Shown one piece after another: positions 1 to 64,000 of a DNA stretch of 64,000 nucleotides. Every line of letters starts with the position of its first letter. Within the stretch, counting starts at the first letter, position 1. Origin of the DNA: Fusibacter paucivorans. GTDB lineage: Bacteria; Bacillota; Clostridia; Peptostreptococcales; Acidaminobacteraceae. The stretch spans positions 1-64,000 of the forward strand of contig NZ_JAHBCL010000007.1 of assembly GCF_018390735.1 (NCBI RefSeq), in the 5' to 3' direction. The notes under the pieces were generated by a model. It saw only the letters and a list, made by a program, of their open reading frames with translations, made no database searches and had not been told where the DNA came from. Position numbers and translations under genes: made by a program.

Positions 1-39
1 TGGCGGGAAGCTGCCTGGGAGAGTAGGACGTTGCCGGTT
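1..39 (+). rRNA. rrf: 5S rRNA, 3' end (partial)
   Basis: The window opens inside the last part of a 5S rRNA: the GGGAAG, GGGAGAGTAGGACG and TTGCCGG elements match the conserved 3' half of bacterial 5S RNA. The rest of the rRNA operon must lie before the window. A tRNA gene follows 7 bases later, so this is the tail of a combined rRNA-tRNA operon. Confidence 0.85.
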
Positions 40-46
40 AAAATGT

Positions 47-121
47 TCCAAGGTAGCTCAACGGTGGAGCACTCGGCTGTTAACCGATAGGCTGAGGGTT
101 CGAATCCCTCCCTTGGAGCCA
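47..121 (+). tRNA. tRNA-Asn(GTT)
   Basis: Full cloverleaf with acceptor pair TCCAAGG/CCTTGGA, anticodon GTT and an encoded CCA end. First of 13 tandem tRNAs. Confidence 0.97.
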
Positions 122-127
122 AAAATT

Positions 128-216
128 GCCGGAGTGGCGGAACTGGCAGACGCACAGGACTTAAAATCCTGCGATCCTTACCGATCGTACCGGTTCGATT
201 CCGGTCTCCGGCACCA
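128..216 (+). tRNA. tRNA-Leu(TAA)
   Basis: Class II tRNA with a long variable arm; acceptor GCCGGAG/CTCCGGC, anticodon loop CTTAAAA (anticodon TAA), encoded CCA. Confidence 0.97.
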
Positions 217-274
217 AGAATTACCTAACTATTAATAGGGTTGACTGACTTATCGACGTCAATGCTATCAGCAT

Positions 275-349
<75 letters not shown>

Positions 350-384
350 TTATTTAATGATTATGCAATAGCCATGAATATCAT

Positions 385-459
385 GGCCCCTTGGTCAAGC
401 GGTCAAGACACCGCCCTTTCACGGCGGTAACAGGGGTTCGATTCCCCTAGGGGTCACCA
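385..459 (+). tRNA. tRNA-Glu(TTC)
   Basis: Acceptor GGCCCCT/AGGGGTC, anticodon stem CCGCC/GGCGG around TTC, encoded CCA. Confidence 0.97.
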
Positions 460-493
460 TTCGTTTTATGTGGTATCGTAAACCGCATTGTGT

Positions 494-569
494 GGGGGTA
501 TAGCTCAGCTGGGAGAGCATCTGCCTTACAAGCAGAGGGTCATAGGTTCGAGCCCTGTTACCCCCACCA
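494..569 (+). tRNA. tRNA-Val(TAC)
   Basis: Acceptor GGGGGTA/TACCCCC, anticodon TAC, encoded CCA. A second valine tRNA with anticodon GAC lies at 37912. Confidence 0.97.
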
Positions 570-573
570 TTAT

Positions 574-650
574 GGCCCAGTAGTTCAGTTGGTTAGAACG
601 CCAGCCTGTCACGCTGGAGGTCGACGGTTCGAGTCCGTTCTGGGTCGCCA
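574..650 (+). tRNA. tRNA-Asp(GTC)
   Basis: Acceptor GGCCCAG/CTGGGTC, anticodon GTC, encoded CCA. Confidence 0.97.
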
Positions 651-680
651 TTTTTATGGTTGAAAGTAAAAACATTATAT

Positions 681-756
<76 letters not shown>

Positions 757-761
757 AAGCT

Positions 762-846
762 GGAGGGGTTCCCGAGTGGCCAAAGGGGACGGACTGTAAA
801 TCCGTTATCAGTGATTTCGAAGGTTCGAATCCTTCTCCCTCCACCA
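762..846 (+). tRNA. tRNA-Tyr(GTA)
   Basis: Class II tRNA with a long variable arm, acceptor GGAGGGG/TCCCTCC, anticodon GTA, encoded CCA. Confidence 0.96.
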
Positions 847-851
847 AATTT

Positions 852-926
852 GCGGAAGTGGCTCAGTGGTAGAGCATCGCCTTGCCAAGGCGAGGGTCGC
901 GGGTTCAAATCCCGTCTTCCGCTCCA
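852..926 (+). tRNA. tRNA-Gly(GCC)
   Basis: Anticodon loop TTGCCAA within stem CGCC/GGCG, acceptor GCGGAAG/CTTCCGC, encoded CCA. Confidence 0.97.
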
Positions 927-930
927 TTAT

Positions 931-1007
931 GCGTTCTTAGCTCAACTGGATAGAGCACCGCCCTTCTAAGGCGGGGGTTTGGGGTTCGAGTCCCTAAGGA
1001 CGCGCCA
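931..1007 (+). tRNA. tRNA-Arg(TCT)
   Basis: Acceptor GCGTTCT/AGGACGC (one T:G pair), anticodon TCT in loop CTTCTAA, encoded CCA. Confidence 0.97.
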
Positions 1008-1022
1008 ATTTCATTTTAGTTC

Positions 1023-1111
1023 GGAGAGGTACCGAAGCGGTCATAACGGGGCGGTCTTGAAAACCGTTAGGGTGCGAGCCCACGTGGGTTCGAATCCCAC
1101 CCTCTCCGCCA
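1023..1111 (+). tRNA. tRNA-Ser(TGA)
   Basis: Class II tRNA, acceptor GGAGAGG/CCTCTCC, anticodon TGA, long variable arm, encoded CCA. Confidence 0.97.
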
Positions 1112-1142
1112 ACTTAGATGAAAATACTATTTCCCAATATTG

Positions 1143-1219
<77 letters not shown>

Positions 1220-1220
1220 T

Positions 1221-1296
1221 GCCCAGATAGCTCAGTCGGTAGAGCAGGGGACTGAAAATCCCCGTGTCGGTGGTTCGATTCCGCCTCTGGGCACCA
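1221..1296 (+). tRNA. tRNA-Phe(GAA)
   Basis: Acceptor GCCCAGA/TCTGGGC, anticodon GAA, encoded CCA. Last tRNA of the cluster, one base after tRNA-Ile. Confidence 0.97.
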
Positions 1297-1300
1297 TCAG

Positions 1301-1350
1301 AAAGATCAATGATTAAGTCTTATCTTAGTTGTTGGTCTTTATTTATTTTT
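1301..1350 (+). terminator. terminator of the rRNA-tRNA operon
   Basis: An inverted repeat AAAGATCAA / TTGGTCTTT is followed by a T-rich stretch directly after the last tRNA. Confidence 0.6.
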
Positions 1351-1358
1351 GCATCTTT

Positions 1359-1384
1359 TAGCGTTAAGCATAAAACGCTATAAT
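1359..1384 (+). promoter_or_regulatory. dyad and -10 box before the chorismate mutase gene
   Basis: The perfect dyad TAGCGTT / AACGCTA (1359-1365 and 1374-1380) runs into a consensus TATAAT at 1379-1384, 35 bases before the start codon. The overlap of dyad and -10 box suggests an operator, which is inference. Confidence 0.4.
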
Positions 1385-1419
1385 AAATTGAGTAAATCAA
1401 AGAAGATTGGAGATACGTT

Positions 1420-1683
1420 ATGCTGGATCAATTGAGGAAAGAGTTAAATGATTTAGATGAAACACTTATAGAATTGCTTGAAAAGCGTTTTAAAGTGACT
1501 GAGCAAGTTGGCGCTTTTAAACAGCGTGAAAACATGGTAGTCCTGCAACCAGAACGCGAAGCTGAGATAATAGAGCGCATTGCAGAAACGCTGGCTGAAT
1601 CAGAATATTCAACATATATTATTGAAATTTATCGCAGTATTTTTGAACAAAGCCGTTCTCAACAATCAAAATATGTTAAATAA
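1420..1683 (+). CDS. chorismate mutase, AroQ class
   Basis: An 87-residue all-helical protein of the size and pattern of a monofunctional AroQ-type chorismate mutase, which converts chorismate to prephenate on the route to phenylalanine and tyrosine. The N-terminal helix LRKELNDLDETLIELLEKR followed by AFKQ and a downstream PEREAEII segment gives the family spacing of active-site Arg, Lys and Glu/Gln residues. The ATG is preceded by a TTGGAG ribosome binding site. It stands alone between the tRNA operon and cdaA; no other shikimate gene is in the window. Confidence 0.85.
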   Translation: MLDQLRKELNDLDETLIELLEKRFKVTEQVGAFKQRENMVVLQPEREAEIIERIAETLAESEYSTYIIEIYRSIFEQSRSQQSKYVK

Positions 1684-1811
1684 TGAGTATATTGCCCGAT
1701 AGCGATAGAAAAGAATTACAAATATATTAAGATTAGAAAAGGACTATACTCAGCAATTCCAAATAATAGTATACTGAGAACAGAGTAATTTATCATATTC
1801 AGGAGTGCTAA

Positions 1812-2651
1812 ATGGAATTATTACAATCCTTATCAACGTCGACCTTTAATTTTTTATATGAAATAAAAATTAACTATATTGTCGACATCGCAATTATTGC
1901 ATTTGTATTTTACAAATTATTGGGACTTATTCGTGAAACGAGAGCAGAACAGCTCGTCAAGGGATTTCTAATTATTCTCATTATCTCCAAATTGAGTGAA
2001 TGGGCAAAACTCTATGCGGTTAATTATGTACTTCAAAGCACATTTACGATTGGGTTGATTGCTTTGGTCATCATATTTCAGCCGGAACTAAGAAAGGCGT
2101 TGGAACACTTAGGTCGAAGTCAACTGTTCCTGATGCCTGCTCGGAAGAGCGTTCAGAACTCACTGGAGCGAATGGTTAATGAAATCGTAGACGCAGCGGG
2201 CGTTATGTCCAGAAAGAAAATTGGTGCACTTATTGTTATTGAGCGCACTACGGGGATCAATGATATAGCTGAAACAGGCACCATCATTGATGCGCAGATC
2301 TCCGCAGATCTGCTAATGAATATTTTTTATCCGAAATCACCGCTTCACGACGGTGCAGTCGTTATAAAAAATGAACGCCTTATGGCCGCCGGTTGCTTGC
2401 TGCCATTATCATCAAACAAATATATTTCAAAAGAGCTTGGGACACGCCATCGTGCAGGGATGGGTATGACCGAGAGCTCAGATGCGCTTATTGTTATTGT
2501 CTCTGAAGAAACGGGTGCGATATCAATGGCCTTAGAAGGCAAACTTCAACGCTTTCTGGATACGACAACGCTAAAAGAACTTATGAGTAATGCGCTTGTC
2601 GTAGAAAAAGAAGAAAAGCAGGGAGGTAAGCGCAATGCCAAAGGAAAATAA
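1812..2651 (+). CDS. cdaA: diadenylate cyclase CdaA (DisA_N domain)
   Basis: A membrane-anchored diadenylate cyclase that makes c-di-AMP from two ATP. Roughly the first 90 residues contain three hydrophobic helices; the DisA_N catalytic domain follows, with the family motifs DGAVVI (about residue 180) and RHRAG (about residue 217). Its length of 279 residues is normal for CdaA. The ATG follows an AGGAG site. The gene overlaps cdaR by 17 bases, as in the usual cdaA-cdaR pair, so the two are probably translated together. In other Firmicutes GlmM binds and inhibits CdaA; here glmM is about 10 kb further on. Confidence 0.95.
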   Translation: MELLQSLSTSTFNFLYEIKINYIVDIAIIAFVFYKLLGLIRETRAEQLVKGFLIILIISKLSEWAKLYAVNYVLQSTFTIGLIALVIIFQPELRKALEHLGRSQLFLMPARKSVQNSLERMVNEIVDAAGVMSRKKIGALIVIERTTGINDIAETGTIIDAQISADLLMNIFYPKSPLHDGAVVIKNERLMAAGCLLPLSSNKYISKELGTRHRAGMGMTESSDALIVIVSEETGAISMALEGKLQRFLDTTTLKELMSNALVVEKEEKQGGKRNAKGK

Positions 2652-3930
2652 ACTATTAGAACGGCTAAAAAAGATCATAACTGGCATCAAAAACTTACCG
2701 AAAGCATTTTTCAGCATCAATTTAAATCATAATACAGGAACCAAAATTTTTTCATTGGTACTTGCGATACTGTTCTGGGTATTTGTTATGGACCAAGTAG
2801 ATCCGGAAATTACAAAAGTAATTGAAAGTGTACCAGTGCAGCTTATTAATCAGCAAGAGCTTGATCAGAACGATTTGATTATTATGGATCAGCATGATTA
2901 TTTTGTCAATGTTGAAATTACCGGACGACGTAATAATGTTTTAAATACCAGCAAATCTTCTATCTATTTATGGGCAGATATGCGTAATGTGAAAAAAGGA
3001 TCAAATATACTTCAGATCAATAAAACAATTAATTCTGAGGCTGTCGCCATCAAAACCCTTATTCCAAATGAAATTGTGCTGAGTATTGATCAAATTGTTT
3101 CAATACCAAAACCAGTGCGTGTTACAATTTCGGGAAATTATCAGGATGGGTTCTATCAAAGTGGCATGACGATAAGTCCTGAAGAAGTCAAAGTTAATGG
3201 GCCTGAAAGTGTTGTAAACCAAGTTGCGTATCTCGGAGGGACGTTAAATGTTTCAAATATCGATTCTGATACAACAAAGGAAATCAGTCTAGTCCCATAT
3301 GATAATGATGGTGAAATGGTCACTGGTGTAACACTGGATGAAAGCTATAGCAGTGTTACGATCAATGTAGGAATGGAAAAAATGATTCCAGTGCAACCTG
3401 TTATCAATGGAGCGCCTATGGATGGCTTTGAGGTCGTATCTACGACGATATCGCCTGTTTACACGATGGTTAGCGGGAATGAAGCTGTTGTATCATCATT
3501 ATCGGAAGTGTTCGCTGAGCCGATTAATCTCAAAGGTGAAGAAGCTTCGTCATTCATTGTCGAAAAGAGTATCGACTTGCCGCCAGGCGTTAAGTCCAAT
3601 GTCGAAAATAATATGGTACAGATTGAAGTGCTGATTGAACCGATTATCACAAAAGAGTTTAATTTTAACGTTAAGGACATTCCGATTGTCAATCTATCGG
3701 ATACACTGCGAACAAATCTCAATGAGAATACAGGAACGATAAATATTAAGGTGAAAGATTTAGAATCAATTATCAATAACTTATCAAAAGACGATATTCA
3801 TCTTTCCATCAACTTTGGAATAGTTGATAAAGCTGGTCTATACCGGTTAAAAGTAAATGTTGCCAATGAAGATCGCTTCAAAGAGCTGAGCATTGATCCG
3901 GTTTATATTGAAATTCAAGTAACAGAGTAA
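2635..3930 (+). CDS. cdaR: YbbR-domain protein CdaR, regulator of CdaA
   Basis: A 431-residue protein with a positively charged N-terminus, a single transmembrane helix at about residues 40-57, and then a long extracytoplasmic part built from repeated YbbR beta domains (recurrent IxVTISG, VxVNGPES and similar strands). In Bacillus and Listeria this partner binds CdaA and adjusts c-di-AMP output. The start lies inside the cdaA coding end, after a GGGAGG site, so the pair is co-transcribed. A strong terminator follows directly, which excludes read-through to a glmM gene. Confidence 0.92.
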   Translation: MPKENKLLERLKKIITGIKNLPKAFFSINLNHNTGTKIFSLVLAILFWVFVMDQVDPEITKVIESVPVQLINQQELDQNDLIIMDQHDYFVNVEITGRRNNVLNTSKSSIYLWADMRNVKKGSNILQINKTINSEAVAIKTLIPNEIVLSIDQIVSIPKPVRVTISGNYQDGFYQSGMTISPEEVKVNGPESVVNQVAYLGGTLNVSNIDSDTTKEISLVPYDNDGEMVTGVTLDESYSSVTINVGMEKMIPVQPVINGAPMDGFEVVSTTISPVYTMVSGNEAVVSSLSEVFAEPINLKGEEASSFIVEKSIDLPPGVKSNVENNMVQIEVLIEPIITKEFNFNVKDIPIVNLSDTLRTNLNENTGTINIKVKDLESIINNLSKDDIHLSINFGIVDKAGLYRLKVNVANEDRFKELSIDPVYIEIQVTE

Positions 3931-3955
3931 AAGGAGACATATGTCTCCTTTTTTT
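3931..3955 (+). terminator. terminator of cdaA-cdaR
   Basis: A perfect AAGGAGACAT/ATGTCTCCTT hairpin followed by seven T, starting at the cdaR stop codon. Confidence 0.9.
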
Positions 3956-3985
3956 AGCATATTAGTAAAATAAGTAAGTTTTTAG

Positions 3986-4106
3986 TTGAGGAGATTATAT
4001 CATTCCCTTTTGTTGATCTTTCACGACAATATGTGAAATTTCGTAAGATATAAATAGTACAGATTGCCGTGAAAAGATTATAATTTGAGTGGTGTAATTT
4101 CCTCAA
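3986..4106. repeat. palindromic intergenic repeat, copy 1
   Basis: A stretch of about 121 bp whose two halves are imperfect inverted copies over more than 40 bp: the ends are TTGAGGAGATTA and TAATTTCCTCAA, and inner arms include CACGACAATATGTG against CAGATTGCCGTG. The same terminal and inner motifs occur at 18156, 19623, 25141 and 40287. It contains no ORF and is probably a MITE- or REP-like element. Confidence 0.75.
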
Positions 4107-4551
4107 TTTAAGTTTTTATCTTGGTTTTTAACCTATGTTTTCAATTTGATATTGATCGGGTACTTTGTATGCAGTGTTTTCTTACTTGCTTATTATGGTT
4201 TTTAGAAAGGGTATCATAGATATGAAAAGTGAGGGAGAAGCATTCAGATTAAAGGTCGTTTAAATAGAGCAAATGAGGGTATTTAATAAGGAAGGGCGGG
4301 GATATCATAATCTCGCCCTTTTGTCATTGAAATGAAGTATACTTCATGTACTCATATAATGTATGGTGGATTACGATGGATTAATGATGCTGATTAAAAG
4401 CGCTTATGCAACAATACGAAAGAAAATGACGATTGACTATAATAAGATAATGAATTGATGCAGTTTAGGCGCCAATAATTTCATTACATGACAATTCAGT
4501 TGCAGGAAAACCTAGAATAACATAGAATAATATCACAGAGAGAGGTATGGT
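4107..4551. other. non-coding stretch with an orphan hairpin
   Basis: No convincing gene is seen between repeat copy 1 and the methyltransferase. The only clear structure is the terminator-like hairpin at 4292-4324. Confidence 0.5.
4292..4324 (+). terminator. orphan terminator hairpin
   Basis: The arms AAGGGCGGGGAT and ATCTCGCCCTT are followed by TTTTG. No gene ends just before it, so it may end a short non-coding transcript from the preceding 180 bases. Confidence 0.55.
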
Positions 4552-5115
4552 ATGAATATTTATGATGGCATGATGTATCCGCTTGAAAAAAAGTGGCTGG
4601 CCGAAAAACGTGAGTGGCTCATGCGTTATGTCAAAGGAGAGGTATTGGAAATCGGTTATGGTACCGGATCAAATTTTAAATTTATGAATACAGATGCAAT
4701 ACACCACATAACGGCTTTGGATACCTCTGAAAATGATATCGTTAGAAACGATTTGCCCATTCATTTTGTAACGGGTAGCGTAGAAGCGTTACCTTTTGAA
4801 AACGATTTTTTCGATACGGTTATCGAAACACTTGTACTGTGTTCTGTGAATGAACTCGAGCGTTCAATTTCCGAAATTGCACGCGTTCTAAAGCCTGGGG
4901 GTACATTTGTCTATATGGATCATGTCTTGCCTAATGATGCTGGACTTGCCAAAGCATTCAAAGTGGTCAACCCACTATGGTCAAAGATAGCCAATGGTTG
5001 CCAGTTAGTACGAACACCGAAGTCGCTTTTTGAACGATATAACCTAAAAATCGTAGAGGGTCATAGCGTGGGAAAAGGAATATTCGATTATGGCATAGCG
5101 ATCAAATTTGCTTGA
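4552..5115 (+). CDS. class I SAM-dependent methyltransferase
   Basis: A 187-residue Rossmann-fold methyltransferase. Motif I, LEIGYGTGSNF (about residues 31-41), binds S-adenosylmethionine; ALDTSEND follows as the acidic loop after strand 2, then EALPFENDFFDTVIETLVLC, and RVLKPGGTFVYMDH is the usual post-motif III. It resembles the UbiE/Methyltransf_11 group, which methylates small molecules such as quinones, lipids or thiols; the substrate cannot be read. It precedes the sigma-54 activator by 44 bases but nothing indicates shared function. Confidence 0.8.
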   Translation: MNIYDGMMYPLEKKWLAEKREWLMRYVKGEVLEIGYGTGSNFKFMNTDAIHHITALDTSENDIVRNDLPIHFVTGSVEALPFENDFFDTVIETLVLCSVNELERSISEIARVLKPGGTFVYMDHVLPNDAGLAKAFKVVNPLWSKIANGCQLVRTPKSLFERYNLKIVEGHSVGKGIFDYGIAIKFA

Positions 5116-5159
5116 AGACCAGTAAATAACAAGCTAAAACTAAAGGGGAATAAAAAATC

Positions 5160-6902
5160 GTGATTGATATTAATCAAAGAGAACGTGAAAACGGCATGCG
5201 CAAGGATATTGAAAAAATTCTAGATGCAGCGCACGATGCAATTATTGCTATTGATAAAGATGAAAATATAACGATTTTTAATCGTTCAGCTGAACGATTG
5301 ACAGGGCAGAAAGCATCTTATGCCATTGGAAGTCCTGTGGAAGATGTCATTGACAATACCCGTCTACCGATTATTTTAAAAACCGGGATTTCTGAGCTCA
5401 ATCAGCAGCAGCCGCTTCGCGACATTATCATTGTTACCAATCGAATGCCTGTGATTGACGATGACGGTGATATTATCGGTGCAATCGCTATTTTTAGAGA
5501 TATTTCAGAAATGGTAGACCTTGCAGAACGCATAACGAATCTTAATCAGATTAAAGAAACCCTTGAAGCGACCATTACAGCAACTCAAGACGCTATTTCA
5601 GTTGTTGATGCACAAGGGATTGGGATTTTAATTAACCCTGCCTATACGCGCATGACGGGGTTCGTTGCAGAACAGATAATCGGCAAAGACTGCACCGTTG
5701 ATTTGACAGAAGGTGAAAGTGTCCATATGGAAGTACTTCGAACGGGTAAACCGGTGAAAGGTAAAAAACTTCGGGTAGGACCACAGCGCAAAGACGTTAT
5801 TGCCGAGGCAGCGCCGATTATCGTCAAAGGAGAAATCAAAGGATCTGTTGCCATAATCCATGATCTTACGGAAATAAATGAAATCTACAAACAGCTTGAC
5901 ATGGCCAAAAAGATTATTCGGAATTTAGAAGCAAAATATACATTTGATGATATCATTGGCACAAGTGATTTGATGGGCTATGCTGTCGAAAAGGCAAGAA
6001 TGGCAGCTGAAACGCCAGCAACGGTTATTTTAAGAGGTGAAAGCGGCACGGGTAAGGAACTCTTTGCTCATGCGATACATAACTCTTCTGATCGAAAATA
6101 TGCGCAGTTTATCCGGGTAAACTGTGCAGCGATTAACGAAGGGTTACTAGAAAGTGAACTCTTTGGTTATGAGGAAGGTGCTTTTACAGGTGCTTCAAAA
6201 GGTGGTAAGGTCGGACTTTTCGAAAAGGCAAATGGCGGTACGATCTTTTTAGATGAAATTGGTGAACTCAGCCTGAATATACAGGCAAAGCTGCTGCGTG
6301 TCCTACAGGAAAAAGAGATTCTTAGAGTAGGCGCTAACAAATCGATCCCCATTGATGTTCGTGTGATTACAGCAACCAATGTTAACCTTGAAGAAGCCGT
6401 AAAGCAAAAGCGTTTTCGAATGGATCTCTATTATCGAATTAATGTTGTGCCCATTGATATTCCTGCATTGCGTCAGCACAAAGAGGATATCTTGGAACTT
6501 GTAAAGCATATGATTAATAAATTTAATTTAGAATACGGGCGAAATGTTCAAGAAATTTCTGAGGGTGCACTGCGGATAATCTCCGCATATGACTGGCCCG
6601 GCAACGTACGTGAGCTGGAGAATTTTATTGGTCGTGCAATGATTAATATCAAAATGCAGGAAATTATTTTGACTGAGGCGCACTTGCCGTCAATTGTCTA
6701 TCGGCAGTCGCACAAAAATGAAGCCCTCCATCCGTTGGACGAAAGTATTTTAAGCTTGGAAGAAAGTGTAAAGAACTTTGAAAGACAATTAATCATCAGA
6801 ACTTTGGAGGTGAATGAATATAATCGGGAAGCGACGGCAAAAGCACTTAAGATAAGTTTGCGAACACTTTATTATAAAATAAAGGCTTATGATATTGTCT
6901 GA
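5160..6902 (+). CDS. sigma-54-dependent activator, PAS-PAS-AAA+-Fis
   Basis: A 580-residue enhancer-binding protein. Two PAS sensor domains (about residues 15-110 and 130-235) and a short coiled coil lead into an AAA+ domain with Walker A GESGTGKE, the sigma-54 contact loop GAFTGA, Walker B GGTIFLDEIGE and an arginine-finger region. The C-terminus is a Fis-type helix-turn-helix (NREATAKALKISLRTLYYKI). The GTG start follows AAAGGGG; an ATG 12 codons later is possible but has no good site. It is read toward the ptb-buk-vor operon, which carries a -24/-12 promoter, so it is very likely its activator, comparable to BkdR in Bacillus. The PAS ligand is unknown. Confidence 0.93.
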   Translation: MIDINQRERENGMRKDIEKILDAAHDAIIAIDKDENITIFNRSAERLTGQKASYAIGSPVEDVIDNTRLPIILKTGISELNQQQPLRDIIIVTNRMPVIDDDGDIIGAIAIFRDISEMVDLAERITNLNQIKETLEATITATQDAISVVDAQGIGILINPAYTRMTGFVAEQIIGKDCTVDLTEGESVHMEVLRTGKPVKGKKLRVGPQRKDVIAEAAPIIVKGEIKGSVAIIHDLTEINEIYKQLDMAKKIIRNLEAKYTFDDIIGTSDLMGYAVEKARMAAETPATVILRGESGTGKELFAHAIHNSSDRKYAQFIRVNCAAINEGLLESELFGYEEGAFTGASKGGKVGLFEKANGGTIFLDEIGELSLNIQAKLLRVLQEKEILRVGANKSIPIDVRVITATNVNLEEAVKQKRFRMDLYYRINVVPIDIPALRQHKEDILELVKHMINKFNLEYGRNVQEISEGALRIISAYDWPGNVRELENFIGRAMINIKMQEIILTEAHLPSIVYRQSHKNEALHPLDESILSLEESVKNFERQLIIRTLEVNEYNREATAKALKISLRTLYYKIKAYDIV

Positions 6903-6951
6903 AACATGAAGCAGGCAGTTTTTTCAGAAACAAAAACAGGCGGATGTTAAG

Positions 6952-7012
6952 AAATCTGCATGCAAATATTTGCAAAAAAACGATTGTTTTGCAAATATTT
7001 GCATGCAGATTT
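6952..7012. promoter_or_regulatory. 26-bp perfect inverted repeat, probable activator site
   Basis: Two arms of 26 bases (6952-6977 and 6987-7012) are perfect reverse complements around a 9-base gap. Each arm contains the 14-bp palindrome TGCAAATATTTGCA. It sits about 80-140 bases before the -12/-24 promoter, the usual distance of enhancer sites for sigma-54 activators. It could also end transcription of the activator gene, since T bases follow it. Confidence 0.6.
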
Positions 7013-7089
7013 TTGCGTTTTATGACATTCTCGTTATAAAACCTGCTGAAAAACCCTGTGAATCTGTAGACTGTATGCAAAGTACACCT

Positions 7090-7106
7090 TTGGCATAAGA
7101 TTTGCA
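7090..7106 (+). promoter_or_regulatory. sigma-54 (-24/-12) promoter of the ptb-buk-vor operon
   Basis: TTGGCAT at 7090-7096 and TTTGCA at 7101-7106 place the GG and GC dinucleotides 10 bases apart, matching the sigma-54 consensus. It lies 45 bases before the ptb start and immediately after the gene of a GAFTGA-type activator. Confidence 0.8.
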
Positions 7107-7150
7107 TAATATATAACTGTCGAGTAAAAAGAAAACGATGAGGTGAAATC

Positions 7151-8056
7151 ATGATTAGCAGTTTTGAAGCATTATGTACCGAAGCCGTCAAGAAGGGACC
7201 TAAGACAGTAGCAGTTGCGTGTGCGCAGGATGACGATGTCTTAAAAGCTGTTAAAGCGGCGTATACAGAGGGTATGATTAACGTGATACTGGTAGGAGAC
7301 CAACCAAAGATTAAAGCGATTGCAGATACGATTGGTTTTGATATTTCAGGACTTGAATGCATTCAAATTGAGGATGCTGTTGAAGCATCTCTTAAAGCTG
7401 TATCATTGGTATCCTCCGGCAAAGCAGACATCGTTATGAAGGGGCTGGTCGATACATCTGTTATTTTAAAAGCTGTATTAAACAAAGAGGTTGGACTAAG
7501 AAGCGGTAATGTTCTCAGCCATGTCGCCGTGTTTGAAGTGCCGACTTATCATAAAATGTTAATGCTGACAGATGCGGCTATGAATATTGCCCCAGATCTA
7601 AATACGAAAAAGCAAATTGTAGAAAATGCACTGGCGGTCACAAAAGCACTTGGTATTGAAACAGCTAAAGTCGGCGTTTTGGCAGCAAAGGAAAAAGTGA
7701 ATCCGGCAATGCAGGCAACTGTCGATGCAGGTGAACTCGTAAAAATGAATCAAAATGGGGAAATTAAAGAATGCATTATTGGCGGACCATTTGCACTTGA
7801 CAATGCGATTTCAAAGGAAGCCGCTCAAATTAAGGGTGTCAAAGACCCCATAGCAGGTGACGTTGATTTACTGGTTAGTCCGCAAATAGAATCAGGCAAT
7901 ATCTTATACAAGGCACTCAATTTTTTAGCGAACGCAAAATCTGCGGGTGTTATTGTCGGTGCAACAGCACCCGTTATTTTAACATCACGAGCAGACACTG
8001 ATGAATCCAAACACTATTCCATTGCATTGGGTGTTTTAATGACAGCTAATCGGTAA
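7151..8056 (+). CDS. ptb: phosphate butyryltransferase (phosphotransbutyrylase)
   Basis: A 301-residue PTA/PTB-family enzyme that exchanges CoA of butyryl-CoA or branched acyl-CoA for phosphate, giving acyl-phosphate. The family signature [14 protein letters not shown] (about residues 95-108), ALTDAAMN-type segment ([14 protein letters not shown]) and C-terminal [18 protein letters not shown] are present. First gene of the operon, start ATG after GAGGTG. Directly followed by butyrate kinase; together they make ATP from acyl-CoA. The vor genes in the operon suggest isobutyryl-, isovaleryl- and 2-methylbutyryl-CoA as main substrates. Confidence 0.95.
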
Positions 8057-8093
8057 CTGTAAGTCTACAAAAGATGAAAGATGGGAGGTACCA

Positions 8094-9167
8094 ATGTCAT
8101 TTAATATTTTAGCGATTAATCCGGGGTCGACCTCGACCAAAATTGCAGTGTTCGAGGAGGAAAAAGAAGTCTTTGAAATAACCATTCGGCATCCGAATGA
8201 AGTTATCGAACAATATGCATGCATATTTGATCAGTACGACTTTAGAAAGCAAATTATCATTGATACACTCAAAGAGAAAGGTTTTGATCTTAATACCTTG
8301 AATGCAGTTGTTGGCAGGGGCGGTTTACTCAAACCGATTAAAGGCGGCACTTATGCAGTCAATGAGCCTATGCTAAACGATTTGAAAAAAGGTGTTTTGG
8401 GTGAGCACGCTTCCAATCTCGGTGGGATTATTGCAAACGAAATTGCATCTCAGTATCATATTCCGGCATTTATTGTAGACCCGGTAGTCGTTGACGAGAT
8501 GACAGATGTTGCAAAAGTTTCCGGAATGGCAGGGGTTGATCGTATCTCAATCTTCCACGCACTCAATCAAAAAGCGGTTGCGCGAAGGTATGCAAAATCT
8601 ATTGGCAAGCAATATCAAGATATTAACGTTATTATTGCACACTTGGGCGGCGGCATCTCAGTGGGTGCCCATCTAAAGGGCAAAGCTGTCGATGTCAATA
8701 ATGCACTTGATGGCGATGGTCCATTTTCGCCTGAGCGGTCTGGCGGCATTCCAATTGGCACGCTGACGAAGATGTGCTTTTCAGGAGAGTACACATTAGA
8801 GGAGATCAAGAAAAAAATAAAAGGCAAAGGCGGACTGGTCTCTTATTTAAATTCCAATGACGGCAGAGAAGTTGAAGCCATGATTGCAAAAGGCGATGAA
8901 AATGCAAAGCGCATTTACGAAGCAATGGCCTATCAAGTATCAAAAGAAATCGGAGCTTGTGCGACTGTCCTCAAAGGCGAAGTAGATGCTATTATTCTCA
9001 CAGGCGGATTGTCTTATAGCAAGATGCTAACGAACTGGATTGTTGATGCGGTTCAGTTTATAGCCGAAGTGGTTGTCTATCCAGGAGAAGATGAAATGCG
9101 TGCATTGGCTCAAGGCGGCTTAAGGGTCCTAAAAGGAGAAGAAACGCCGCAGATATATGAAGGCTAG
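8094..9167 (+). CDS. buk: butyrate kinase
   Basis: A 357-residue acetokinase-family enzyme (ASKHA fold) that transfers phosphate from butyryl- or branched acyl-phosphate to ADP. It shows the N-terminal phosphate-binding NPGSTSTK (residues 8-15), the central [12 protein letters not shown] (about 181-192) with [13 protein letters not shown] downstream, and the adenosine-site ILTGGLSYS (about 301-309). The start follows GGGAGGT. It is 37 bases after ptb in the same operon. Related enzymes use several short and branched acids, so substrate choice cannot be read from sequence. Confidence 0.95.
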
Positions 9168-9183
9168 TGAAAGGTTGGTCAGG

Positions 9184-9870
9184 ATGGGATCAAATATTTC
9201 AAACGATAAACGCATTCGAATCATTATTGGTCACTACGGCAGCGGTAAAACAGAGTTCGCCGTTAACTATGCGTTAGCGCTTAGTAAGCGAGGCAAGCAT
9301 GTTAGCCTTTGTGATCTTGATATTGTCAATCCCTACTTCAGATCGAGAGAGAAAGCAGAAATGCTCGAATCAGCAGGGATTACTGTGATAAGCGGTGCTA
9401 GAGGCCATCAGGCCAATTTAGATATTCCGATGATTAGTGCAGCTATATTGGGGCCTTTGCAACAGCCCGAAGAGCAGGTTATTTTGGATGTTGGCGGAGA
9501 TTCAGTCGGCGCTAGAGTGCTTGCACGTTATCATCCCAATTTAAAAGAAGGGGACTATGATATGTTCTGTGTCATCAACGCGAATCGCGAGCAGACACAG
9601 GATGTTCAAGGGGTGTTGTCTCATATAAAAGCAATCGAAGCGACAGCGGGATTAAAAGTCACAGGACTTATTAATAACACGCATATGCTTCGCGAAACAA
9701 CGACTGAAGATGTCATGCGAGGACAGTTGTTGTCAGAAGAAGTCTCCAGATTGCTGGAGATACCAGTTAAGTATATTAGTACGCTCTCATCCGTTGCAGC
9801 AGAGCTCGAAGGTTCGATGGCAGGTGAAATTTTCCCGATAAGGATGGTTATGCGGGAAGATTGGATGTAA
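9184..9870 (+). CDS. P-loop ATPase of the Vor/Ptb/Buk operon
   Basis: A roughly 228-residue soluble NTPase of the MinD/CobQ/Mrp superfamily. Visible are a Walker A-type GHYGSGKTEFA near the N-terminus, a switch segment SLCDLDIVNPYFRSRE, and VILDVGGDSVGARVL as Walker B region; INNTHM matches the base-binding strand. An ATG at 9157 overlaps the end of buk but has no ribosome binding site, whereas the ATG at 9184 follows AAAGG, so the later start is preferred. Its role is unknown; possibilities are metal-cluster loading or maturation of the ferredoxin/oxidoreductase encoded next. No Mrp-type CxxC is present. Confidence 0.75.
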   Translation: MGSNISNDKRIRIIIGHYGSGKTEFAVNYALALSKRGKHVSLCDLDIVNPYFRSREKAEMLESAGITVISGARGHQANLDIPMISAAILGPLQQPEEQVILDVGGDSVGARVLARYHPNLKEGDYDMFCVINANREQTQDVQGVLSHIKAIEATAGLKVTGLINNTHMLRETTTEDVMRGQLLSEEVSRLLEIPVKYISTLSSVAAELEGSMAGEIFPIRMVMREDWM

Positions 9871-9902
9871 TGTACTGAATAAAAAGATAGGAGGTAAGGC
9901 AA

Positions 9903-10121
9903 GTGGCGGTAAAAGGTAAAGTTACATTTAACGTGGATATTTGTAAAGGGTGTGCACTCTGTACGACAGCTTGCCCGGTCAAAATTATTTCAATGGACAC
10001 AAAGGTAATTAATGCGAAAGGGTATCACCCTGCTGCTGTAACAGATCCGGACAAATGTATTGGATGTGCAAATTGTGCGATGATCTGTCCAGATTGTGTC
10101 ATCACTGTTGAAAGATTTTAA
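9903..10121 (+). CDS. vorD: 2-oxoacid:ferredoxin oxidoreductase, ferredoxin (delta) subunit
   Basis: A 72-residue 2[4Fe-4S] ferredoxin-like subunit. Two cluster motifs are complete: CKGCALCTTACP (about residues 14-25) and CIGCANCAMICP (about 51-62), with the order C-x2-C-x2-C-x3-CP. It should pass electrons from the TPP site of the oxidoreductase to free ferredoxin. The GTG start is preceded by a near-perfect AGGAGGT. It comes immediately before the alpha subunit, the usual delta-alpha-beta-gamma order. Confidence 0.9.
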   Translation: MAVKGKVTFNVDICKGCALCTTACPVKIISMDTKVINAKGYHPAAVTDPDKCIGCANCAMICPDCVITVERF

Positions 10122-10138
10122 AGGGAGGTTAGGAAGCA

Positions 10139-11203
10139 ATGGCTAAAATACTGATGAAAGGTAACGAAGCGATAGGGGCAGCGGCGATTAAAGCAGGCTG
10201 TAAATACTTTTTCGGATACCCTATCACACCTCAAAATGAAGTGCCAGAGTACATGTCTAGAGAACTGCCTAAAAACGGCGGTGTCTTTTTACAAGCAGAA
10301 AGTGAAGTCGCGGCGATTAATATGGTCTATGGCGCATCTGGCTGCGGCGCTCGTGTAATGACCTCTTCTTCATCTCCGGGGATTGCCCTGAAGCAGGAAG
10401 GCATTACTTATATTGCAGGGGCAGAACTGCCTTGTGTCATCGTCAATATCGTAAGGGGAGGCCCTGGACTAGGCGGCATACAGCCTGCTCAGTCTGATTA
10501 TAACCAAGTGACGAGAGGCGGCGGCAATGGGGATTACAAATTGCTCGTATTGGCACCGGCTAACTTGCAGGAAATGGTTGACTTGATGCAGGAAGCATTT
10601 GATGCGGCTGATTACTATCGAAATCCCGTAATGCTCGTCGGCGACGGTATGATCGGTCAAATGATGGAGCCTGTTGAATTTAGAGAGATTAAAACGAAAT
10701 ACACATTATCTGAAAAAACATGGGCGACGACTGGTACAAAAGGTCAAAGACCACACAACATTATCAATTCGCTGTTCCTTGATCCGGCACAGCTTGAAGA
10801 GCACAATCATAAACTTCAAAAAAAATATGACGATATGAAAGCCAATGAAGTTCGTTATGAATCGGTTGGTGTCGAAGACGCAGATATTGTACTCGTCGCT
10901 TATGGCACAACTTCCAGAATCGTACGCAATGCGATAGCGACACTGAAAGAAGAAGGCATTAAAGCGGGAATCATTAGACCGATTTCGCTCTGGCCGTTCC
11001 CAATGGCAGCATTTGACGCAATTCCAGAAACCTGTAAAGCAATTGTTTCTGTTGAAATGTCAATGGGCCAAATGATTGATGATATTAAGATTGCTTCAAA
11101 TGGCAGATGGGCTGTTGATTTTTATGGACGCTCAGGCGGTATGATTCCAACGCCGGATGGCATTGTAGCGAAAGTCAAAGAAATCATGGGAGGTGTTAAA
11201 TAA
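10139..11203 (+). CDS. vorB: 2-oxoacid:ferredoxin oxidoreductase, alpha subunit
   Basis: A 354-residue subunit of the pyruvate/ketoisovalerate ferredoxin oxidoreductase family, carrying the pyrimidine-binding domain I (GNEAIGAAAIKAGCKYFFGYPITPQNE region near the N-terminus), the GGPGLGGIQPAQSDYNQ segment, and domain II (VLVAYGTTSRIVRNAI, about 258-273). The complex oxidatively decarboxylates a 2-oxoacid to acyl-CoA with reduction of ferredoxin. Length and subunit split match VorB/KorA. Association with Ptb-Buk favours branched-chain oxoacids over 2-oxoglutarate, an inference from context. Confidence 0.9.
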   Translation: MAKILMKGNEAIGAAAIKAGCKYFFGYPITPQNEVPEYMSRELPKNGGVFLQAESEVAAINMVYGASGCGARVMTSSSSPGIALKQEGITYIAGAELPCVIVNIVRGGPGLGGIQPAQSDYNQVTRGGGNGDYKLLVLAPANLQEMVDLMQEAFDAADYYRNPVMLVGDGMIGQMMEPVEFREIKTKYTLSEKTWATTGTKGQRPHNIINSLFLDPAQLEEHNHKLQKKYDDMKANEVRYESVGVEDADIVLVAYGTTSRIVRNAIATLKEEGIKAGIIRPISLWPFPMAAFDAIPETCKAIVSVEMSMGQMIDDIKIASNGRWAVDFYGRSGGMIPTPDGIVAKVKEIMGGVK

Positions 11204-11946
11204 TGGCTGTGGTTTTTCAAAAAACAAAGGGTCTTTTAGACAATCAAACACATTATTGCCCAGGTTGTACCCATGGGATTATCCATCGATTGGTGGCAGA
11301 GGTATTGGAAGAACTTGATGTACTAGGTGATACCATTGCCGTTGCACCAGTTGGCTGTTCAACATTGGCATATGATTATTTCAATATGGATATACATCAA
11401 GCGGCACACGGTCGTGCACCGGCTGTTGCAACAGGGATCAAACGCGTTCAACCAGATAAAGTTGTTTTTACCTATCAGGGGGACGGGGATCTCGCTTCGA
11501 TCGGTACGGCAGAGATTATTCATGCTGCACATCGTGGTGAAAAAATCACGACGATTTTTGTCAACAACGCCATTTATGGTATGACAGGCGGTCAAATGGC
11601 TCCCACGACGCTGATTGGACAACGTGCCACAACAGCACCGCTTGGCAGGACTGTCGAGCATTCCGGTATGCCGCTCAAAGTATCTGAAATGCTGGCGACC
11701 ATTAATGGGGCGGCTTTTGTCGAACGCGTATCAGTCGATTCGCCTGCGAATATTCGCAAAGCTAAAAAAGCAATTAAAGAAGCTTTTGAATGCCAAATCG
11801 CACGAAAAGGTTTTTCCATCGTAGAAGTGCTGTCAACTTGTCCGACTAACTGGGGCCTAACACCAATTGACGCCATTAAATGGCTTCAAGACAATATGAT
11901 TCCATATTATCCGATTGGTAACCTCAGAAGACCAGAGGAGGTGTAA
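11203..11946 (+). CDS. vorA: 2-oxoacid:ferredoxin oxidoreductase, beta (TPP) subunit
   Basis: A 247-residue thiamine-diphosphate subunit. CPGCTHG (about residues 19-25) and the diphosphate/Mg site QGDGDLASIG followed by FVNNAIYGMTGGQ (about 86-125) match the family. It shares its first base region with the end of vorB (stop/start overlap), showing translational coupling. It lacks the extended C-terminal ferredoxin domain found in single-chain pyruvate enzymes, consistent with a four-subunit complex with the 9903 ferredoxin. Confidence 0.92.
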   Translation: MAVVFQKTKGLLDNQTHYCPGCTHGIIHRLVAEVLEELDVLGDTIAVAPVGCSTLAYDYFNMDIHQAAHGRAPAVATGIKRVQPDKVVFTYQGDGDLASIGTAEIIHAAHRGEKITTIFVNNAIYGMTGGQMAPTTLIGQRATTAPLGRTVEHSGMPLKVSEMLATINGAAFVERVSVDSPANIRKAKKAIKEAFECQIARKGFSIVEVLSTCPTNWGLTPIDAIKWLQDNMIPYYPIGNLRRPEEV

Positions 11947-11948
11947 TC

Positions 11949-12494
11949 ATGTTGAATGAAAAAGTAATATGCGCTGGATTTGGCGGACAAGGCGTTATGC
12001 TCATGGGACAGTTGATCTCATATGCAGGCATGATTGAAGGCAAAGAAGTATCTTGGCTGCCTTCATATGGACCTGAAATGCGTGGCGGAACTGCAAACTG
12101 TGCCGTTATGGTTTCTGATAAACCAATTGGCTCACCGGTTATCACCGATAATGCAACGACGGCAATCATTATGAATCTGCCTTCACTTGATAAATTCGAA
12201 ACGGATGTTATCGCTGACGGCAATCTTTTGATTAACAGCTCACTAATCGAAAAAAAGGCAGCCAGAGAAGACCTTAAAGTTTACTATGTGCCTGCGAATG
12301 AAATAGCCAATGATCTCGGCAATTTAAAGACGGCAAACATGGTTATGCTTGGCGCCTACTTAGAACTTACAAAAGCTGTTGAGATTGAATCGGTGTTAAG
12401 CGCGCTGAAAAAGACGCTGGGTGATGCAAAGGCGCATCTCATAGATATAAACCGTGAAGCAATCAAAAAAGGTGCAGAAGCCGTAAGAGCATAG
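11949..12494 (+). CDS. vorC: 2-oxoacid:ferredoxin oxidoreductase, gamma subunit
   Basis: A 181-residue gamma subunit: CAGFGGQGVMLMGQLI at the N-terminus is the conserved glycine-rich CoA-related motif and SYGPEMRGGTANC (about 36-48) is the family hallmark. Separated from vorA by 2 bases after the shared GAGGAGGT site. Last gene of the operon; a terminator lies 135 bases downstream. Clear member of the POR_C family. Confidence 0.93.
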   Translation: MLNEKVICAGFGGQGVMLMGQLISYAGMIEGKEVSWLPSYGPEMRGGTANCAVMVSDKPIGSPVITDNATTAIIMNLPSLDKFETDVIADGNLLINSSLIEKKAAREDLKVYYVPANEIANDLGNLKTANMVMLGAYLELTKAVEIESVLSALKKTLGDAKAHLIDINREAIKKGAEAVRA

Positions 12495-12628
12495 GCGTTG
12501 TTTTATACAATGAATAATGTAGTGTTCAGAATACAAAAGCATATAAAAAAAGAAATTGCAGTATGTGAGTAACAAAACAAGATTCATTGACTTTTGAGAA
12601 GTCATTTATGATACAAGCTGCTTTTGAG

Positions 12629-12657
12629 AAGAGATTGGCGAGTCCAATCTCTTTTTT
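12629..12657 (+). terminator. terminator of the ptb-buk-vor operon
   Basis: GAGATTGG / CCAATCTC stem followed by six T. Confidence 0.85.
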
Positions 12658-12768
12658 AATATACAACTGTGATTGCGTAAAGATTATCGTCGGACTTTGA
12701 ATGGTAAAGCGAATCGGTATATTGGTGTAAGGATAAGGGATCCAAATATTTCGAAACAGTGACAATCA

Positions 12769-12797
12769 TTGAATAGGTTTATAATTTATGAGATAAT
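12769..12797 (+). promoter_or_regulatory. promoter of the TMEM165-type gene
   Basis: TTGAAT (12769-12774) and GATAAT (12792-12797) with a 17-base spacer, 32 bases before the start codon. Apart from this and the terminator at 12629, the 334-base gap after vorC shows nothing. Confidence 0.55.
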
Positions 12798-12828
12798 AAA
12801 GTGCAATAAAAATAGAAGGGGTTTCAAA

Positions 12829-13842
12829 ATGCAAGATTTTATACAGGCATTTGCGCTGATTTTCGTTGCGGAAATGGGGGATAAGACGCAAATCATGGCG
12901 ATGGCATTTGCGACAAGATATAAAATTTCTCACATTCTGCTTGGGGTTGGAATAGGTGCTTTTTTAAACCATGGACTGGCAATCATGCTAGGTTCATTAT
13001 TAAACCGCTATATCCCGTTGGAAGCTTTACAACTGGTAGCCGGTGTGTTATTCGTCGCTTTTGGTCTATTGTCACTTTCTATTTCAGAAGAAGATGAAGA
13101 AACGACAAAAATCAATAAATACGGTGCCATCGCAACCGTCGCAATGTCATTTTTCTTAGGGGAGCTTGGCGATAAAACGCAGCTGACGGCATTGACGCTT
13201 TCAACACAAGCCCAGCTGCCGATAATGACATTGATGGGGACCGTTTCAGGTATGGTCGTCGTAAGTTCGGTTGGGATCTTTATTGGCGCCAAGTTAGGAG
13301 ATCGTATTCCAGAACACATGATTCGCTTGGGTTCTTTTGTGATTTTCATGCTGTTTGGTCTCAATAAAATATTTAGTTCTTCCTATGTACAAAGTATGGG
13401 AAGCACCTTTACATGGATTCTTATTTTAATGATTGCACTTTTGACAGTTTATAGATTTATTATATTTAGAAGGCAAATTGTTGAAATATCTGTATCGGCA
13501 TTACGACAGAAAGCTAAGGATTTGAAGGCTTATAAAGAACGTATTCAAAATGGTATTGATCAGCTTTGTCAAGGCTGTGATGTTTGTAGAGATATGGGCT
13601 GTGTCGTGGGATATATGCGCGGTATTCTTGCCGAGCGCATGAAACCGGGAGAATTAAATTCAGATTATTTGGAAATGCTCCATAATCGAGATTTTGATCC
13701 TGACAAGGCAAAGGTAATCAGTGTAATGATTGACGAGTACTTTGAAAAATATCCTGATGAGCGTGAAACCAATTGGCAGCTGGTAACCGTTCAAAAAGTA
13801 CTTGAAAAAATTATAGAAAAGAATACAATACATTTAGTATGA
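12829..13842 (+). CDS. TMEM165/GDT1-type transporter with cysteine-rich C-terminal domain
   Basis: A 337-residue membrane protein with two UPF0016 repeats; each carries the hallmark E-x-G-D-K-T motif (AEMGDKTQ at about residue 15 and GELGDKTQ at about 116), which in characterised members handles Mn2+/Ca2+ and H+. Six or seven hydrophobic helices end near residue 215. The remaining 120 residues are hydrophilic and contain CQGCDVCRDMGC, an extension not seen in ordinary family members. The ATG after AGAAGGGG is preferred to one 20 codons upstream that lacks a site. No Mn riboswitch is seen before it. Confidence 0.8.
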   Translation: MQDFIQAFALIFVAEMGDKTQIMAMAFATRYKISHILLGVGIGAFLNHGLAIMLGSLLNRYIPLEALQLVAGVLFVAFGLLSLSISEEDEETTKINKYGAIATVAMSFFLGELGDKTQLTALTLSTQAQLPIMTLMGTVSGMVVVSSVGIFIGAKLGDRIPEHMIRLGSFVIFMLFGLNKIFSSSYVQSMGSTFTWILILMIALLTVYRFIIFRRQIVEISVSALRQKAKDLKAYKERIQNGIDQLCQGCDVCRDMGCVVGYMRGILAERMKPGELNSDYLEMLHNRDFDPDKAKVISVMIDEYFEKYPDERETNWQLVTVQKVLEKIIEKNTIHLV

Positions 13843-13901
13843 AATAGATGGCTTGTACGCCATTGGTTACAATAAACAAAGAATGAATTGGGGTGGCGTA
13901 A

Positions 13902-15239
13902 ATGGCGAGACTTTTTGGAACAGATGGTGTTAGAGGCATTGCAAATACAGAATTGACCGTAAAGCTGGCAATGCAGCTGGGAAAATATGGCGCACATTTG
14001 ATCACAAAGGGCAAAGAAAATGGCATGATTCTCGTAGGAAAAGATACCAGAATTTCGGGCGATATGTTGGAATCTGCATTAATTGCCGGTATTCTTTCAA
14101 CTGGATGTAATGTTGTAAGGCTTGGTATTATACCAACACCAGCAGTTGCAAAGCTCATTCGGGTACTGAATGCTGATGCAGGTGTTATGATATCGGCTTC
14201 TCACAATCCGGTAGCATTCAACGGCATTAAATTTTTTGATGAAAACGGTTTTAAACTTCGAGATGCACTTGAAGATGAAATCGAAGAAGCAATTCGCGAT
14301 AAGAGAGATATTGACACGACGCATATAGGCGTTATGACTGATTATGATCAAGCGGAACACGATTATATAAAAGAGACGCTTAAAGCCGTTAAAGGATTGT
14401 CGCTGGAAGGTTTAAAGGTGGCATTGGACTGTGCCAATGGCTCGGCTTCCTTTGTTGCGCCGATGGCGCTTAATCAATTGGGCGCAAAGGTGTATGCGAT
14501 CCATCACGAACCGGACGGCTATAATATCAATGAAGGATGTGGATCGACGCACTTAAGCAATTTACAAACTTTTGTAAAGACAATCCAAGCAGATATAGGC
14601 ATTGCTTTTGATGGTGATGCTGATCGCATGTTGGCAATTGATGAGCATGGTGAGATCATTGATGGCGATAAAATCATGGCCATCTGTGCCAAGGCAATGA
14701 AGGCAAAGGAGATATTGCCTGAGGATACAGTTGTTTCGACGGTTATGAGTAACTTAGGATTTGACATCGCTTTAAAAGAGCACGCACTTAACGCAGTGAA
14801 AACACAGGTTGGCGATCGTTATGTATTGGAAGAAATGCTCGCGAACGGTTACGCATTAGGCGGCGAGCAGTCGGGTCATATTATCTTTCTAAAGCATAAT
14901 ACAACGGGAGATGGCCTGCTGACAGCTGTAAAGCTTCTTGAAGTGATGAAACAGACTGGTAAGTCTGCCTCTGAATTGGCAATGATTATGAAAGTCTATC
15001 CACAAGTTCTCGTCAATGCAAAAGTCGCCAATCATAAGAAACACTTGTATCTCCAGAACGACTTAATCAAACAGGAAATTATGACGCTTGAATCGGATTT
15101 TCATGGCAAAGGACGTGTATTGGTAAGACCATCGGGTACCGAGCCGCTAGTCAGAGTGATGATCGAAGGTGAATGTCAAGAGCAGCTGGAAGTAGCGGCA
15201 AAGACATTGGCAGCATTGATCGAACAGGAATTGGGTTAA
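13902..15239 (+). CDS. glmM: phosphoglucosamine mutase GlmM
   Basis: A 445-residue alpha-D-phosphohexomutase that converts glucosamine-6-phosphate to glucosamine-1-phosphate for UDP-GlcNAc and the cell wall. N-terminal MARLFGTDGVRGIAN, the phosphoserine loop ISASHNP (about residues 97-103), metal loop FDGDADRM (about 233-240), sugar loop GGEQSGH (about 320-326) and C-terminal phosphate loop RPSGTEPLVRVM are all present. The ATG follows GGGGTGG. It stands apart from cdaA-cdaR, its usual neighbours, and has its own terminator. Confidence 0.97.
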   Translation: MARLFGTDGVRGIANTELTVKLAMQLGKYGAHLITKGKENGMILVGKDTRISGDMLESALIAGILSTGCNVVRLGIIPTPAVAKLIRVLNADAGVMISASHNPVAFNGIKFFDENGFKLRDALEDEIEEAIRDKRDIDTTHIGVMTDYDQAEHDYIKETLKAVKGLSLEGLKVALDCANGSASFVAPMALNQLGAKVYAIHHEPDGYNINEGCGSTHLSNLQTFVKTIQADIGIAFDGDADRMLAIDEHGEIIDGDKIMAICAKAMKAKEILPEDTVVSTVMSNLGFDIALKEHALNAVKTQVGDRYVLEEMLANGYALGGEQSGHIIFLKHNTTGDGLLTAVKLLEVMKQTGKSASELAMIMKVYPQVLVNAKVANHKKHLYLQNDLIKQEIMTLESDFHGKGRVLVRPSGTEPLVRVMIEGECQEQLEVAAKTLAALIEQELG

Positions 15240-15263
15240 ATTTAAACTTATATAAGCAATATG

Positions 15264-15304
15264 AAGCGCCTGTTTCTCTTTGGGGAGAATGCAGGCGCTT
15301 TTTA
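15264..15304 (+). terminator. terminator of glmM
   Basis: AAGCGCCTG / CAGGCGCTT stem with a run of T after it. Confidence 0.85.
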
Positions 15305-15397
15305 ATGAATATATGGAATGACACGATAGCAATGTAAGTAAAGATACGTATCGACATGAAAACAGGATTGATGTGTGTAAGGTTTACACCACTATCG

Positions 15398-16438
15398 TTA
15401 TGAAAGCTCATGTGTTGTATCATACCAATGTGAGAGTGCAGAGATCCCTGCTTCGTCAGTCTCAGCGTGAATACTCAAATCATAAACGTAGTTTTTAATG
15501 CTTTTTTGATAGATAGGATCATAATGCTTGGTTAATATGCCTTCAACAAAAGCTTCATATTGCGCTGTTCGGAGTTTCTCAGCCATATCGCCGTAAGTTT
15601 CTTTTGAAAGATAAGGCTTAATCCTTTCAAAGGCCGGCCAGATGAGCGCTTCAAAATTATCGGCGCTGCAATATTCATCAATTAAAGCTTTAATGCGATT
15701 TTCCATTTCGCGGTAAACCATTATATGTTCCCCTGAACGGATTGCTTCAAAGAGTTTTGGCGGAATATAGACGTTGCCGATTCGTTTGCTTTCAGATTCT
15801 ACAAAGGCATATTCAGCAGGTGATGCAGCGAGTTGATGAAAAACGGTGTTTTCAAACATCTGCATGTGTTGAATTTCATTCGTGCCAATGGCGCCGAGGT
15901 GTGATCCTTTGTGATTGGCTGCGCCTTCAAGGTCGAGAACCGGGTATCCTTTGCGCATAAGCCCCGTTAACAGTTTTGTTTTGCCCACACCAGTAAGACC
16001 ATGAACCATGATAAACTTTGGAAAACGCGAGGGTGAATCTAAATAAGCTAAGACTTGATGACGGTAATGCTTATAACCGCCGTCGAGACAATAGACCTCT
16101 TCACCGATTCCCTTTAGCAGCTGTGTAATAGAACGGCTGCGAAAGCCGCCTCTGGCACAGTAAAAGGCAATGACTGCATTGGGCTTCTCAGCTTTCACCT
16201 TACAAATAGCATCAAAGTAATCAATGACTTTGCCGGATGCTACTTTGAGTCCCAATCGTTTCGCTTCCTCTACAGAGACTTGTTTATAAAGTGTGCCGAC
16301 ATCACGACGTTCCTGATCGTTTAAAATGGGCATATTCACAGCGCCGACAATGTGGCCTTGCTCGAATTCACTTTCACTTCGAACATCTATGTAGTAAGTA
16401 TTTTGACGTGTGACGTCAAAGGGGATTTTTAATGCCAT
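15398..16438 (-). CDS. mnmH: tRNA 2-selenouridine synthase MnmH (SelU)
   Basis: A 346-residue protein with an N-terminal rhodanese domain (YIDVRSESEFEQGHI; catalytic Cys in FYCARGGFRSRS, about residues 93-104) and a C-terminal P-loop domain (VHGLTGVGKTKLL, about 143-155). MnmH replaces sulfur with selenium, via geranylated intermediate, at the wobble 2-thiouridine of tRNA-Lys, -Glu and -Gln. It needs selenophosphate, so selD is expected elsewhere in the genome. The start follows AGGAGGCG. Convergent with glmM. Confidence 0.93.
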   Translation of the reverse strand: MALKIPFDVTRQNTYYIDVRSESEFEQGHIVGAVNMPILNDQERRDVGTLYKQVSVEEAKRLGLKVASGKVIDYFDAICKVKAEKPNAVIAFYCARGGFRSRSITQLLKGIGEEVYCLDGGYKHYRHQVLAYLDSPSRFPKFIMVHGLTGVGKTKLLTGLMRKGYPVLDLEGAANHKGSHLGAIGTNEIQHMQMFENTVFHQLAASPAEYAFVESESKRIGNVYIPPKLFEAIRSGEHIMVYREMENRIKALIDEYCSADNFEALIWPAFERIKPYLSKETYGDMAEKLRTAQYEAFVEGILTKHYDPIYQKSIKNYVYDLSIHAETDEAGISALSHWYDTTHELS

Positions 16439-16477
16439 TCAGTTCGCCTCCTAAATCCAATCCTATTCTAACACAAA

Positions 16478-16505
16478 AAAAACATCCTAACTAGGATGCT
16501 TTTTA
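16478..16505 (-). terminator. hairpin at the end of the Cache sensor gene
   Basis: The arms AGCATCCTA and TAGGATG (minus strand) are followed by eight T on that strand; the stop codon lies within the hairpin. Confidence 0.75.
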
Positions 16506-18133
16506 TTTGATTCGATTTTAACAGAAAACTTTGAAAGATTGTTGTTGAGATTGAGACTCGACCGATAGAGATTGGTAATGGCACGAGACATGCTCTTTAT
16601 GGAATCACGCTGTTGGTCGATAGATCGCTTAATAGATCTGCTGACATACGCATTTTGTTTGGAAGCGTTGGTGAGTTCTTTTAAGTACTTGAGAATATCA
16701 TTGTTTCGCGCTTCTAGAAACTGAAAATCTTCTCGCAGTGTTTTTACGAACAGCAACACTTCAGGATGAACATCCGATTCATTTTGGAGTGTGCTTTCAA
16801 CGGCGTTGAAATGCTTATTAATGCCGTTGATTTTAATATTAATGGCACGCGCCAATGTGTCTAGTGTCTCAATGCCTTCAACTTGCTGCATGGTATCTTC
16901 AGAAATGGTACGAACGGCTCTGGAAATCTGCTGTATGGCACGGTTGTTTACTTCAGCATCTTCATTGAGTGCAGTAGCATATTGATGAATGTTATTGCTG
17001 ATGCTTGAAATATTGCTTGAAATCGTCTCTAAGCTCGTCAGCATATCATTGTATGCGATAAAGAGTTGATTGAAAGACGGATTATCAGATTGTAAGCTGG
17101 TAAAACTAAAAAGGCCTTCACTAGCAGCTGTTAAATGTTTTGAAAACATACGGAATTGTTTTTCCCACTTATGGTTGCGCATAAGTATCCAGAGGATAAA
17201 GAGCAGCAGAAAGCTTATACTCAAAGCGCTGATCCAAAGCGTGTACCTTCGTATTTCGGCATTGATAGGTGCCGTATTAAAGCCAATGATCGTATGAAGG
17301 GATTGATCGGGAAGGTATGCATAATAAAAAAGCATGTTCTGATTACCCATTGTACCGTTAAACGTTGCTGAAGATTGTTGGCGCATAAGCTCGGGGAGCT
17401 CAGCTGTAAAAGAAGCGTCAACATCTCCGAGGGTTTGCCACTGAACGAGATCATCCTCTGAAGCATAGAGAATGTAACCTTTATCATCAAAGAAGAGCAG
17501 TCTATCACCGGATTGTTCAGAAAGCATAACCTCATCATTGAAAAGATCATGCTCAATATGGACAGTACAGGCACCGATTGGAGAATCACCATCGAAAATA
17601 ATTTTTCGAAAACCAATGACCGATTTATTATAATGAAGATCGTAGTATGGTGGAAAGATAATATCAATATCTTGAGGCAAATGAGAGGGCAGCCATTGGT
17701 TATAAGGCTCGTTGTGCTGTGTTGCATAAACATCGCCAGTGTTGTAGATGATTTCATTTTTATCAAAGAGCGTCAGTGTTACGGCCAATATGTCAGGATC
17801 TCGGAGCGAAACATTATTGAGCATTTCGACAATATTATAAAATTGATAATTTGAAGCGGCACTATTATGGATGTTAATATAATTAAGCGAGTGCAGAAAG
17901 TCGATAAGTGCCGGATCAGAGGCTAATGTGGCGACGGCATCGGCTTTTTTTGCATAAAATGCATTAAATTCCGTTAATAGTTGATTAGTACGTGCTTCTG
18001 TAAGGGTAATAAAAGAATGTTGGAGTGCTCTTTGCATAATGATATAAGATGTACCTGTAATAAAGCAGGCAATGATCATGGCGAGTGAAGCATATCTTAT
18101 AACAATTCGGTGCCAATAAGTATTTTTTAGCAT
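16487..18133 (-). CDS. membrane sensor protein with extracellular Cache-like domain
   Basis: A 548-residue protein with a transmembrane helix at about residues 12-32, an extracytoplasmic segment of about 260 residues with the look of a double Cache sensor domain, a second helix near 296-315, and a cytoplasmic part that is almost entirely long helices and coiled coil. The cytoplasmic part resembles a short chemoreceptor signalling rod but the conserved chemoreceptor tip seen in the 35675 protein is not recognisable, and no kinase, GGDEF or HD domain is present. Output is therefore unknown. Translation should start at the ATG at 18133, preceded by AAAGGAGA. Confidence 0.6.
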   Translation of the reverse strand: MLKNTYWHRIVIRYASLAMIIACFITGTSYIIMQRALQHSFITLTEARTNQLLTEFNAFYAKKADAVATLASDPALIDFLHSLNYINIHNSAASNYQFYNIVEMLNNVSLRDPDILAVTLTLFDKNEIIYNTGDVYATQHNEPYNQWLPSHLPQDIDIIFPPYYDLHYNKSVIGFRKIIFDGDSPIGACTVHIEHDLFNDEVMLSEQSGDRLLFFDDKGYILYASEDDLVQWQTLGDVDASFTAELPELMRQQSSATFNGTMGNQNMLFYYAYLPDQSLHTIIGFNTAPINAEIRRYTLWISALSISFLLLFILWILMRNHKWEKQFRMFSKHLTAASEGLFSFTSLQSDNPSFNQLFIAYNDMLTSLETISSNISSISNNIHQYATALNEDAEVNNRAIQQISRAVRTISEDTMQQVEGIETLDTLARAINIKINGINKHFNAVESTLQNESDVHPEVLLFVKTLREDFQFLEARNNDILKYLKELTNASKQNAYVSRSIKRSIDQQRDSIKSMSRAITNLYRSSLNLNNNLSKFSVKIESNKKHPS

Positions 18134-18155
18134 GGCTGTTCTCCTTTATAATACA

Positions 18156-18275
18156 TAAGGAAATTGCATAATTACCTTTACTTGATCCTTCGTGGCAATA
18201 GGTTAAGTTTTTATCTTATAAAAAGAATGTCTATTGTCATGAAAGGCATAAAATTTGAATGATGCAATTTCCTCA
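18156..18275. repeat. palindromic intergenic repeat, copy 2
   Basis: 120 bp with ends TAAGGAAATTGCAT and ATGCAATTTCCTCA; the inner arms GTGGCAATAG and CTATTGTCATG also pair. Located between the divergent Cache and HD-GYP genes. Confidence 0.8.
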
Positions 18276-18391
18276 CATCCCAATGATACCCTGCGAATTG
18301 AAAAATTATCAATTCTGTAAAAAAGGTTTACAATAAAAATATTTCATATAATATAAGTAATAAGGGTTTTCATGGGCATAGGAGGTTTTAT

Positions 18392-19471
18392 ATGAGAATG
18401 ATTAGCGTTCAGGATGCCGTAGAAGGGCTGGAAGTTGCCAAACCCATTTACGATTCTAAATTATCATTATTAATCAGAGAGGGTAATGCATTAACAGATC
18501 GAACGATTGAAAAACTTAAAGCAGCAGATGTTCGTCATCTGTACATCAATGACGCGCTTTCAGATGGGATCTTTCTAGAACCCCTTATCTCTGAACAGCT
18601 TAAATTTCAAGCGATTGCTTTTATGAAAAAAATATATGAATCGCAAATGGCGGATAACCATCCCAATGATAATATACCGCAAATTACCGAAGATCAGATT
18701 CGAACACTACGAGGGATGGTTGACGATGTGTTAACAGAAATATATGCTTTTCAAGATAAAAAATATTACAGTACAGAATTTTTAGGGGCAGAAGTTTATC
18801 ATTTTGACCATGCGGTTGAGGTGATGATCCTATCGGTACTGATTGGCAGGAAACTTGGTATTGACCGTGAACGGCTCATTAAACTCGGTATGGGTGCCGT
18901 GCTTGCAGATATCGGCAAGTCGCGTGTACCACAGGAAATCTTAAATAAACGTGGAAAGCTGGATGAATACGAGTTTGCAACGATGAAAAATCATGTGGAT
19001 TACAGTTATGGCATTCTCAAGGATCTCGTGGAGCTTTCACCAATTGCCAGACAAGTGATTATGCTGCATCACGAACGCCTCGACGGGTCTGGTTATCCAA
19101 ATGGGTTTATTGATGATCAAATTCCTTTAACGGCGCGGATTGTTGCCGTATGCGACGTTTTCTGCGCCATTGTATCAGATCGTACATACAATAACCGTAT
19201 TTCTGTAGATGTTGCGATTGAAATACTAAGAGCAGCATCGCCGGTGAAACTCGATGCCGATGTTGTTCATACGCTGATTCAGATCGTTGATATCTATCCG
19301 CCGGGGACGATTGTCGAGCTGAGCGATGGTAAGATCGGCATTGTCGTAGAGAACAATGTAAATTCTGCTACGCGACCGATAGTAAGACCTGTCGATGACG
19401 AAAATACCTTGCTTGATCTTATGAAAGATTTAACACTGTTTATCAAAAAAGCGCTGCCTAAGCTCCCTTAG
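18392..19471 (+). CDS. HD-GYP domain protein with altered HD motif
   Basis: A 359-residue protein with an N-terminal domain of about 115 residues and a C-terminal HD-GYP domain, the c-di-GMP phosphodiesterase fold. HHERLDGSGYPNG (about residues 230-242) is intact, and so is the H in YHFDHAVEV. However the metal-binding His-Asp pair reads VLADIGKSRVP (about residues 169-179): His has become Ala. The enzyme may be inactive or act as a receptor. Start ATG after GGAGGT. It ends in its own terminator. Confidence 0.85.
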   Translation: MRMISVQDAVEGLEVAKPIYDSKLSLLIREGNALTDRTIEKLKAADVRHLYINDALSDGIFLEPLISEQLKFQAIAFMKKIYESQMADNHPNDNIPQITEDQIRTLRGMVDDVLTEIYAFQDKKYYSTEFLGAEVYHFDHAVEVMILSVLIGRKLGIDRERLIKLGMGAVLADIGKSRVPQEILNKRGKLDEYEFATMKNHVDYSYGILKDLVELSPIARQVIMLHHERLDGSGYPNGFIDDQIPLTARIVAVCDVFCAIVSDRTYNNRISVDVAIEILRAASPVKLDADVVHTLIQIVDIYPPGTIVELSDGKIGIVVENNVNSATRPIVRPVDDENTLLDLMKDLTLFIKKALPKLP

Positions 19472-19487
19472 GGGCGCTATTTTTTTG
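19450..19487 (+). terminator. terminator of the HD-GYP gene
   Basis: AGCGC..CCTAAG / CTTAGG..GCGCT stem with seven T; it overlaps the last codons of the gene. Confidence 0.85.
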
Positions 19488-19622
19488 CCAAAAGATGTGA
19501 TAAATTTACGCTCTTAAGCCATAATGTGTTTAGAAAAATAACAGCGTGATAAAATATGAAATGGAGCAGCAATAGAATAAAATTGTTGCGCTGGGCACGT
19601 CATTTTTAGAACCTTGAATATG

Positions 19623-19738
19623 TAAGGTAATTGTATAATGCAAAATAATCCTTTGCAGCAATATGTCTATTCTTTGAAAGAGGGAATTCGAAATATTGTA
19701 GTGAATGATCTCCTTAAGTCTATTATGCAATTTCCTTA
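19623..19738. repeat. palindromic intergenic repeat, copy 3
   Basis: 116 bp with ends TAAGGTAATTGTATAA and TTATGCAATTTCCTTA; the inner arms AGCAATATGTC and AATATTGTAGTG pair. It ends about 50 bases before glpK, inside its likely promoter region. Confidence 0.8.
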
Positions 19739-19774
19739 CTTGTTAGCTGATGCAGTAATACCTAAATTCAATAA

Positions 19775-21286
<1,512 letters not shown>

Positions 21287-21308
21287 TCCCGTTTAGAGCA
21301 TTTGTCGC

Positions 21309-21337
21309 TTTACGCGTGAAAAATCTTGTGTTATAAT
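21309..21337 (+). promoter_or_regulatory. promoter of the G3P oxidation operon
   Basis: TTTACG (21309-21314) and TATAAT (21332-21337) with a 17-base spacer; the predicted transcript starts about 170 bases before the first gene. Confidence 0.65.
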
Positions 21338-21370
21338 CAAGACATAAATGAATAGACGGCAAGAGTATGA

Positions 21371-21424
21371 GAGCCAATATAGATAAGCATAGGAGTATGT
21401 TTGTTTGTGTTGGCTTTTTTTATT
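21371..21424 (+). terminator. leader terminator / possible attenuator before the G3P oxidation operon
   Basis: Arms GAGCCAA and TTGGCTTT with partly paired interior and seven T, placed between the promoter at 21309 and the coding start at 21514. A terminator inside the leader fits control by antitermination, as GlpP does in Bacillus; GlpP itself is not in the window. Confidence 0.6.
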
Positions 21425-21425
21425 G

Positions 21426-21500
21426 AATAAAATAAGCAGTTTTCTCGTTCATATTTTTTTCGATGGTTTAGTCGCGAAAAAATGAAGTCACAGATCTTAT
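21426..21500 (+). repeat. sequence related to the 106-bp repeat at 34079
   Basis: CGATGGTTTA-GTCGCGAAAA here aligns with GGATGGTTTAACCGCGAAAA at 34079, and flanking AATAAG..AG and ATCTTATTG also align. Resemblance is partial, so common origin is likely but not proven. Confidence 0.4.
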
Positions 21501-21513
21501 TGGAGGGATTGGG

Positions 21514-22956
21514 ATGTTTGATGTAACGATTATCGGTGCTGGTGTAATTGGCGCGTCAGTTGCAAGCTATTTGAGCAAGTATCAACTGAGTGTTGTTGTA
21601 CTGGAACGCGAAAATGATGTAGCGTGCGGCACGTCAAAGGCAAATACGGGATTGGTTCATGCTGGCTACGATACACATGCCGGAACGGTAAAGGCCGCAA
21701 TGAACGTACGCGGCAATCAGATGTACGAAGCAGAATCAGAACGGCTCAAATTTCCGTTTCGAAAGATTGGATCACTTGTTGTCGCACTGAATGATGAAGA
21801 ATACGAAGTTGTGGAATCACTTTTTGAAAATGGGAAAATTCTAGGGATAGAAGGGTTAGAAATCCTAGACGGCAATGCGGTTAAAGCGATGGAACCATCC
21901 ATTACAGCAGAACCAGTGGGTGCACTCTATGCGCCATCTGCCGGCATTACAGAGCCTTGGGAAGTGACGATGGCCTATATGGAACACGCGATGGACAACG
22001 GCGTTGCGCTTAAACTCAATTATACCGTTTCGCAGATCCAAAAGACATCAGACGGTTTTCTAATCAACGACGAAATTGAGACCAAGCTGATTGTCAACTG
22101 CGCCGGTGTCCACGCAGATGATCTCTATGGTATGGTAACGGAGACGCCTGAATTTAAAATCATCCCCCGAAGAGGTCAGTACTACTTGTTGGATAAAGAA
22201 ACTGAGGGATTTGTCAATCATACGATTTTCCCAACGCCGACTAAAATGGGCAAGGGCATTGTCGTCGCACCGACGATTGACGGCAATATACTCGTTGGAC
22301 CGGATTCAGAAGATCTGCCGCAATCCATGAAAGAAGCGACGGAAACGACGCGGGAAAACCTAATGGCACTTAAAGAAAATGCAGCACATATGTGCGGTAA
22401 TATTCCTTTCCATTTGAATATTACAAATTTTTCCGGCATGCGCGCAGAGCCGGATACGGGCGATTTCATTATTGAAATGTCTAAGGTAGATGGTTTTGTC
22501 AATGTCGCCGGTATTAAATCGCCGGGACTGTCTTCAGCGCCGGCCATTGCCGAGCGCGTCGAAGGCATTGTCAAACAGGCTTTTGTCTCTTTGATGCCAA
22601 ATGAGGACTATGTTGATACCCGTAGAGAACGTATTAAATTTAATCATCTGGACGAAGCAGCCCAAGCGGCGTTAATGCGTAAAGATCCCCGCTATGGTCG
22701 AATTATCTGCCGGTGTGAAATGATTACCGAAGGTGAAATTGTCGATGCGATTCATCGCAATTGCGGCGGCAGAACGCTAAATGGCATTAAACGCAGGGTT
22801 AGACCCGGTGCAGGCAGATGTCAGGGCGGTTTTTGCGGACCGCGCGTGATGGAAATTCTATCGCGTGAACTCGATTTGCCGCTGACGGCAATTGTTCAGG
22901 AAGGCAAAGATGCGTATATTCTCACAAAAGAAACCAAAGTGGAGGAGGAGGCGTAA
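21514..22956 (+). CDS. GlpA-like FAD oxidoreductase with BFD-type [2Fe-2S] domain
   Basis: A 480-residue flavoprotein. Residues 1-370 form a DAO-type domain (IIGAGVIGASVASYLSKY and ERENDVACGTSKANTGLVHAGYD near the N-terminus) that oxidises glycerol 3-phosphate to dihydroxyacetone phosphate in related anaerobes. The C-terminus is a BFD-like domain with CRCE (about 396-399) and CQGGFCGP (about 429-436), giving the four cysteines of a [2Fe-2S] site. Start ATG after GGAGG. It ends one base into the next gene, so the three genes are one operon. Confidence 0.9.
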   Translation: MFDVTIIGAGVIGASVASYLSKYQLSVVVLERENDVACGTSKANTGLVHAGYDTHAGTVKAAMNVRGNQMYEAESERLKFPFRKIGSLVVALNDEEYEVVESLFENGKILGIEGLEILDGNAVKAMEPSITAEPVGALYAPSAGITEPWEVTMAYMEHAMDNGVALKLNYTVSQIQKTSDGFLINDEIETKLIVNCAGVHADDLYGMVTETPEFKIIPRRGQYYLLDKETEGFVNHTIFPTPTKMGKGIVVAPTIDGNILVGPDSEDLPQSMKEATETTRENLMALKENAAHMCGNIPFHLNITNFSGMRAEPDTGDFIIEMSKVDGFVNVAGIKSPGLSSAPAIAERVEGIVKQAFVSLMPNEDYVDTRRERIKFNHLDEAAQAALMRKDPRYGRIICRCEMITEGEIVDAIHRNCGGRTLNGIKRRVRPGAGRCQGGFCGPRVMEILSRELDLPLTAIVQEGKDAYILTKETKVEEEA

Positions 22957-24203
22957 TGAGTGCATATGATTTAGTGGTAATCGGCGGCGGACCGGCAGGT
23001 CTTGCGGCGGCGGTAGAAGCGTATGACAATGGTGTTGAAAGTATTCTCATCATCGAGCGTGACCGCGAACTCGGCGGCATTCTCATGCAGTGTATTCACA
23101 ATGGTTTTGGTCTGCATCATTTTAAGGAAGAATTGACGGGGCCAGCCTATGCAGAGCGGTTTATTAATATGCTTAAAGCAAAGGGCATTGACTATAAAAT
23201 TGATACAATGGTGGCAGAAATGACAAAAGACAAGCGCATTAAGACCATGAGTGCAACAGATGGCATCACATGGGTTCAAGCAAAAGCTATCATATTAGCC
23301 ATGGGGTGCCGTGAGCGAACAAGGGGTGCGATTAGTATTCCGGGTTCAAGACCGGCCGGTGTTTTTACAGCGGGCACAGCACAGCGCTATATTAACATGG
23401 AAGGTTACATGGTTGGTGAACGCGTTTTCATACTGGGTTCAGGCGATATTGGATTGATTATGGCAAGGCGCATGACACTGGAAGGTGCCAAGGTATTAGG
23501 TGTAGCAGAGATTATGCCGCATTCTAACGGTTTGACGCGAAATATTGTACAGTGCCTCGATGACTTTGAAATACCGCTTTATCTGAGCCACACTATTGTA
23601 GAGATTAGAGGCAAGGATCGCCTATCGGGCATTACCATCGCCCAAGTAGATGAAAAAATGCAGCCAATCGAAGGGACAGAAAAAGTAATTGAATGTGATA
23701 CACTGCTTCTATCAGTAGGGCTGATCCCTGAGAATGAAATATCAAGGGCGCTTGGTGTTGTCATAGATCCTCGCACGAAGGGGCCTCTTGTGAATCAATA
23801 CATGGAAACGAGCCTTGAGGGTGTATTTGCCTGCGGCAATGTTGTTCACGTTCATGATCTCGTGGATTACGTCACAGAAGAGAGTATTCGTGCCGGCAGA
23901 AATGCAGCTGCTTTTATTAAGGGGCGTCAGTTTAAAGCAGTCGAAACTTATACGATGACGGCACCCGGAGAAGGCATTGGTTATATTGTGCCGCAGGAAA
24001 TCTGTGAACAAAGTACAGATGATACGGTGACGCTGTTGTTCAGAGTTAAGAAGACCTATAAAAATGCACGTATCAATGTGTTGGGCGATGGTGAAAAAAT
24101 AAAGTCAATAAAGAAACTGCATTTAGCACCGAGTGAAATGGAACGTGTTGACTTGAAACTTGAAAAGGCCTATCAGCAGCTAACCGTAGAAGTGGAGGCG
24201 TAA
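22956..24203 (+). CDS. GlpB-like NAD(P)/FAD-dependent oxidoreductase
   Basis: A 415-residue two-dinucleotide-binding flavoprotein: VVIGGGPAGLAAAVEAYDNG at the N-terminus binds FAD, and FILGSGDIGLIMARRMTLEG (about residues 155-174) is the second Rossmann site. A CGNV..VHDLVDYVTEES segment near 290 is the FAD-closing motif. Clostridial operons regularly pair this protein with the GlpA-like and DUF1667 proteins as an anaerobic glycerol-3-phosphate dehydrogenase; the electron acceptor is not evident. Its ATG overlaps the stop of the preceding gene. Confidence 0.88.
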   Translation: MSAYDLVVIGGGPAGLAAAVEAYDNGVESILIIERDRELGGILMQCIHNGFGLHHFKEELTGPAYAERFINMLKAKGIDYKIDTMVAEMTKDKRIKTMSATDGITWVQAKAIILAMGCRERTRGAISIPGSRPAGVFTAGTAQRYINMEGYMVGERVFILGSGDIGLIMARRMTLEGAKVLGVAEIMPHSNGLTRNIVQCLDDFEIPLYLSHTIVEIRGKDRLSGITIAQVDEKMQPIEGTEKVIECDTLLLSVGLIPENEISRALGVVIDPRTKGPLVNQYMETSLEGVFACGNVVHVHDLVDYVTEESIRAGRNAAAFIKGRQFKAVETYTMTAPGEGIGYIVPQEICEQSTDDTVTLLFRVKKTYKNARINVLGDGEKIKSIKKLHLAPSEMERVDLKLEKAYQQLTVEVEA

Positions 24204-24204
24204 A

Positions 24205-24555
24205 ATGAAACAAATGATTTGCATCGTCTGTCCAAAAGGCTGCCATCTGACGGTGACACCATCGGGAGACACCTTCAAAGTCAGTGGCAATGAATGCCCA
24301 AGGGGTGAAAAATACGCAATTGAGGAAATGACTTGTCCTAAGCGAATGGTGCCGTCAACTGTGCGCATCGAAGGCGGTTTACTGCATCGTCTGCCGGTCA
24401 TTACGGATCAGCCTATTGAAAAAAAATATATAGGCGATCTTATGAAGGCGCTGAATGGTGTGACGGTGAAAGCACCAATACAACAAGGGGAGATTATCCT
24501 CGAAAATATTTTCGATACAAAGGTCAACATCGTTGCGTCGAGATCGATGATGTAA
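24205..24555 (+). CDS. DUF1667 protein of the G3P dehydrogenase operon
   Basis: A 116-residue protein with cysteines in CIVCPKGCHLTV (about residues 5-16), ECPRGEKYA (about 30-38) and TCPKRMV, the DUF1667 pattern that suggests a metal or Fe-S site. It follows the GlpB-like gene by one base. In function it occupies the place of GlpC in the enterobacterial complex, but it lacks transmembrane segments. A terminator follows 11 bases later. Confidence 0.88.
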   Translation: MKQMICIVCPKGCHLTVTPSGDTFKVSGNECPRGEKYAIEEMTCPKRMVPSTVRIEGGLLHRLPVITDQPIEKKYIGDLMKALNGVTVKAPIQQGEIILENIFDTKVNIVASRSMM

Positions 24556-24566
24556 AACCTTTGCAT

Positions 24567-24612
24567 AGAGCCGGCCTATATAACCCTCACTAATATATGC
24601 CGGCTCTTTTTA
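24567..24612 (+). terminator. terminator of the G3P oxidation operon
   Basis: AGAGCCGGC / GCCGGCTCT stem with inner TATAT/ATATA and five T. The 270 bases after it show nothing until the glmS promoter. Confidence 0.9.
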
Positions 24613-24859
24613 TGGCTTTGATTGTATTGATAGATTGGCAATTGTTTGAAAGTAGCTATAAGGCATATAAAAGGGTGCGTGTAACACGGTGACAAAGCCG
24701 CTGATGAATACGTTTGGCATGCGTGTGATGTGATGTGTTTTTAATAAAGGGTATCCTTTTATTAGATGGCATGATTCTGGGTTTGAGATCAGTGGACGTG
24801 TGATTAATCGCCGCGACAGTAGAAAGTGATTACTTGTGACAACGTTGAAGGGTTAAATG

Positions 24860-24888
24860 TTGTGATGAAAATCGCATTATGTTATAAT
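24860..24888 (+). promoter_or_regulatory. promoter of the glmS ribozyme transcript
   Basis: TTGTGA (24860-24865) and TATAAT (24883-24888) with a 17-base spacer, about 45 bases before the ribozyme cleavage site. Confidence 0.65.
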
Positions 24889-24921
24889 AATTGGGAGAAG
24901 AAAGGAGGAACATACGTAAAA

Positions 24922-25078
24922 TTGCATACAAGCGCCAGAACTGATGTAGATCAGTTGACGAGGGCGGGGTTAATCGAAGTTTTCGGCGGGTGCCCCGCGG
25001 TGTAATCGACACCGTCAGATATCGGACAAACCACGAGAGTGATCACGTGAACAAACCCGATAGGTCGATTCATGCTAT
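24922..25078 (+). ncRNA. glmS ribozyme (glucosamine-6-phosphate-activated)
   Basis: The conserved core is clear: AGCGCCAGAACT (24931-24942) pairs onward with AGTTGACGAGG, followed by a TTAATCGAAG..TTCGGCGGGTGCCCC segment and CGCGGTG..CACCG, all as in the Rfam glmS family. Self-cleavage is expected between A24931 and G24932 when GlcN6P is bound, leading to mRNA decay. glmS itself starts at 25382, about 300 bases later, further than usual, with a terminator and a palindromic repeat between. Confidence 0.93.
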
Positions 25079-25095
25079 AAGTGCGTCTAAAAACA

Positions 25096-25121
25096 GACAC
25101 CAGAAGATAGGTGTTTTTTTT
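25096..25121 (+). terminator. terminator-like hairpin between ribozyme and glmS
   Basis: ACACC / GGTGT stem with an 8-base loop and eight T. The stem is short, so termination may be partial. Confidence 0.5.
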
Positions 25122-25140
25122 ATTTTTTGAAATCGATTGA

Positions 25141-25231
25141 AAGGAAAGCATGCATCATTGAAAGTTTCTGATAAATTGTCTAAATTTATCTCGATAGGCA
25201 AATAAGGAAACTTGAGTGATGCAATTTTCTA
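25141..25231. repeat. palindromic intergenic repeat, copy 5 (short)
   Basis: About 90 bp with arms GGAAAGCATGCATCATTGAAAG and GAGTGATGCAATTTTCT; this copy lacks part of the central region. It lies in the leader of glmS. No other structure was recognised up to the start codon. Confidence 0.6.
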
Positions 25232-25381
25232 AAAGATTAGGGCGGACACCCCAAGCAAATAGAATCAAAGCACGTTTGAAGTGATCAATGAGGCAAGATC
25301 AACATTAAAGACTAAAGATAAATCAATACTGAAAAAAGCTGGCCATTAATAAAGCTGCCAGTCTAATAAGGAGAAAATAAT

Positions 25382-27208
25382 ATGTGCGGTATCGTAGGTT
25401 ATATAGGAGAACAAAAAGCAATTCCATTTCTAATAGAAGGCCTGTCAAAACTTGAATACAGAGGTTATGATTCCGCTGGAATCGCGATTAATGTCAACCA
25501 TGAACTTCAAGTATTTAAAAAGAAAGGTCGATTAAAAAATTTAGAAGATCAATTGGACTTTTCGCTTGAGACCGTGGTTGGAATCGGTCACACCAGATGG
25601 GCGACGCACGGTGCGCCATCAGACGAAAATGCGCATCCCCATTACAATATGGAAAAGACCATAGCGGTTATTCACAATGGGATTATTGAGAACTATATGG
25701 AAATCAAGGAATGGCTCATTGAGTCTTACGGCATTGCATTTGCTTCAGAAACGGATACTGAGGTAATTGTCCACCTGATCGATCATTACTATGAAGGCGA
25801 TTTGCTGGAAGCGGTTAAAAAGGCAGTCGACCGTATGGAAGGCGCCTATGCGATTGGCGTTATTGCCAAGGATGAGCCAGATCGTTTGGTCGCTGTTAGA
25901 AAAGACAGTCCGTTGATCGTAGGACTGGGTGAGAACGAGAACTTTATCGCATCAGATATTCCGGCATTGCTTAAGTACACGCGAAAGATGCTGCTCATTG
26001 AAAACGATGAAATCGTTGACCTCCACAAAGATAATGTCACCATTTATGATGACCTTGGCCAAGTGGTCAAACGAGATATTTTTGAAGTGACGTGGGATAT
26101 TGACGCGGCAGAAAAAGAAGGCTACGAACACTTTACCCTAAAAGAAATTTATGAACAGCCAAAAGGCGTTAAAGATACGGTAACGAGACGGATTGATGCA
26201 TCCGGTGATCTTAAGCTGGAAGGGCTGCAAATAACGAAGGAAGATTTAGCGGCGATTAATCGTATTTACATCGTTGCCTGCGGAACAGCTTATCATGCAG
26301 GGCTCGTAGGCAGACGTGCGATTGAAAAATTCGCGGGTATTCCAGTTGAATGTGATGTTGCCTCTGAGTTTCGCTATCGCGATCCGTTTATTGATGCGCA
26401 TACGCTCTTCATTGCCGTATCACAGTCCGGAGAAACATTGGATACGCTGCAATCTATAAGAGAGGCAAAGCGTAAAGGTGCTAGAGTTCTCAGTATTGTC
26501 AATGTCGTCGGCAGTTCTGTATCGCGTGAATCTGATGACGTCTTCTATACTTGGGCAGGGCCTGAAATCGGCGTGGCGTCGACAAAAGCCTATACGACGC
26601 AGTTAACGGCGTTCTATCTCATTGCGTTGTATTTTGCGAAATTGAATGGGTATACAACTGATTCATATCGCCATGAAATTTTAAAGGAACTGCTCAAAAT
26701 GCCGACGATGATCCAAAGTGTACTCGATAAGACCGAAGACATCCAGAAGCTGGCCGCAGCACAGTTTAACAATGAAAAAGTATTTTTTATGGGCCGCGGC
26801 GTTGATTGTGATCTCGCCTTTGAGGGTTCACTGAAGTTAAAAGAAATTTCGTATATCAATTCATTTGCCATTGCGGCAGGTGAGCTGAAACACGGTACGA
26901 TTGCCTTAATTGAAGAAGGTACCTTCGTCATTGCCGTTGCGACGCAAGATAGGCTGTACGATAAAATGCTTTCAAACATTAAGGAAGTCAAAGCGCGCGG
27001 TGCACATGTCTTTGCCATTGCACAGGAAGGCAATACGGAAATTCAGAAGACAGCAGACGAGGTCTTCTATATTCCAAAGACCATGGACGAACTGGCTGCG
27101 ATTACAGCGATTATCCCACTCCAGCTCTTTGCTTATTATGTATCGCTTGCCAGAGGCAATGATGTCGACAAACCGAGAAATTTGGCGAAATCGGTGACAG
27201 TTGAGTAG
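25382..27208 (+). CDS. glmS: glutamine-fructose-6-phosphate aminotransferase GlmS
   Basis: A 608-residue enzyme making glucosamine-6-phosphate from fructose-6-phosphate and glutamine, the first step to UDP-GlcNAc. The N-terminal nucleophile Cys2 (MCGIVGYIG) and the class II amidotransferase domain occupy residues 1-220; two SIS isomerase domains follow (CGTAYHAG, SQSGETLDTL), ending with the typical KPRNLAKSVTVE. Start ATG after AAGGAG. It is controlled by the ribozyme at 24922 and supplies the substrate of GlmM encoded at 13902. Confidence 0.98.
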   Translation: MCGIVGYIGEQKAIPFLIEGLSKLEYRGYDSAGIAINVNHELQVFKKKGRLKNLEDQLDFSLETVVGIGHTRWATHGAPSDENAHPHYNMEKTIAVIHNGIIENYMEIKEWLIESYGIAFASETDTEVIVHLIDHYYEGDLLEAVKKAVDRMEGAYAIGVIAKDEPDRLVAVRKDSPLIVGLGENENFIASDIPALLKYTRKMLLIENDEIVDLHKDNVTIYDDLGQVVKRDIFEVTWDIDAAEKEGYEHFTLKEIYEQPKGVKDTVTRRIDASGDLKLEGLQITKEDLAAINRIYIVACGTAYHAGLVGRRAIEKFAGIPVECDVASEFRYRDPFIDAHTLFIAVSQSGETLDTLQSIREAKRKGARVLSIVNVVGSSVSRESDDVFYTWAGPEIGVASTKAYTTQLTAFYLIALYFAKLNGYTTDSYRHEILKELLKMPTMIQSVLDKTEDIQKLAAAQFNNEKVFFMGRGVDCDLAFEGSLKLKEISYINSFAIAAGELKHGTIALIEEGTFVIAVATQDRLYDKMLSNIKEVKARGAHVFAIAQEGNTEIQKTADEVFYIPKTMDELAAITAIIPLQLFAYYVSLARGNDVDKPRNLAKSVTVE

Positions 27209-27246
27209 TTTGAGCATTTAAATGACTATTAAAATGACCATTATAA

Positions 27247-27282
27247 ATGGCCGCGTCAGTCAATAATACCTGATGCGGCCAT
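27247..27282. terminator. bidirectional hairpin between glmS and the hydrolase
   Basis: ATGGCCGC..TCAG / CTGA..GCGGCCAT stem between convergent genes; T-richness on either side is modest. Confidence 0.65.
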
Positions 27283-27299
27283 TCGTCATTGTAAAAACA

Positions 27300-28115
27300 C
27301 TATAAGCTTTGTTTGAGAATAAAACCTGCCAGCAGTGATCTTAATACATCAGGTTTTTCAAAGATGGCGACGTGACCGCAATCGGGCAGCAGAGCGAATT
27401 CAGCCCCCTTGATTTTATCAGCGAGAATGCGGGAAAAAGCCGGGCGTTTGAGCAAATCTTCTTCACCGCAGATAATAAGTGATGGGCAGCCGATCTGAGA
27501 TAGTTCATCTGTGAAATCGGCATCTTTTAAAAATGTATCATAAAGTATTTTCTGTCCAGTGAAGTAGTCTTTAGGAACTTTATTCAGCGCTTTGGCACGT
27601 TCTTCAAGCATGGATTTATTCTCTTTGATAAAAGTGGGACCATAGATACTAGGCAGCATGCCCCAAAAAAATTTTTCGCCATCATCTAAATCACATAACA
27701 TTGACCAGCTGTCGAGAAAAGTCTTCATAACGGCGTCAATTTCTGAGACAGAGTCAATAATGGCAATGGATTCTGTCATTTCAGGGTATTGAATGGCAAA
27801 CTTCATGGCGATTTCACCGCCGTACGACGTGCCGATAATATGTACTTTTTGAACGTCTAGGTATTGAAGAAGTGCATAAGCTTCTTCACAATGAGATTGA
27901 AAGGTATAGGGGCCTTCGGGTTTGTCTGATTTTAATTGACCCTTAAAATCGTGCAGAATAATCCGGTAGCCTAGTTTTTCAAAGATTGGCCATAATGCAT
28001 CCCAACTGCTGGTAGAAGCCATGACGCCATTAAAAAAAGCAATGGTTCGATCAGACGAGGTATCCCCTTTAACTTCATAATAGAGTGAAAGATTTTCATT
28101 TTTAAAAATTGACAT
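27300..28115 (-). CDS. alpha/beta hydrolase
   Basis: A 271-residue alpha/beta-hydrolase fold protein. The nucleophile elbow GTSYGGE (about residues 95-101), an acid in ICGEEDLL (about 216-223) and the His of DCGHVAIFEKPD (about 245-256) make a likely Ser-Asp/Glu-His triad; an oxyanion segment FFNGVMAS lies near residue 28. Similar proteins include 3-oxoadipate enol-lactonase-like and general esterases, so the substrate is open. ATG start after AAGGAGG. A 7-bp dyad ACGATGC / GCATCGT lies upstream at 28159-28182. Confidence 0.8.
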   Translation of the reverse strand: MSIFKNENLSLYYEVKGDTSSDRTIAFFNGVMASTSSWDALWPIFEKLGYRIILHDFKGQLKSDKPEGPYTFQSHCEEAYALLQYLDVQKVHIIGTSYGGEIAMKFAIQYPEMTESIAIIDSVSEIDAVMKTFLDSWSMLCDLDDGEKFFWGMLPSIYGPTFIKENKSMLEERAKALNKVPKDYFTGQKILYDTFLKDADFTDELSQIGCPSLIICGEEDLLKRPAFSRILADKIKGAEFALLPDCGHVAIFEKPDVLRSLLAGFILKQSL

Positions 28116-28310
28116 ATTTTCCTCCTTGATTCCATTCTTAACTTTATAGATTGCAATTACGATGCCAAAACAACCGCATCGTACCCGTTATTAAATGAGG
28201 TTATTGCATGACTATAAAAAGAACCATCATCATGATAACATCGGATTGGTGTCATATTAATGAACACAGTGTACAAAAATAGAACACAAGAAAGACGGTT
28301 GAATGCGCCT

Positions 28311-28338
28311 TTGAATCAAAGCTGGTTATTGTTATAAT
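28311..28338 (+). promoter_or_regulatory. promoter of the 28435 cluster
   Basis: TTGAAT (28311-28316) and TATAAT (28333-28338) with a 16-base spacer. The rest of the 320-base divergent region shows only the hairpin at 28361 and a small dyad at 28159. Confidence 0.5.
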
Positions 28339-28360
28339 GAAATATACGATGATTCATGAT

Positions 28361-28389
28361 GCTAGCGACAGTAATAGAGTGTCGCTAGC
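28361..28389 (+). other. leader hairpin before the 28435 gene
   Basis: GCTAGCGACA and TGTCGCTAGC form a perfect 10-bp stem with a 9-base loop in the predicted 5' leader. No T run follows, so it is not a terminator; it could be an operator or an mRNA-stabilising structure. Confidence 0.5.
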
Positions 28390-28434
28390 CAAAAGCTAAT
28401 GAAAACATTTAAATAGGAGAAAACGGAGGGCAAC

Positions 28435-28767
28435 ATGCAGAAAGCATTAGAAACGCCTTACTATGCTGTGATTTTTACATCGCAGCGGACGGACGGCGAT
28501 CAGGGTTATGGTGAGGCCGCAGACAATGTGGTGTCCATTGTTTCTAAATTTGAAGGATTTTTAGGCGCTGAAAGTGTAAGGGATTCGAATGGCCTCGGCA
28601 TAACGATTTCCTATTGGGAATCCATGGCACATATCGACAAATGGCGACAGAATGCCGTGCACAGTTCTGCAAAGTCTATGGGCAGGGAAACTTGGTACAG
28701 CAGCTATCGTATTCGCATTTGTGAAGTGAAATATGAAAACAGTTTTCAGCATCCCGAACATCAATAA
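28435..28767 (+). CDS. antibiotic biosynthesis monooxygenase (ABM)-like protein
   Basis: A 110-residue protein of the dimeric alpha/beta-barrel type. YYAVIFTSQRT (about residues 8-18), the helix ending in FEGFLGAESVRD, the strand GITISYWESMAHIDKWRQN and the terminal YRIRICEV follow the ABM domain pattern. Relatives range from heme-degrading and quinone-oxidising enzymes to proteins of unknown role, so no substrate is assigned. ATG after ACGGAGGG. It is 31 bases upstream of the uncharacterised 28799 gene, likely in one transcript. Confidence 0.75.
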   Translation: MQKALETPYYAVIFTSQRTDGDQGYGEAADNVVSIVSKFEGFLGAESVRDSNGLGITISYWESMAHIDKWRQNAVHSSAKSMGRETWYSSYRIRICEVKYENSFQHPEHQ

Positions 28768-28798
28768 GAGGGTGTGAGTTAAGGGGGAAATGCGGCTT

Positions 28799-30079
28799 AT
28801 GAGCAGTGTGCAGAAGCAATTAAATTTGACGTGTCATGCACAAAGTCAACATCCAAATAATAGGATTGAAATAAATCTAGCGGGTGATTCATTTTTTTAT
28901 GAAGATGAGTGGGTAAGCCTTCATCGCGAAGGAAGCGCGGAAACGATTTTTGGAATTGTGAGACATAATCCCAACTGTGGGCCTGATGAAATAAGGACAG
29001 AAGATTTCTTATTGTCACTTTTTATTAATCGTCCAATAGAATCAGTTGGTGATTACCGTATAAATGGTGATCCCATGACGATTGTACTTTCAAAGCTAGC
29101 ATCTTTTTCACTGTCATTAGGCAAACGTAAACAAATGGGCCTTTCAGCGGGAAAGGCATTGATGCTAAGTGAACCAGTCATTGCTAAAATGAAAGCTGAT
29201 GGCATTGAGCGGGTAAGGGTTTTTCATGAGATGACAGGTGCGACGATTGATTATGCACTGTCAAATTGTATTTCAGGCTGTATGGAGGAACAAGCGTTTC
29301 TTATTAATTATTATGAACGGGAACTGCTTTGCTTAAGAGAACCAATGTTTATAAAGAAGTCGTTTTGGCAAGCAATGCCGGAAACAGTACGTGAAGGACT
29401 CGCATCATATTACGCGGAAGATGGCAATTATGCTGTGCTGCAAAAGGAGCCCAACCATAATCAGTGGCAAACGATTAGAAATTATTTAAGAGAAGCTGGT
29501 TACTATCAGCTATCTTTTCTCCCCATACAAAAGGGTCAAAAAAAGAGTATCAAAAATTGGTTTAAAGCCTTGTATATGTCATTTTTCAAACGGATCATCG
29601 GAACGAAAACTATTCAGCTGTCGGTAATCAGGCCGCTGCCAATTGATGAAACGGCATTCGTATGCCGCTTATCACAGTCGTCTTTTGATATGTTGGGCAT
29701 TGAACCGGGGGAAAAAGTTATCATATCTTACGGAAAAAAACAGGTATCGTTAAGGGCGCATTTATTGAGTGATGTAACGACGATGAATAAGGTTAACGTG
29801 GCGTTGACAGAAGACAGAATGGCTTATGTTATCGGACTGCCAAGTCATATTAGAAGGATGCTCCAAATTGGTGATCTCAATGCAGTTATTGATATTGAAC
29901 GCGATGCAAGCTATTTGTTTTGGAAAAAATCGCATTTGCAAATATTGCCGCTCATTGGACTGCTCATCTCAATTATTACGATAACGGTTGAGACGGCAAT
30001 GCGTGTAGTACTGTTTTGTATCTTGGGAATTATCAGTATTTACGTTATGATGTCAGAAGAACGTTCTAAAATCATTTAA
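28799..30079 (+). CDS. uncharacterised protein with barrel-like domain and two C-terminal membrane helices
   Basis: A protein of about 426 residues that I do not recognise as a whole. Residues 1-270 are soluble and lack known motifs. The stretch around 290-370 (CRLSQSSFDMLGIEPGEKV and later IGLPSHIRRMLQIGDL) resembles the double-psi barrel found in the N-terminal part of Cdc48/VAT-type proteins. Two hydrophobic helices fill residues 382-420. An ATG at 28790 sits only 2 bases from its AGGGGG site; the ATG at 28799 is better spaced and preferred. Neighbours are an ABM-like and an ACT protein. Confidence 0.6.
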   Translation: MSSVQKQLNLTCHAQSQHPNNRIEINLAGDSFFYEDEWVSLHREGSAETIFGIVRHNPNCGPDEIRTEDFLLSLFINRPIESVGDYRINGDPMTIVLSKLASFSLSLGKRKQMGLSAGKALMLSEPVIAKMKADGIERVRVFHEMTGATIDYALSNCISGCMEEQAFLINYYERELLCLREPMFIKKSFWQAMPETVREGLASYYAEDGNYAVLQKEPNHNQWQTIRNYLREAGYYQLSFLPIQKGQKKSIKNWFKALYMSFFKRIIGTKTIQLSVIRPLPIDETAFVCRLSQSSFDMLGIEPGEKVIISYGKKQVSLRAHLLSDVTTMNKVNVALTEDRMAYVIGLPSHIRRMLQIGDLNAVIDIERDASYLFWKKSHLQILPLIGLLISIITITVETAMRVVLFCILGIISIYVMMSEERSKII

Positions 30080-30091
30080 AGGAGGAAACCG

Positions 30092-30481
30092 ATGCAAGCT
30101 ATGTCGCTCAAATTAAAGTTAATGTCTGAACCCCTTTCCGTTTGCCGGCTAGATACTAACAGTGAACTGCCGGTTTGGGCTTTAAAGGATCCTTTTTTTT
30201 CGATAACAAAGACAGCGGACGAGTTGTCAGTAGTATGCAGCCAAAGTTCCGTGCCGGAAGGTATTCTATGTGAGACAGACTGGTGTTCTTTAAAAGTAAT
30301 GGGGCCATTAGATTTTTCACTCATCGGTATTCTTTCGAAAATCAGTGATGTATTAGCAAAAGCTTCCATTAGTATTTTTGCAGTTTCAACTTATGATACG
30401 GATTATATTATGCTTAAAGCCACAAATTTAGAGGCTGCTGTTGCAGCGTTATCCCATGACGGCATATTGGTTGAGGTATGA
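30092..30481 (+). CDS. ACT domain-containing protein
   Basis: A 129-residue protein with two ACT-like halves. The C-terminal half, from WCSLKVMGPLDFSLIGILSKI to STYDTDYIMLK, matches small stand-alone ACT proteins (ACT_7 type) found in Firmicutes; these bind amino acids or other small ligands. No catalytic domain is attached. It begins 12 bases after the preceding gene with an AAAGGAGG site, so co-translation is likely. The ligand is unknown. Confidence 0.8.
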   Translation: MQAMSLKLKLMSEPLSVCRLDTNSELPVWALKDPFFSITKTADELSVVCSQSSVPEGILCETDWCSLKVMGPLDFSLIGILSKISDVLAKASISIFAVSTYDTDYIMLKATNLEAAVAALSHDGILVEV

Positions 30482-30704
30482 TTAAGTGTGTTGTTTTGCC
30501 TAGTTTTTACGAAATGAGATGTCGATAAAGAGAAAAAAGCGACAGAAAGATTATTTCTATTTTGGGTATCACAGCATTCTGAATTTTCTAAATCAAAATA
30601 AGTGAAAGAGTTTAATAAGTAAAGCTGAATCGGTTGGCGACGAAAAACTAAAATGCTACAATACGAATAGTAGGTTTTACTGTACGTATAAAAAGGATGG
30701 CTAT

Positions 30705-31193
30705 ATGTTAAAAGTAGTATACACGTTACTCGTCGCAGCAATTGGCGGTATTATTGGACTGAAATTAAAAGTTCCTGCTGGCACGTTAATTGGGTCAATG
30801 ATTGCAGTAGGTCTTTTCAATATTGCAACTGGTCAGGGTACGGTTCCCGTTAATTTGAAAATTGGCGCGCAAATTGTTATTGGCGGTATTATTGGTCTCA
30901 ACTTTACAATGGATATGATCAGACAATTAAGGCTGATGATTGTCCCAGCACTTATTCTCATTATAGGCCTTACAACCTTTTGTCTTGCCTTAGCATTTAT
31001 TATTCATAAAACGACGGGAATGGATTTAATGACAGCGCTGTTTAGCTGTTCGCCTGGAGGATTGGCAGATATGTCAATTTTGTCGGAAGCCTATGGCGCG
31101 GAAACGGCAAAAGTTGTTGTAATGCATGCTTTGCGGCTGATGACAGTCGTAATGATTTTTCCGGTGATCTTTGGTTTTCTGGCACGGCGGTGA
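30705..31193 (+). CDS. AbrB-family membrane protein (half-length)
   Basis: A 162-residue hydrophobic protein with about five transmembrane segments. The GGIIGLKLKVPAGTLIGSMIAV start, the GGIIGLNF repeat and SCSPGGLADMSILSEAYGA segment are typical of PF05145, named AbrB or ammonia-monooxygenase-related from old annotation; it is an integral membrane protein, not a DNA-binding AbrB. Full-length relatives carry the unit twice. A second copy may be encoded elsewhere. Start ATG after AAAAGGATGG. Confidence 0.8.
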   Translation: MLKVVYTLLVAAIGGIIGLKLKVPAGTLIGSMIAVGLFNIATGQGTVPVNLKIGAQIVIGGIIGLNFTMDMIRQLRLMIVPALILIIGLTTFCLALAFIIHKTTGMDLMTALFSCSPGGLADMSILSEAYGAETAKVVVMHALRLMTVVMIFPVIFGFLARR

Positions 31194-31285
31194 TGATGGC
31201 GTAATAGCGGTGGCGTAAAAAGATGCAGGTCGCACGTTATCAAGTATGTATTGACGCGTTGCAATGCATGAACACAGTAGATTAA

Positions 31286-31325
31286 AAACCCTATCTTCAA
31301 AAGTATTGAAAATAGGGTTTCTTTC
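31286..31325 (+). terminator. terminator of the AbrB-family gene
   Basis: AAACCCTAT..TTCAA / TTGAA..ATAGGGTTT stem followed by TCTTTC and a T run. Confidence 0.75.
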
Positions 31326-31411
31326 ATTTTTTGTATTTGACTATCATTTTGTATTTGATAATGAAACGGGCATCACTTGTCATTCTTAAATCAACATCAT
31401 TATGGACAATA

Positions 31412-33793
31412 TTACGACAGTGATCCAATTGTTGTCTGAGCAGGTGCATTATAATTAATCAGACATCCGGCCAATAAAATGGCGCGTTCATCATCTGTAA
31501 GTCCTTTAATTTCAAGGGTAATGGCGTGCTGTTCAAAATGCCCGCTGTTGCTTTTACTCAAGACAACGGCGTCAAACTGCTCATTGGCATTCAATATCCC
31601 TTTTTTAACGTCTTTTATAAAAACGTAATCATCGCGTTTAAAGGCATAGCTTTCACCTTCTGGAAAAGTGAATGGCAACATGCCCCAATTGATGAGGTTG
31701 CTTCGATAGCGCTTCGTCGCATAATCATTGACGATGTTTGCGAGACCGCCAAGGACTTTTTGACAAGATGCCGCTTGTTCACGTGCTGAGCCATCACCGG
31801 GTTTGACAGCAAAGATGGTACTGCCAAAAAGAGTATTCTGCAATAAGTTATCACAAGATGCTTTATCTGGGCATAAGGATTTGAAGATTGTATAAAGTTC
31901 ATTTTCAGGATCCAGTTCGTCCAGCGTGTTTGCAGAAATCACTAATTTTGCAAGTTCATGTGCTGCTTTTGCGCGATTTACATACCCGGGGTCTTTTCTC
32001 GATAGGGTAAATTCAGCAAGTTTTAATGGATTTGAACGATATGAAGAGGTTTCCCCTGAAGGAATGAGCTCGTCAGTCGTGGTCACTGGGTCATTGATAA
32101 CAGAGGCCATTTTTAAGAGTAAATGCGGTTTAAGTGAAGGCATTTCAGGCCAGTCTGCGATATTGGGACCATATTTTAATGTTTCATCAGGGTTAGCTTT
32201 GCCAAATCCAAAGTATACACGATGATTGTAGACTTCTTCATTGAAAGTATATTTGGGCGCTTCGTTGGCAAACCTCATTGCGGTTGCGGATGTTAAAATG
32301 CCGCCATTTGCAGAAGTTGCTGCAATAGATCTTGCGTCCATCAATGCGACAGAGGCAATTTGCCCTGAGCCGGGTTTTGAGCCTTCTCGGCTTGGAAAGT
32401 TGCGCGTCGTGTGACGGATGCTTAACCCATTGTTGGCAGGCACATCACCTGCACCAAAACAAGGTCCGCAAAAAGCTGTTTTTACCTCTGCACCGGCGGC
32501 CATGAGATTGGTAATGGCGCCATGGTGGATGAGATCCATAAAGACAGGTTGACTGGAAGGGTAGACACTTAATTTAAAGTAATCATTGCCAATGGACTTT
32601 TGTTTCAAAATTTCTGATGCAAGATAGACATTTTCGAAAGTGCCGCCTGCACAGCCAGCGATAACACCTTGGTTGACCATAATTTTACCATCGATAATCT
32701 TATCGGTTAATTTAAAGTGAACATTGGGATTTTCAAGTTGCGCTTTGCTCTCTTTTTCTACTTTTCCCAAAATGTCATAAGGATTGGCGATGAGCTCGTC
32801 AAGGGTATAAACGTTGCTTGGATGGAAAGGTAGTGCAATCATCGGAACGATCTTGTTGAGATCAATATGCACCAGGCCATCATAATAAGCGATATCGCCA
32901 GGCGTAAGTGCTGCATAAGATTCAGTGCGATGATGTGCAGCATAATAATCTTTGACTTTATCATCGGTCATCCATATAGAACTGAGGCATGTGGTTTCAG
33001 TTGTCATGACGTCAATGCCGTTTCGGAAGTCAATGGTTAACTTTTCAATGCCGGGGCCGATGAATTCTAAAACTTTGTTTTTAACAAAACCACTGGTAAA
33101 AACTTTGCCAATTAGCGCCAATGCAACATCTTGTGGACCGACACCCGGTGAAACCTCGCCTTCGAGATAAACGGCAATAATCTCAGGCATGCTGATATCA
33201 TATGTTTTTGAAAGAAGCTGTTTAACGAGTTCCGGGCCACCTTCGCCAATGGCCATTGTACCAAGGGCCCCATAGCGCGTGTGGCTGTCAGAGCCCAAAA
33301 TCATTTTACCGCAGCCGGCCATCATTTCGCGCATATATTGGTGAATGACAGCTTGATGTGCAGGCACGTAAATACCGCCGTATTTTTTTGCAGCAGAAAG
33401 CCCGAAGACGTGATCGTCTTCGTTGATGGTACCGCCAACTGCACAAAGACTATTGTGGCAGTTAGTCAGCACATAAGGCATGGGAAATGACGTTAGTCCA
33501 CTGGCCTTTGCAGTTTGAACAATGCCAACATAAGTGATATCATGTGATGCCATTGAATCAAATTTTATTTGAAGCTGCTGCGTGTTATCGGAAGTATTGT
33601 GTGCCTGCAAAATGCCATAAGCGATTGTGTTTTTTTTTAGTTGTTTTAAGTCAGCCTCAGATTCAAGTGCCATAGGCTCGAGTCCTTGATTGGTGAGAAA
33701 TAGATTGAGGGCATCCGGAGAGGACACTTGCGGCGCATCTAAAATTGTCTGTCCCTTAAAGACAAAAGTACCATTTGAGTCTAATTTAATCAT
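31412..33793 (-). CDS. aconitase-family hydratase (YbhJ-like)
   Basis: A 793-residue protein of the aconitase superfamily. The Fe-S cluster segment [13 protein letters not shown] (two of the cysteines) is followed by the substrate-binding [17 protein letters not shown]; an upstream [14 protein letters not shown] and a TNCHNSLC segment are also characteristic. It best fits the uncharacterised YbhJ hydratase group; true aconitases and homoaconitases are organised differently, so the substrate is unknown. ATG after AGGGAGG. Its promoter is overlapped by two TGTATACA operators, implying repression by a GntR-like regulator. Confidence 0.85.
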
Positions 33794-33832
33794 TTGAGCC
33801 TCCCTAATATTTCAATATCGTAATAATTAACT

Positions 33833-33876
33833 ATTATACAGGAAGCTGAGAATGTATACAAGAGAAAATGTATACA
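33833..33876 (-). promoter_or_regulatory. hydratase promoter with tandem TGTATACA operators
   Basis: On the minus strand TTGTAT and TATAAT (plus-strand 33856-33861 and 33833-33838) are 17 bases apart. TGTATACA palindromes at 33853-33860 and 33869-33876, 16 bases centre to centre, overlap the -35 box; TTGTATACA is typical of GntR-type repressor sites. Confidence 0.65.
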
Positions 33877-34043
33877 ATTACACAAAAATACAATCTTGCT
33901 AATAGACGTCGGTTGCCTAATGTTAAGTATTTTACAGAAAGTGTTGGGAGAATGTGCTAGAATGATTAAAAATAGAGAAGTGCTCTGAGAGATGAAAAGA
34001 GATTACATAAGGGCGCGCCAAAATGATGGAAAAAATGAAGGGG

Positions 34044-34074
34044 AAAAGGGATGCAAATGTGCATCCCTTTTCTG
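34044..34074 (-). terminator. terminator of the XRE-PAS gene
   Basis: A perfect 12-bp stem AAAAGGGATGCA / TGCATCCCTTTT with a 4-base loop; T runs occur on both strands. Confidence 0.8.
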
Positions 34075-34078
34075 TTGT

Positions 34079-34149
34079 AAATAAGAAGATTTGAGCTTTA
34101 AGCGTTTTTGCGGATGGTTTAACCGCGAAAATGTGATGGCGAAAATCGG
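34079..34149. repeat. 71-bp direct repeat, copy a
   Basis: Identical except one base to 34185-34255, at a period of 106 bases. Contains the palindrome GGTTTAACC flanked by GCGG/CGCG-like ends. Confidence 0.9.
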
Positions 34150-34184
34150 TTGGCGGCATTGAGCCAATGCCACGAATCTTATTG

Positions 34185-34255
34185 AAATAAGAAGATTTGA
34201 GCTTTAAGCGTTTTTGCGGATGATTTAACCGCGAAAATGTGATGGCGAAAATCGG
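34185..34255. repeat. 71-bp direct repeat, copy b
   Basis: Second copy; the 35-base spacer holds a GGCATTG / CAATGCC hairpin, and the junction TCTTATT-GA-AATAAGA is itself palindromic. Copy b ends 8 bases from the stop codon of the XRE-PAS gene. Confidence 0.9.
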
Positions 34256-34263
34256 CTGCACTA

Positions 34264-35280
34264 CTATTGTGGATCTTGGAATGCTCGAATGATGTAGATA
34301 AGACCTTTAGCATGTCGCGTTTCGAAAATGTGTGCAAAGATTTCAACCGGCACGATGTCGCCGCCGTGTTTTAAAAAGATAGATGTAAAGTGGAGACTTT
34401 TGTTTTCGTGAATAAGGCTTTGACGAACCAGCTGAGCCTCTGTTTGATACTCTATATCTGCGAGCACCATCTTTTGTTTGATCATTTCATCTAGTGAATA
34501 ATCCAGTAGTTCACAAACGTACTTATTACAGTTAAGAATTCGATGCGTATTGTTCTCAGGCCTTGCTTTCATAATTAGAATGCCGAGTTTCATGTTTTCG
34601 AAAGCTTGACTCAGACAGTAGTCAGAGCCAACCATGTAATTAAGACTCTCAATATCCGAATGGACGGAAATGATTTCAAGCAGTGCATAGCGCACGTCAT
34701 TGCTTTCAAAGCGATGTGCAAAGAATTCAACAAAACAAAGCGTTGTTTCGAGCTCCATTGGCAAGATGCAATGCCGGTATTCACCGTTGAAGGCATATTG
34801 ATTTAAGATATTGGAAAGTCCAGGCAGTAGTCGAAATACTTCTGGCAATGATGCATCGTGATAGTCGAGGAATTTTAAAAATGATTTTGAAGCAAAGATA
34901 GTCTTTTCATCATCAATCGCTACAATGGCATAGCCGAATTTCGATTGTTCAAAAGCATCGTATATAAGGTTATATTCGTTGAAGCGCATTGGAATGTGTG
35001 TATGTGTGTTGAGTTTGCTTCGAATGGCATTGTAGACAGAACCTTTTGTTAAGTCATAGCAGTTGAGCCATTCAGGTGGAATGCGCTGTGCCGCCAGATA
35101 AAGGATTTCGAGCTCGCAGTTTAATGCCTCAGAAAGCTTTGACAGTAGTTCATCGCTTAAGTTGATCTCTTCTGCGTTTTCAATTTTGCTGATATAAGAA
35201 TGACTGACGCCGAGAAGTGCCGCGAGTTCTCGCTGGCTGAATTTGCCTTGCCGCAATTCTTTTATGAGCGTACCGAGCAT
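34264..35280 (-). CDS. XRE-type helix-turn-helix regulator with PAS domains
   Basis: A 338-residue regulator. Residues 1-65 are a Cro/C1-type helix-turn-helix (FSQRELAALLGVSHSYISKIENA). Two PAS-like domains follow, roughly 105-200 (FGYAIVAIDDEKTIFASKSF) and 225-335 (MKLGILIMKARPENNTHRIL). No effector domain is present, so the PAS parts probably sense a signal that alters DNA binding. ATG after AAGGAAGTG. It diverges from the chemoreceptor gene at 35675 and precedes the hydratase on the same strand, separated from it by a terminator. Confidence 0.8.
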   Translation of the reverse strand: MLGTLIKELRQGKFSQRELAALLGVSHSYISKIENAEEINLSDELLSKLSEALNCELEILYLAAQRIPPEWLNCYDLTKGSVYNAIRSKLNTHTHIPMRFNEYNLIYDAFEQSKFGYAIVAIDDEKTIFASKSFLKFLDYHDASLPEVFRLLPGLSNILNQYAFNGEYRHCILPMELETTLCFVEFFAHRFESNDVRYALLEIISVHSDIESLNYMVGSDYCLSQAFENMKLGILIMKARPENNTHRILNCNKYVCELLDYSLDEMIKQKMVLADIEYQTEAQLVRQSLIHENKSLHFTSIFLKHGGDIVPVEIFAHIFETRHAKGLIYIIRAFQDPQ

Positions 35281-35674
35281 GGTTCACTTCCTTCATTATA
35301 TAATGCACGTCATCGTGGTGGACAGATGGGACGTGTGCTGTGTTAGAACACTCGGTGACGTCTTTCTATACATTATATCAAACTATTGGTGGATTGCTTT
35401 ATGTAAACGAAAATTTACAATGAAAAACCGAAAAATACAAATGGTTTTCAGTTGCAGCAGTCACGATATCGTTTAAGCGGTGAAGATGATGAAGTGAGAA
35501 TGTCTTGATGAATCCCATCGAATAAATATATGAGAAATTATAGCTCGAATGGTTGTGGTAAGATGAAGCATTTTGTATAATTGAGAGGGCGAACACAAAA
35601 TGTGAACAAAATCATAACATTGAACAACTGTACACAAAACGTGTCCGACGGTGTGCCAGTTGATGGAGGGAAAA
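35281..35674. other. divergent intergenic region with paired ACACAAAA motifs
   Basis: No gene is seen. ACACAAAATGTG (35593-35604) and ACACAAAACGTGT (35632-35644) are imperfect palindromes 39 bases apart just before the chemoreceptor gene and may be regulator sites. Confidence 0.35.
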
Positions 35675-37684
35675 ATGAATATTCTTAAAAGGCGCTTATC
35701 GGCAAAGCTTGTCTCGCTGACGGTGAGCTTAGTGCTCGTAATTGTAGCAACTGTGAGCATTATTAGTTATTTTAGTGCAGCCACTGCGATTGAAAACGAA
35801 GTTGAAGAAAAGCTAATCGCTCAAATTGATAGCTTGGTGACACTGCTGGAAAAGGATCAGCGTAATGTCGAATCAATGTTGCAGGTACTGGGAACTTTTC
35901 CGGTGATTGAAAATCTTGATCTTACATATAATGATTCATTGAATGAAGCTGGTGCATATTTAAGCAATTACTTAGAAGCCAATCAAACGTTGATTGAAAC
36001 GCTCTTTATCGCATCGAAAGATGGGATCGTACGTGTTGATGCTTCTGGGGGGCAAAGTGTTGGCGTGAGCATTGCAGATAGAGAATACTACAAGAAAGCC
36101 CTTGAAGGCAGGGCAACGTGGTCGGAAATATTATCATCAAAGTTAACGGGAAAACCGATACGTGCCTATATTTATCCTATATATGATACCAATGGTCGTA
36201 TGACGGCACTTTTAGGCGCTTCTGTTAAATTGGATTCGATGACCAATTTAGTTGATAGTGTGAAGATAGGCGAGTCCGGCTATGCTTATCTTGTCGACAG
36301 CAATGGGCTGATTATTGCACATCCAATTGCTGATTATGTGATGAATAAGACGATTTATGACTTTGGAATACCTGAATTAACAGCGGCGGCGCCAGATATG
36401 CTCATGGGCAACGCAAACCGCGTATCCTATACTTATGACGGCATATCAAAGTTGGATATCTACCGAGGGTTTGATACCTTTGCCGTGAATGTGAATGCTG
36501 TGAAATCGGAATACCTTGCCCCTGTAGCGACGATGCAAAAACGTATTATTTTATCAGGTGTTGTCATGTTTATCATTGGCGGTCTCTTTTCGTATATTAT
36601 TTCGCGCTATATTACAAAGCGAATTAATCATGTCAACGATAAGATGGCGCTAATCGGCAATGGTGATTTAACCATTGAACTAAGTTATGACAAAGACGGT
36701 GATGAACTTCACCAGATTGCGGCCTCGCTAATGCAAATGACGGAAGCGTTTCGTAAGCTTGTGACGGAAATTATTTATTCAACGGAAATTGTATCTACTT
36801 CAAGTCAGCAATTGGCGGCTTCGGCAGAAGAGGGCGGGAAATCTGCCACCGATGTAACGGCTTCAATTCAGCAGATTTCTTGTGGCTCTGATCAACAGGC
36901 AGGCGATATCCAACAGACACAGCAGCAAGTTGATCATATGAAATCGACGTTAAATATTGCAAGTGATGATAGTATTAAGATGAGTGATGAGGCAAATCGT
37001 GTCCAGAAAGTAGCAGAAGACAGTCATTCATCCATGCAGATGACCATTGAAAAAATGGCAACGATTAAAGAGAGCAGTCAAATGACGAATCAAGTTATTA
37101 ACAATCTCAATGCCCAGTCAGATCAGATAAATGAGATAACGGCGATGATTTCTGCAATTGCAGATCAAACCAATTTGTTAGCTTTAAATGCTGCAATTGA
37201 GGCAGCTAGAGCAGGTGAAGCCGGTAGAGGATTTGCTGTTGTTGCAGAGGAAATTCGGAAACTCGCAACGGATTCTCAAAGTTCTGCCAATGGTATAACG
37301 GCATTAATTAATGATATTCAAGCTGAAATTTCTGAAGCAAATCGTTTTACAGAGCGTGAACGGATGGCAATTAATGAAGGAGAACATGCGATCCAAGAAG
37401 CTGGTAAAGCTTTCGAAGAGATTATTGATAATATTAGACAAACGGCTAAGGGAACGCTGAAACTGCAAAATGAAATCGCCACAGCAGATCAATTGGGCGA
37501 TGATGTGAAAAGTTCCGTGGATCGCATTACGGAAGTCATGCTTGAATCCGGTCACTTTATTCAAGAAGTCTCAGCATCTACCGAGGAACAAAATGCAGTC
37601 TCAGAAGAGATTGCAGCGTCATCAGAACATCTTGCTGAAATTGCACAGAAACTGCTTGAAGAGGTAAGTCGCTTTAGCGTGTAG
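35675..37684 (+). CDS. methyl-accepting chemotaxis protein
   Basis: A 669-residue chemoreceptor: transmembrane helix at about 10-32, an extracellular double Cache domain (DREYYKKAL and ASVKLDSM regions) to about 280, a second helix near 285-305, HAMP, then the MA signalling domain. The tip sequence [20 protein letters not shown] followed by [17 protein letters not shown] is fully conserved. A GTG eight codons upstream is open, but the ATG at 35675 lies at ideal distance from GGAGGG and is chosen. No other chemotaxis genes are in the window. The Cache domain probably binds a small acid or amino acid. Confidence 0.93.
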
Positions 37685-37723
37685 TCGTGAAGCTTTGAAT
37701 CAAAAGAAAAATAATTAGAAATA

Positions 37724-37772
37724 ATCACGCCATTTGCCGCTATAAGTCGTCAGATGGCGTGATATGATTTTT
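37724..37772 (+). terminator. terminator of the chemoreceptor gene
   Basis: ATCACGCCAT / ATGGCGTGAT stem with a long loop, then ATGATTTTT. Confidence 0.7.
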
Positions 37773-37911
37773 GAGAGGATATCATTGTATTTTGGCATGT
37801 GTTTAGCCATCTGTTTTCAGAATATTTACGGTATTTGATTTTTTGTAATAACCGCAAAAAAAGACTACACAAAAACAAAAATCTATGGCATAATAGACAA
37901 GTACCCAATGC

Positions 37912-37987
37912 GCGAGATTAACTCAGATGGTAGAGTGTTTCCTTGACGTGGAAAAAGTCAGGGGTTCGAGTCCCTTATCTCGCACCA
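37912..37987 (+). tRNA. tRNA-Val(GAC)
   Basis: Complete cloverleaf: acceptor GCGAGAT/ATCTCGC, D stem ACTC/GAGT, anticodon stem TTTCC/GGAAA around loop TTGACGT (GAC), encoded CCA. A single-gene unit, followed at once by its terminator. Confidence 0.9.
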
Positions 37988-37990
37988 TTT

Positions 37991-38031
37991 AAAACAGCCA
38001 AATTTCTATTTGAAATTTGGCTGTTTTTTTA
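37991..38031 (+). terminator. terminator of tRNA-Val(GAC)
   Basis: AAACAGCCAAATTTC / GAAATTTGGCTGTTT perfect stem with a T run. Confidence 0.95.
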
Positions 38032-38227
38032 TTGAAATAGAACGGTTTGGACTAGCCGTGATCTTACAGGTATTTAATTTGTGTTATCATCGATCTGTTT
38101 ATGGATTTTGATTTACCCTATAACTTTGGGTATAATGAATTAAAAGCAGTGCGACATGCAAAAATAAAACGTAATAAAAAAAGAAATGAAAAGCAAAAAA
38201 AGTATAAAAAAGGGGCACGTATTCAAA

Positions 38228-38839
38228 ATGAATAATAATGTGATAAAGCCGGAGTGGATTGATACGTTGTTAAATGTGCTCCGAGAATTTGCTGAGATAC
38301 CGAATGATGAGATTGTACGCTTTACAGATCAGATTAAAGTCGTTAAAGTAGCAAAAAATGATCATTTTATTAACGTTGGAGATCGAACGGACAAAGTGGC
38401 ATTTATTGCAGAAGGACTATTTCGTATTTATTACTTATCGGATACGGGAAAAGAAAATTGTCTTGTTTTCAGAGAGGGCGGGCGTTTTCTCTCTGCCTAT
38501 AATTCACTGCTTGACAATACTGTTTCGCGGTATTCCTTTCAAGCGCTTGAAGACAGTGTGCTACTCTATATATCTTTGGAAGATTATGCAATTTTGCTGG
38601 AAGGAGATGAATGCTGGCAGCGTGTTGTCTCGAAATATTTTCAAATGCTCTTTATTGAAAAAGAGGAGCGAGAAGTCGCTTTTCTCAGTGCAGATGCCCA
38701 GCAGCGCTATCGGTTGTTTATTCGTAAATACCCGAATTTGTCAGGCAGAATTTCTCAATACCATATCGCCTCATATCTGGGCATAACACCTGAAGCATTG
38801 AGCAGAATTCGCAAGAAACATATTGATATAGATCAATGA
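38228..38839 (+). CDS. Crp/Fnr-family transcriptional regulator
   Basis: A protein of about 203 residues with an N-terminal cyclic-nucleotide-binding-like barrel (VGDRTDKVAFIAEGLFRIYYLSD region) and a short C-terminal helix-turn-helix (ISQYHIASYLGITPEALSRIRKK). No cluster-binding cysteine set is seen, so it is not an Fnr-type oxygen sensor. An in-frame ATG 14 codons earlier (38186) is possible, but the peptide it would add is lysine-rich and outside the family pattern. It precedes the condensation-type gene by 62 bases and may control it. Confidence 0.85.
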   Translation: MNNNVIKPEWIDTLLNVLREFAEIPNDEIVRFTDQIKVVKVAKNDHFINVGDRTDKVAFIAEGLFRIYYLSDTGKENCLVFREGGRFLSAYNSLLDNTVSRYSFQALEDSVLLYISLEDYAILLEGDECWQRVVSKYFQMLFIEKEEREVAFLSADAQQRYRLFIRKYPNLSGRISQYHIASYLGITPEALSRIRKKHIDIDQ

Positions 38840-38901
38840 CAGCCGTTTTCTCATCAACTATAATATTTTCAAATATCAAATAGAAATGAGATGAAAATAT
38901 T

Positions 38902-40200
38902 ATGAAGTACAAAGCGGAAATTTTTGATAAAGTACAACATTTATATCAAGAGACTGGGTTTAATGATCACCAGCTTCACAGTACAATACGCTTTAAAGGC
39001 AAAGTGAATGTAGAGATACTAGAGAAAGCGGTGATGATGCTGCTTGATACAATACCAATTTTATCTTGCGCCTATCGGCATGATCATGGCAGAGATTACT
39101 GGAAGAAAATTAAGATTGTCGATAAGCGCGATGTATTGCTCATCGTGCATGACCAGCGTACATTTGATTATTATTGCACCTCAAAGCTCAATGCGCTTAA
39201 TGCCCCGCAGATTAATATGTGTCTTTATGCGGCAGAGCATGATACACTTGGTATTATTATGAACCATATGGTAAGCGACGCAGCCGGCTTTAAACAATGC
39301 CTCTATCTGCTGTCGCAGTTTTATTCCAATCTTATGGTATCCCCTCATTATCGCCCAAATTACAAGATATATGGCGATCGAAGTTTAAAGGGTATTATGA
39401 AGCGCATTCCACTTAGGAGACGCTTAATATCCCTCATCTTTCAAAATAAAGAGAGTAATCGTGCAAGTAGGATAAGTTTTCCTTTAAGTGATGAGTCGGA
39501 TGTCTTTCCATTTATTATAACGCGGGAGCTTGATACGTTAAAATACCGACAGATAAGAGCTTACTGTAAAGCAAATGATGTGACGGTTAACGATGTATTT
39601 CTCGCTGCCTATTATAGGGCACTCATCAAAAAGCTTCAAGTTGAAACTGCTTTTTTCGAGTTGCCTATTATGGTAGATATGCGAAGGTATTTAGGCCATC
39701 ATGAATTCAATGCACTTAGCAACTTCTCATCGACAGTTATCATGAATATTCCCGTCGATCGGGCGGAAGGTTTTGATGAGACCGTTGCTAAAATCAATCG
39801 AGAGATGATGCATAAAAAGGCGTCGGATATTGGCGTGAATGGACTCGTGAAACTCCAGCTTATTTTTAAAATGCTCGGCGATAGACAAGGTTTTAAAACG
39901 GTAAAGAATCATTTGAACAATCCACCGATTTGTATGACAAATGTAGGTGCCATTGATGCGTCAAAACTAATTTTTAAAGGTGTAGAAATTGAAAATGCAT
40001 TTGTCTGCGGTTCTATTAAGTATCGGCCGCATTTTCAAGTTGCACTGAGCGGTTTTCAGGAGACGCTGACACTCAGCAGCAATTTATACGGCAGTCGGAC
40101 AGATTATGATCGAATTTTAAATTTTTTAGCGGTTGTAGAAGGCGAACTGCCTATTGCTGACGCCGTCGCGTGTTCCGCTATAGGTGCAACAGCAGTTTAA
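38902..40200 (+). CDS. condensation-domain / acyltransferase-like protein
   Basis: A 432-residue protein of the condensation/CoA-acyltransferase superfamily. NHMVSDAAGFKQCL (about residues 115-128) carries the catalytic HxxxD motif; NDVFLAAYYRAL (about 231-242) and a C-terminal TNVGAID segment are also typical. Relatives join acyl groups to amines or alcohols, or make wax esters and acetyl esters. No NRPS or polyketide genes are nearby, so it probably acts alone; the substrate is unknown. There is no strong ribosome binding site at this ATG. Confidence 0.7.
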   Translation: MKYKAEIFDKVQHLYQETGFNDHQLHSTIRFKGKVNVEILEKAVMMLLDTIPILSCAYRHDHGRDYWKKIKIVDKRDVLLIVHDQRTFDYYCTSKLNALNAPQINMCLYAAEHDTLGIIMNHMVSDAAGFKQCLYLLSQFYSNLMVSPHYRPNYKIYGDRSLKGIMKRIPLRRRLISLIFQNKESNRASRISFPLSDESDVFPFIITRELDTLKYRQIRAYCKANDVTVNDVFLAAYYRALIKKLQVETAFFELPIMVDMRRYLGHHEFNALSNFSSTVIMNIPVDRAEGFDETVAKINREMMHKKASDIGVNGLVKLQLIFKMLGDRQGFKTVKNHLNNPPICMTNVGAIDASKLIFKGVEIENAFVCGSIKYRPHFQVALSGFQETLTLSSNLYGSRTDYDRILNFLAVVEGELPIADAVACSAIGATAV

Positions 40201-40219
40201 ATCCATAAAATCTATAAAG

Positions 40220-40262
40220 CGATGGCATTTGATGTTTTATCATCAATAATGCCATCGTTGTT
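40220..40262 (+). terminator. terminator after the condensation-type gene
   Basis: CGATGGCATT / AATGCCATCG stem with GATG/CATC inside; the T tract is weak. Confidence 0.6.
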
Positions 40263-40286
40263 CATTAAGAGGGTTAATCTCTTAAT

Positions 40287-40404
40287 TGGGAATTTGTATC
40301 ATTTAAATTTCAAACTTCTCACTACAATATGTATGGCCTCCGTGATATAGGAATTCAACATATTGTAGTGAAGTCCCAACGAACGGCTATTGTGCAATTT
40401 CCAC
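40287..40404. repeat. palindromic intergenic repeat, copy 4
   Basis: About 118 bp with ends TGGGAATTTGTATCATT and TTGTGCAATTTCCACA; inner arms ACTACAATATGT and ACATATTGTAGT are perfectly complementary. Confidence 0.8.
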
Positions 40405-40429
40405 ACATGTTTGACGGCAAAAAATGCGG

Positions 40430-40435
40430 TATAAT
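40430..40435 (+). promoter_or_regulatory. -10 box of the PRPP synthetase gene
   Basis: A consensus TATAAT lies 35 bases before the start codon; the TTGACG upstream is only 13 bases away, so the -35 element is uncertain. Confidence 0.4.
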
Positions 40436-40469
40436 AGTAGTATCTTGGAGTTTGGGAAAGGAAGAAGCT

Positions 40470-41636
40470 ATGGAAGATATTAATTTTAAGCAGCATATTC
40501 CGTTTGGGGATCCCGGGTTGATCGTCATGGAGAATTGTAAGTATTTTGGCGATTCGATTGATCGATATTTATTGGATGAACGGCTGCGATGCGGATTGGA
40601 TGCTGAGGCACTCCCGGAAACGTATATCATTAAACATGATGAAGTGCGTTTTTCAAATGGTGAAGGAAAAGTTTTTATTGAAGAAACAGTACGCGGGAAA
40701 GATATTTATATTTTGACGGATATCGGGAACTATAGCCTAACGTATAAAATGCACGGGTTTATCAATCACAAGAGTCCAGATGATCATTTACAGGATTTGA
40801 AACGGGTACTTTCTGCAATGGCGGGGAAGGCCAGACGGATAACGTTGATAATGCCGCTTCTTTACGCATCGAGACAGCACAGCCGGAAAGGGCGTGAATC
40901 CCTTGACTGTGCAATGGCGCTGCAAGAACTTGAAAAGTTGGGCATTGATGATATTATTACGTTTGATGCGCATGATCCTACGATTCAAAATGCGATTCCG
41001 TTAATATCATTTGAGAATCTTTATCCGACATTTGAAATTGTCAAATCGATTCTCTGTCATGAGAAAGCGGTCTTGGATGATCCGTCAAATATGCTTATCG
41101 TAAGCCCTGATACAGGCGCGATGGATCGTGCGATTTACTATTCCAGTGTGCTCAGCATTGACATTGGACTCTTTTACAAGCGAAGAGATCACAGCCGCGT
41201 AGTGCACGGACGCAACCCTATCGTTCAGCATGAATACATTGGACAAGACGTTACCGGTAAAAATATCCTTATCGTTGATGATATGATTGCCTCAGGTGAA
41301 TCTGTTTTTGATATTGCAAAGGAATTGAAAAAACGAAAGGCTGGCAAAATTTTTATTGCAACGACGTTTGCCTTGTTTACAGATGGTATCTCAAAATTCA
41401 CGAAATTCTATGATGATGGTCTAATCGATCGCGTCTACACGACGAACTTATCTTACCTACAAGATGATGCGAAAAAAGCGCCGTGGTTGACGATTGTCGA
41501 TATGTCTGAGTACATTGCCAAGATGATCAATCGATTGAACTTTGATATTTCAATTGGAGACTTAATCGATGCTTCAGTGGGAATTCGCGATATTCTCGCA
41601 TTTAAAAATGATTTGGAAACAGAGAAAGATGCTTAA
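40470..41636 (+). CDS. ribose-phosphate pyrophosphokinase (clostridial long type)
   Basis: A 388-residue PRPP synthetase of the long clostridial form, making phosphoribosyl pyrophosphate from ribose-5-phosphate and ATP for nucleotide, His and Trp synthesis. Visible are the N-terminal PRPP-synthetase domain, SRQHSRKGRE-type flexible loop (about residues 131-140), FDAHDP metal site, and the phosphoribosyl loop ILIVDDMIASGESVFD (about 267-282). The ATG follows AAAGGAAG; an upstream extension of the frame runs through repeat copy 4 and is not a real N-terminus. Confidence 0.88.
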   Translation: MEDINFKQHIPFGDPGLIVMENCKYFGDSIDRYLLDERLRCGLDAEALPETYIIKHDEVRFSNGEGKVFIEETVRGKDIYILTDIGNYSLTYKMHGFINHKSPDDHLQDLKRVLSAMAGKARRITLIMPLLYASRQHSRKGRESLDCAMALQELEKLGIDDIITFDAHDPTIQNAIPLISFENLYPTFEIVKSILCHEKAVLDDPSNMLIVSPDTGAMDRAIYYSSVLSIDIGLFYKRRDHSRVVHGRNPIVQHEYIGQDVTGKNILIVDDMIASGESVFDIAKELKKRKAGKIFIATTFALFTDGISKFTKFYDDGLIDRVYTTNLSYLQDDAKKAPWLTIVDMSEYIAKMINRLNFDISIGDLIDASVGIRDILAFKNDLETEKDA

Positions 41637-41720
41637 TGCCTCACAAAAGCGGATTTTGTATGCGGTAAAGCATTTTGATGAAACGATATCTTGAGAATGA
41701 AGTTTATTCATTAGCGTATA

Positions 41721-41752
41721 AAAAAATAACACGTGATCACGTGTTATTTTTT
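41721..41752. terminator. bidirectional terminator
   Basis: A perfect palindrome built on AATAACACGTGATCACGTGT with A and T runs at its ends, between convergent genes. Confidence 0.9.
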
Positions 41753-43195
41753 TATTTCAATTTTACAGATTGTAATATCATCTTCTACCTGCGCTCGTTT
41801 GAGAAAAGCGTGAAGGACACTCTCATAAAAGAATTGATTACTCAAATGTGACAGCGATTCTTCCAAGATTGTAAGCGCTGTGTCATAAGAGATGTGATTG
41901 GATTCATAGAGTCCATCTGTGTAGCATAAAAATTTTGAAACTTCATAGAGTGAGCCGGTGTGTATATGGTATTCCCGCTGATCTTCGACGCCGAGAAGGA
42001 CATTGGTTGATTCAGCGTGACGAATCGTTTGATCTTCCATTAAAAGCAAGACATCGGGATGACCTGCATTAATGATTTGATAATTATGCAGTTTAAAATC
42101 AATTTCGATAAAAACACCTGTCACATAAATGCCGCGATCACCATTTTCAGCATTTAGCCTCGTGAGCAACTGATTAATGGATCGAACGGTTTGATTGAGA
42201 TCTAAAAATCGAATATAATCTCTGAACATCTGAGTCAACGTTAGTGCAACCAAAGCGGATGAGACGCCGTGACCGATAACATCAATGAGTGCAAAATGAT
42301 ATTGTGTTGAAGTGGCGTTGCTGAAATAAATAAAATCACCGCCAATTTCATTGTAATGCATCATATCATAACTAAAATCAATTTTTTCATCTTGATAAAA
42401 TTTCGGCAGCAGTGTATCAATAACAGAACGCGCCAGCTTTACTTCCTCAGAAAGCTGATCCAGCAGTAAACGTTCCCGCGTGATATTCTTACCAATTTTA
42501 AGGTAGCGTTCCACATCGCCGTGACCATTTCGGACAGGTGTAATGGTCGCTTCCTCATAAAAGAGCTCACCGTCTTTACTGCGATTAATAAAGATTCCCT
42601 CCCAGACATTGCCGCCTTGTATGGTGTTCCAAAGACGCGTATAAAATTCGATGTCGTGATAGTGACTCTTAAGCATCCCCGGTGATTTATGCAGCAATTC
42701 ATCTAATGTATAGCCGGCTATTTCTTCAAAGTAAGGATTGGCAAAGAGAATGTGACCATTGACATCCGTCATGACAATTGAGTTTTGAGCACTGCTGAAT
42801 AGTTCCATATAGATACTGTGTTCGAGTTCTGCCGTTTTAAACTTTAAATAGGTCATGAAAAGACTTTCGAAGTCAAAAGGCCAGTAGGGCTCACGTAATA
42901 TATAATGGATATTCAATGCTGCCGCCGCTTCATAAAAAGCGTGGTCGGCAGGTGCATTAATAAATAAGACTTCTTCATAATGTTCCACGAGTACTTGCAT
43001 GATATGGCTTGCAAGTGCAGCACCTTTAAGATCGTAGATGACGAGATCGTGCTTACAATCCGGTAATTGAAGTTCTTCAAGATGTCTGATTCTAAATGTA
43101 TAAAATGATGCTTCAGACTGGTTGACTGTCTCTAATGCCGAAAGACACGCTTTCGAACAAATACAATCAATAAAAAGTTGATAATTTCGCAGCAT
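41744..43195 (-). CDS. PAS-SpoIIE (PP2C) phosphatase regulator
   Basis: A 483-residue signalling protein. An N-terminal receiver-like part (residues 1-120) lacks a clear phosphorylation Asp; a PAS domain follows at about 130-250 (IVMTDVNGHILFANPYFEEIAGY), then a SpoIIE phosphatase domain at 285-480 with IGGDFIY, DVIGHGVSSAL, NAGHPD, YTDGLYE and EDDITI. Such proteins dephosphorylate anti-anti-sigma factors. No partner STAS or anti-sigma gene is in the window. The ATG at 43195 follows TTGGAG; an upstream TTG frame start is rejected. Confidence 0.85.
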   Translation of the reverse strand: MLRNYQLFIDCICSKACLSALETVNQSEASFYTFRIRHLEELQLPDCKHDLVIYDLKGAALASHIMQVLVEHYEEVLFINAPADHAFYEAAAALNIHYILREPYWPFDFESLFMTYLKFKTAELEHSIYMELFSSAQNSIVMTDVNGHILFANPYFEEIAGYTLDELLHKSPGMLKSHYHDIEFYTRLWNTIQGGNVWEGIFINRSKDGELFYEEATITPVRNGHGDVERYLKIGKNITRERLLLDQLSEEVKLARSVIDTLLPKFYQDEKIDFSYDMMHYNEIGGDFIYFSNATSTQYHFALIDVIGHGVSSALVALTLTQMFRDYIRFLDLNQTVRSINQLLTRLNAENGDRGIYVTGVFIEIDFKLHNYQIINAGHPDVLLLMEDQTIRHAESTNVLLGVEDQREYHIHTGSLYEVSKFLCYTDGLYESNHISYDTALTILEESLSHLSNQFFYESVLHAFLKRAQVEDDITICKIEIKK

Positions 43196-43216
43196 GTGAA
43201 TCTCCAATTCGTCGTT

Positions 43217-43804
43217 CTATCTTGATGGTCGCCGTTTTTTCTTAGACGGTTTTTTGACGGAAAAGCCAAACGTGCCAATGGCATTGCCAAGTGTATAATA
43301 AGCGCCATGACTGTATGCAACAAGACCCGCGCGGTTCAGTTCAAGTTTTCCGGTTGCGTTGAGCAGCGCTTCATCAACATTGACGCCGAGAACATTGGCG
43401 AGAATGAGATCGTGTGACCCCAGCGGTGTTACGGTATGCACGCGGCATTCCAAATTGACGGGCGATTCGGCGATCATCGGCGTCTCTATGTTTACAGACG
43501 GCAATGGTGTTAGACCGGTCTCTGTAAACTTGTCAAGATCACGTCCGGATTTGACACCACAGAAGTCGGCAGCGTGAGTAAGCGCTTCTGTTGTTAAGTT
43601 AATCACAAATTCGCCGGTCTCCAAAATGATTGGATAGGAATACCGTTCTTTTCGTATGGCAATTGAGACCATTGTGGGATTGGTACAAACCGTTCCAGCC
43701 CATGCGACAGTAATGATATTTGCCTTAGTCTGGTTACCACAAGTAACCATGACAGGCGGCACAGGGTATAGCATCGTGCCGGGTTTCCAATGTAGTTTTG
43801 ACAT
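43217..43804 (-). CDS. flavin reductase-like FMN-binding protein
   Basis: A 195-residue flavin reductase family (split barrel) protein. PGTMLYPVPPVMVTCG, NIITVAWAGTVCTNPTMVSIAIRK and later SHDLILANVLGVNVDEAL give the FMN-binding fold. It may act as flavin reductase or as a small flavoprotein in electron transfer. C-terminal KKPSKKKRRPSR is a basic tail. Start ATG after AGGAGC. It lies 21 bases upstream of the SpoIIE gene on the same strand, so the two may share a transcript. Confidence 0.85.
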   Translation of the reverse strand: MSKLHWKPGTMLYPVPPVMVTCGNQTKANIITVAWAGTVCTNPTMVSIAIRKERYSYPIILETGEFVINLTTEALTHAADFCGVKSGRDLDKFTETGLTPLPSVNIETPMIAESPVNLECRVHTVTPLGSHDLILANVLGVNVDEALLNATGKLELNRAGLVAYSHGAYYTLGNAIGTFGFSVKKPSKKKRRPSR

Positions 43805-44003
43805 GGCAGCTCCTAATGTTTCGATATGCTAAATTATACCATAGCTCACCCTATAATTGAAATCCCATGCAGTAATGCATGAGAAAAAATAATACGAAAA
43901 AGATTAATGAGATTGTTTGTTAAAAGATAAACGGTAAAACTGTTCAAAAAACTGTACATAATGTGTTTGGAAAGGGTATGATTAAAATGAAGGGGGTGGT
44001 TTT

Positions 44004-44261
44004 TTGAAGATTGCAATTCAAAAAGGGATGTCAGCACTTGAACAAGCGCTTATCCTCAAAGGCCATAATGTTGTCCCGTATCGTCAGAGCGGATCAGGGG
44101 CAAAAGTCAATATTATTAATAATATTGATGCAGAATATGAAGAAATGGAACCCGTCTCCTACATTGGTGCAGGGGACAACGAGGTGATGATTCTCAATGC
44201 ATCACAGATGAGTGTCGATCAAGTTTTAACACATGTAGCAAATTTCTCACGTCCGTCATAA
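44004..44261 (+). CDS. YkuS family protein
   Basis: An 85-residue protein of the UPF0180/YkuS family, recognisable by the start IAIQKGMSALEQALILKGHNVV and the NASQMSVDQVL end. The function is unknown in all members. It uses a TTG start preceded by AGGGGGTGG. Proteins of this family have no catalytic motif. It lies before the leuS leader but has no visible link to it. Confidence 0.75.
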   Translation: MKIAIQKGMSALEQALILKGHNVVPYRQSGSGAKVNIINNIDAEYEEMEPVSYIGAGDNEVMILNASQMSVDQVLTHVANFSRPS

Positions 44262-44277
44262 CTTTTCAAGGCAATGC

Positions 44278-44306
44278 TTGATAATCTGTTGCTTTTGTAT
44301 TATAAT
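44278..44306 (+). promoter_or_regulatory. promoter of leuS
   Basis: TTGATA (44278-44283) and TATAAT (44301-44306) with a 17-base spacer, before the T-box leader. Confidence 0.85.
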
Positions 44307-44324
44307 ACTATCAATTGTAAAGTG

Positions 44325-44531
44325 CGTAAAAGCGACGATTAGAAGTAGTAGTGCCGTAGTAAGAGGAGAGAGCCTTTGGTTGGTGCAAAAAGGTCTTACA
44401 AAGGCTCGAACTCGTCTATGAGCTGATTCATACACCGGGTAGCGCCGTTATACGTATTGAGTGGACACAATATGGTGTCAATTAGAGTGGTAACGCGAGC
44501 CCTTCGTCTCTAAACGAAGGGCTCTTATTTT
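44325..44531 (+). ncRNA. T-box leader of leuS
   Basis: The T-box sequence AGAGTGGTAACGCGAGCC is followed by a terminator (GAGCCCTTCGT..ACGAAGGGCTC, then T). Upstream is the stem I region with AGTAGTA and GGAGAGAGCC elements. In the specifier segment CGAACTCGTC, CTC (44411-44413) reads as a leucine codon, fitting control by uncharged tRNA-Leu(GAG). Confidence 0.93.
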
Positions 44532-44557
44532 TTGTTGTTGGGAGGAGAACAGACGGC

Positions 44558-46966
44558 ATGCAAGATTATTTACACTTAGAGATTGAGAAAAAGTGGCAAG
44601 ACATTTGGGATGAAAAGGAAACCTTTAAAGCTTATAACGATTATACAAAACCTAAGTATTACCCACTTGTCGAATTCCCATATCCATCGGGACAAGGGCT
44701 TCACGTCGGGCATCCAAGACCTTATACGGCGTTGGACATTGTGGCGAGAAAAAGAAGAATGGAAGGCTATAATGTTTTATATCCAATGGGTTGGGATGCT
44801 TTTGGCCTTCCAACAGAAAACTATGCAATCAAAAATAAAATACATCCAGCAGTTGTAACAGAGCAAAATATTAAGCGGTTTAAAGGTCAGCTCAAGAGCC
44901 TTGGTCTTTCATTTGACTGGTCGCGGGAAATCAATTCAACAGATCCTAAATATTATAAATGGACACAGTGGATCTTCCTCAAATTATTTGAGAAGGGGCT
45001 CGCTTATAAGAAGGAAATGGACATCAACTGGTGTACTTCCTGTAAGGTCGGCCTTGCCAATGAAGAAGTTGTTGGCGGCGTTTGTGAACGCTGCGGCGGT
45101 GCTGTTATCAAAAAGGCTAAATCTCAGTGGATGCTAAAAATTACAGAGTATGCAGAGCGTTTAATTAACGATCTCGACGATCTCGACTATATTGAACGCG
45201 TTAAGACGCAGCAAAAGAACTGGATTGGTAGATCAGAAGGGATGGAAGTCGATTTTAGAACCACATCCGGCGATAACCTCAGAGTCTACACAACGAGACC
45301 GGATACGATTTACGGGGCGACTTACATGGTACTTAGCCCTGAACATCCAATGCTGGAGGAGCGTGCAAACCTTATCGAAAACCTCGATGCGCTGCAAGCA
45401 TACCGCGATGAAGCGCGCCGAAAATCTGACTTTGAGCGTACAGAGCTCAATAAGGAAAAAACGGGTGTTGAAATTAAGGGAATTCGTGCGGTTAATCCAG
45501 CTAATGATGAAGAAATCCCCATTTGGATCAGTGATTATGTGCTCATGTCTTATGGGACAGGTGCGATTATGGCTGTACCGGCGCATGATTCAAGAGACTG
45601 GGAATTTGCTAAAAAATTTGAACTTCCGATTATTGAAGTCGTTCAGGGCGGTGATGTTCAGGAAGCTGTTTATACGGATACCGATAAAGGCATTATGGTC
45701 AATTCAGATATTCTCAATGGTTTAAATGTTCAGGAAGCCATTGAAAAAATTTCCGATTATTTAACGGATAAAGGTCTTGGTGAACGCAAAGTTAATTACA
45801 AACTCAGAGACTGGGTTTTCTCTAGACAACGCTATTGGGGTGAGCCGATACCATTGGTCAACTGTCCAACCTGCGGTTGGGTAGCGCTGCCGGAATCGGA
45901 ATTACCATTGACACTGCCTGAGGTTGAAAGCTATGAACCAACGGATAATGGTGAATCACCGCTGGCTGCAATGGACGAATGGATTGAAACGACCTGTCCG
46001 AAATGTGGAGGGCCTGCCCATCGTGAAACGGATACCATGCCGCAATGGGCTGGATCAAGTTGGTATTTTTTAAGGTATTGCGATCCGGATAATGATGATA
46101 TATTTGCCAGCATGGAAGCACTCAACTACTGGATGCCTGTTGACTGGTACAATGGCGGGATGGAGCATACAACACTTCACCTCCTCTATTCACGTTTTTG
46201 GCACAAGTTCCTGTTTGATATCGGCGTCGTCAATACCAAAGAGCCTTATATGAAACGTACTTCACATGGCATGATCATGGGTGAAAATAACGAAAAAATG
46301 TCTAAATCTCGGGGAAACGTTGTCAATCCAGACGATATCATCCAAGAATTTGGTGCAGATACGCTCAGACTTTATGAAATGTTTATTGGCGACTTTGAAA
46401 AAAGCGTACCGTGGTCAGACAACAGTGTCAAAGGATGTCGACGTTTCTTGGACCGCATCTGGACGCTTCAAGAAAATGTAACCGATGATGCTGGTTATTC
46501 CAAGACACTTGAAGTTGCCATGCATAAGGCCATTAAAAAAGTATCTGAAGATTACGAAAATTTAAAATTCAATACGGCAATTGCAACGCTTATGGCACTC
46601 TTAAACGATTTTAAAAAGCAAACAGCCATAACGGAAGGTGAAATGAAGACATTCCTCATTTTGTTAAATCCGGTTGCACCGCATATCACAGAAGAACTCT
46701 GGCAAGTTTTAGGCTATGATAATATGGTCGCCGATCAAACTTGGCCAGCCTACGATGAAGCAAAAGTCATTGATGATGTTATTGAAATGGCAGTTCAAGT
46801 CAATGGCAAAGTGAGGAGTACTATTACACTAGCGATTGATGCAACACAAGTGATGGCACATGAACTGGCGTTTGTTGATGAAAAAGTGCTGCAATTTACA
46901 GAAGGCAAACGCGTTGTAAAAGAAATTTATATTCCAGGAAAAATTTACAACATTGTTGTAAAATAG
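44558..46966 (+). CDS. leuS: leucyl-tRNA synthetase
   Basis: An 802-residue class I aminoacyl-tRNA synthetase charging tRNA-Leu. HIGH-like motif [14 protein letters not shown] (about residues 39-53), a zinc-like CTSC..CERC module (about 160-180), the editing domain with [19 protein letters not shown] (about 245-263), CPTCGW..CPKCGG, and [10 protein letters not shown] (about 580-589) as the KMSKS loop. The length is normal for Firmicutes. ATG after GGGAGGAG. Leu-specific T-box leader upstream confirms identity. Confidence 0.98.
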
Positions 46967-47010
46967 TGACATGCTGTTTGAGGGGTAAAAATAGATTATA
47001 AAGTATAAGA

Positions 47011-47075
47011 CGTTATGGAGTCAGTTTTAATACACTTGGGGGTGTAGGAAAGCTGACTCCGTCTTTTTTGAAAAA
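47011..47075 (+). terminator. terminator of leuS
   Basis: GGAGTCAG / CTGACTCC stem with an internal TACAC/GTGTA helix and six T. Confidence 0.8.
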
Positions 47076-47177
47076 GAATCCCTTCATTAAAATGGACAAT
47101 GAAAAGAAGATGGTTGAATGGTGCATAGCATGGGGGTACTTTATCAATAAATGAAACTAGAAGCAGTTCTTTGAAAC

Positions 47178-47206
47178 TTGACAGTAAGAGGTGTTAGGTG
47201 TACAAT
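47178..47206 (+). promoter_or_regulatory. promoter of copA-csoR
   Basis: Perfect TTGACA (47178-47183) and TACAAT (47201-47206) with a 17-base spacer. Confidence 0.9.
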
Positions 47207-47210
47207 GAAG

Positions 47211-47232
47211 ACACACCCCTGGTGGGGTGTGT
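47211..47232 (+). promoter_or_regulatory. CsoR operator
   Basis: Palindrome ACACACCCC-TGGT-GGGGTGTGT covering the expected transcription start; G/C-tract palindromes of this type are bound by CsoR, encoded at 49877. Confidence 0.8.
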
Positions 47233-47249
47233 GAAAGGTGGTTCTTAGT

Positions 47250-49868
47250 ATGCAAAAGGAAAAATACGATATCACCGGCATGACCTGTGCAGCATGTTCA
47301 CTGGCTGTTGAGAAAAGCGTTCAGAAAGTGACGGGTATCTCATCCGTATCTGTTAATCTCATTACGAATACGATGGAAGTCACTTATGATGCTGATTCGG
47401 CAGCACCGAACACGATTATCAAAGCGGTAGAGGATGCCGGCTATGGTGCAACACAGTCGCTTGATGAAATAAAAATGGAAATTGATAAAGCGCATTCGGA
47501 AGAAAAAGCAGCGTTTGAAAAACGGTTGAAAATATCGTTGATTAGTACCATACCACTGCTTTATATCACCATGGGACACATGGTTGGATTACCGTTGCCG
47601 TCATTTATGACGCCGCATGATGCACCGCTTGCTTTCGCAGTAATTCAACTGCTTCTGACATTGCCGGTTATTTGGCAAGGACGAAGTTTTTATGAACACG
47701 GTTTTAAAACACTGTGGCACAGAAATCCGAATATGGATGCGCTGATTGCCGTTGGTACAAGTGCAGCACTGCTCTATGGCCTCTTCGCATTGGTTCAGAT
47801 TGCGATTGGCGTAATGACGCAGGACGATGTGCTGGCACATAAATACGTCAATGATTTGTACTTCGAATCTGCTGCAGTTATTCTAACATTGATTACAGTC
47901 GGTAAATATTTGGAAGCACGTGCTAAAGCCAAAACATCAGATGCGATTAAAAAGCTTATTGATCTCGTTCCTAAAACAGCACTTTTATTTAAAGAGGGTG
48001 AGACGTATGAAATTCCGCTGACAGATGTCAAAGTAGGTGACGTCCTTGTCGTAAGACCGGGTGCACAAGTGCCGGTAGATGGTCAAATTGTTGAAGGTGG
48101 TGCTGCTGTAGATGAATCAATGCTTACTGGTGAGAGTATCCCCGTTGAGAAGCAAGTGGGTGATGTTGTCATTGGGGCGTCGATTAACAAAACAGGCTAT
48201 TTTAAAATGGAGGCAACGCGCATTGGCAATAACACGATGTTGGCGCAAATTATTCGTCTTGTACAGGATGCACAGTCCCAGAAAGCGCCGATTGCAAAGA
48301 TTGCGGATAAAATCAGCGCGATTTTTGTACCAACAGTGCTCGGAATCTCTTTGACGGCTTTTGTTGTCTGGCTGCTTATGGGTTATGATTTTGTCTTTGC
48401 CATGAGTATTGCCATTTCCATTCTTGTTATATCCTGTCCTTGTGCGCTTGGATTGGCGACGCCAACGGCGATTATGGTAGGAACTGGAAAAGGTGCAGAG
48501 CTCGGCGTATTGATAAAAGGCGGCGAAGCGCTGGAAATGACGCATTTAGTCGACACAATTGTCATGGATAAGACTGGGACGCTGACAGAGGGGAAACCTG
48601 TCGTGACAGATGTTGTCACTTTTGATTTTGATGAATCACTGATGATGTTATTAGCGGTATCGGCTGAAACACCATCAGAACATCCGCTTTCTGAGGCGGT
48701 TAAACAATATGGTGAAGTCCATGGGATTCGTCCACTGGATACAGTGGCATTTAAAAATATTACCGGCAAAGGCATTATTGCTGAAGTTGACGGTAAACAA
48801 ATCTATATTGGCAATTCTTCGCTGATGAAAAGTGTTGGGATTGATGATGCTCATGCGCGCGAAAAGGCAGAAGCATTTGCAGAAATTGGAAAGACACCTT
48901 TGATGATTGGTATTGACGATAAAGCAGTCGGTGTTATTGCAGCGCTTGATGTACCAAAGTCAACCAGTATTGAAGCGGTTGAACAATTAAACGGTTTAGG
49001 GATTGATGTCATTATGCTGACGGGTGATAATCTGAGAACTGCTAAATATGTGCAGGAGCAGCTCAACATTGAGACCTGTTATGCAGAAGTCATGCCGGAT
49101 GAAAAAGATAAAGTCGTTGCAGCACTCATGGCGCAAGGCAAACGCGTGGCCATGGTAGGTGACGGGATCAATGATTCGCCCGCACTTGCAAGAGCTGATG
49201 TGGGTATTGCTATTGGAAGCGGTACCGACGTTGCAATTGAAGCGGCAGATATTGTTTTGATGAAAGGTGATTTGAGGGATGTCGTTTCAGCGGTTACACT
49301 GAGCCAGGCAACCATTCGCAATATCAAACAGAATTTGTTCTGGGCATTTTTCTATAATACTTTGGGAATTCCCATTGCAGCAGGCGTTTTCTATTTGAGC
49401 TTTGGTTTTAAACTCAATCCAATGTTTGCCGCGGCAGCAATGAGTCTCAGCTCCGTTACGGTTGTGTCTAATGCATTAAGGCTCAGAACTTTTAAACCGC
49501 GGAATGTGAAAGCGCAATCCAAACAACATCAAAGCTTTAAAACTTTGACATTTGGTCAAGAAGACAAACAGGGAAATATCGAAGCGTTGACAACAGACGT
49601 GATTAATGATGACAGTGCGGCTAAAAATAGCCAAATTGAAACGAAAGAGGAGGTAAAACAAATGAAAAAAGAAATGAGTATTGAAGGGATGTCTTGCAAT
49701 CACTGTAAAATGAGAGTAGAAAAAGCATTAAACGGCATTGAAGGTGTAAGTGCAGAAGTTGATCTCGAAGCCGGTAAAGCAATGATTAGCATTATGGGTG
49801 AAGTTGACGAAGTCGTCTTAACGGAAGCCGTTGAAGAAGCTGGCTATAAAGTATTGGGATTAAACTAG
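47250..49868 (+). CDS. copA: copper-exporting P1B-type ATPase CopA with fused C-terminal CopZ domain
   Basis: A protein of 872 residues. An N-terminal metal-binding domain (GMTCAACS) is followed by eight membrane helices, the Cu(I) motif [11 protein letters not shown], the phosphorylation site [17 protein letters not shown] and [20 protein letters not shown]. After the last helix, a linker of about 60 residues leads to an extra C-terminal HMA domain (GMSCNHC) like the chaperone CopZ. Copper export ATPases usually carry HMA domains only at the N-terminus. The ATG at 47250 is preferred to a GTG at 47238 because it lies 8 bases after AAAGGTGG. See the internal start at 49662. Confidence 0.95.
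49648..49655 (+). promoter_or_regulatory. internal ribosome binding site within copA
   Basis: AGAGGAGGT (49647-49655) is a near-perfect anti-16S match, 6-8 bases before the in-frame ATG at 49662. It lies inside the linker coding region, where no such purine block is needed for protein function. Confidence 0.65.
49662..49868 (+). CDS. CopZ-like copper chaperone from an internal start (predicted)
   Basis: In-frame initiation at this ATG would produce a free 68-residue protein starting [15 protein letters not shown], ending at the copA stop. Length and layout (start, GMxCxxC about residues 9-15, four-strand ferredoxin-like fold) match stand-alone CopZ, which delivers Cu(I) to CopA and to CsoR. 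E. coli also obtains a free chaperone from copA, but by ribosomal frameshifting at the N-terminal domain. Here the mechanism would be internal initiation at the C-terminal domain. This is predicted, not shown. Confidence 0.6.
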
Positions 49869-49876
49869 GAGCGGCC

Positions 49877-50140
49877 ATGAGAAAAGATCGCTCTGAAACG
49901 TTAAAGCTGCTTAGAACATCAAAAGGGCAGATCGAAGGCATCATCAAAATGATTGAAGATGAGCGATACTGTATTGACATTTCAAAACAAATATTAGCGG
50001 CGCAAGCTCTTTTAAAAAAGGCCAATCACCAAATTTTAAAAACACATATGGAAACATGTGTGAAAGATGCCTTTGCCAATAACAACGGTGATGAAAAAAT
50101 CGAGGAAGTCATTGGTATTTTGGATAAATACTACAAGTAA
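49877..50140 (+). CDS. csoR: copper-sensing repressor CsoR
   Basis: An 87-residue four-helix protein of the CsoR/RcnR family. The Cu(I) ligands are arranged as Cys (YCIDI, about residue 36), His and Cys (HMETC, about 61 and 65), as in CsoR. Copper binding releases the repressor from its operator at 47211. It starts 8 bases after copA in the same operon, so it controls its own synthesis. Family length is normal. Confidence 0.93.
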   Translation: MRKDRSETLKLLRTSKGQIEGIIKMIEDERYCIDISKQILAAQALLKKANHQILKTHMETCVKDAFANNNGDEKIEEVIGILDKYYK

Positions 50141-50168
50141 CACAGACGCTAAAACGTTTGACAAGCTG

Positions 50169-50219
50169 AAAAAACCAGTATCATTTTGTGCATAAAAGCA
50201 CGGTGATACTGGTTTTTTA
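50169..50219 (+). terminator. terminator of copA-csoR
   Basis: AAAAAACCAGTATCA / TGATACTGGTTTTTT stem, nearly perfect. Confidence 0.9.
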
Positions 50220-50269
50220 TGTATGAGCCAAAACGAGAAAACTTACCTTTGCTTACTTTAATAAGCCCT

Positions 50270-51022
50270 TTAAGCCATTTTCGAAGTACTGTTTGCTTCG
50301 ATGGGAATGGGTGTTATAATTTTATCATTGAAGCGATAACCTTGATTTCGAACGGTCAAAATGTATTTTTTATGTGGATCAACGGCGGCGATTTTTTTAC
50401 GCATACGGCTGATATGCGTCATGATGGCATTGTAATCACCTAAACTTTTTTGACCGGTAATCAAAGTGAACAAATAGTCCATACTGTAGGTCTTTTGCGG
50501 ATTGCTGGCCAGTGTATAGATAATATTAAACTCCGTTAACGTCAAAGCGACCAATTGTCCTTTCAACAGCATTTTTTTTGTGGAGGGATCAATGATCAAA
50601 TGATCGTTGCTAATACAATGTGTCTTAGACGCCAAGTGCGTTTGATAAATATCATGACGTCTTGACAGTGCGTTGAACTTAGCCATGATAAGCTTCGGTG
50701 AAACAGGGAGAAAAAAATAGTCATCCGCAAAGCGATAGAGTGCGACTTCAATATCGTCAATATCGCTGTGATCACCGTAAACAAAAATGTAAAGACATTG
50801 TGTTGGAATGCTTCCAAGCTCTTCTTCTGTTTGTATTTGTAATTCGAGATCGGCGTATAGCGCAATATTGCATACGATGAAAATACACTCTGAGTTATCT
50901 AGATTGAATGGTTCTAATTTTGGAAAGTATTCATAAGAGATGCCTTTCGCCCAAAAAGCTTCTGATAAATTCTTTATATTTCTATAATTTTCATCAAGTA
51001 ATAATACGTAATACTGTGACAT
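50270..51022 (-). CDS. OmpR-type winged-helix regulator with degenerate receiver
   Basis: A 250-residue protein with the C-terminal Trans_reg_C DNA-binding domain (ALTLTEFNIIYTLASNPQ, LGDYNAIMTHISRMRKKI and the closing TVRNQGYRFND). The N-terminal 120 residues have receiver-like alternating strands, but the site where a phosphoryl-accepting Asp should follow the third strand reads IVCNIAL, so phosphorylation is unlikely. No histidine kinase gene is adjacent. ATG after AAGGAG. Target genes are unknown. Confidence 0.8.
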   Translation of the reverse strand: MSQYYVLLLDENYRNIKNLSEAFWAKGISYEYFPKLEPFNLDNSECIFIVCNIALYADLELQIQTEEELGSIPTQCLYIFVYGDHSDIDDIEVALYRFADDYFFLPVSPKLIMAKFNALSRRHDIYQTHLASKTHCISNDHLIIDPSTKKMLLKGQLVALTLTEFNIIYTLASNPQKTYSMDYLFTLITGQKSLGDYNAIMTHISRMRKKIAAVDPHKKYILTVRNQGYRFNDKIITPIPIEANSTSKMA

Positions 51023-51327
51023 TTACAGCTCCTTATCAGCACGGTATAAAAACCAATATTGAGGGGCAATGATAAAAGGACATAATCCACCCCATTATAT
51101 GGTTATATTAGTTTTATTATACATATTATGTATGGCTAAAAGCTGTAAGTGGGCTAAATGTAAGAAACTGCAAGATAGCAAATGAATGGAAAGTAGTCGA
51201 TTGGTCCCAGTCAGGGTAAGACTCAAGCAATTATACTAGAAAATGATTTAAAATAAAATGATTTCACTGATATTCATTCAAAAAAAGTGGTAATTTTAGT
51301 ATAATGATGAAATAAAGGAGGTTGACC

Positions 51328-52152
51328 ATGCAAAAGAAAAAAATTGATTTTCACGTGCACAGCGACTTTTCGAGTGACTCTGAAACACCGCTTGAAAACA
51401 TGGTCATGACGGCAGTTGAATCCGGTATTACAGACTTGGCAATTACAGATCACGTAGATTACGATTATGATTTAACGGCTGATATAACGAGCTGGGAAAT
51501 AGATGAAGCGGCATATGATGAGGCCATTCAGCAATTTAAGGAGCAGTATCGAGGAACATTGAATCTTTATAAGGGAATCGAATTTGGTGTACAGCCCCAT
51601 CTTGCAGAGCGAATGGAAACTTTTATAAGCCGCGGCAATTTTGATTTTGTCATTGCATCACAGCATACAGTTGATGGTATTGATTTGTACAATGGTGCCT
51701 ATTTTAATCAATATTCGGCACTTGAATCCATTCGCCATTATTATGAAATGTATGATCAATGTGCGAAGATGACGAATGCTTACTCAGTGCTCGGTCATTT
51801 GGATCTATATTTGCGTTATAAAAAAGATCTGAAAACAGTCAGCGTCATTCAGTTTATGGATATTATTGATTCTATCTTTGATCATATCATTTATCAAGGA
51901 AAGGGGATTGAGGTAAATGCCGGTGGGCATAAATACAAGCTGGGGGATAATAATCCAACGATTGATATTTTAAGACGCTATCGTGAGAAGGGCGGCGAAG
52001 TGATCACACTTGGCAGCGATGCCCACACGCCTAATTATTTGGGGCTAATGCATGATGAAAATATTGCGCTGCTTGATGGATTGGGTTTTAAATACATTTG
52101 TTCTTTTGAAAAGATGAAACCTGTTTTTCACAGCTTAAATGAATTTAAATAA
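51328..52152 (+). CDS. PHP-domain phosphatase, HisJ-type
   Basis: A 274-residue PHP-family hydrolase related to histidinol-phosphatase HisJ. The metal site starts with DFHVHSDFSSDSETP (about residues 6-20); ITDHVDYD, GIEFGV, ASQHTVDG, VLGHLDL and GSDAHTP are the later ligands. It may act as histidinol-phosphatase or as another phosphoesterase, since no other his gene is near. The ATG follows AAAGGAGG; a TTG two codons earlier is rejected. Followed by mscS after 20 bases. Confidence 0.82.
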   Translation: MQKKKIDFHVHSDFSSDSETPLENMVMTAVESGITDLAITDHVDYDYDLTADITSWEIDEAAYDEAIQQFKEQYRGTLNLYKGIEFGVQPHLAERMETFISRGNFDFVIASQHTVDGIDLYNGAYFNQYSALESIRHYYEMYDQCAKMTNAYSVLGHLDLYLRYKKDLKTVSVIQFMDIIDSIFDHIIYQGKGIEVNAGGHKYKLGDNNPTIDILRRYREKGGEVITLGSDAHTPNYLGLMHDENIALLDGLGFKYICSFEKMKPVFHSLNEFK

Positions 52153-52172
52153 GATTTAATGAAGGAGGCGTT

Positions 52173-52985
52173 ATGGGATTTGAAGCAATTGATAGTTTAA
52201 AAGCAACGATTATGGATTCTGGTATCAATATCGTTTATGCCATCTTGATTCTTGTCATAGGCTTTAGAGTGGTGAATTATATTGAAAGCCGTACATTTAA
52301 GACAAAATCGCTGATAAAGGTTGACCCGACGCTGCAGTCTTTTGCACGCTCGGCATTTAGATTGGGATTAAAAGCGGTCGTTATTATTTCGGCGCTTTCA
52401 AAGTTGGGGGTTGAACCTTCTACTTTTGTCGCGATGCTTGGTGCGGCCGGTCTTGCAATTGGTTTAGCACTTCAAGGTAATTTTGCCAATCTTGGTGCAG
52501 GTGTTATGATTATAACACTTCGTCCATTTAAAGTTGGTGATTACATCGAAGGTGCCGGCCAATCTGGTGTAATTACAGAGATTGGTCTCTTTTATACACG
52601 GCTGACAACTTTTGACAATCGGGCAATCATTATTCCCAATTCAGATTTAATCAGCAGCTCTCTAGTGAATTACAGCGAGTTTCCTACACGCCGTGTCGAC
52701 CTGACTTTTGGTGTCGGCTATGGTTCTGACATTACAACGGTTAAACAAACAATACTGCATGTAGTCGAAGCAAATGAAATGATTTTAAAAGATCCTGCAC
52801 CTTTTATCAGGCTTACTAATCACGGCGCCAGCAGCCTAGATTTTAAAGTGCGCGTCTGGGTAAATGCTTCGGACTATTGGGAAGTTTATCATACAATGTT
52901 GGAAGAAGTTAAAGAAGCATTTGATCAGGCAGGGATTGAAATACCGTTCCCGCAAATGGTTGTTCATAGAGCAGAAGCGGAGTAA
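52173..52985 (+). CDS. MscS-type mechanosensitive channel
   Basis: A 270-residue small mechanosensitive channel: three N-terminal transmembrane helices, the pore-lining glycine/alanine-rich LGAAGLAIGLALQGNFANLGAG (starting at about residue 88), then the beta domain (FKVGDYIEGAGQSGVITEIGLFYTRL) and an alpha/beta C-terminal domain. It should open under membrane tension during osmotic downshift. ATG after AAGGAGG. Probably one transcript with the PHP gene upstream. Confidence 0.93.
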   Translation: MGFEAIDSLKATIMDSGINIVYAILILVIGFRVVNYIESRTFKTKSLIKVDPTLQSFARSAFRLGLKAVVIISALSKLGVEPSTFVAMLGAAGLAIGLALQGNFANLGAGVMIITLRPFKVGDYIEGAGQSGVITEIGLFYTRLTTFDNRAIIIPNSDLISSSLVNYSEFPTRRVDLTFGVGYGSDITTVKQTILHVVEANEMILKDPAPFIRLTNHGASSLDFKVRVWVNASDYWEVYHTMLEEVKEAFDQAGIEIPFPQMVVHRAEAE

Positions 52986-53011
52986 TCGGACATAGGAGTA
53001 ATCGGACGCAC

Positions 53012-53632
53012 ATGACAAATCAAAATGATAATAGTATAAACGATTCAGCAGATGAAAAACTGGCAATTTATGATGCCGCTCATCAGAGAATTGGCATCAA
53101 ACGACGCCAGGATGTTCACCGCGACGGTGATCGACACTATGTCATGCACTGCTGGGTCTATGTAAAATCCAAAGATGCCTTGGTTATTCAAAAGCGCTCG
53201 CCGCTCAAACGATTTGGCGGTGGGCAGTATGATGTCTCCTGTGCGGGACATTATAGTGCAGATGAGGACTTTACCGCAACACGGGAGTTGTTTGAAGAAC
53301 TGGGTATTGAAGTAAAGTATGAACAATTGGCGCATGTTTTCGATTTTGAAGAAACATTTTTTTACGATGGTATGGTTGATCGGGAAATTGCTAGGGTACA
53401 TTTGCTCATATGGCATGATGCGGTGTTTGCTCCCGTCATCACAGAAGAAGTCGAACGTATATTGCTCGTCAAGCGACTGGATTTCATCGCTTTGATGAAG
53501 AAACAAGTATCGACCATTCAAAATATTGATACGGGAGATGCTGTCACGATGAATCGGAGTACGTTTGTCCAGCGAAATCCAAGGTATTTTCAGCGCATTT
53601 GTGAGATGCTCATGCAAATGGAAGTGGATTAA
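53012..53632 (+). CDS. NUDIX hydrolase
   Basis: A 206-residue NUDIX protein of the isopentenyl-isomerase-like group. RRQDVHRDGDRHYVMHCWVY leads into the box region GHYSADEDFTATRELFEELGI. Compared with the consensus, the box has two residues fewer between the first Gly and RE. The REL-x-EELG half with its metal-binding glutamates is intact. Substrate is not evident. It follows mscS by 26 bases and comes before a GNAT gene. Confidence 0.8.
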   Translation: MTNQNDNSINDSADEKLAIYDAAHQRIGIKRRQDVHRDGDRHYVMHCWVYVKSKDALVIQKRSPLKRFGGGQYDVSCAGHYSADEDFTATRELFEELGIEVKYEQLAHVFDFEETFFYDGMVDREIARVHLLIWHDAVFAPVITEEVERILLVKRLDFIALMKKQVSTIQNIDTGDAVTMNRSTFVQRNPRYFQRICEMLMQMEVD

Positions 53633-53646
53633 ATAATGAGGTAGAA

Positions 53647-54141
53647 ATGATTAGAACAGTTAGAATAGAAGATGCAGAAGCAATTTGTGCGATTTACAAT
53701 CCTTATGTGATGGAAACGACGGTGACGTTTGAAGCGGTCCCGGTTTCAGTGGAAGAAATGGCGAAACGTATAGAAGTGCGTTTGGCGCGCCATGCATGGC
53801 TTGTCTCTGTAGATGAAACGACTGGCTTGATTAATGGTTACGCCTATGCCGGCATTTGGCGTGAGCGTCAAGCTTACCGTTTTACAGCCGAAGTGACCGT
53901 CTATGTTGCACCAAACTTTCAGGGAAATGGTATTGGCAAAGCATTGTATAAAGCTTTGATCGAAGTCATGAAGGCCAAAGGATATAATGCGCTTGTCGCG
54001 GGAATTGCTCTGCCGAATGAAAAAAGTGTCGGCGTTCATGAAGCGGTGGGATTTGAGAAAGTGGCACATTTTCAAAATGTTGGTTTTAAGTTTGACAAGT
54101 GGCTCGACATCGGCTTTTGGGAACTTCAGCTAAACCGGTAA
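53647..54141 (+). CDS. GNAT acetyltransferase, phosphinothricin-type
   Basis: A 164-residue N-acetyltransferase. RIEDAEAICAIYNPYVMETTVTFE at the start, the acetyl-CoA loop VAPNFQGNGIGKALY (about residues 95-109), and VGFEKVAHFQNVGFKFDKW are characteristic of the Pat/MddA-like group, which acetylates amino acid analogues such as methionine sulfone or phosphinothricin. Start ATG after GAGGT, 14 bases after the NUDIX gene, so probably in the same operon. Confidence 0.87.
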   Translation: MIRTVRIEDAEAICAIYNPYVMETTVTFEAVPVSVEEMAKRIEVRLARHAWLVSVDETTGLINGYAYAGIWRERQAYRFTAEVTVYVAPNFQGNGIGKALYKALIEVMKAKGYNALVAGIALPNEKSVGVHEAVGFEKVAHFQNVGFKFDKWLDIGFWELQLNR

Positions 54142-54315
54142 CATTAAAAGCATGAGTTGATGATAAGAATAGCTAGACTGGCACATTAATATTAGCTGCG
54201 TCTTACAAGCATTTTGGATTCAAATGATTAGAGGATGTCAACTGTGTTGTAAGGCTAATTAATCGAAAATATAATGATCTAGAAAATGAAAAACATAAAC
54301 AGTCGAACCGTATAG

Positions 54316-54337
54316 GGCACATACTTCAGTATGTGCC
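54316..54337 (+). terminator. hairpin between the two GNAT genes
   Basis: A perfect 9-bp stem GGCACATAC / GTATGTGCC with a 4-base loop; the following T content is low, so function as a terminator is uncertain. Confidence 0.5.
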
Positions 54338-54442
54338 TTCATAAACTTTTAGACATCGAAAATAAAATGGAGATCAATTGAGAGAGAGGCAGTGCCCATC
54401 GTTCGGAGATTGTATATTACATAAAACTTATTGGAGGCAAAG

Positions 54443-54934
54443 ATGAATGAAATGACGATTAGAAATGTTAAACTTGAAGATCTCGATCGCGTTACTGCGA
54501 TTGAATTGATGTGTTTTCCAAAGGTTGAGGCAGCTTCAATGGAAACTTTTCGATATCGCATAGAAGTATTTCCAACGTCTTTTCTTGTAGCAGAGCAAGC
54601 TGGGACGGTTATTGGACTCATTAATGGATGTTGTACGGATTTGCCGACCATTTGTGATGAGTTGTTTGAAGCGGATGGCGGACATGATCCGAATGGTGCC
54701 AATCAAATGATTTTTGATTTGGCGGTTGCGCCTGAAAACCGTCAACAAGGTGTGGCAGCTATGTTACTGGAAGCGATTATCGAACGTGCAAGGAAAGAAA
54801 AAAGAAAGCAGGTCGTCTTGACCTGCAAATCACATCTGATAGCCTATTATGAAAAATTTGGGTTTGTCCTGAGAGGTTTATCAGAATCGACACATGGCGG
54901 AGCCGAATGGTATGATATGACGGCGACGCTATAG
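54443..54934 (+). CDS. GNAT acetyltransferase
   Basis: A 163-residue GNAT-fold protein with acetyl-CoA motif LAVAPENRQQGVAAMLLE (about residues 94-111) and the YYEKFGFVLRGLSES segment near the C-terminus. The layout resembles serotonin/arylalkylamine-like acetyltransferases of bacteria, but the acceptor is unknown. The ATG lies 8 bases after TTGGAGG; the frame is open from a TTG before it, which is rejected. Confidence 0.82.
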   Translation: MNEMTIRNVKLEDLDRVTAIELMCFPKVEAASMETFRYRIEVFPTSFLVAEQAGTVIGLINGCCTDLPTICDELFEADGGHDPNGANQMIFDLAVAPENRQQGVAAMLLEAIIERARKEKRKQVVLTCKSHLIAYYEKFGFVLRGLSESTHGGAEWYDMTATL

Positions 54935-54948
54935 AGAAGCTTTTAAAG

Positions 54949-55587
54949 TTATAGAAGTTCTTTTAAAAAGTAGGATTGACAGAGCTGTTTTGTTTCATGG
55001 CTTACGCGGTTGGTAATGAAGCGCTGTACATCGTGTCCTGTGATAAAGGACATGCCTGCAATCATATAGGCATCGGCATATTTTTCTCTCATAATATCAT
55101 AAGTGCAGCGAAGTTCTGTATGTTTCCAGTGCGATTGAAGAAAAGCATCGCGCTTAATAACTTCATGATTGACGATTCCTTTAAAATCATTTGGGCACAA
55201 ACGGATATCACCAGTTCTGGTGACATTATGCATATGTCCCAGTTCATGTAGCAAGATTTCAGTAACAGCGTTGTTGCAGATTGGTTTTGCCAGCATAATG
55301 ATGCCTTGATTAGTAAAAACCTTTGCATTTGTGCCATCATTAAAACAATAATCTAATACAAAAATATAAATTGGATGATCCAATTTGTCAATTAGAGTGC
55401 GCTGGACAAATTTGGTATGGAGAATATCTTCCAAATGATTGCGATTAATTGCCGGTGTAGCAGAATTACAGACAAGTGTTTCTTCGATTTTTTCAAAACC
55501 AGATCGGTTAAAATTATGAGCCAAAGCGCGTATGGCTTCAATAGACTGCTTGGAATTGCTTAAAATGAATTTTTCAGCTACAGACAT
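54949..55587 (-). CDS. putative zinc metallopeptidase-like protein (HELGH)
   Basis: A 212-residue soluble protein of unknown family. LLHELGHMHN (about residues 107-116) carries the HExxH-type motif HELGH, and a conserved-looking REKYADAYMIAG downstream (about 170-181) could provide the third ligand, as in small M78/ImmA-like zincins. No signal peptide or helix-turn-helix is visible. The ATG at 55587 follows GGAAAGGA. Convergent with the GNAT gene at 54443. Confidence 0.6.
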   Translation of the reverse strand: MSVAEKFILSNSKQSIEAIRALAHNFNRSGFEKIEETLVCNSATPAINRNHLEDILHTKFVQRTLIDKLDHPIYIFVLDYCFNDGTNAKVFTNQGIIMLAKPICNNAVTEILLHELGHMHNVTRTGDIRLCPNDFKGIVNHEVIKRDAFLQSHWKHTELRCTYDIMREKYADAYMIAGMSFITGHDVQRFITNRVSHETKQLCQSYFLKELL

Positions 55588-55909
55588 ATGACAACAATCC
55601 TTTCCCAAAGGTATATTTTCTATAGCTTAACGCAAAACCACCGTGCGCGTAAGAGATAAATATGCCAATGGGGTGTACTTTTTCACTGAATTGATTATGA
55701 CAGCGGTGTTTTTCGAGTCAATAAATACAGTGTAACCGGACTGAATATGGAAATGAAGAATTCAGATTTCACGTTATGAAAAACATGGCGGAATTGGATC
55801 AATGCGATGCAGTGGCAAACAGTACAAATCAGTTTCTTTAAGTTGTTATTGAATATTGATTTTGGGTGAAGGTTCGTCTAAAAGCAATGTAATCCCATTT
55901 CAAAAAATC
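55588..55909. other. non-coding stretch between the zincin gene and tRNA-Thr
   Basis: No gene, repeat or strong promoter was recognised here. Confidence 0.4.
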
Positions 55910-55946
55910 AACAAAACCCAGTGATTTCAATTAATCACTGGGTTTC
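55910..55946 (-). terminator. terminator of tRNA-Thr(GGT)
   Basis: On the minus strand the arms AAACCCAGTGATT and AATCACTGGGTTT are followed by a T-rich run. Confidence 0.85.
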
Positions 55947-55954
55947 ATTATTCA

Positions 55955-56030
55955 TGGAGCCGACTATGAGATTCGAACTCACGACCCCCACCTTACCATG
56001 GTGATGCTCTACCTGCTGAGCTAAGACGGC
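55955..56030 (-). tRNA. tRNA-Thr(GGT)
   Basis: Cloverleaf on the minus strand: D stem GCTC/GAGC, anticodon loop ATGGTAA (GGT), T arm GTGAG/CTCAT, encoded CCA. The acceptor GCCGTCT/AGTCGGC has one T:T mismatch at the fifth pair. A single-gene unit with its own terminator. Confidence 0.88.
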
Positions 56031-56160
56031 GTATCCTTGTACATTATAAAGGATTTTGACGTATCCGTAAAGGGTTAATAGCAAAAAAAGAAGGCGGAAA
56101 GGCCGTATTTCTTAGATTCTATCCATAGGCATTCTTTTGATGCAAATATACGGTTGCCAA

Positions 56161-56990
56161 TTAGAACAAATTAGAAATCCAATTCTGCGATACCAATCGA
56201 ATACCGCCTGATAATGAGGGACTAAATTGTGCGCGTCCTATTTTTTGAACGGAGATTAAATCTCTGGACAAGGGGACTGCGACATTTTTTTGAGCTTCAA
56301 ACAAGATGAGATTCATAAAGCGTTCATCCATAGGAAGATAATCACTTAGCATAACATTAATAGGATCAAGTGCATTAATAATAATGCCAATAAGCTGGCC
56401 TAAATAATAGGCAATTTCATTAAAGACTTTAAGACAGAGCGGATCGTCCTGATAGTAACCTTCGCAGAGCGCTTCCATTTCAAAGTCGCTTCTCGATGCG
56501 AAGATTGAATTGGGATACTCGGATCTAAGCGCCTTAGCTCTCGATAAAATGGCATCACCTGAAATCAAGTCACAGTATTTAACGCGTTTGCCACTTAAAC
56601 TTATCGTGTAAATTTCGCCAAATAAACCGCTATTGCCATGTTTGCCTTTATATATTTCACCATTGATCACGAGCCCGCTTTCAGCAGATTGCTTATAAAT
56701 AAAGAAGAGAACGGTTGTACCTTCGCTTGGATGCAGATTTTTAAGATGCAGCTCATAAGTTGCAAAATTCAATGTATGATCTACAAGTGGGCTGACACCA
56801 ATGCGCCTTGTGATTTCATCGCGAAAGCTAATGGGCAGCGATGTGTCCTCGCGATTAAAGACGAGCTCATCGTTTAAATATGGGAATTTATCATTTAGAC
56901 CAACAGAAACGCCCATTAGTGTACGATCTTTAAATTTATCGAGCATGCGCAGCACCATCTCCCCCATTGGCGAAGCGTCAGTCGAATCGG
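56161..56990 (-). pseudogene. ROK-family gene, 5'-truncated
   Basis: The reading frame codes for the C-terminal 270 or so residues of a ROK repressor or sugar kinase: LMGVSVGL, LVINGEIYKGKHGNSGLFGEI (the conserved GxxGxxGE segment) and a C-terminal GGIRLVSQ. The normal start, with the nucleotide-binding loop and, for repressors, a helix-turn-helix, is missing. The frame continues past the first Met at 56967 to about 56990, where similarity to an SDR gene begins on the other strand. The remnant is very probably non-functional. Confidence 0.7.
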
Positions 56991-56995
56991 AGAAA

Positions 56996-57599
56996 GTTCG
57001 GTTTATAAAGGCTGTTGCAGCGTACTTGCAGAAGAAGGCTGTAATTTAATTGTGAATTATCGATCAGATGACGAGAAAGCGCAAGCCTTTGCATCAATAG
57101 AATTATTGGTTAACAATGCTGGATCAGACTTTACGAAGACAGCATTTCAGTCAATTGAAACCAGTGAATGGCGTAAAGTTCAGGAAGGGACGCTTAACGC
57201 GGCTTTTTTTGTAGGATGTGAATTTGCGCATCACCTGCTGATAAGAAGGTTAAACGGGTGTATCGTGAATATGCTTTCTAAATCTGCGATTTTATCAAGC
57301 AGTGTGCATAATGCTGCCTACATTGCTGCGAAGGGTGGTTTGATGACACTGACACGCGGGATGGCAAAAGAACTCATTGTCTACGCATAAGGGTAAACGG
57401 CGTTGTTCCCGGCTATGTTCAAACTGAAAAACACTATCGTGATGATGACTTTAAATCAAGGGAGAAGCAACGGCAATTGCCATTGAAAGCTTATGCGACG
57501 CCTTACGAAATCGGAGGTGCCGTTGCTTTTCTGTGCTCAGAACGTTCAAAACAAATAAATGGTGCAATCATAGACTGCACCGGCGGTACGCTTGTGTGA
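56996..57599 (+). pseudogene. short-chain dehydrogenase/reductase remnant
   Basis: Pieces of one SDR can be read in changing frames: AVAAYL, then EEGCNLIVNYRSDDEKA after a 1-base shift, LLVNNAGSDF, the catalytic YIAAK in HNAAYIAAKGGLMTLTRGMAKE, then after another shift near 57387 IRVNGVVPGYVQTEK and the C-terminal GAIIDCTGGTLV. The first 15 or so residues (TGxxxGIG loop) are absent, and about 35 residues between FASIE and LLVNNAG are deleted. The gene is clearly inactivated. Confidence 0.85.
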
Positions 57600-57647
57600 T
57601 GCGGCAAGGTAAAGCAGTACATCTTAGCAGTGATGATCGAATGCGCT

Positions 57648-58412
57648 TTATTGTGTTTTTAGGACCTCGCGAATTTTCTCAACCATGTCATCGGTTACTT
57701 TTTCTAAGAAAGTTGTACCATATGCTGCTTTTGCCGGGAGCGGATTGCCGAGTACGCCGACTTCTGTGAGACCGACAATGCCGCTTGCAAACATTTTTTC
57801 TGCTGCCTTGGCATCTAACTGTCCAACATAGCCAGCGGCAGCCTTAGACATTTCCACCTGTTCAGGAGCTTCTGCAAGCATAACGGAAGTTTCAAAAGCG
57901 CCAGCGTGACCGCAGCTGCCCGAAGGCAGTTGATATGTCTTTTCAAAATCTGCCATGAGACCGACGAGGCCTTCAAAGGACAGCGGGCGTATAAATGTCA
58001 AATCAGGATGAAGTGTTTTTAAGTTAGCATATATTTTTTCATCTTCAGAAAAATTGCCGCCATGACTTGAAAAGAGGATGAAATATTTAAAACCATGACG
58101 TTTAAGGGACGTAACATAGTCCTCAACGACACCACGGTATATCTCAGGTCTTAGGGTGATGCTGCCTGCCATTGGCATGTGATGAGCCGATAGACCAGGG
58201 CGTATAATGGGTGCAACAAGCGTATTGCCCAATTTTTCAGCCACGCGTAGCGCCATAGCTTCACCCAAAATAGGATCTGTTGACTCGGAGAGGTGATAGC
58301 CGTGCTGTTCGATTGATGCGGTACAGATAATGACTGCATTTGCACCGGCGTCAATTTTTGAACGCACTGTGGGCCAATTCATATATTCGATCATATAATC
58401 ATACTTTTTCAT
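57648..58412 (-). CDS. creatininase-family amidohydrolase
   Basis: A 254-residue protein of the creatininase family, metal-dependent amide hydrolases. SIEQHGYHLSESTDPILGE (about residues 33-51) provides Glu, His and Asp ligands, FSSHGGNFSEDE (about 116-127) the next His, and AGAFETSVMLAEAP (about 169-182) the glutamate. Members act on creatinine, on FAPy intermediates in riboflavin/F420 synthesis, or in mycofactocin maturation; no context decides. The ATG at 58412 is well spaced from AAAGGAG; one two codons earlier is too close. Confidence 0.85.
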   Translation of the reverse strand: MKKYDYMIEYMNWPTVRSKIDAGANAVIICTASIEQHGYHLSESTDPILGEAMALRVAEKLGNTLVAPIIRPGLSAHHMPMAGSITLRPEIYRGVVEDYVTSLKRHGFKYFILFSSHGGNFSEDEKIYANLKTLHPDLTFIRPLSFEGLVGLMADFEKTYQLPSGSCGHAGAFETSVMLAEAPEQVEMSKAAAGYVGQLDAKAAEKMFASGIVGLTEVGVLGNPLPAKAAYGTTFLEKVTDDMVEKIREVLKTQ

Positions 58413-58660
58413 CTTCATAACTCCTTTCGCGACTAGCTATTGGGACATCATAGCCTCTTCTTCTGGTAGATGTATTCGGAAGCCTTCATTTTATTGTATA
58501 TTAACGCTATTATATAATAATTGTAGAAAATACAAAAGAAACAGATCAATTTTAAGGGATAACGAAACAATACAACAGCTTTGTAATGGTATACAGAGAT
58601 CAAGCATGGCGGCATGCAAGGGAATGAAAGGTGGAGTGGCACGGTTGCCATTGCATTTCG

Positions 58661-59617
58661 TTATAGAATTAGATGCTTTAAAATGAGATTGATCAATAAT
58701 GCAGAGGCGTAAACAGAGGCGAATATAAAGAATATTTTAACGGAGTTGACAAAAGTTAATGCTTTGGAAGGTGATTTTACGAAAGTCCTCATTAGTGTTG
58801 AAGTAAAATACCATGTTCCAACGACTGCTAAAGTGGTGAGCGGCAATATGCGAAGGATTATTAAAATTAGCAAAAGTGCATATGCCGTGTGAAATAGAAA
58901 CCTGTAAAGCTTTAACGCCTTATCGCGGCCGATGACAACGGGCAGCGTATAACGGCCGTTGACAATGTCCTCGTCGGCATCGCAGAGATTGTTGGAGAGC
59001 ATGATATTGGCAATGAGACAGGCGAGCGGTAAGCCGATGGCGAAGAATTGCAGGACCAATTGCAGATTAATAACGAGCGATAGCATGGTACCATGAAAGT
59101 TCGCTTTTAGAATGTGATCGATCGGAATCATTGAAAATCCTGAAATGATTGGGATGAGCAGTCCCATAAAAAGACCACTGAATATTTCACCAAAGGGTGT
59201 CCTAGAGATAGGAAGAGGGCCCATGGAGTAACCGACAGCAACGGCAAATGAAATTGCACCAAACAGAAAAATCAGCCAGTGCGATGCCAATACGAGACCT
59301 ATACCGGCGATGGCGGCGATAAAAGCAAAGGCGATGAGCAAGTGCCGGCAAAAGGCCGCAGACAATTTGCCGGCTGTGATGGGGTTGTGTTCATCATAGT
59401 GGTAACCGTGCTTTAAAATGGCCTTTTTAGCATCAAAATAATTGTTGAGACCGGTGGTTGTCATATCAATAAAGAGGAGCGAAATTAAAAGCAATATGAA
59501 ATTGAGCGGTTTAAGTGAAAAGCCGAGCTTAAGGGCATAAAATATGCCGATGAACATTGGCAGAACACTTGCAAGTTTTGTTCGGATTTCTACGAAGTCT
59601 AAGATGTTTTTTAGCAA
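58661..59617 (-). CDS. UbiA-family prenyltransferase (MenA-like)
   Basis: A membrane protein of about 318 residues with eight or nine helices. The two prenyl-diphosphate motifs are NNYFDAKKA (about residues 70-78) and NNLCDADEDIVNGRYTLPVV (about 205-224), close to MenA (1,4-dihydroxy-2-naphthoate prenyltransferase) and related quinone or lipid prenyltransferases. No other menaquinone genes are near. A TTG at 59617, 10 bases after AAAGGAGC, is the likely start; an ATG at 59668 would add a hydrophobic extension with no ribosome binding site. Confidence 0.8.
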   Translation of the reverse strand: MLKNILDFVEIRTKLASVLPMFIGIFYALKLGFSLKPLNFILLLISLLFIDMTTTGLNNYFDAKKAILKHGYHYDEHNPITAGKLSAAFCRHLLIAFAFIAAIAGIGLVLASHWLIFLFGAISFAVAVGYSMGPLPISRTPFGEIFSGLFMGLLIPIISGFSMIPIDHILKANFHGTMLSLVINLQLVLQFFAIGLPLACLIANIMLSNNLCDADEDIVNGRYTLPVVIGRDKALKLYRFLFHTAYALLLILIILRILPLTTLAVVGTWYFTSTLMRTFVKSPSKALTFVNSVKIFFIFASVYASALLINLILKHLIL

Positions 59618-59675
59618 TTTGACAAATGCTCCTTTCAGAAAGAATACGAAAAAACAAATTATTTTCAAAAAGGGC

Positions 59676-59704
59676 TTGAAAATGTTTTTGTTTTGGTTTA
59701 TAAT
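59676..59704 (+). promoter_or_regulatory. promoter of a short leader transcript
   Basis: TTGAAA (59676-59681) and TATAAT (59699-59704) with a 17-base spacer, reading toward glnA. Confidence 0.75.
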
Positions 59705-59755
59705 CAGAAAATATTAAACCTGTATACAGTATAACTTCAGGGGATAATTAAATAC

Positions 59756-59812
59756 AAAGGCAATGGCGTCTTCAGTAGGAGCAAATGAGCTTCTTATTGA
59801 TGACGCCTTTTT
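59756..59812 (+). terminator. terminator-attenuator upstream of glnA
   Basis: GGCGTC / GACGCC stem with an inner AGGAGC / GCTTCT helix closing a 6-base loop AAATGA, followed by five T. It ends a transcript of about 100 bases started at 59676. Confidence 0.75.
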
Positions 59813-60318
59813 ATTTTAATACACACTGCATAAGACTTCAAACAATAAATGCAGATTGCCCTTGTATGGAATAATGCACTTTCGTTATAGCATTGCCGGA
59901 AGGATTTACCGAAAAGCGGTGCAGTGTACAGATTGCCATATCCCGGATCGTCTTTGGACGTTCTCGAAGCGGTTGACAGCTTTGGAAATGACATGATAAT
60001 TGCCTATGTCGAGGACGACAATCGTCGGTTGGGGATAAAAGCTGAATAACAGTTGCTGAGACCTTGATTTTTAAGTGGGAATAGCTTAGGCTGTTTGTCA
60101 AAGTGAGGTTCCTAATGAAAATTTCGTACAGCACATATCGGTTTCGCCGCGGGACAATGTTTGAAATTAGTGCTTGACGCAGCATATGACAAAAGGTAAG
60201 CTATGCACAAAGAAGCGCTGCGATAAGGCGTACAGTTTTAAGCAAATATTGTCGGCGATGCGGAATCTAGATGAAAAAGGAGGCATTTGCAGGCTAATTC
60301 AGAAAATTTGGAGGCGCT
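59813..60318 (+). other. non-coding region upstream of glnA
   Basis: No gene seen. A second promoter, TTGACA (59973-59978) and GATAAT (59995-60000) with a 16-base spacer, would give glnA a leader of about 310 bases. Confidence 0.5.
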
Positions 60319-61656
60319 ATGAAATATATATCCGATGAAAAAAAAGAATTAATGGATCTCATTGAAGCATTAGATGTAGAATTAATCCACTTGCAGTTTA
60401 CTGATATTATCGGCATTCCAAAGAATGTGACCATCATGGCTCATCAGCTCAATAAAGTGCTGGAGAGTGGGATTACCTTTGACGGATCCAGTATAGATGG
60501 CTTTGTGAGAGTTGAAGAATCAGATATGTACCTCAGACCGGACATCACTACTTTTACCGTTTTTCCATGGACCTCTTCCCCAAAAGAAGCCAGAATGATA
60601 TGCGATGTCTACAATATGGACGGTACACCTTTTGAAGGCTGTCCAAGGTATATTTTAAAACAGGCTGTCAAAGAATCAGAGGCATTGGGGTATACGATGA
60701 ACGTTGGTCCCGAATGTGAATTCTTTCTCTTTCATACGGATTCCAACGGCGTCCCTTCACTTGAAGTCCATGATCAAGCGAGCTATTTTGACCTAGCGCC
60801 AATGGACATGGGCGGCAATGCGAGAAATGATATTTCACTTACTTTAAAGCAGATGGGCTTTAAGATTGAGGCCTCTCATCATGAGGTTGCACCAGGTCAG
60901 CATGAAATTGACTTTGAATACGCAGATGCATTAAAAACAGCTGATAATATCATGACGTTTAAAATGGTTGTGAGAATTATCGCACAGAGACATGGTTTGC
61001 ACGCGACATTTATGCCAAAACCGCACATTGGCATTAGTGGTTCAGGCATGCATCTCAACATCTCACTTTCAAATCCTAATGGAACGAATGCTTTTTATGA
61101 CCCGAAGGATGAACTGCAGATGTCGTCAACGGCCTATCATTTCTTAGGGGGACTGTTAACGCATGCCAAAGCGTTTACGGCCTTGACCAATCCAACAGTG
61201 AATTCTTATAAGCGACTCGTTCCAGGTTACGAGGCACCAATACTCATTGCATGGTCGCTATCGAATCGAAGCCCGCTCATACGGGTACCTTCCGGTAGAA
61301 GCGAATCCACGAGATTGGAACTTCGCAGTCCGGATCCTAGTGCCAATCCGTATTTGGCGCTGGCAGCAACACTGAAAGCTGGGCTCGACGGCATAAAAAA
61401 TAAAATAGAGCCGCCCGCACAGATTTCAAATAATTTATATGAATACTCAGATACAGAGATTGATGAACTGAATATTGAAAGATTGCCTTCGAACTTGTAT
61501 GAAGCGTTAAAAGAGTTTTCACAGAGCGCCACAATGCGAGAAGCCATAGGAGACCACGCCTTCAAACGTTACAAAGAAGCTGCAATGTACGAATGGAACG
61601 AATACTCCAAATACGTGTCTCAGTGGGAACTGAACAGGTATTTAAGAAAATTCTAA
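60319..61656 (+). CDS. glnA: glutamine synthetase, type I
   Basis: A 445-residue GSI-alpha enzyme joining ammonia to glutamate with ATP. The beta-Grasp domain, GPECEFFLF (first metal Glu), EVAPGQHEIDFEY, the HATFMPKPHIGISGSGMH segment and NRSPLIRVPSGR (about residues 315-326) are all in place. The C-terminal Tyr adenylylation motif of the beta type is absent, as in Firmicutes, where activity is feedback-controlled. ATG after TTGGAGG. The ANTAR regulator gene follows at once. Confidence 0.97.
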   Translation: MKYISDEKKELMDLIEALDVELIHLQFTDIIGIPKNVTIMAHQLNKVLESGITFDGSSIDGFVRVEESDMYLRPDITTFTVFPWTSSPKEARMICDVYNMDGTPFEGCPRYILKQAVKESEALGYTMNVGPECEFFLFHTDSNGVPSLEVHDQASYFDLAPMDMGGNARNDISLTLKQMGFKIEASHHEVAPGQHEIDFEYADALKTADNIMTFKMVVRIIAQRHGLHATFMPKPHIGISGSGMHLNISLSNPNGTNAFYDPKDELQMSSTAYHFLGGLLTHAKAFTALTNPTVNSYKRLVPGYEAPILIAWSLSNRSPLIRVPSGRSESTRLELRSPDPSANPYLALAATLKAGLDGIKNKIEPPAQISNNLYEYSDTEIDELNIERLPSNLYEALKEFSQSATMREAIGDHAFKRYKEAAMYEWNEYSKYVSQWELNRYLRKF

Positions 61657-61659
61657 GTT

Positions 61660-62244
61660 ATGAAAGCTGTTAGATCGAAGATACTCATCGTTGAACAACA
61701 GGTGTCCATTCGCACCAAAATTTGTACGTGGCTGTCTCAAGAAGGCTATGCAATCTTTGAATGTAAAGACGCATTCAAAACACTTCGACTTGCAAGACAA
61801 ATCCTGCCTGATTTGATTTTGCTGGATACGAGTATTAGGGGGATTAATACAAAGCAGTTGATCGAAATTATAGAGACAGATCAACTCTCTAAGGTCGTTT
61901 TAACAGCGGAGAGCATCAATGATGACTTTATGCAGTTACTCGACGAAACGACGCTAAAAAAGTTCGTCAAGAAACCCATTGACCGCAATGATATGATGGA
62001 AATCGTCAAAGCGTCATTGGTCGCAATTAATGAAGCCAAAAAAGCGAAGTCACAAAGAGACCGGGAATTAACCGACAGCGCAAAAGCGGCTGCGATTGTG
62101 AAAGCAAAAGAACTGATTATGAGTAAGTGGAATCTTACAGAGGATCAAGCTTACGCATATCTCAGAAAGAAAAGCATGAATTACAGCGTACCGATTGAGT
62201 ACATTGCCAAAGCTGTAATAAAGAAATATCAACCCAAACCCTAA
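61660..62244 (+). CDS. ANTAR-domain response regulator
   Basis: A 194-residue protein with an N-terminal receiver (KILIVEQQVSIRTKI, LPDLILLDTSIRG with Asp near residue 55, FVKKPI) and a C-terminal ANTAR domain from about 140 (AKAAAIVKAKELIMSKWNLTEDQAYAYLRKKSM). ANTAR proteins bind paired hexaloop RNA hairpins and block terminators. It starts 3 bases after glnA, so it shares its transcript. In related Firmicutes such regulators act on nitrogen genes including glnA; the leader at 59756 may be its target. Confidence 0.92.
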   Translation: MKAVRSKILIVEQQVSIRTKICTWLSQEGYAIFECKDAFKTLRLARQILPDLILLDTSIRGINTKQLIEIIETDQLSKVVLTAESINDDFMQLLDETTLKKFVKKPIDRNDMMEIVKASLVAINEAKKAKSQRDRELTDSAKAAAIVKAKELIMSKWNLTEDQAYAYLRKKSMNYSVPIEYIAKAVIKKYQPKP

Positions 62245-62351
62245 ACCATTTTAACCAAAAAACAATAAAAACACAAAACCTCAAATATTTATTGATTACA
62301 AAACCTCAAACTTTTTTAGATGTTAATCACATCTACTCCTTAACCCTAAAT

Positions 62352-62395
62352 AAAAAAGGCCATAAACCATCTGCTATCGGTTTATGGCCTTTTTA
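62352..62395 (+). terminator. terminator of glnA-ANTAR
   Basis: AAAAAGGCCATAAACC / GGTTTATGGCCTTTTT stem, perfect. Confidence 0.92.
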
Positions 62396-62529
62396 ATGAT
62401 ATGATTTCGAATAGAAGACTAATTGTCCAAATCCGCTGAATATTGTATGATGGATAATAAGAGACAAATAGATTAAGTGGTGATATTTGTACATCTGTCT
62501 AATGAATACGGTAAGTTATGGAGGTAGAA

Positions 62530-63366
62530 GTGAAATCATTTAAAAACCTATTGCTGATTACACTCGGTACATTCATTGTCAGCCTTGGTATTACATTCTT
62601 TCTGATCCCGGCAAAATTGGCGTCAGGTGGTGTTACAGGGCTGGCAATTGTCATACAGAGCGTTTTGCCCAATATTCCTATCGGCGCTATCTTATTGGTA
62701 TTGAATGTCTTGCTTTACATTATTGGTTTTATCGCCATTGGGCCTGATTTTGGGGCAAAGACAATTTATGCAAGTTTCTTATTAACAGGTTTGATCTCAG
62801 TTTTAGATGCTGTTTTTAAACTGTCAGGCCCTTTAGTACAGGACCCTATTGTCAATCTGATTATGGGCGTTTTGATTTCAGGCGTTGGCCTTGGGATCGT
62901 CTTCAATCAAAATGCATCAACAGGCGGAACTGATATTATTGCCAAAGTTCTGAATAAGCGCTTCGGTACAGATATGGGCAGAGCGCTATTGATGGCAGAT
63001 CTCATCGTCGTAGTTCTCGCCAGTTTTGTACTGGGAATTGAACTTGGGATTTATGCGCTCCTTGGGGTTGTCTTTAACGGTTATATTATTGACAACATGA
63101 TCGAAGGACTTCGCATGAAGGTCAGTGTATCCATAATCTCCTTGAAATCAGACGAGATCAAGCACTTTATTGTGGAAGACATCGGCAGAGGGGCAACGAT
63201 TTATACGGCAAAAGGCGCTTACACATCGGATGAAAAGGAAATCATTACATCGGTTATGGACCGGAAGGAATTTATCCGGCTGAAAGTCTTTGTGAAAGAC
63301 CATGATCCGGAGGCATTTATTATGATTTCAAATGTCAGAGAAGTGCTCGGAGAAGGCTTTTTCTAA
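62530..63366 (+). CDS. YitT family membrane protein
   Basis: A 278-residue protein with about five transmembrane helices (DUF161; GGVTGLAIVIQSVLP, NQNASTGGTDIIAKVLNKRFG) and a cytoplasmic C-terminal DUF2179 domain (GRGATIYTAKGAYTSDEKEII). It belongs to the widespread YitT/YpjC/YqfU group, of unknown transport function. A GTG start 5 bases after GGAGG is preferred over an ATG 4 codons earlier that overlaps the ribosome binding site. Confidence 0.87.
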   Translation: MKSFKNLLLITLGTFIVSLGITFFLIPAKLASGGVTGLAIVIQSVLPNIPIGAILLVLNVLLYIIGFIAIGPDFGAKTIYASFLLTGLISVLDAVFKLSGPLVQDPIVNLIMGVLISGVGLGIVFNQNASTGGTDIIAKVLNKRFGTDMGRALLMADLIVVVLASFVLGIELGIYALLGVVFNGYIIDNMIEGLRMKVSVSIISLKSDEIKHFIVEDIGRGATIYTAKGAYTSDEKEIITSVMDRKEFIRLKVFVKDHDPEAFIMISNVREVLGEGFF

Positions 63367-63473
63367 AGGTGATAAGAAGCAGGTGAACATCGGATTCCGG
63401 TTGTTAAGGGCGAGGTATATCCGATAAAGTGGGTTATTGAAAGCAAATAAGCAACCGACAGAAGTGTTGAAAC

Positions 63474-63570
63474 GAGAAACCAGACAAGAAGAACCAGACA
63501 AGAAGAACCAGACAAGAAGAACCGAGATAAGAAGAACCGATACGAGAAGAACCAATACGAGAAGAACTGA
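63474..63570. repeat. 14-15-bp tandem repeats
   Basis: About seven head-to-tail units based on GAAGAACCAGACAA, drifting to GAAGAACCGATACGA. Position between YitT and the ABC gene; no protein is plausible across it. Confidence 0.85.
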
Positions 63571-63627
63571 GGCGTGATGATATGAGGATGGGCCGAGTGA
63601 CGCAGCGAAAATGAAAGGGGGCGTCAC

Positions 63628-64000
63628 ATGGCAAATGTGAACCTAAAGGACATTACCAAAATATACCCGGGAAATTACAAAGCTGTTGATCGCATTAATC
63701 TAGAAATTCGAGACCGTGAATTCATGGTGCTTGTAGGCCCCTCGGGCTGTGGAAAGACGACGACACTGAGAATGATCGCAGGACTCGAATCCATTACTGA
63801 TGGTCAACTGCTGATAGATGGTGAATCAGTCAATGACGTTGCATCGAAGGATCGCAATGTCGCCATGGTCTTTCAGAATTATGCTCTTTTTCCGCATATG
63901 ACGATTTATGAAAACATCGCTTTCGGACTTAAGCGACACAAAATGCCCGATACGATGATTAAGCAGGCCATCAAGCGGGCAGCAGAGGTACTTAATATTG
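63628..64000 (+). CDS. ABC transporter ATP-binding protein, MalK/UgpC type (partial)
   Basis: The first 124 codons of an ATPase that continues beyond the window. Walker A GPSGCGKTTT (about residues 38-47), the IAGLESITDGQLLIDG segment, and Q-loop VFQNYALFPHMTIYENIAFGL match sugar importer ATPases such as MalK, UgpC or MsmX. The signature and Walker B motifs are beyond the end. ATG after AAAGGGGG. The cognate permease genes are not visible; such ATPases are often encoded alone and shared. Confidence 0.9.
   Translation, partial: MANVNLKDITKIYPGNYKAVDRINLEIRDREFMVLVGPSGCGKTTTLRMIAGLESITDGQLLIDGESVNDVASKDRNVAMVFQNYALFPHMTIYENIAFGLKRHKMPDTMIKQAIKRAAEVLNI

Follow-up and report, generated by a model that had tools for sequence, protein, structure and literature searches.

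A predicted copZ gene nested in frame within copA of Fusibacter paucivorans and its conservation in related copper pumps

The copper-pump gene copA of Fusibacter paucivorans very probably holds a nested, in-frame copZ, formed by fusion of copA with copZ, from whose internal start a free chaperone would be made. The gene lies in the window of this study, which is the whole stretch of 64,000 nucleotides that was analysed (contig NZ_JAHBCL010000007.1, positions 1 to 64,000, forward strand). A Shine-Dalgarno (SD) sequence and a start codon precede the C-terminal HMA domain of the pump, and this arrangement is conserved at the nucleotide level and absent from control HMA domains. Sequence comparison thus supports the original prediction that copA encodes a second, CopZ-like product by internal initiation, since 174 of 184 fused CopAs keep both SD and start and the controls are without them.

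Results

Organization of the copA locus

The locus consists of copA and csoR, with a promoter-like site and an inverted repeat upstream (Table 1). The TIGR01511 score of the long frame, together with the CPCALG motif in its translation, identifies it as a P1B-1 Cu(I) ATPase of the CopA type. The Pfam HMA profile (PF00403) matches copA twice, once at either end. No separate copZ lies between copA and csoR, as had been predicted. Across the whole genome, which is 97.5% complete, the profile gave five matches: two in the window's copA, and three distributed over two further long frames of 735 and 799 aa. No small HMA frame was among them.

The region carries six promoter-like sites against a shuffle mean of 8.0; there is no excess, so the match upstream of copA counts for little. 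The inverted repeat consists of ACACACCCC, 4 nt and GGGGTGTGT, and from its position and the usual shape of such operators, we take it to be a probable CsoR operator. Elsewhere in the window, 13 tRNA genes are clustered at positions 47–1296.

Table 1 Features of the copA locus, in positions of the window
Feature	Position	Strand	Evidence or remark
Promoter-like site 5' of copA: TTGACA, 17 nt, TACAAT	47178–47206	+	11 of 12 consensus matches
Perfect inverted repeat	47211–47232		3' of the promoter-like site, 5' of the copA start
copA, 872-aa Cu(I)-exporting P-type ATPase with HMA at N- and C-terminus (long product)	47250–49868	+	TIGR01511, 600 bits (cut-off 397)
N-terminal HMA domain of CopA	47265–47444	+	E = 1.8e-18
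Variable cytosolic linker, last membrane helix to C-terminal HMA	49488–49661 (start approximate)	+	Alignment of fused CopAs
Internal SD, AGGAGGT	49648–49654	+	SD ≥ 4 nt in 174 of 184 relatives
Nested copZ (predicted short product), 68-aa CopZ-like chaperone, ATG to TAG	49662–49868	+	In frame with copA
C-terminal HMA domain with GMSCNHC	49674–49850	+	E = 1.1e-12
csoR, CsoR-type metal-sensing repressor	49877–50140	+	PF02583, 88.9 bits (cut-off 22.8)

A start site inside copA

The linker sequence before the second HMA domain reads AAAGAGGAGGTAAAACAAATG. It contains the purine block AGAGGAGGT at 49646–49654, whose start the original prediction places one base late. Between the last base of the block and the ATG at 49662–49664 lie 7 nt, within the 6–8 bases foreseen, and the frame opened by this ATG ends after 68 residues at the TAG (49866–49868) that also ends copA. 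The arrangement is thus that of a gene within a gene, with an in-frame start codon inside a longer open reading frame and its own ribosome binding site. The predicted strength of this site was confirmed: the block pairs with the anti-SD tail of 16S rRNA at −13.2 kcal/mol, versus −8.2 kcal/mol for the copA start and −6.5 kcal/mol for csoR, and only 2 of the 2819 ATGs on both strands of the window, that at 49662 included, pair with the tail this strongly. The predicted minimum free energy (MFE) of the 60 nt around the internal start is 0, and the 81 nt at this start fold no better than shuffled sequences (z = 1.25).

Synonymous recoding of the eight codons before the ATG produced an equally long SD match in 16% of draws (p = 0.16, window gene alone). 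Because the window's gene by itself cannot exclude synonymous chance, the question was put to relatives. Across these, the recoding null and the changes of SD codon phase described below indicate selection on the internal start beyond that on the amino acids.

The predicted short product

The 68-residue piece on its own scores 51.6 bits with PF00403 (cut-off 24.8), in agreement with the predicted CopZ-like product. If the internal start is used, the product would be a CopZ by its features, namely a free, single HMA domain with the GMxCxxC motif (GMSCNHC) and a length of 68 aa; CopZ proteins are about 66–72 aa long. Solved CopZs of 68–73 aa match residues 3–65 of the short product. The piece falls below the curated NCBIfam cut-offs for CopZ (NF047957, 73.8 against 85; TIGR00003, 54.2 against 62).

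In the proposed mechanism, ribosomes starting at 47250 would make the 872-aa CopA with its tethered C-terminal HMA domain, while ribosomes binding AGGAGGT in the linker would start at the ATG at 49662 and make the free 68-aa CopZ-type chaperone. The latter would bind Cu(I) in the cytosol and deliver it to the pump. That the short form is translated, that it acts as a chaperone and that the two forms occur in a certain ratio, we infer from the sequence.

Conservation of the internal start in relatives

Relatives came from a genome-contig scan (43 loci) and from profile searches in three overlapping genome sets, those of the order (148 genomes), the class (391) and the phylum (299); one of the fused relatives is the strain Fusibacter sp. 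3D3 (L008). Most were retrieved with a profile derived from fused CopAs, and such a profile favours similar sequences. A C-terminal HMA domain on CopA, called unusual in the original prediction, is instead common in Clostridia: it is present in at least 25 of 148 genomes of the order (for 2 of the 25, the match covered just the HMA part of a long frame, and the fetched stretches confirmed them) and in at least 129 of 391 genomes of the class (rows without stops). Removing near-duplicates (90% similarity in the C-terminal part) left 177 of 195 fused CopAs, and eight further ones, one of them redundant, brought the set to 184. Left out of the count were L001–L005, which come from the window's own genome, and L050, which duplicates the window. 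Rows with internal stops were counted as unfused, mostly without fetching, and the long-frame row G520 of the phylum search stands outside the count; some frames in the fused set end at contig ends.

The start was chosen as the best of all candidate starts lying 4–24 codons before the motif of the last C-terminal HMA domain. An earlier rule (first C-terminal HMA, limit of −16 codons) and a stricter membrane-helix pattern gave more exceptions. The earlier rule and sets, of 156 or 177 genes, underlie the figures given here for recoding of all genes, in-gene ATGs, spacing, shifted windows, structure, the length of the internal SD relative to copA's own, phase changes and family codes.

A start codon was present at this place in 183 of the 184 non-redundant fused CopAs (178 ATG, 3 GTG and 2 TTG; one has none), and in 151 of the 184 it lies exactly eight codons before the metal motif. 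An SD at usable spacing has at least 4 nt in 174 of them, at least 5 nt in 162 and at least 6 nt in 120; L290 is positive only through an upstream TTG, and in L258 a start further upstream is used. Loss of the ribosome binding site or the ATG in relatives that keep the HMA domain would have spoken against an internal start; the 174 genes have kept start and SD (at least 4 nt), which the control domains do not. The aligned spacing between SD and ATG is 7–8 nt in 111 of 138 genes. Of the first 177 fused CopAs, 161 have group codes, which represent 49 family codes, and the SD is kept by the majority of members in 46 of these 49.

The surrounding protein sequence is variable. Among the matches listed, 24–99 residues separate the last helix from the metal motif, and linker alignments are poor. 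Little structure is predicted in the start region, with a mean MFE of −2.8 versus −13.2 in the gene body (values not matched for G+C), partly because the local sequence is A-rich (G+C 0.32). Three CopAs with two C-terminal HMA domains (L188, L191 and L193) have AAAGGAG and an ATG before the last domain and none before the first, and these are an internal control within one protein.

Controls against chance

Tandem N-terminal HMA domains provide a control of the same fold, to which the same start rule was applied. Among the second and third domains of such tandems, a small sample (n = 26), an ATG was found in 3, at −8 in 1, an SD of at least 4 nt in 2 and one of at least 5 nt in none. An SD of at least 6 nt precedes 0.7% of 2859 other in-gene ATGs, versus 104 of 153 internal starts. 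Under synonymous recoding, with a null based on the codon usage of copA alone, 1000 draws gave a mean of 25.3 and a maximum of 37 genes with an SD of at least 6 nt, against the 104 observed. When one gene was taken per family group, with each locus lacking a family code as its own group, 47 of 69 on average had such an SD, against an expected 9.5 and at most 20. Additionally, an SD 5-mer is present at the site in 152 of 173 genes, and in 3 of 173, 0 of 171, 8 of 162 and 6 of 131 when the search window is shifted 15, 30, 45 and 60 nt upstream, respectively. Recoding, tandem domains, in-gene ATGs and shifted windows together set a chance occurrence aside.

Codon usage and codon phase point the same way. 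At codon positions four and five before the start, Glu is encoded by GAG in 115 cases and by GAA in 29, a share that choosing the start by its SD somewhat inflates; elsewhere in copA the counts are 2877 and 4667. The SD is read in varying codon phases, with KEE, KGE and xRR spellings in 99, 48 and 4 sequences, respectively. A tree built with FastTree from part of the ATPase requires 24 or more changes of phase; the mean of 50 shuffles was 44, hence phase is partly inherited. Conservation thus concerns the ribosome binding site rather than the peptide.

Origin from adjacent copA and copZ genes

We propose that the nested gene arose from an adjacent copA-copZ pair, in which the copA stop codon would have been lost and copZ would have retained its ribosome binding site and start. 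Such a loss, with the copZ start kept, explains the anatomy of the fused gene. Pairs of this kind are present among relatives: at 21 unfused copA loci a copZ-like gene lies within 450 nt downstream, starting 14–392 nt after the copA stop. These 21 genes start at −8 (18 genes) or −7 (3 genes), and all have an SD of at least 5 nt. No copZ-like neighbour is shown at the unfused loci L020, L023, L024, L029, L037 and L045. The C-terminal domain of the window's CopA and 12 free CopZs from unfused relatives align over their whole length, with 28–39 of 68 residues identical, and the C-terminal and N-terminal HMA domains of this CopA share 20 of 67 residues. On the tree, which holds 175 fused and 21 unfused genes, the state changed at least seven times. 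For example, L074 is fused and sister to the unfused L073 in an otherwise unfused group, and L010 is unfused among fused genes. Selection for the free product would then have maintained the arrangement in Clostridia and in some further members of the phylum.

One of the 21 unfused loci, L072 (genome G102, from the window's family), has features of its own. The C-terminal HMA domain of its copA (L072:1680–2130) reads GMS-TGA-GSC, and the locus stands outside the fused count because of this in-frame TGA. The TGA, in the place of the first metal-binding Cys, is a candidate selenocysteine codon. A tRNA-Sec scoring above the cut-off (77 bits) is encoded in the genome, and downstream of the TGA are stable hairpins (−19.4 kcal/mol, z = −2.2). 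L072 shows no internal start; a separate copZ with an SD lies directly downstream, followed by a csoR-like frame. The copA frame may also be a pseudogene.

The fusion history itself suggests another reading, in which the SD and ATG are left over from the ancestral separate copZ and are now unused. Unfused relatives do show the same copZ start shortly after the copA stop, and some fusions, such as L074, look young. Nonetheless, synonymous drift would erase an unused SD, while in the fused genes the linker amino acids diverge freely and the SD is kept, having been rebuilt in a different codon phase 24 times or more and preserved by the majority in 46 of 49 family codes. Moreover, where two C-terminal HMA domains are present, only the last has SD and ATG. 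We therefore hold a leftover to be quite unlikely; for the family as a whole the phase changes of the SD reject it, a rejection that does not extend to young fusions such as L074.

Slightly less probable still is a second product of transcriptional origin, with a promoter inside copA giving a separate short transcript from which CopZ would be made. There is a precedent in the rpn genes, where an internal ribosome binding site is paired with an internal transcript start (PMC10327210). In the window, the nearest promoter-like site on the same strand (49003–49031) matches the consensus at only 9 of 12 positions and ends 631 nt before 49662, and the scan, which covers one promoter type, gave the above six sites in the region versus 8.0 in shuffles. 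The scan thus lends an internal promoter no support. An internal transcript is compatible with internal initiation and could add to it.

Least likely of all, and very improbable, is a fusion without a second product, in which the purine block would make the ribosome pause or assist folding and the C-terminal HMA domain would act in cis. For the MBDs of such pumps, a role in ion uptake or regulation has been suggested, and Archaeoglobus CopA functions in the absence of both its MBDs (PMC11970713). However, a pause needs no ATG 7–8 nt downstream, the start codon is conserved as much as the SD, and tandem N-terminal HMA domains lack both SD and ATG in nearly every case.

Exceptions among fused genes

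Ten of the 184 fused CopAs have no SD. In L169, L240, L251 and L256 the ATG at −8 is still present and its purine run is weak or badly spaced; L102, L182, L186, L198, L288 and L289 (the last two from one family) have no usable start. For seven of the ten, a small HMA frame was found: in L182 a separate frame with its own SD-like site and ATG closely precedes copA, some 240 nt into the locus; in L186 such a frame immediately follows copA; and L102, L198, L169, L251 and L256 have one elsewhere in the genome. No small HMA frame was found in the genomes of L240, L288 and L289. These three are counterexamples to a simple trade-off, and a rule that every start-less fusion is accompanied by a separate small HMA gene fails on them. 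Strict exclusivity of nested and free copZ was likewise ruled out, since other small HMA frames accompany the fused gene in 24 of 29 genomes.

Two further loci, L142 and L174, have frames of about 123 aa upstream of the fused copA, with an HMA-like motif and a stretch that appears hydrophobic by eye near the N-terminus, followed by a Gly/Cys-rich part. The search for small HMA frames next to copA relied on a loose motif that gave several false matches, and we do not treat it as evidence.

Discussion

A pump and a chaperone from one gene, and genes within genes, are both known already; the variant that appears new is a nested start in copA. In E. coli, where the free domain is the N-terminal HMA, copA is established to yield pump and chaperone via frameshifting (reportedly work of 2017 by Meydan and by Drees, whose titles are cited in PMC7558416). 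Two further sources describe a pump and a CopZ-type chaperone made from this one gene by programmed ribosomal frameshifting (PMC9548414, PMC10187127). The parallel drawn in the original prediction, the same outcome by another route, holds as an analogy. Both systems have a single copA gene with two products, pump and free HMA chaperone, but in E. coli the N-terminal domain is released by a frameshift, whereas the second product predicted here is the C-terminal HMA domain with its own ATG.

The rpn genes are close in layout: they give long and short products, the short one from an in-frame internal ribosome binding site and start (PMC10327210). In both cases a C-terminal domain would also be made separately from an internal site. 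They differ in that the short rpn form blocks the long one as an antitoxin, whereas the metallochaperone here would serve its own pump, and in that an origin from a neighbouring gene is visible here. Adjacent copA-copZ pairs (for example L054, L073, L077, L107, L298 and L301) share the domain, the start position and the SD with the fused genes, but their copA ends before copZ and gives no fusion product.

Archaeoglobus fulgidus CopA, in which one of two MBDs is C-terminal, also has an HMA domain at each end. Its two MBDs are described in PMC11970713, in passages that make no mention of an internal start; the gene was compared by this description only. The same passages report that Archaeoglobus CopZ delivers Cu(I) to the membrane domain of the pump and that isolated MBDs do not do so in vitro (PMC11970713), so the tethered domain may not replace free CopZ. 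We found no report of an internal CopZ start in copA in the open-access literature; since most subscription journals lie outside it, this absence weighs little.

The ratio of the two forms, set by initiation in the original prediction, may depend on the strength of the two sites. Among 105 fused genes in which both could be read, the internal SD is longer than copA's own in 54, equal in 24 and shorter in 27, and a longer internal SD would favour plenty of free chaperone. We consider it likely that in Clostridia and some other members of the phylum a main copper chaperone is hidden inside copA. The two genes would have been joined repeatedly as copA lost its stop codon, and selection would have kept the nested start, giving a tethered and a free copy of the domain, the free one often from the stronger site and probably in excess.

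A copA with a nested start appears to be present in many other Clostridia as well, gut ones among them. The fused, unfused, two-HMA and start-less copAs form a ready comparison set for the question of why a free chaperone is made when the domain is already present in cis. If our reading is true, a conserved chaperone probably goes unannotated in a large share of Clostridia, bacteria from gut samples included, because the nested copZ lies wholly inside copA and in frame. It would also mean that neighbouring genes can fuse without losing the free product, and that the E. coli frameshift has an independent parallel, a further and repeatedly evolved route to a pump and its chaperone.
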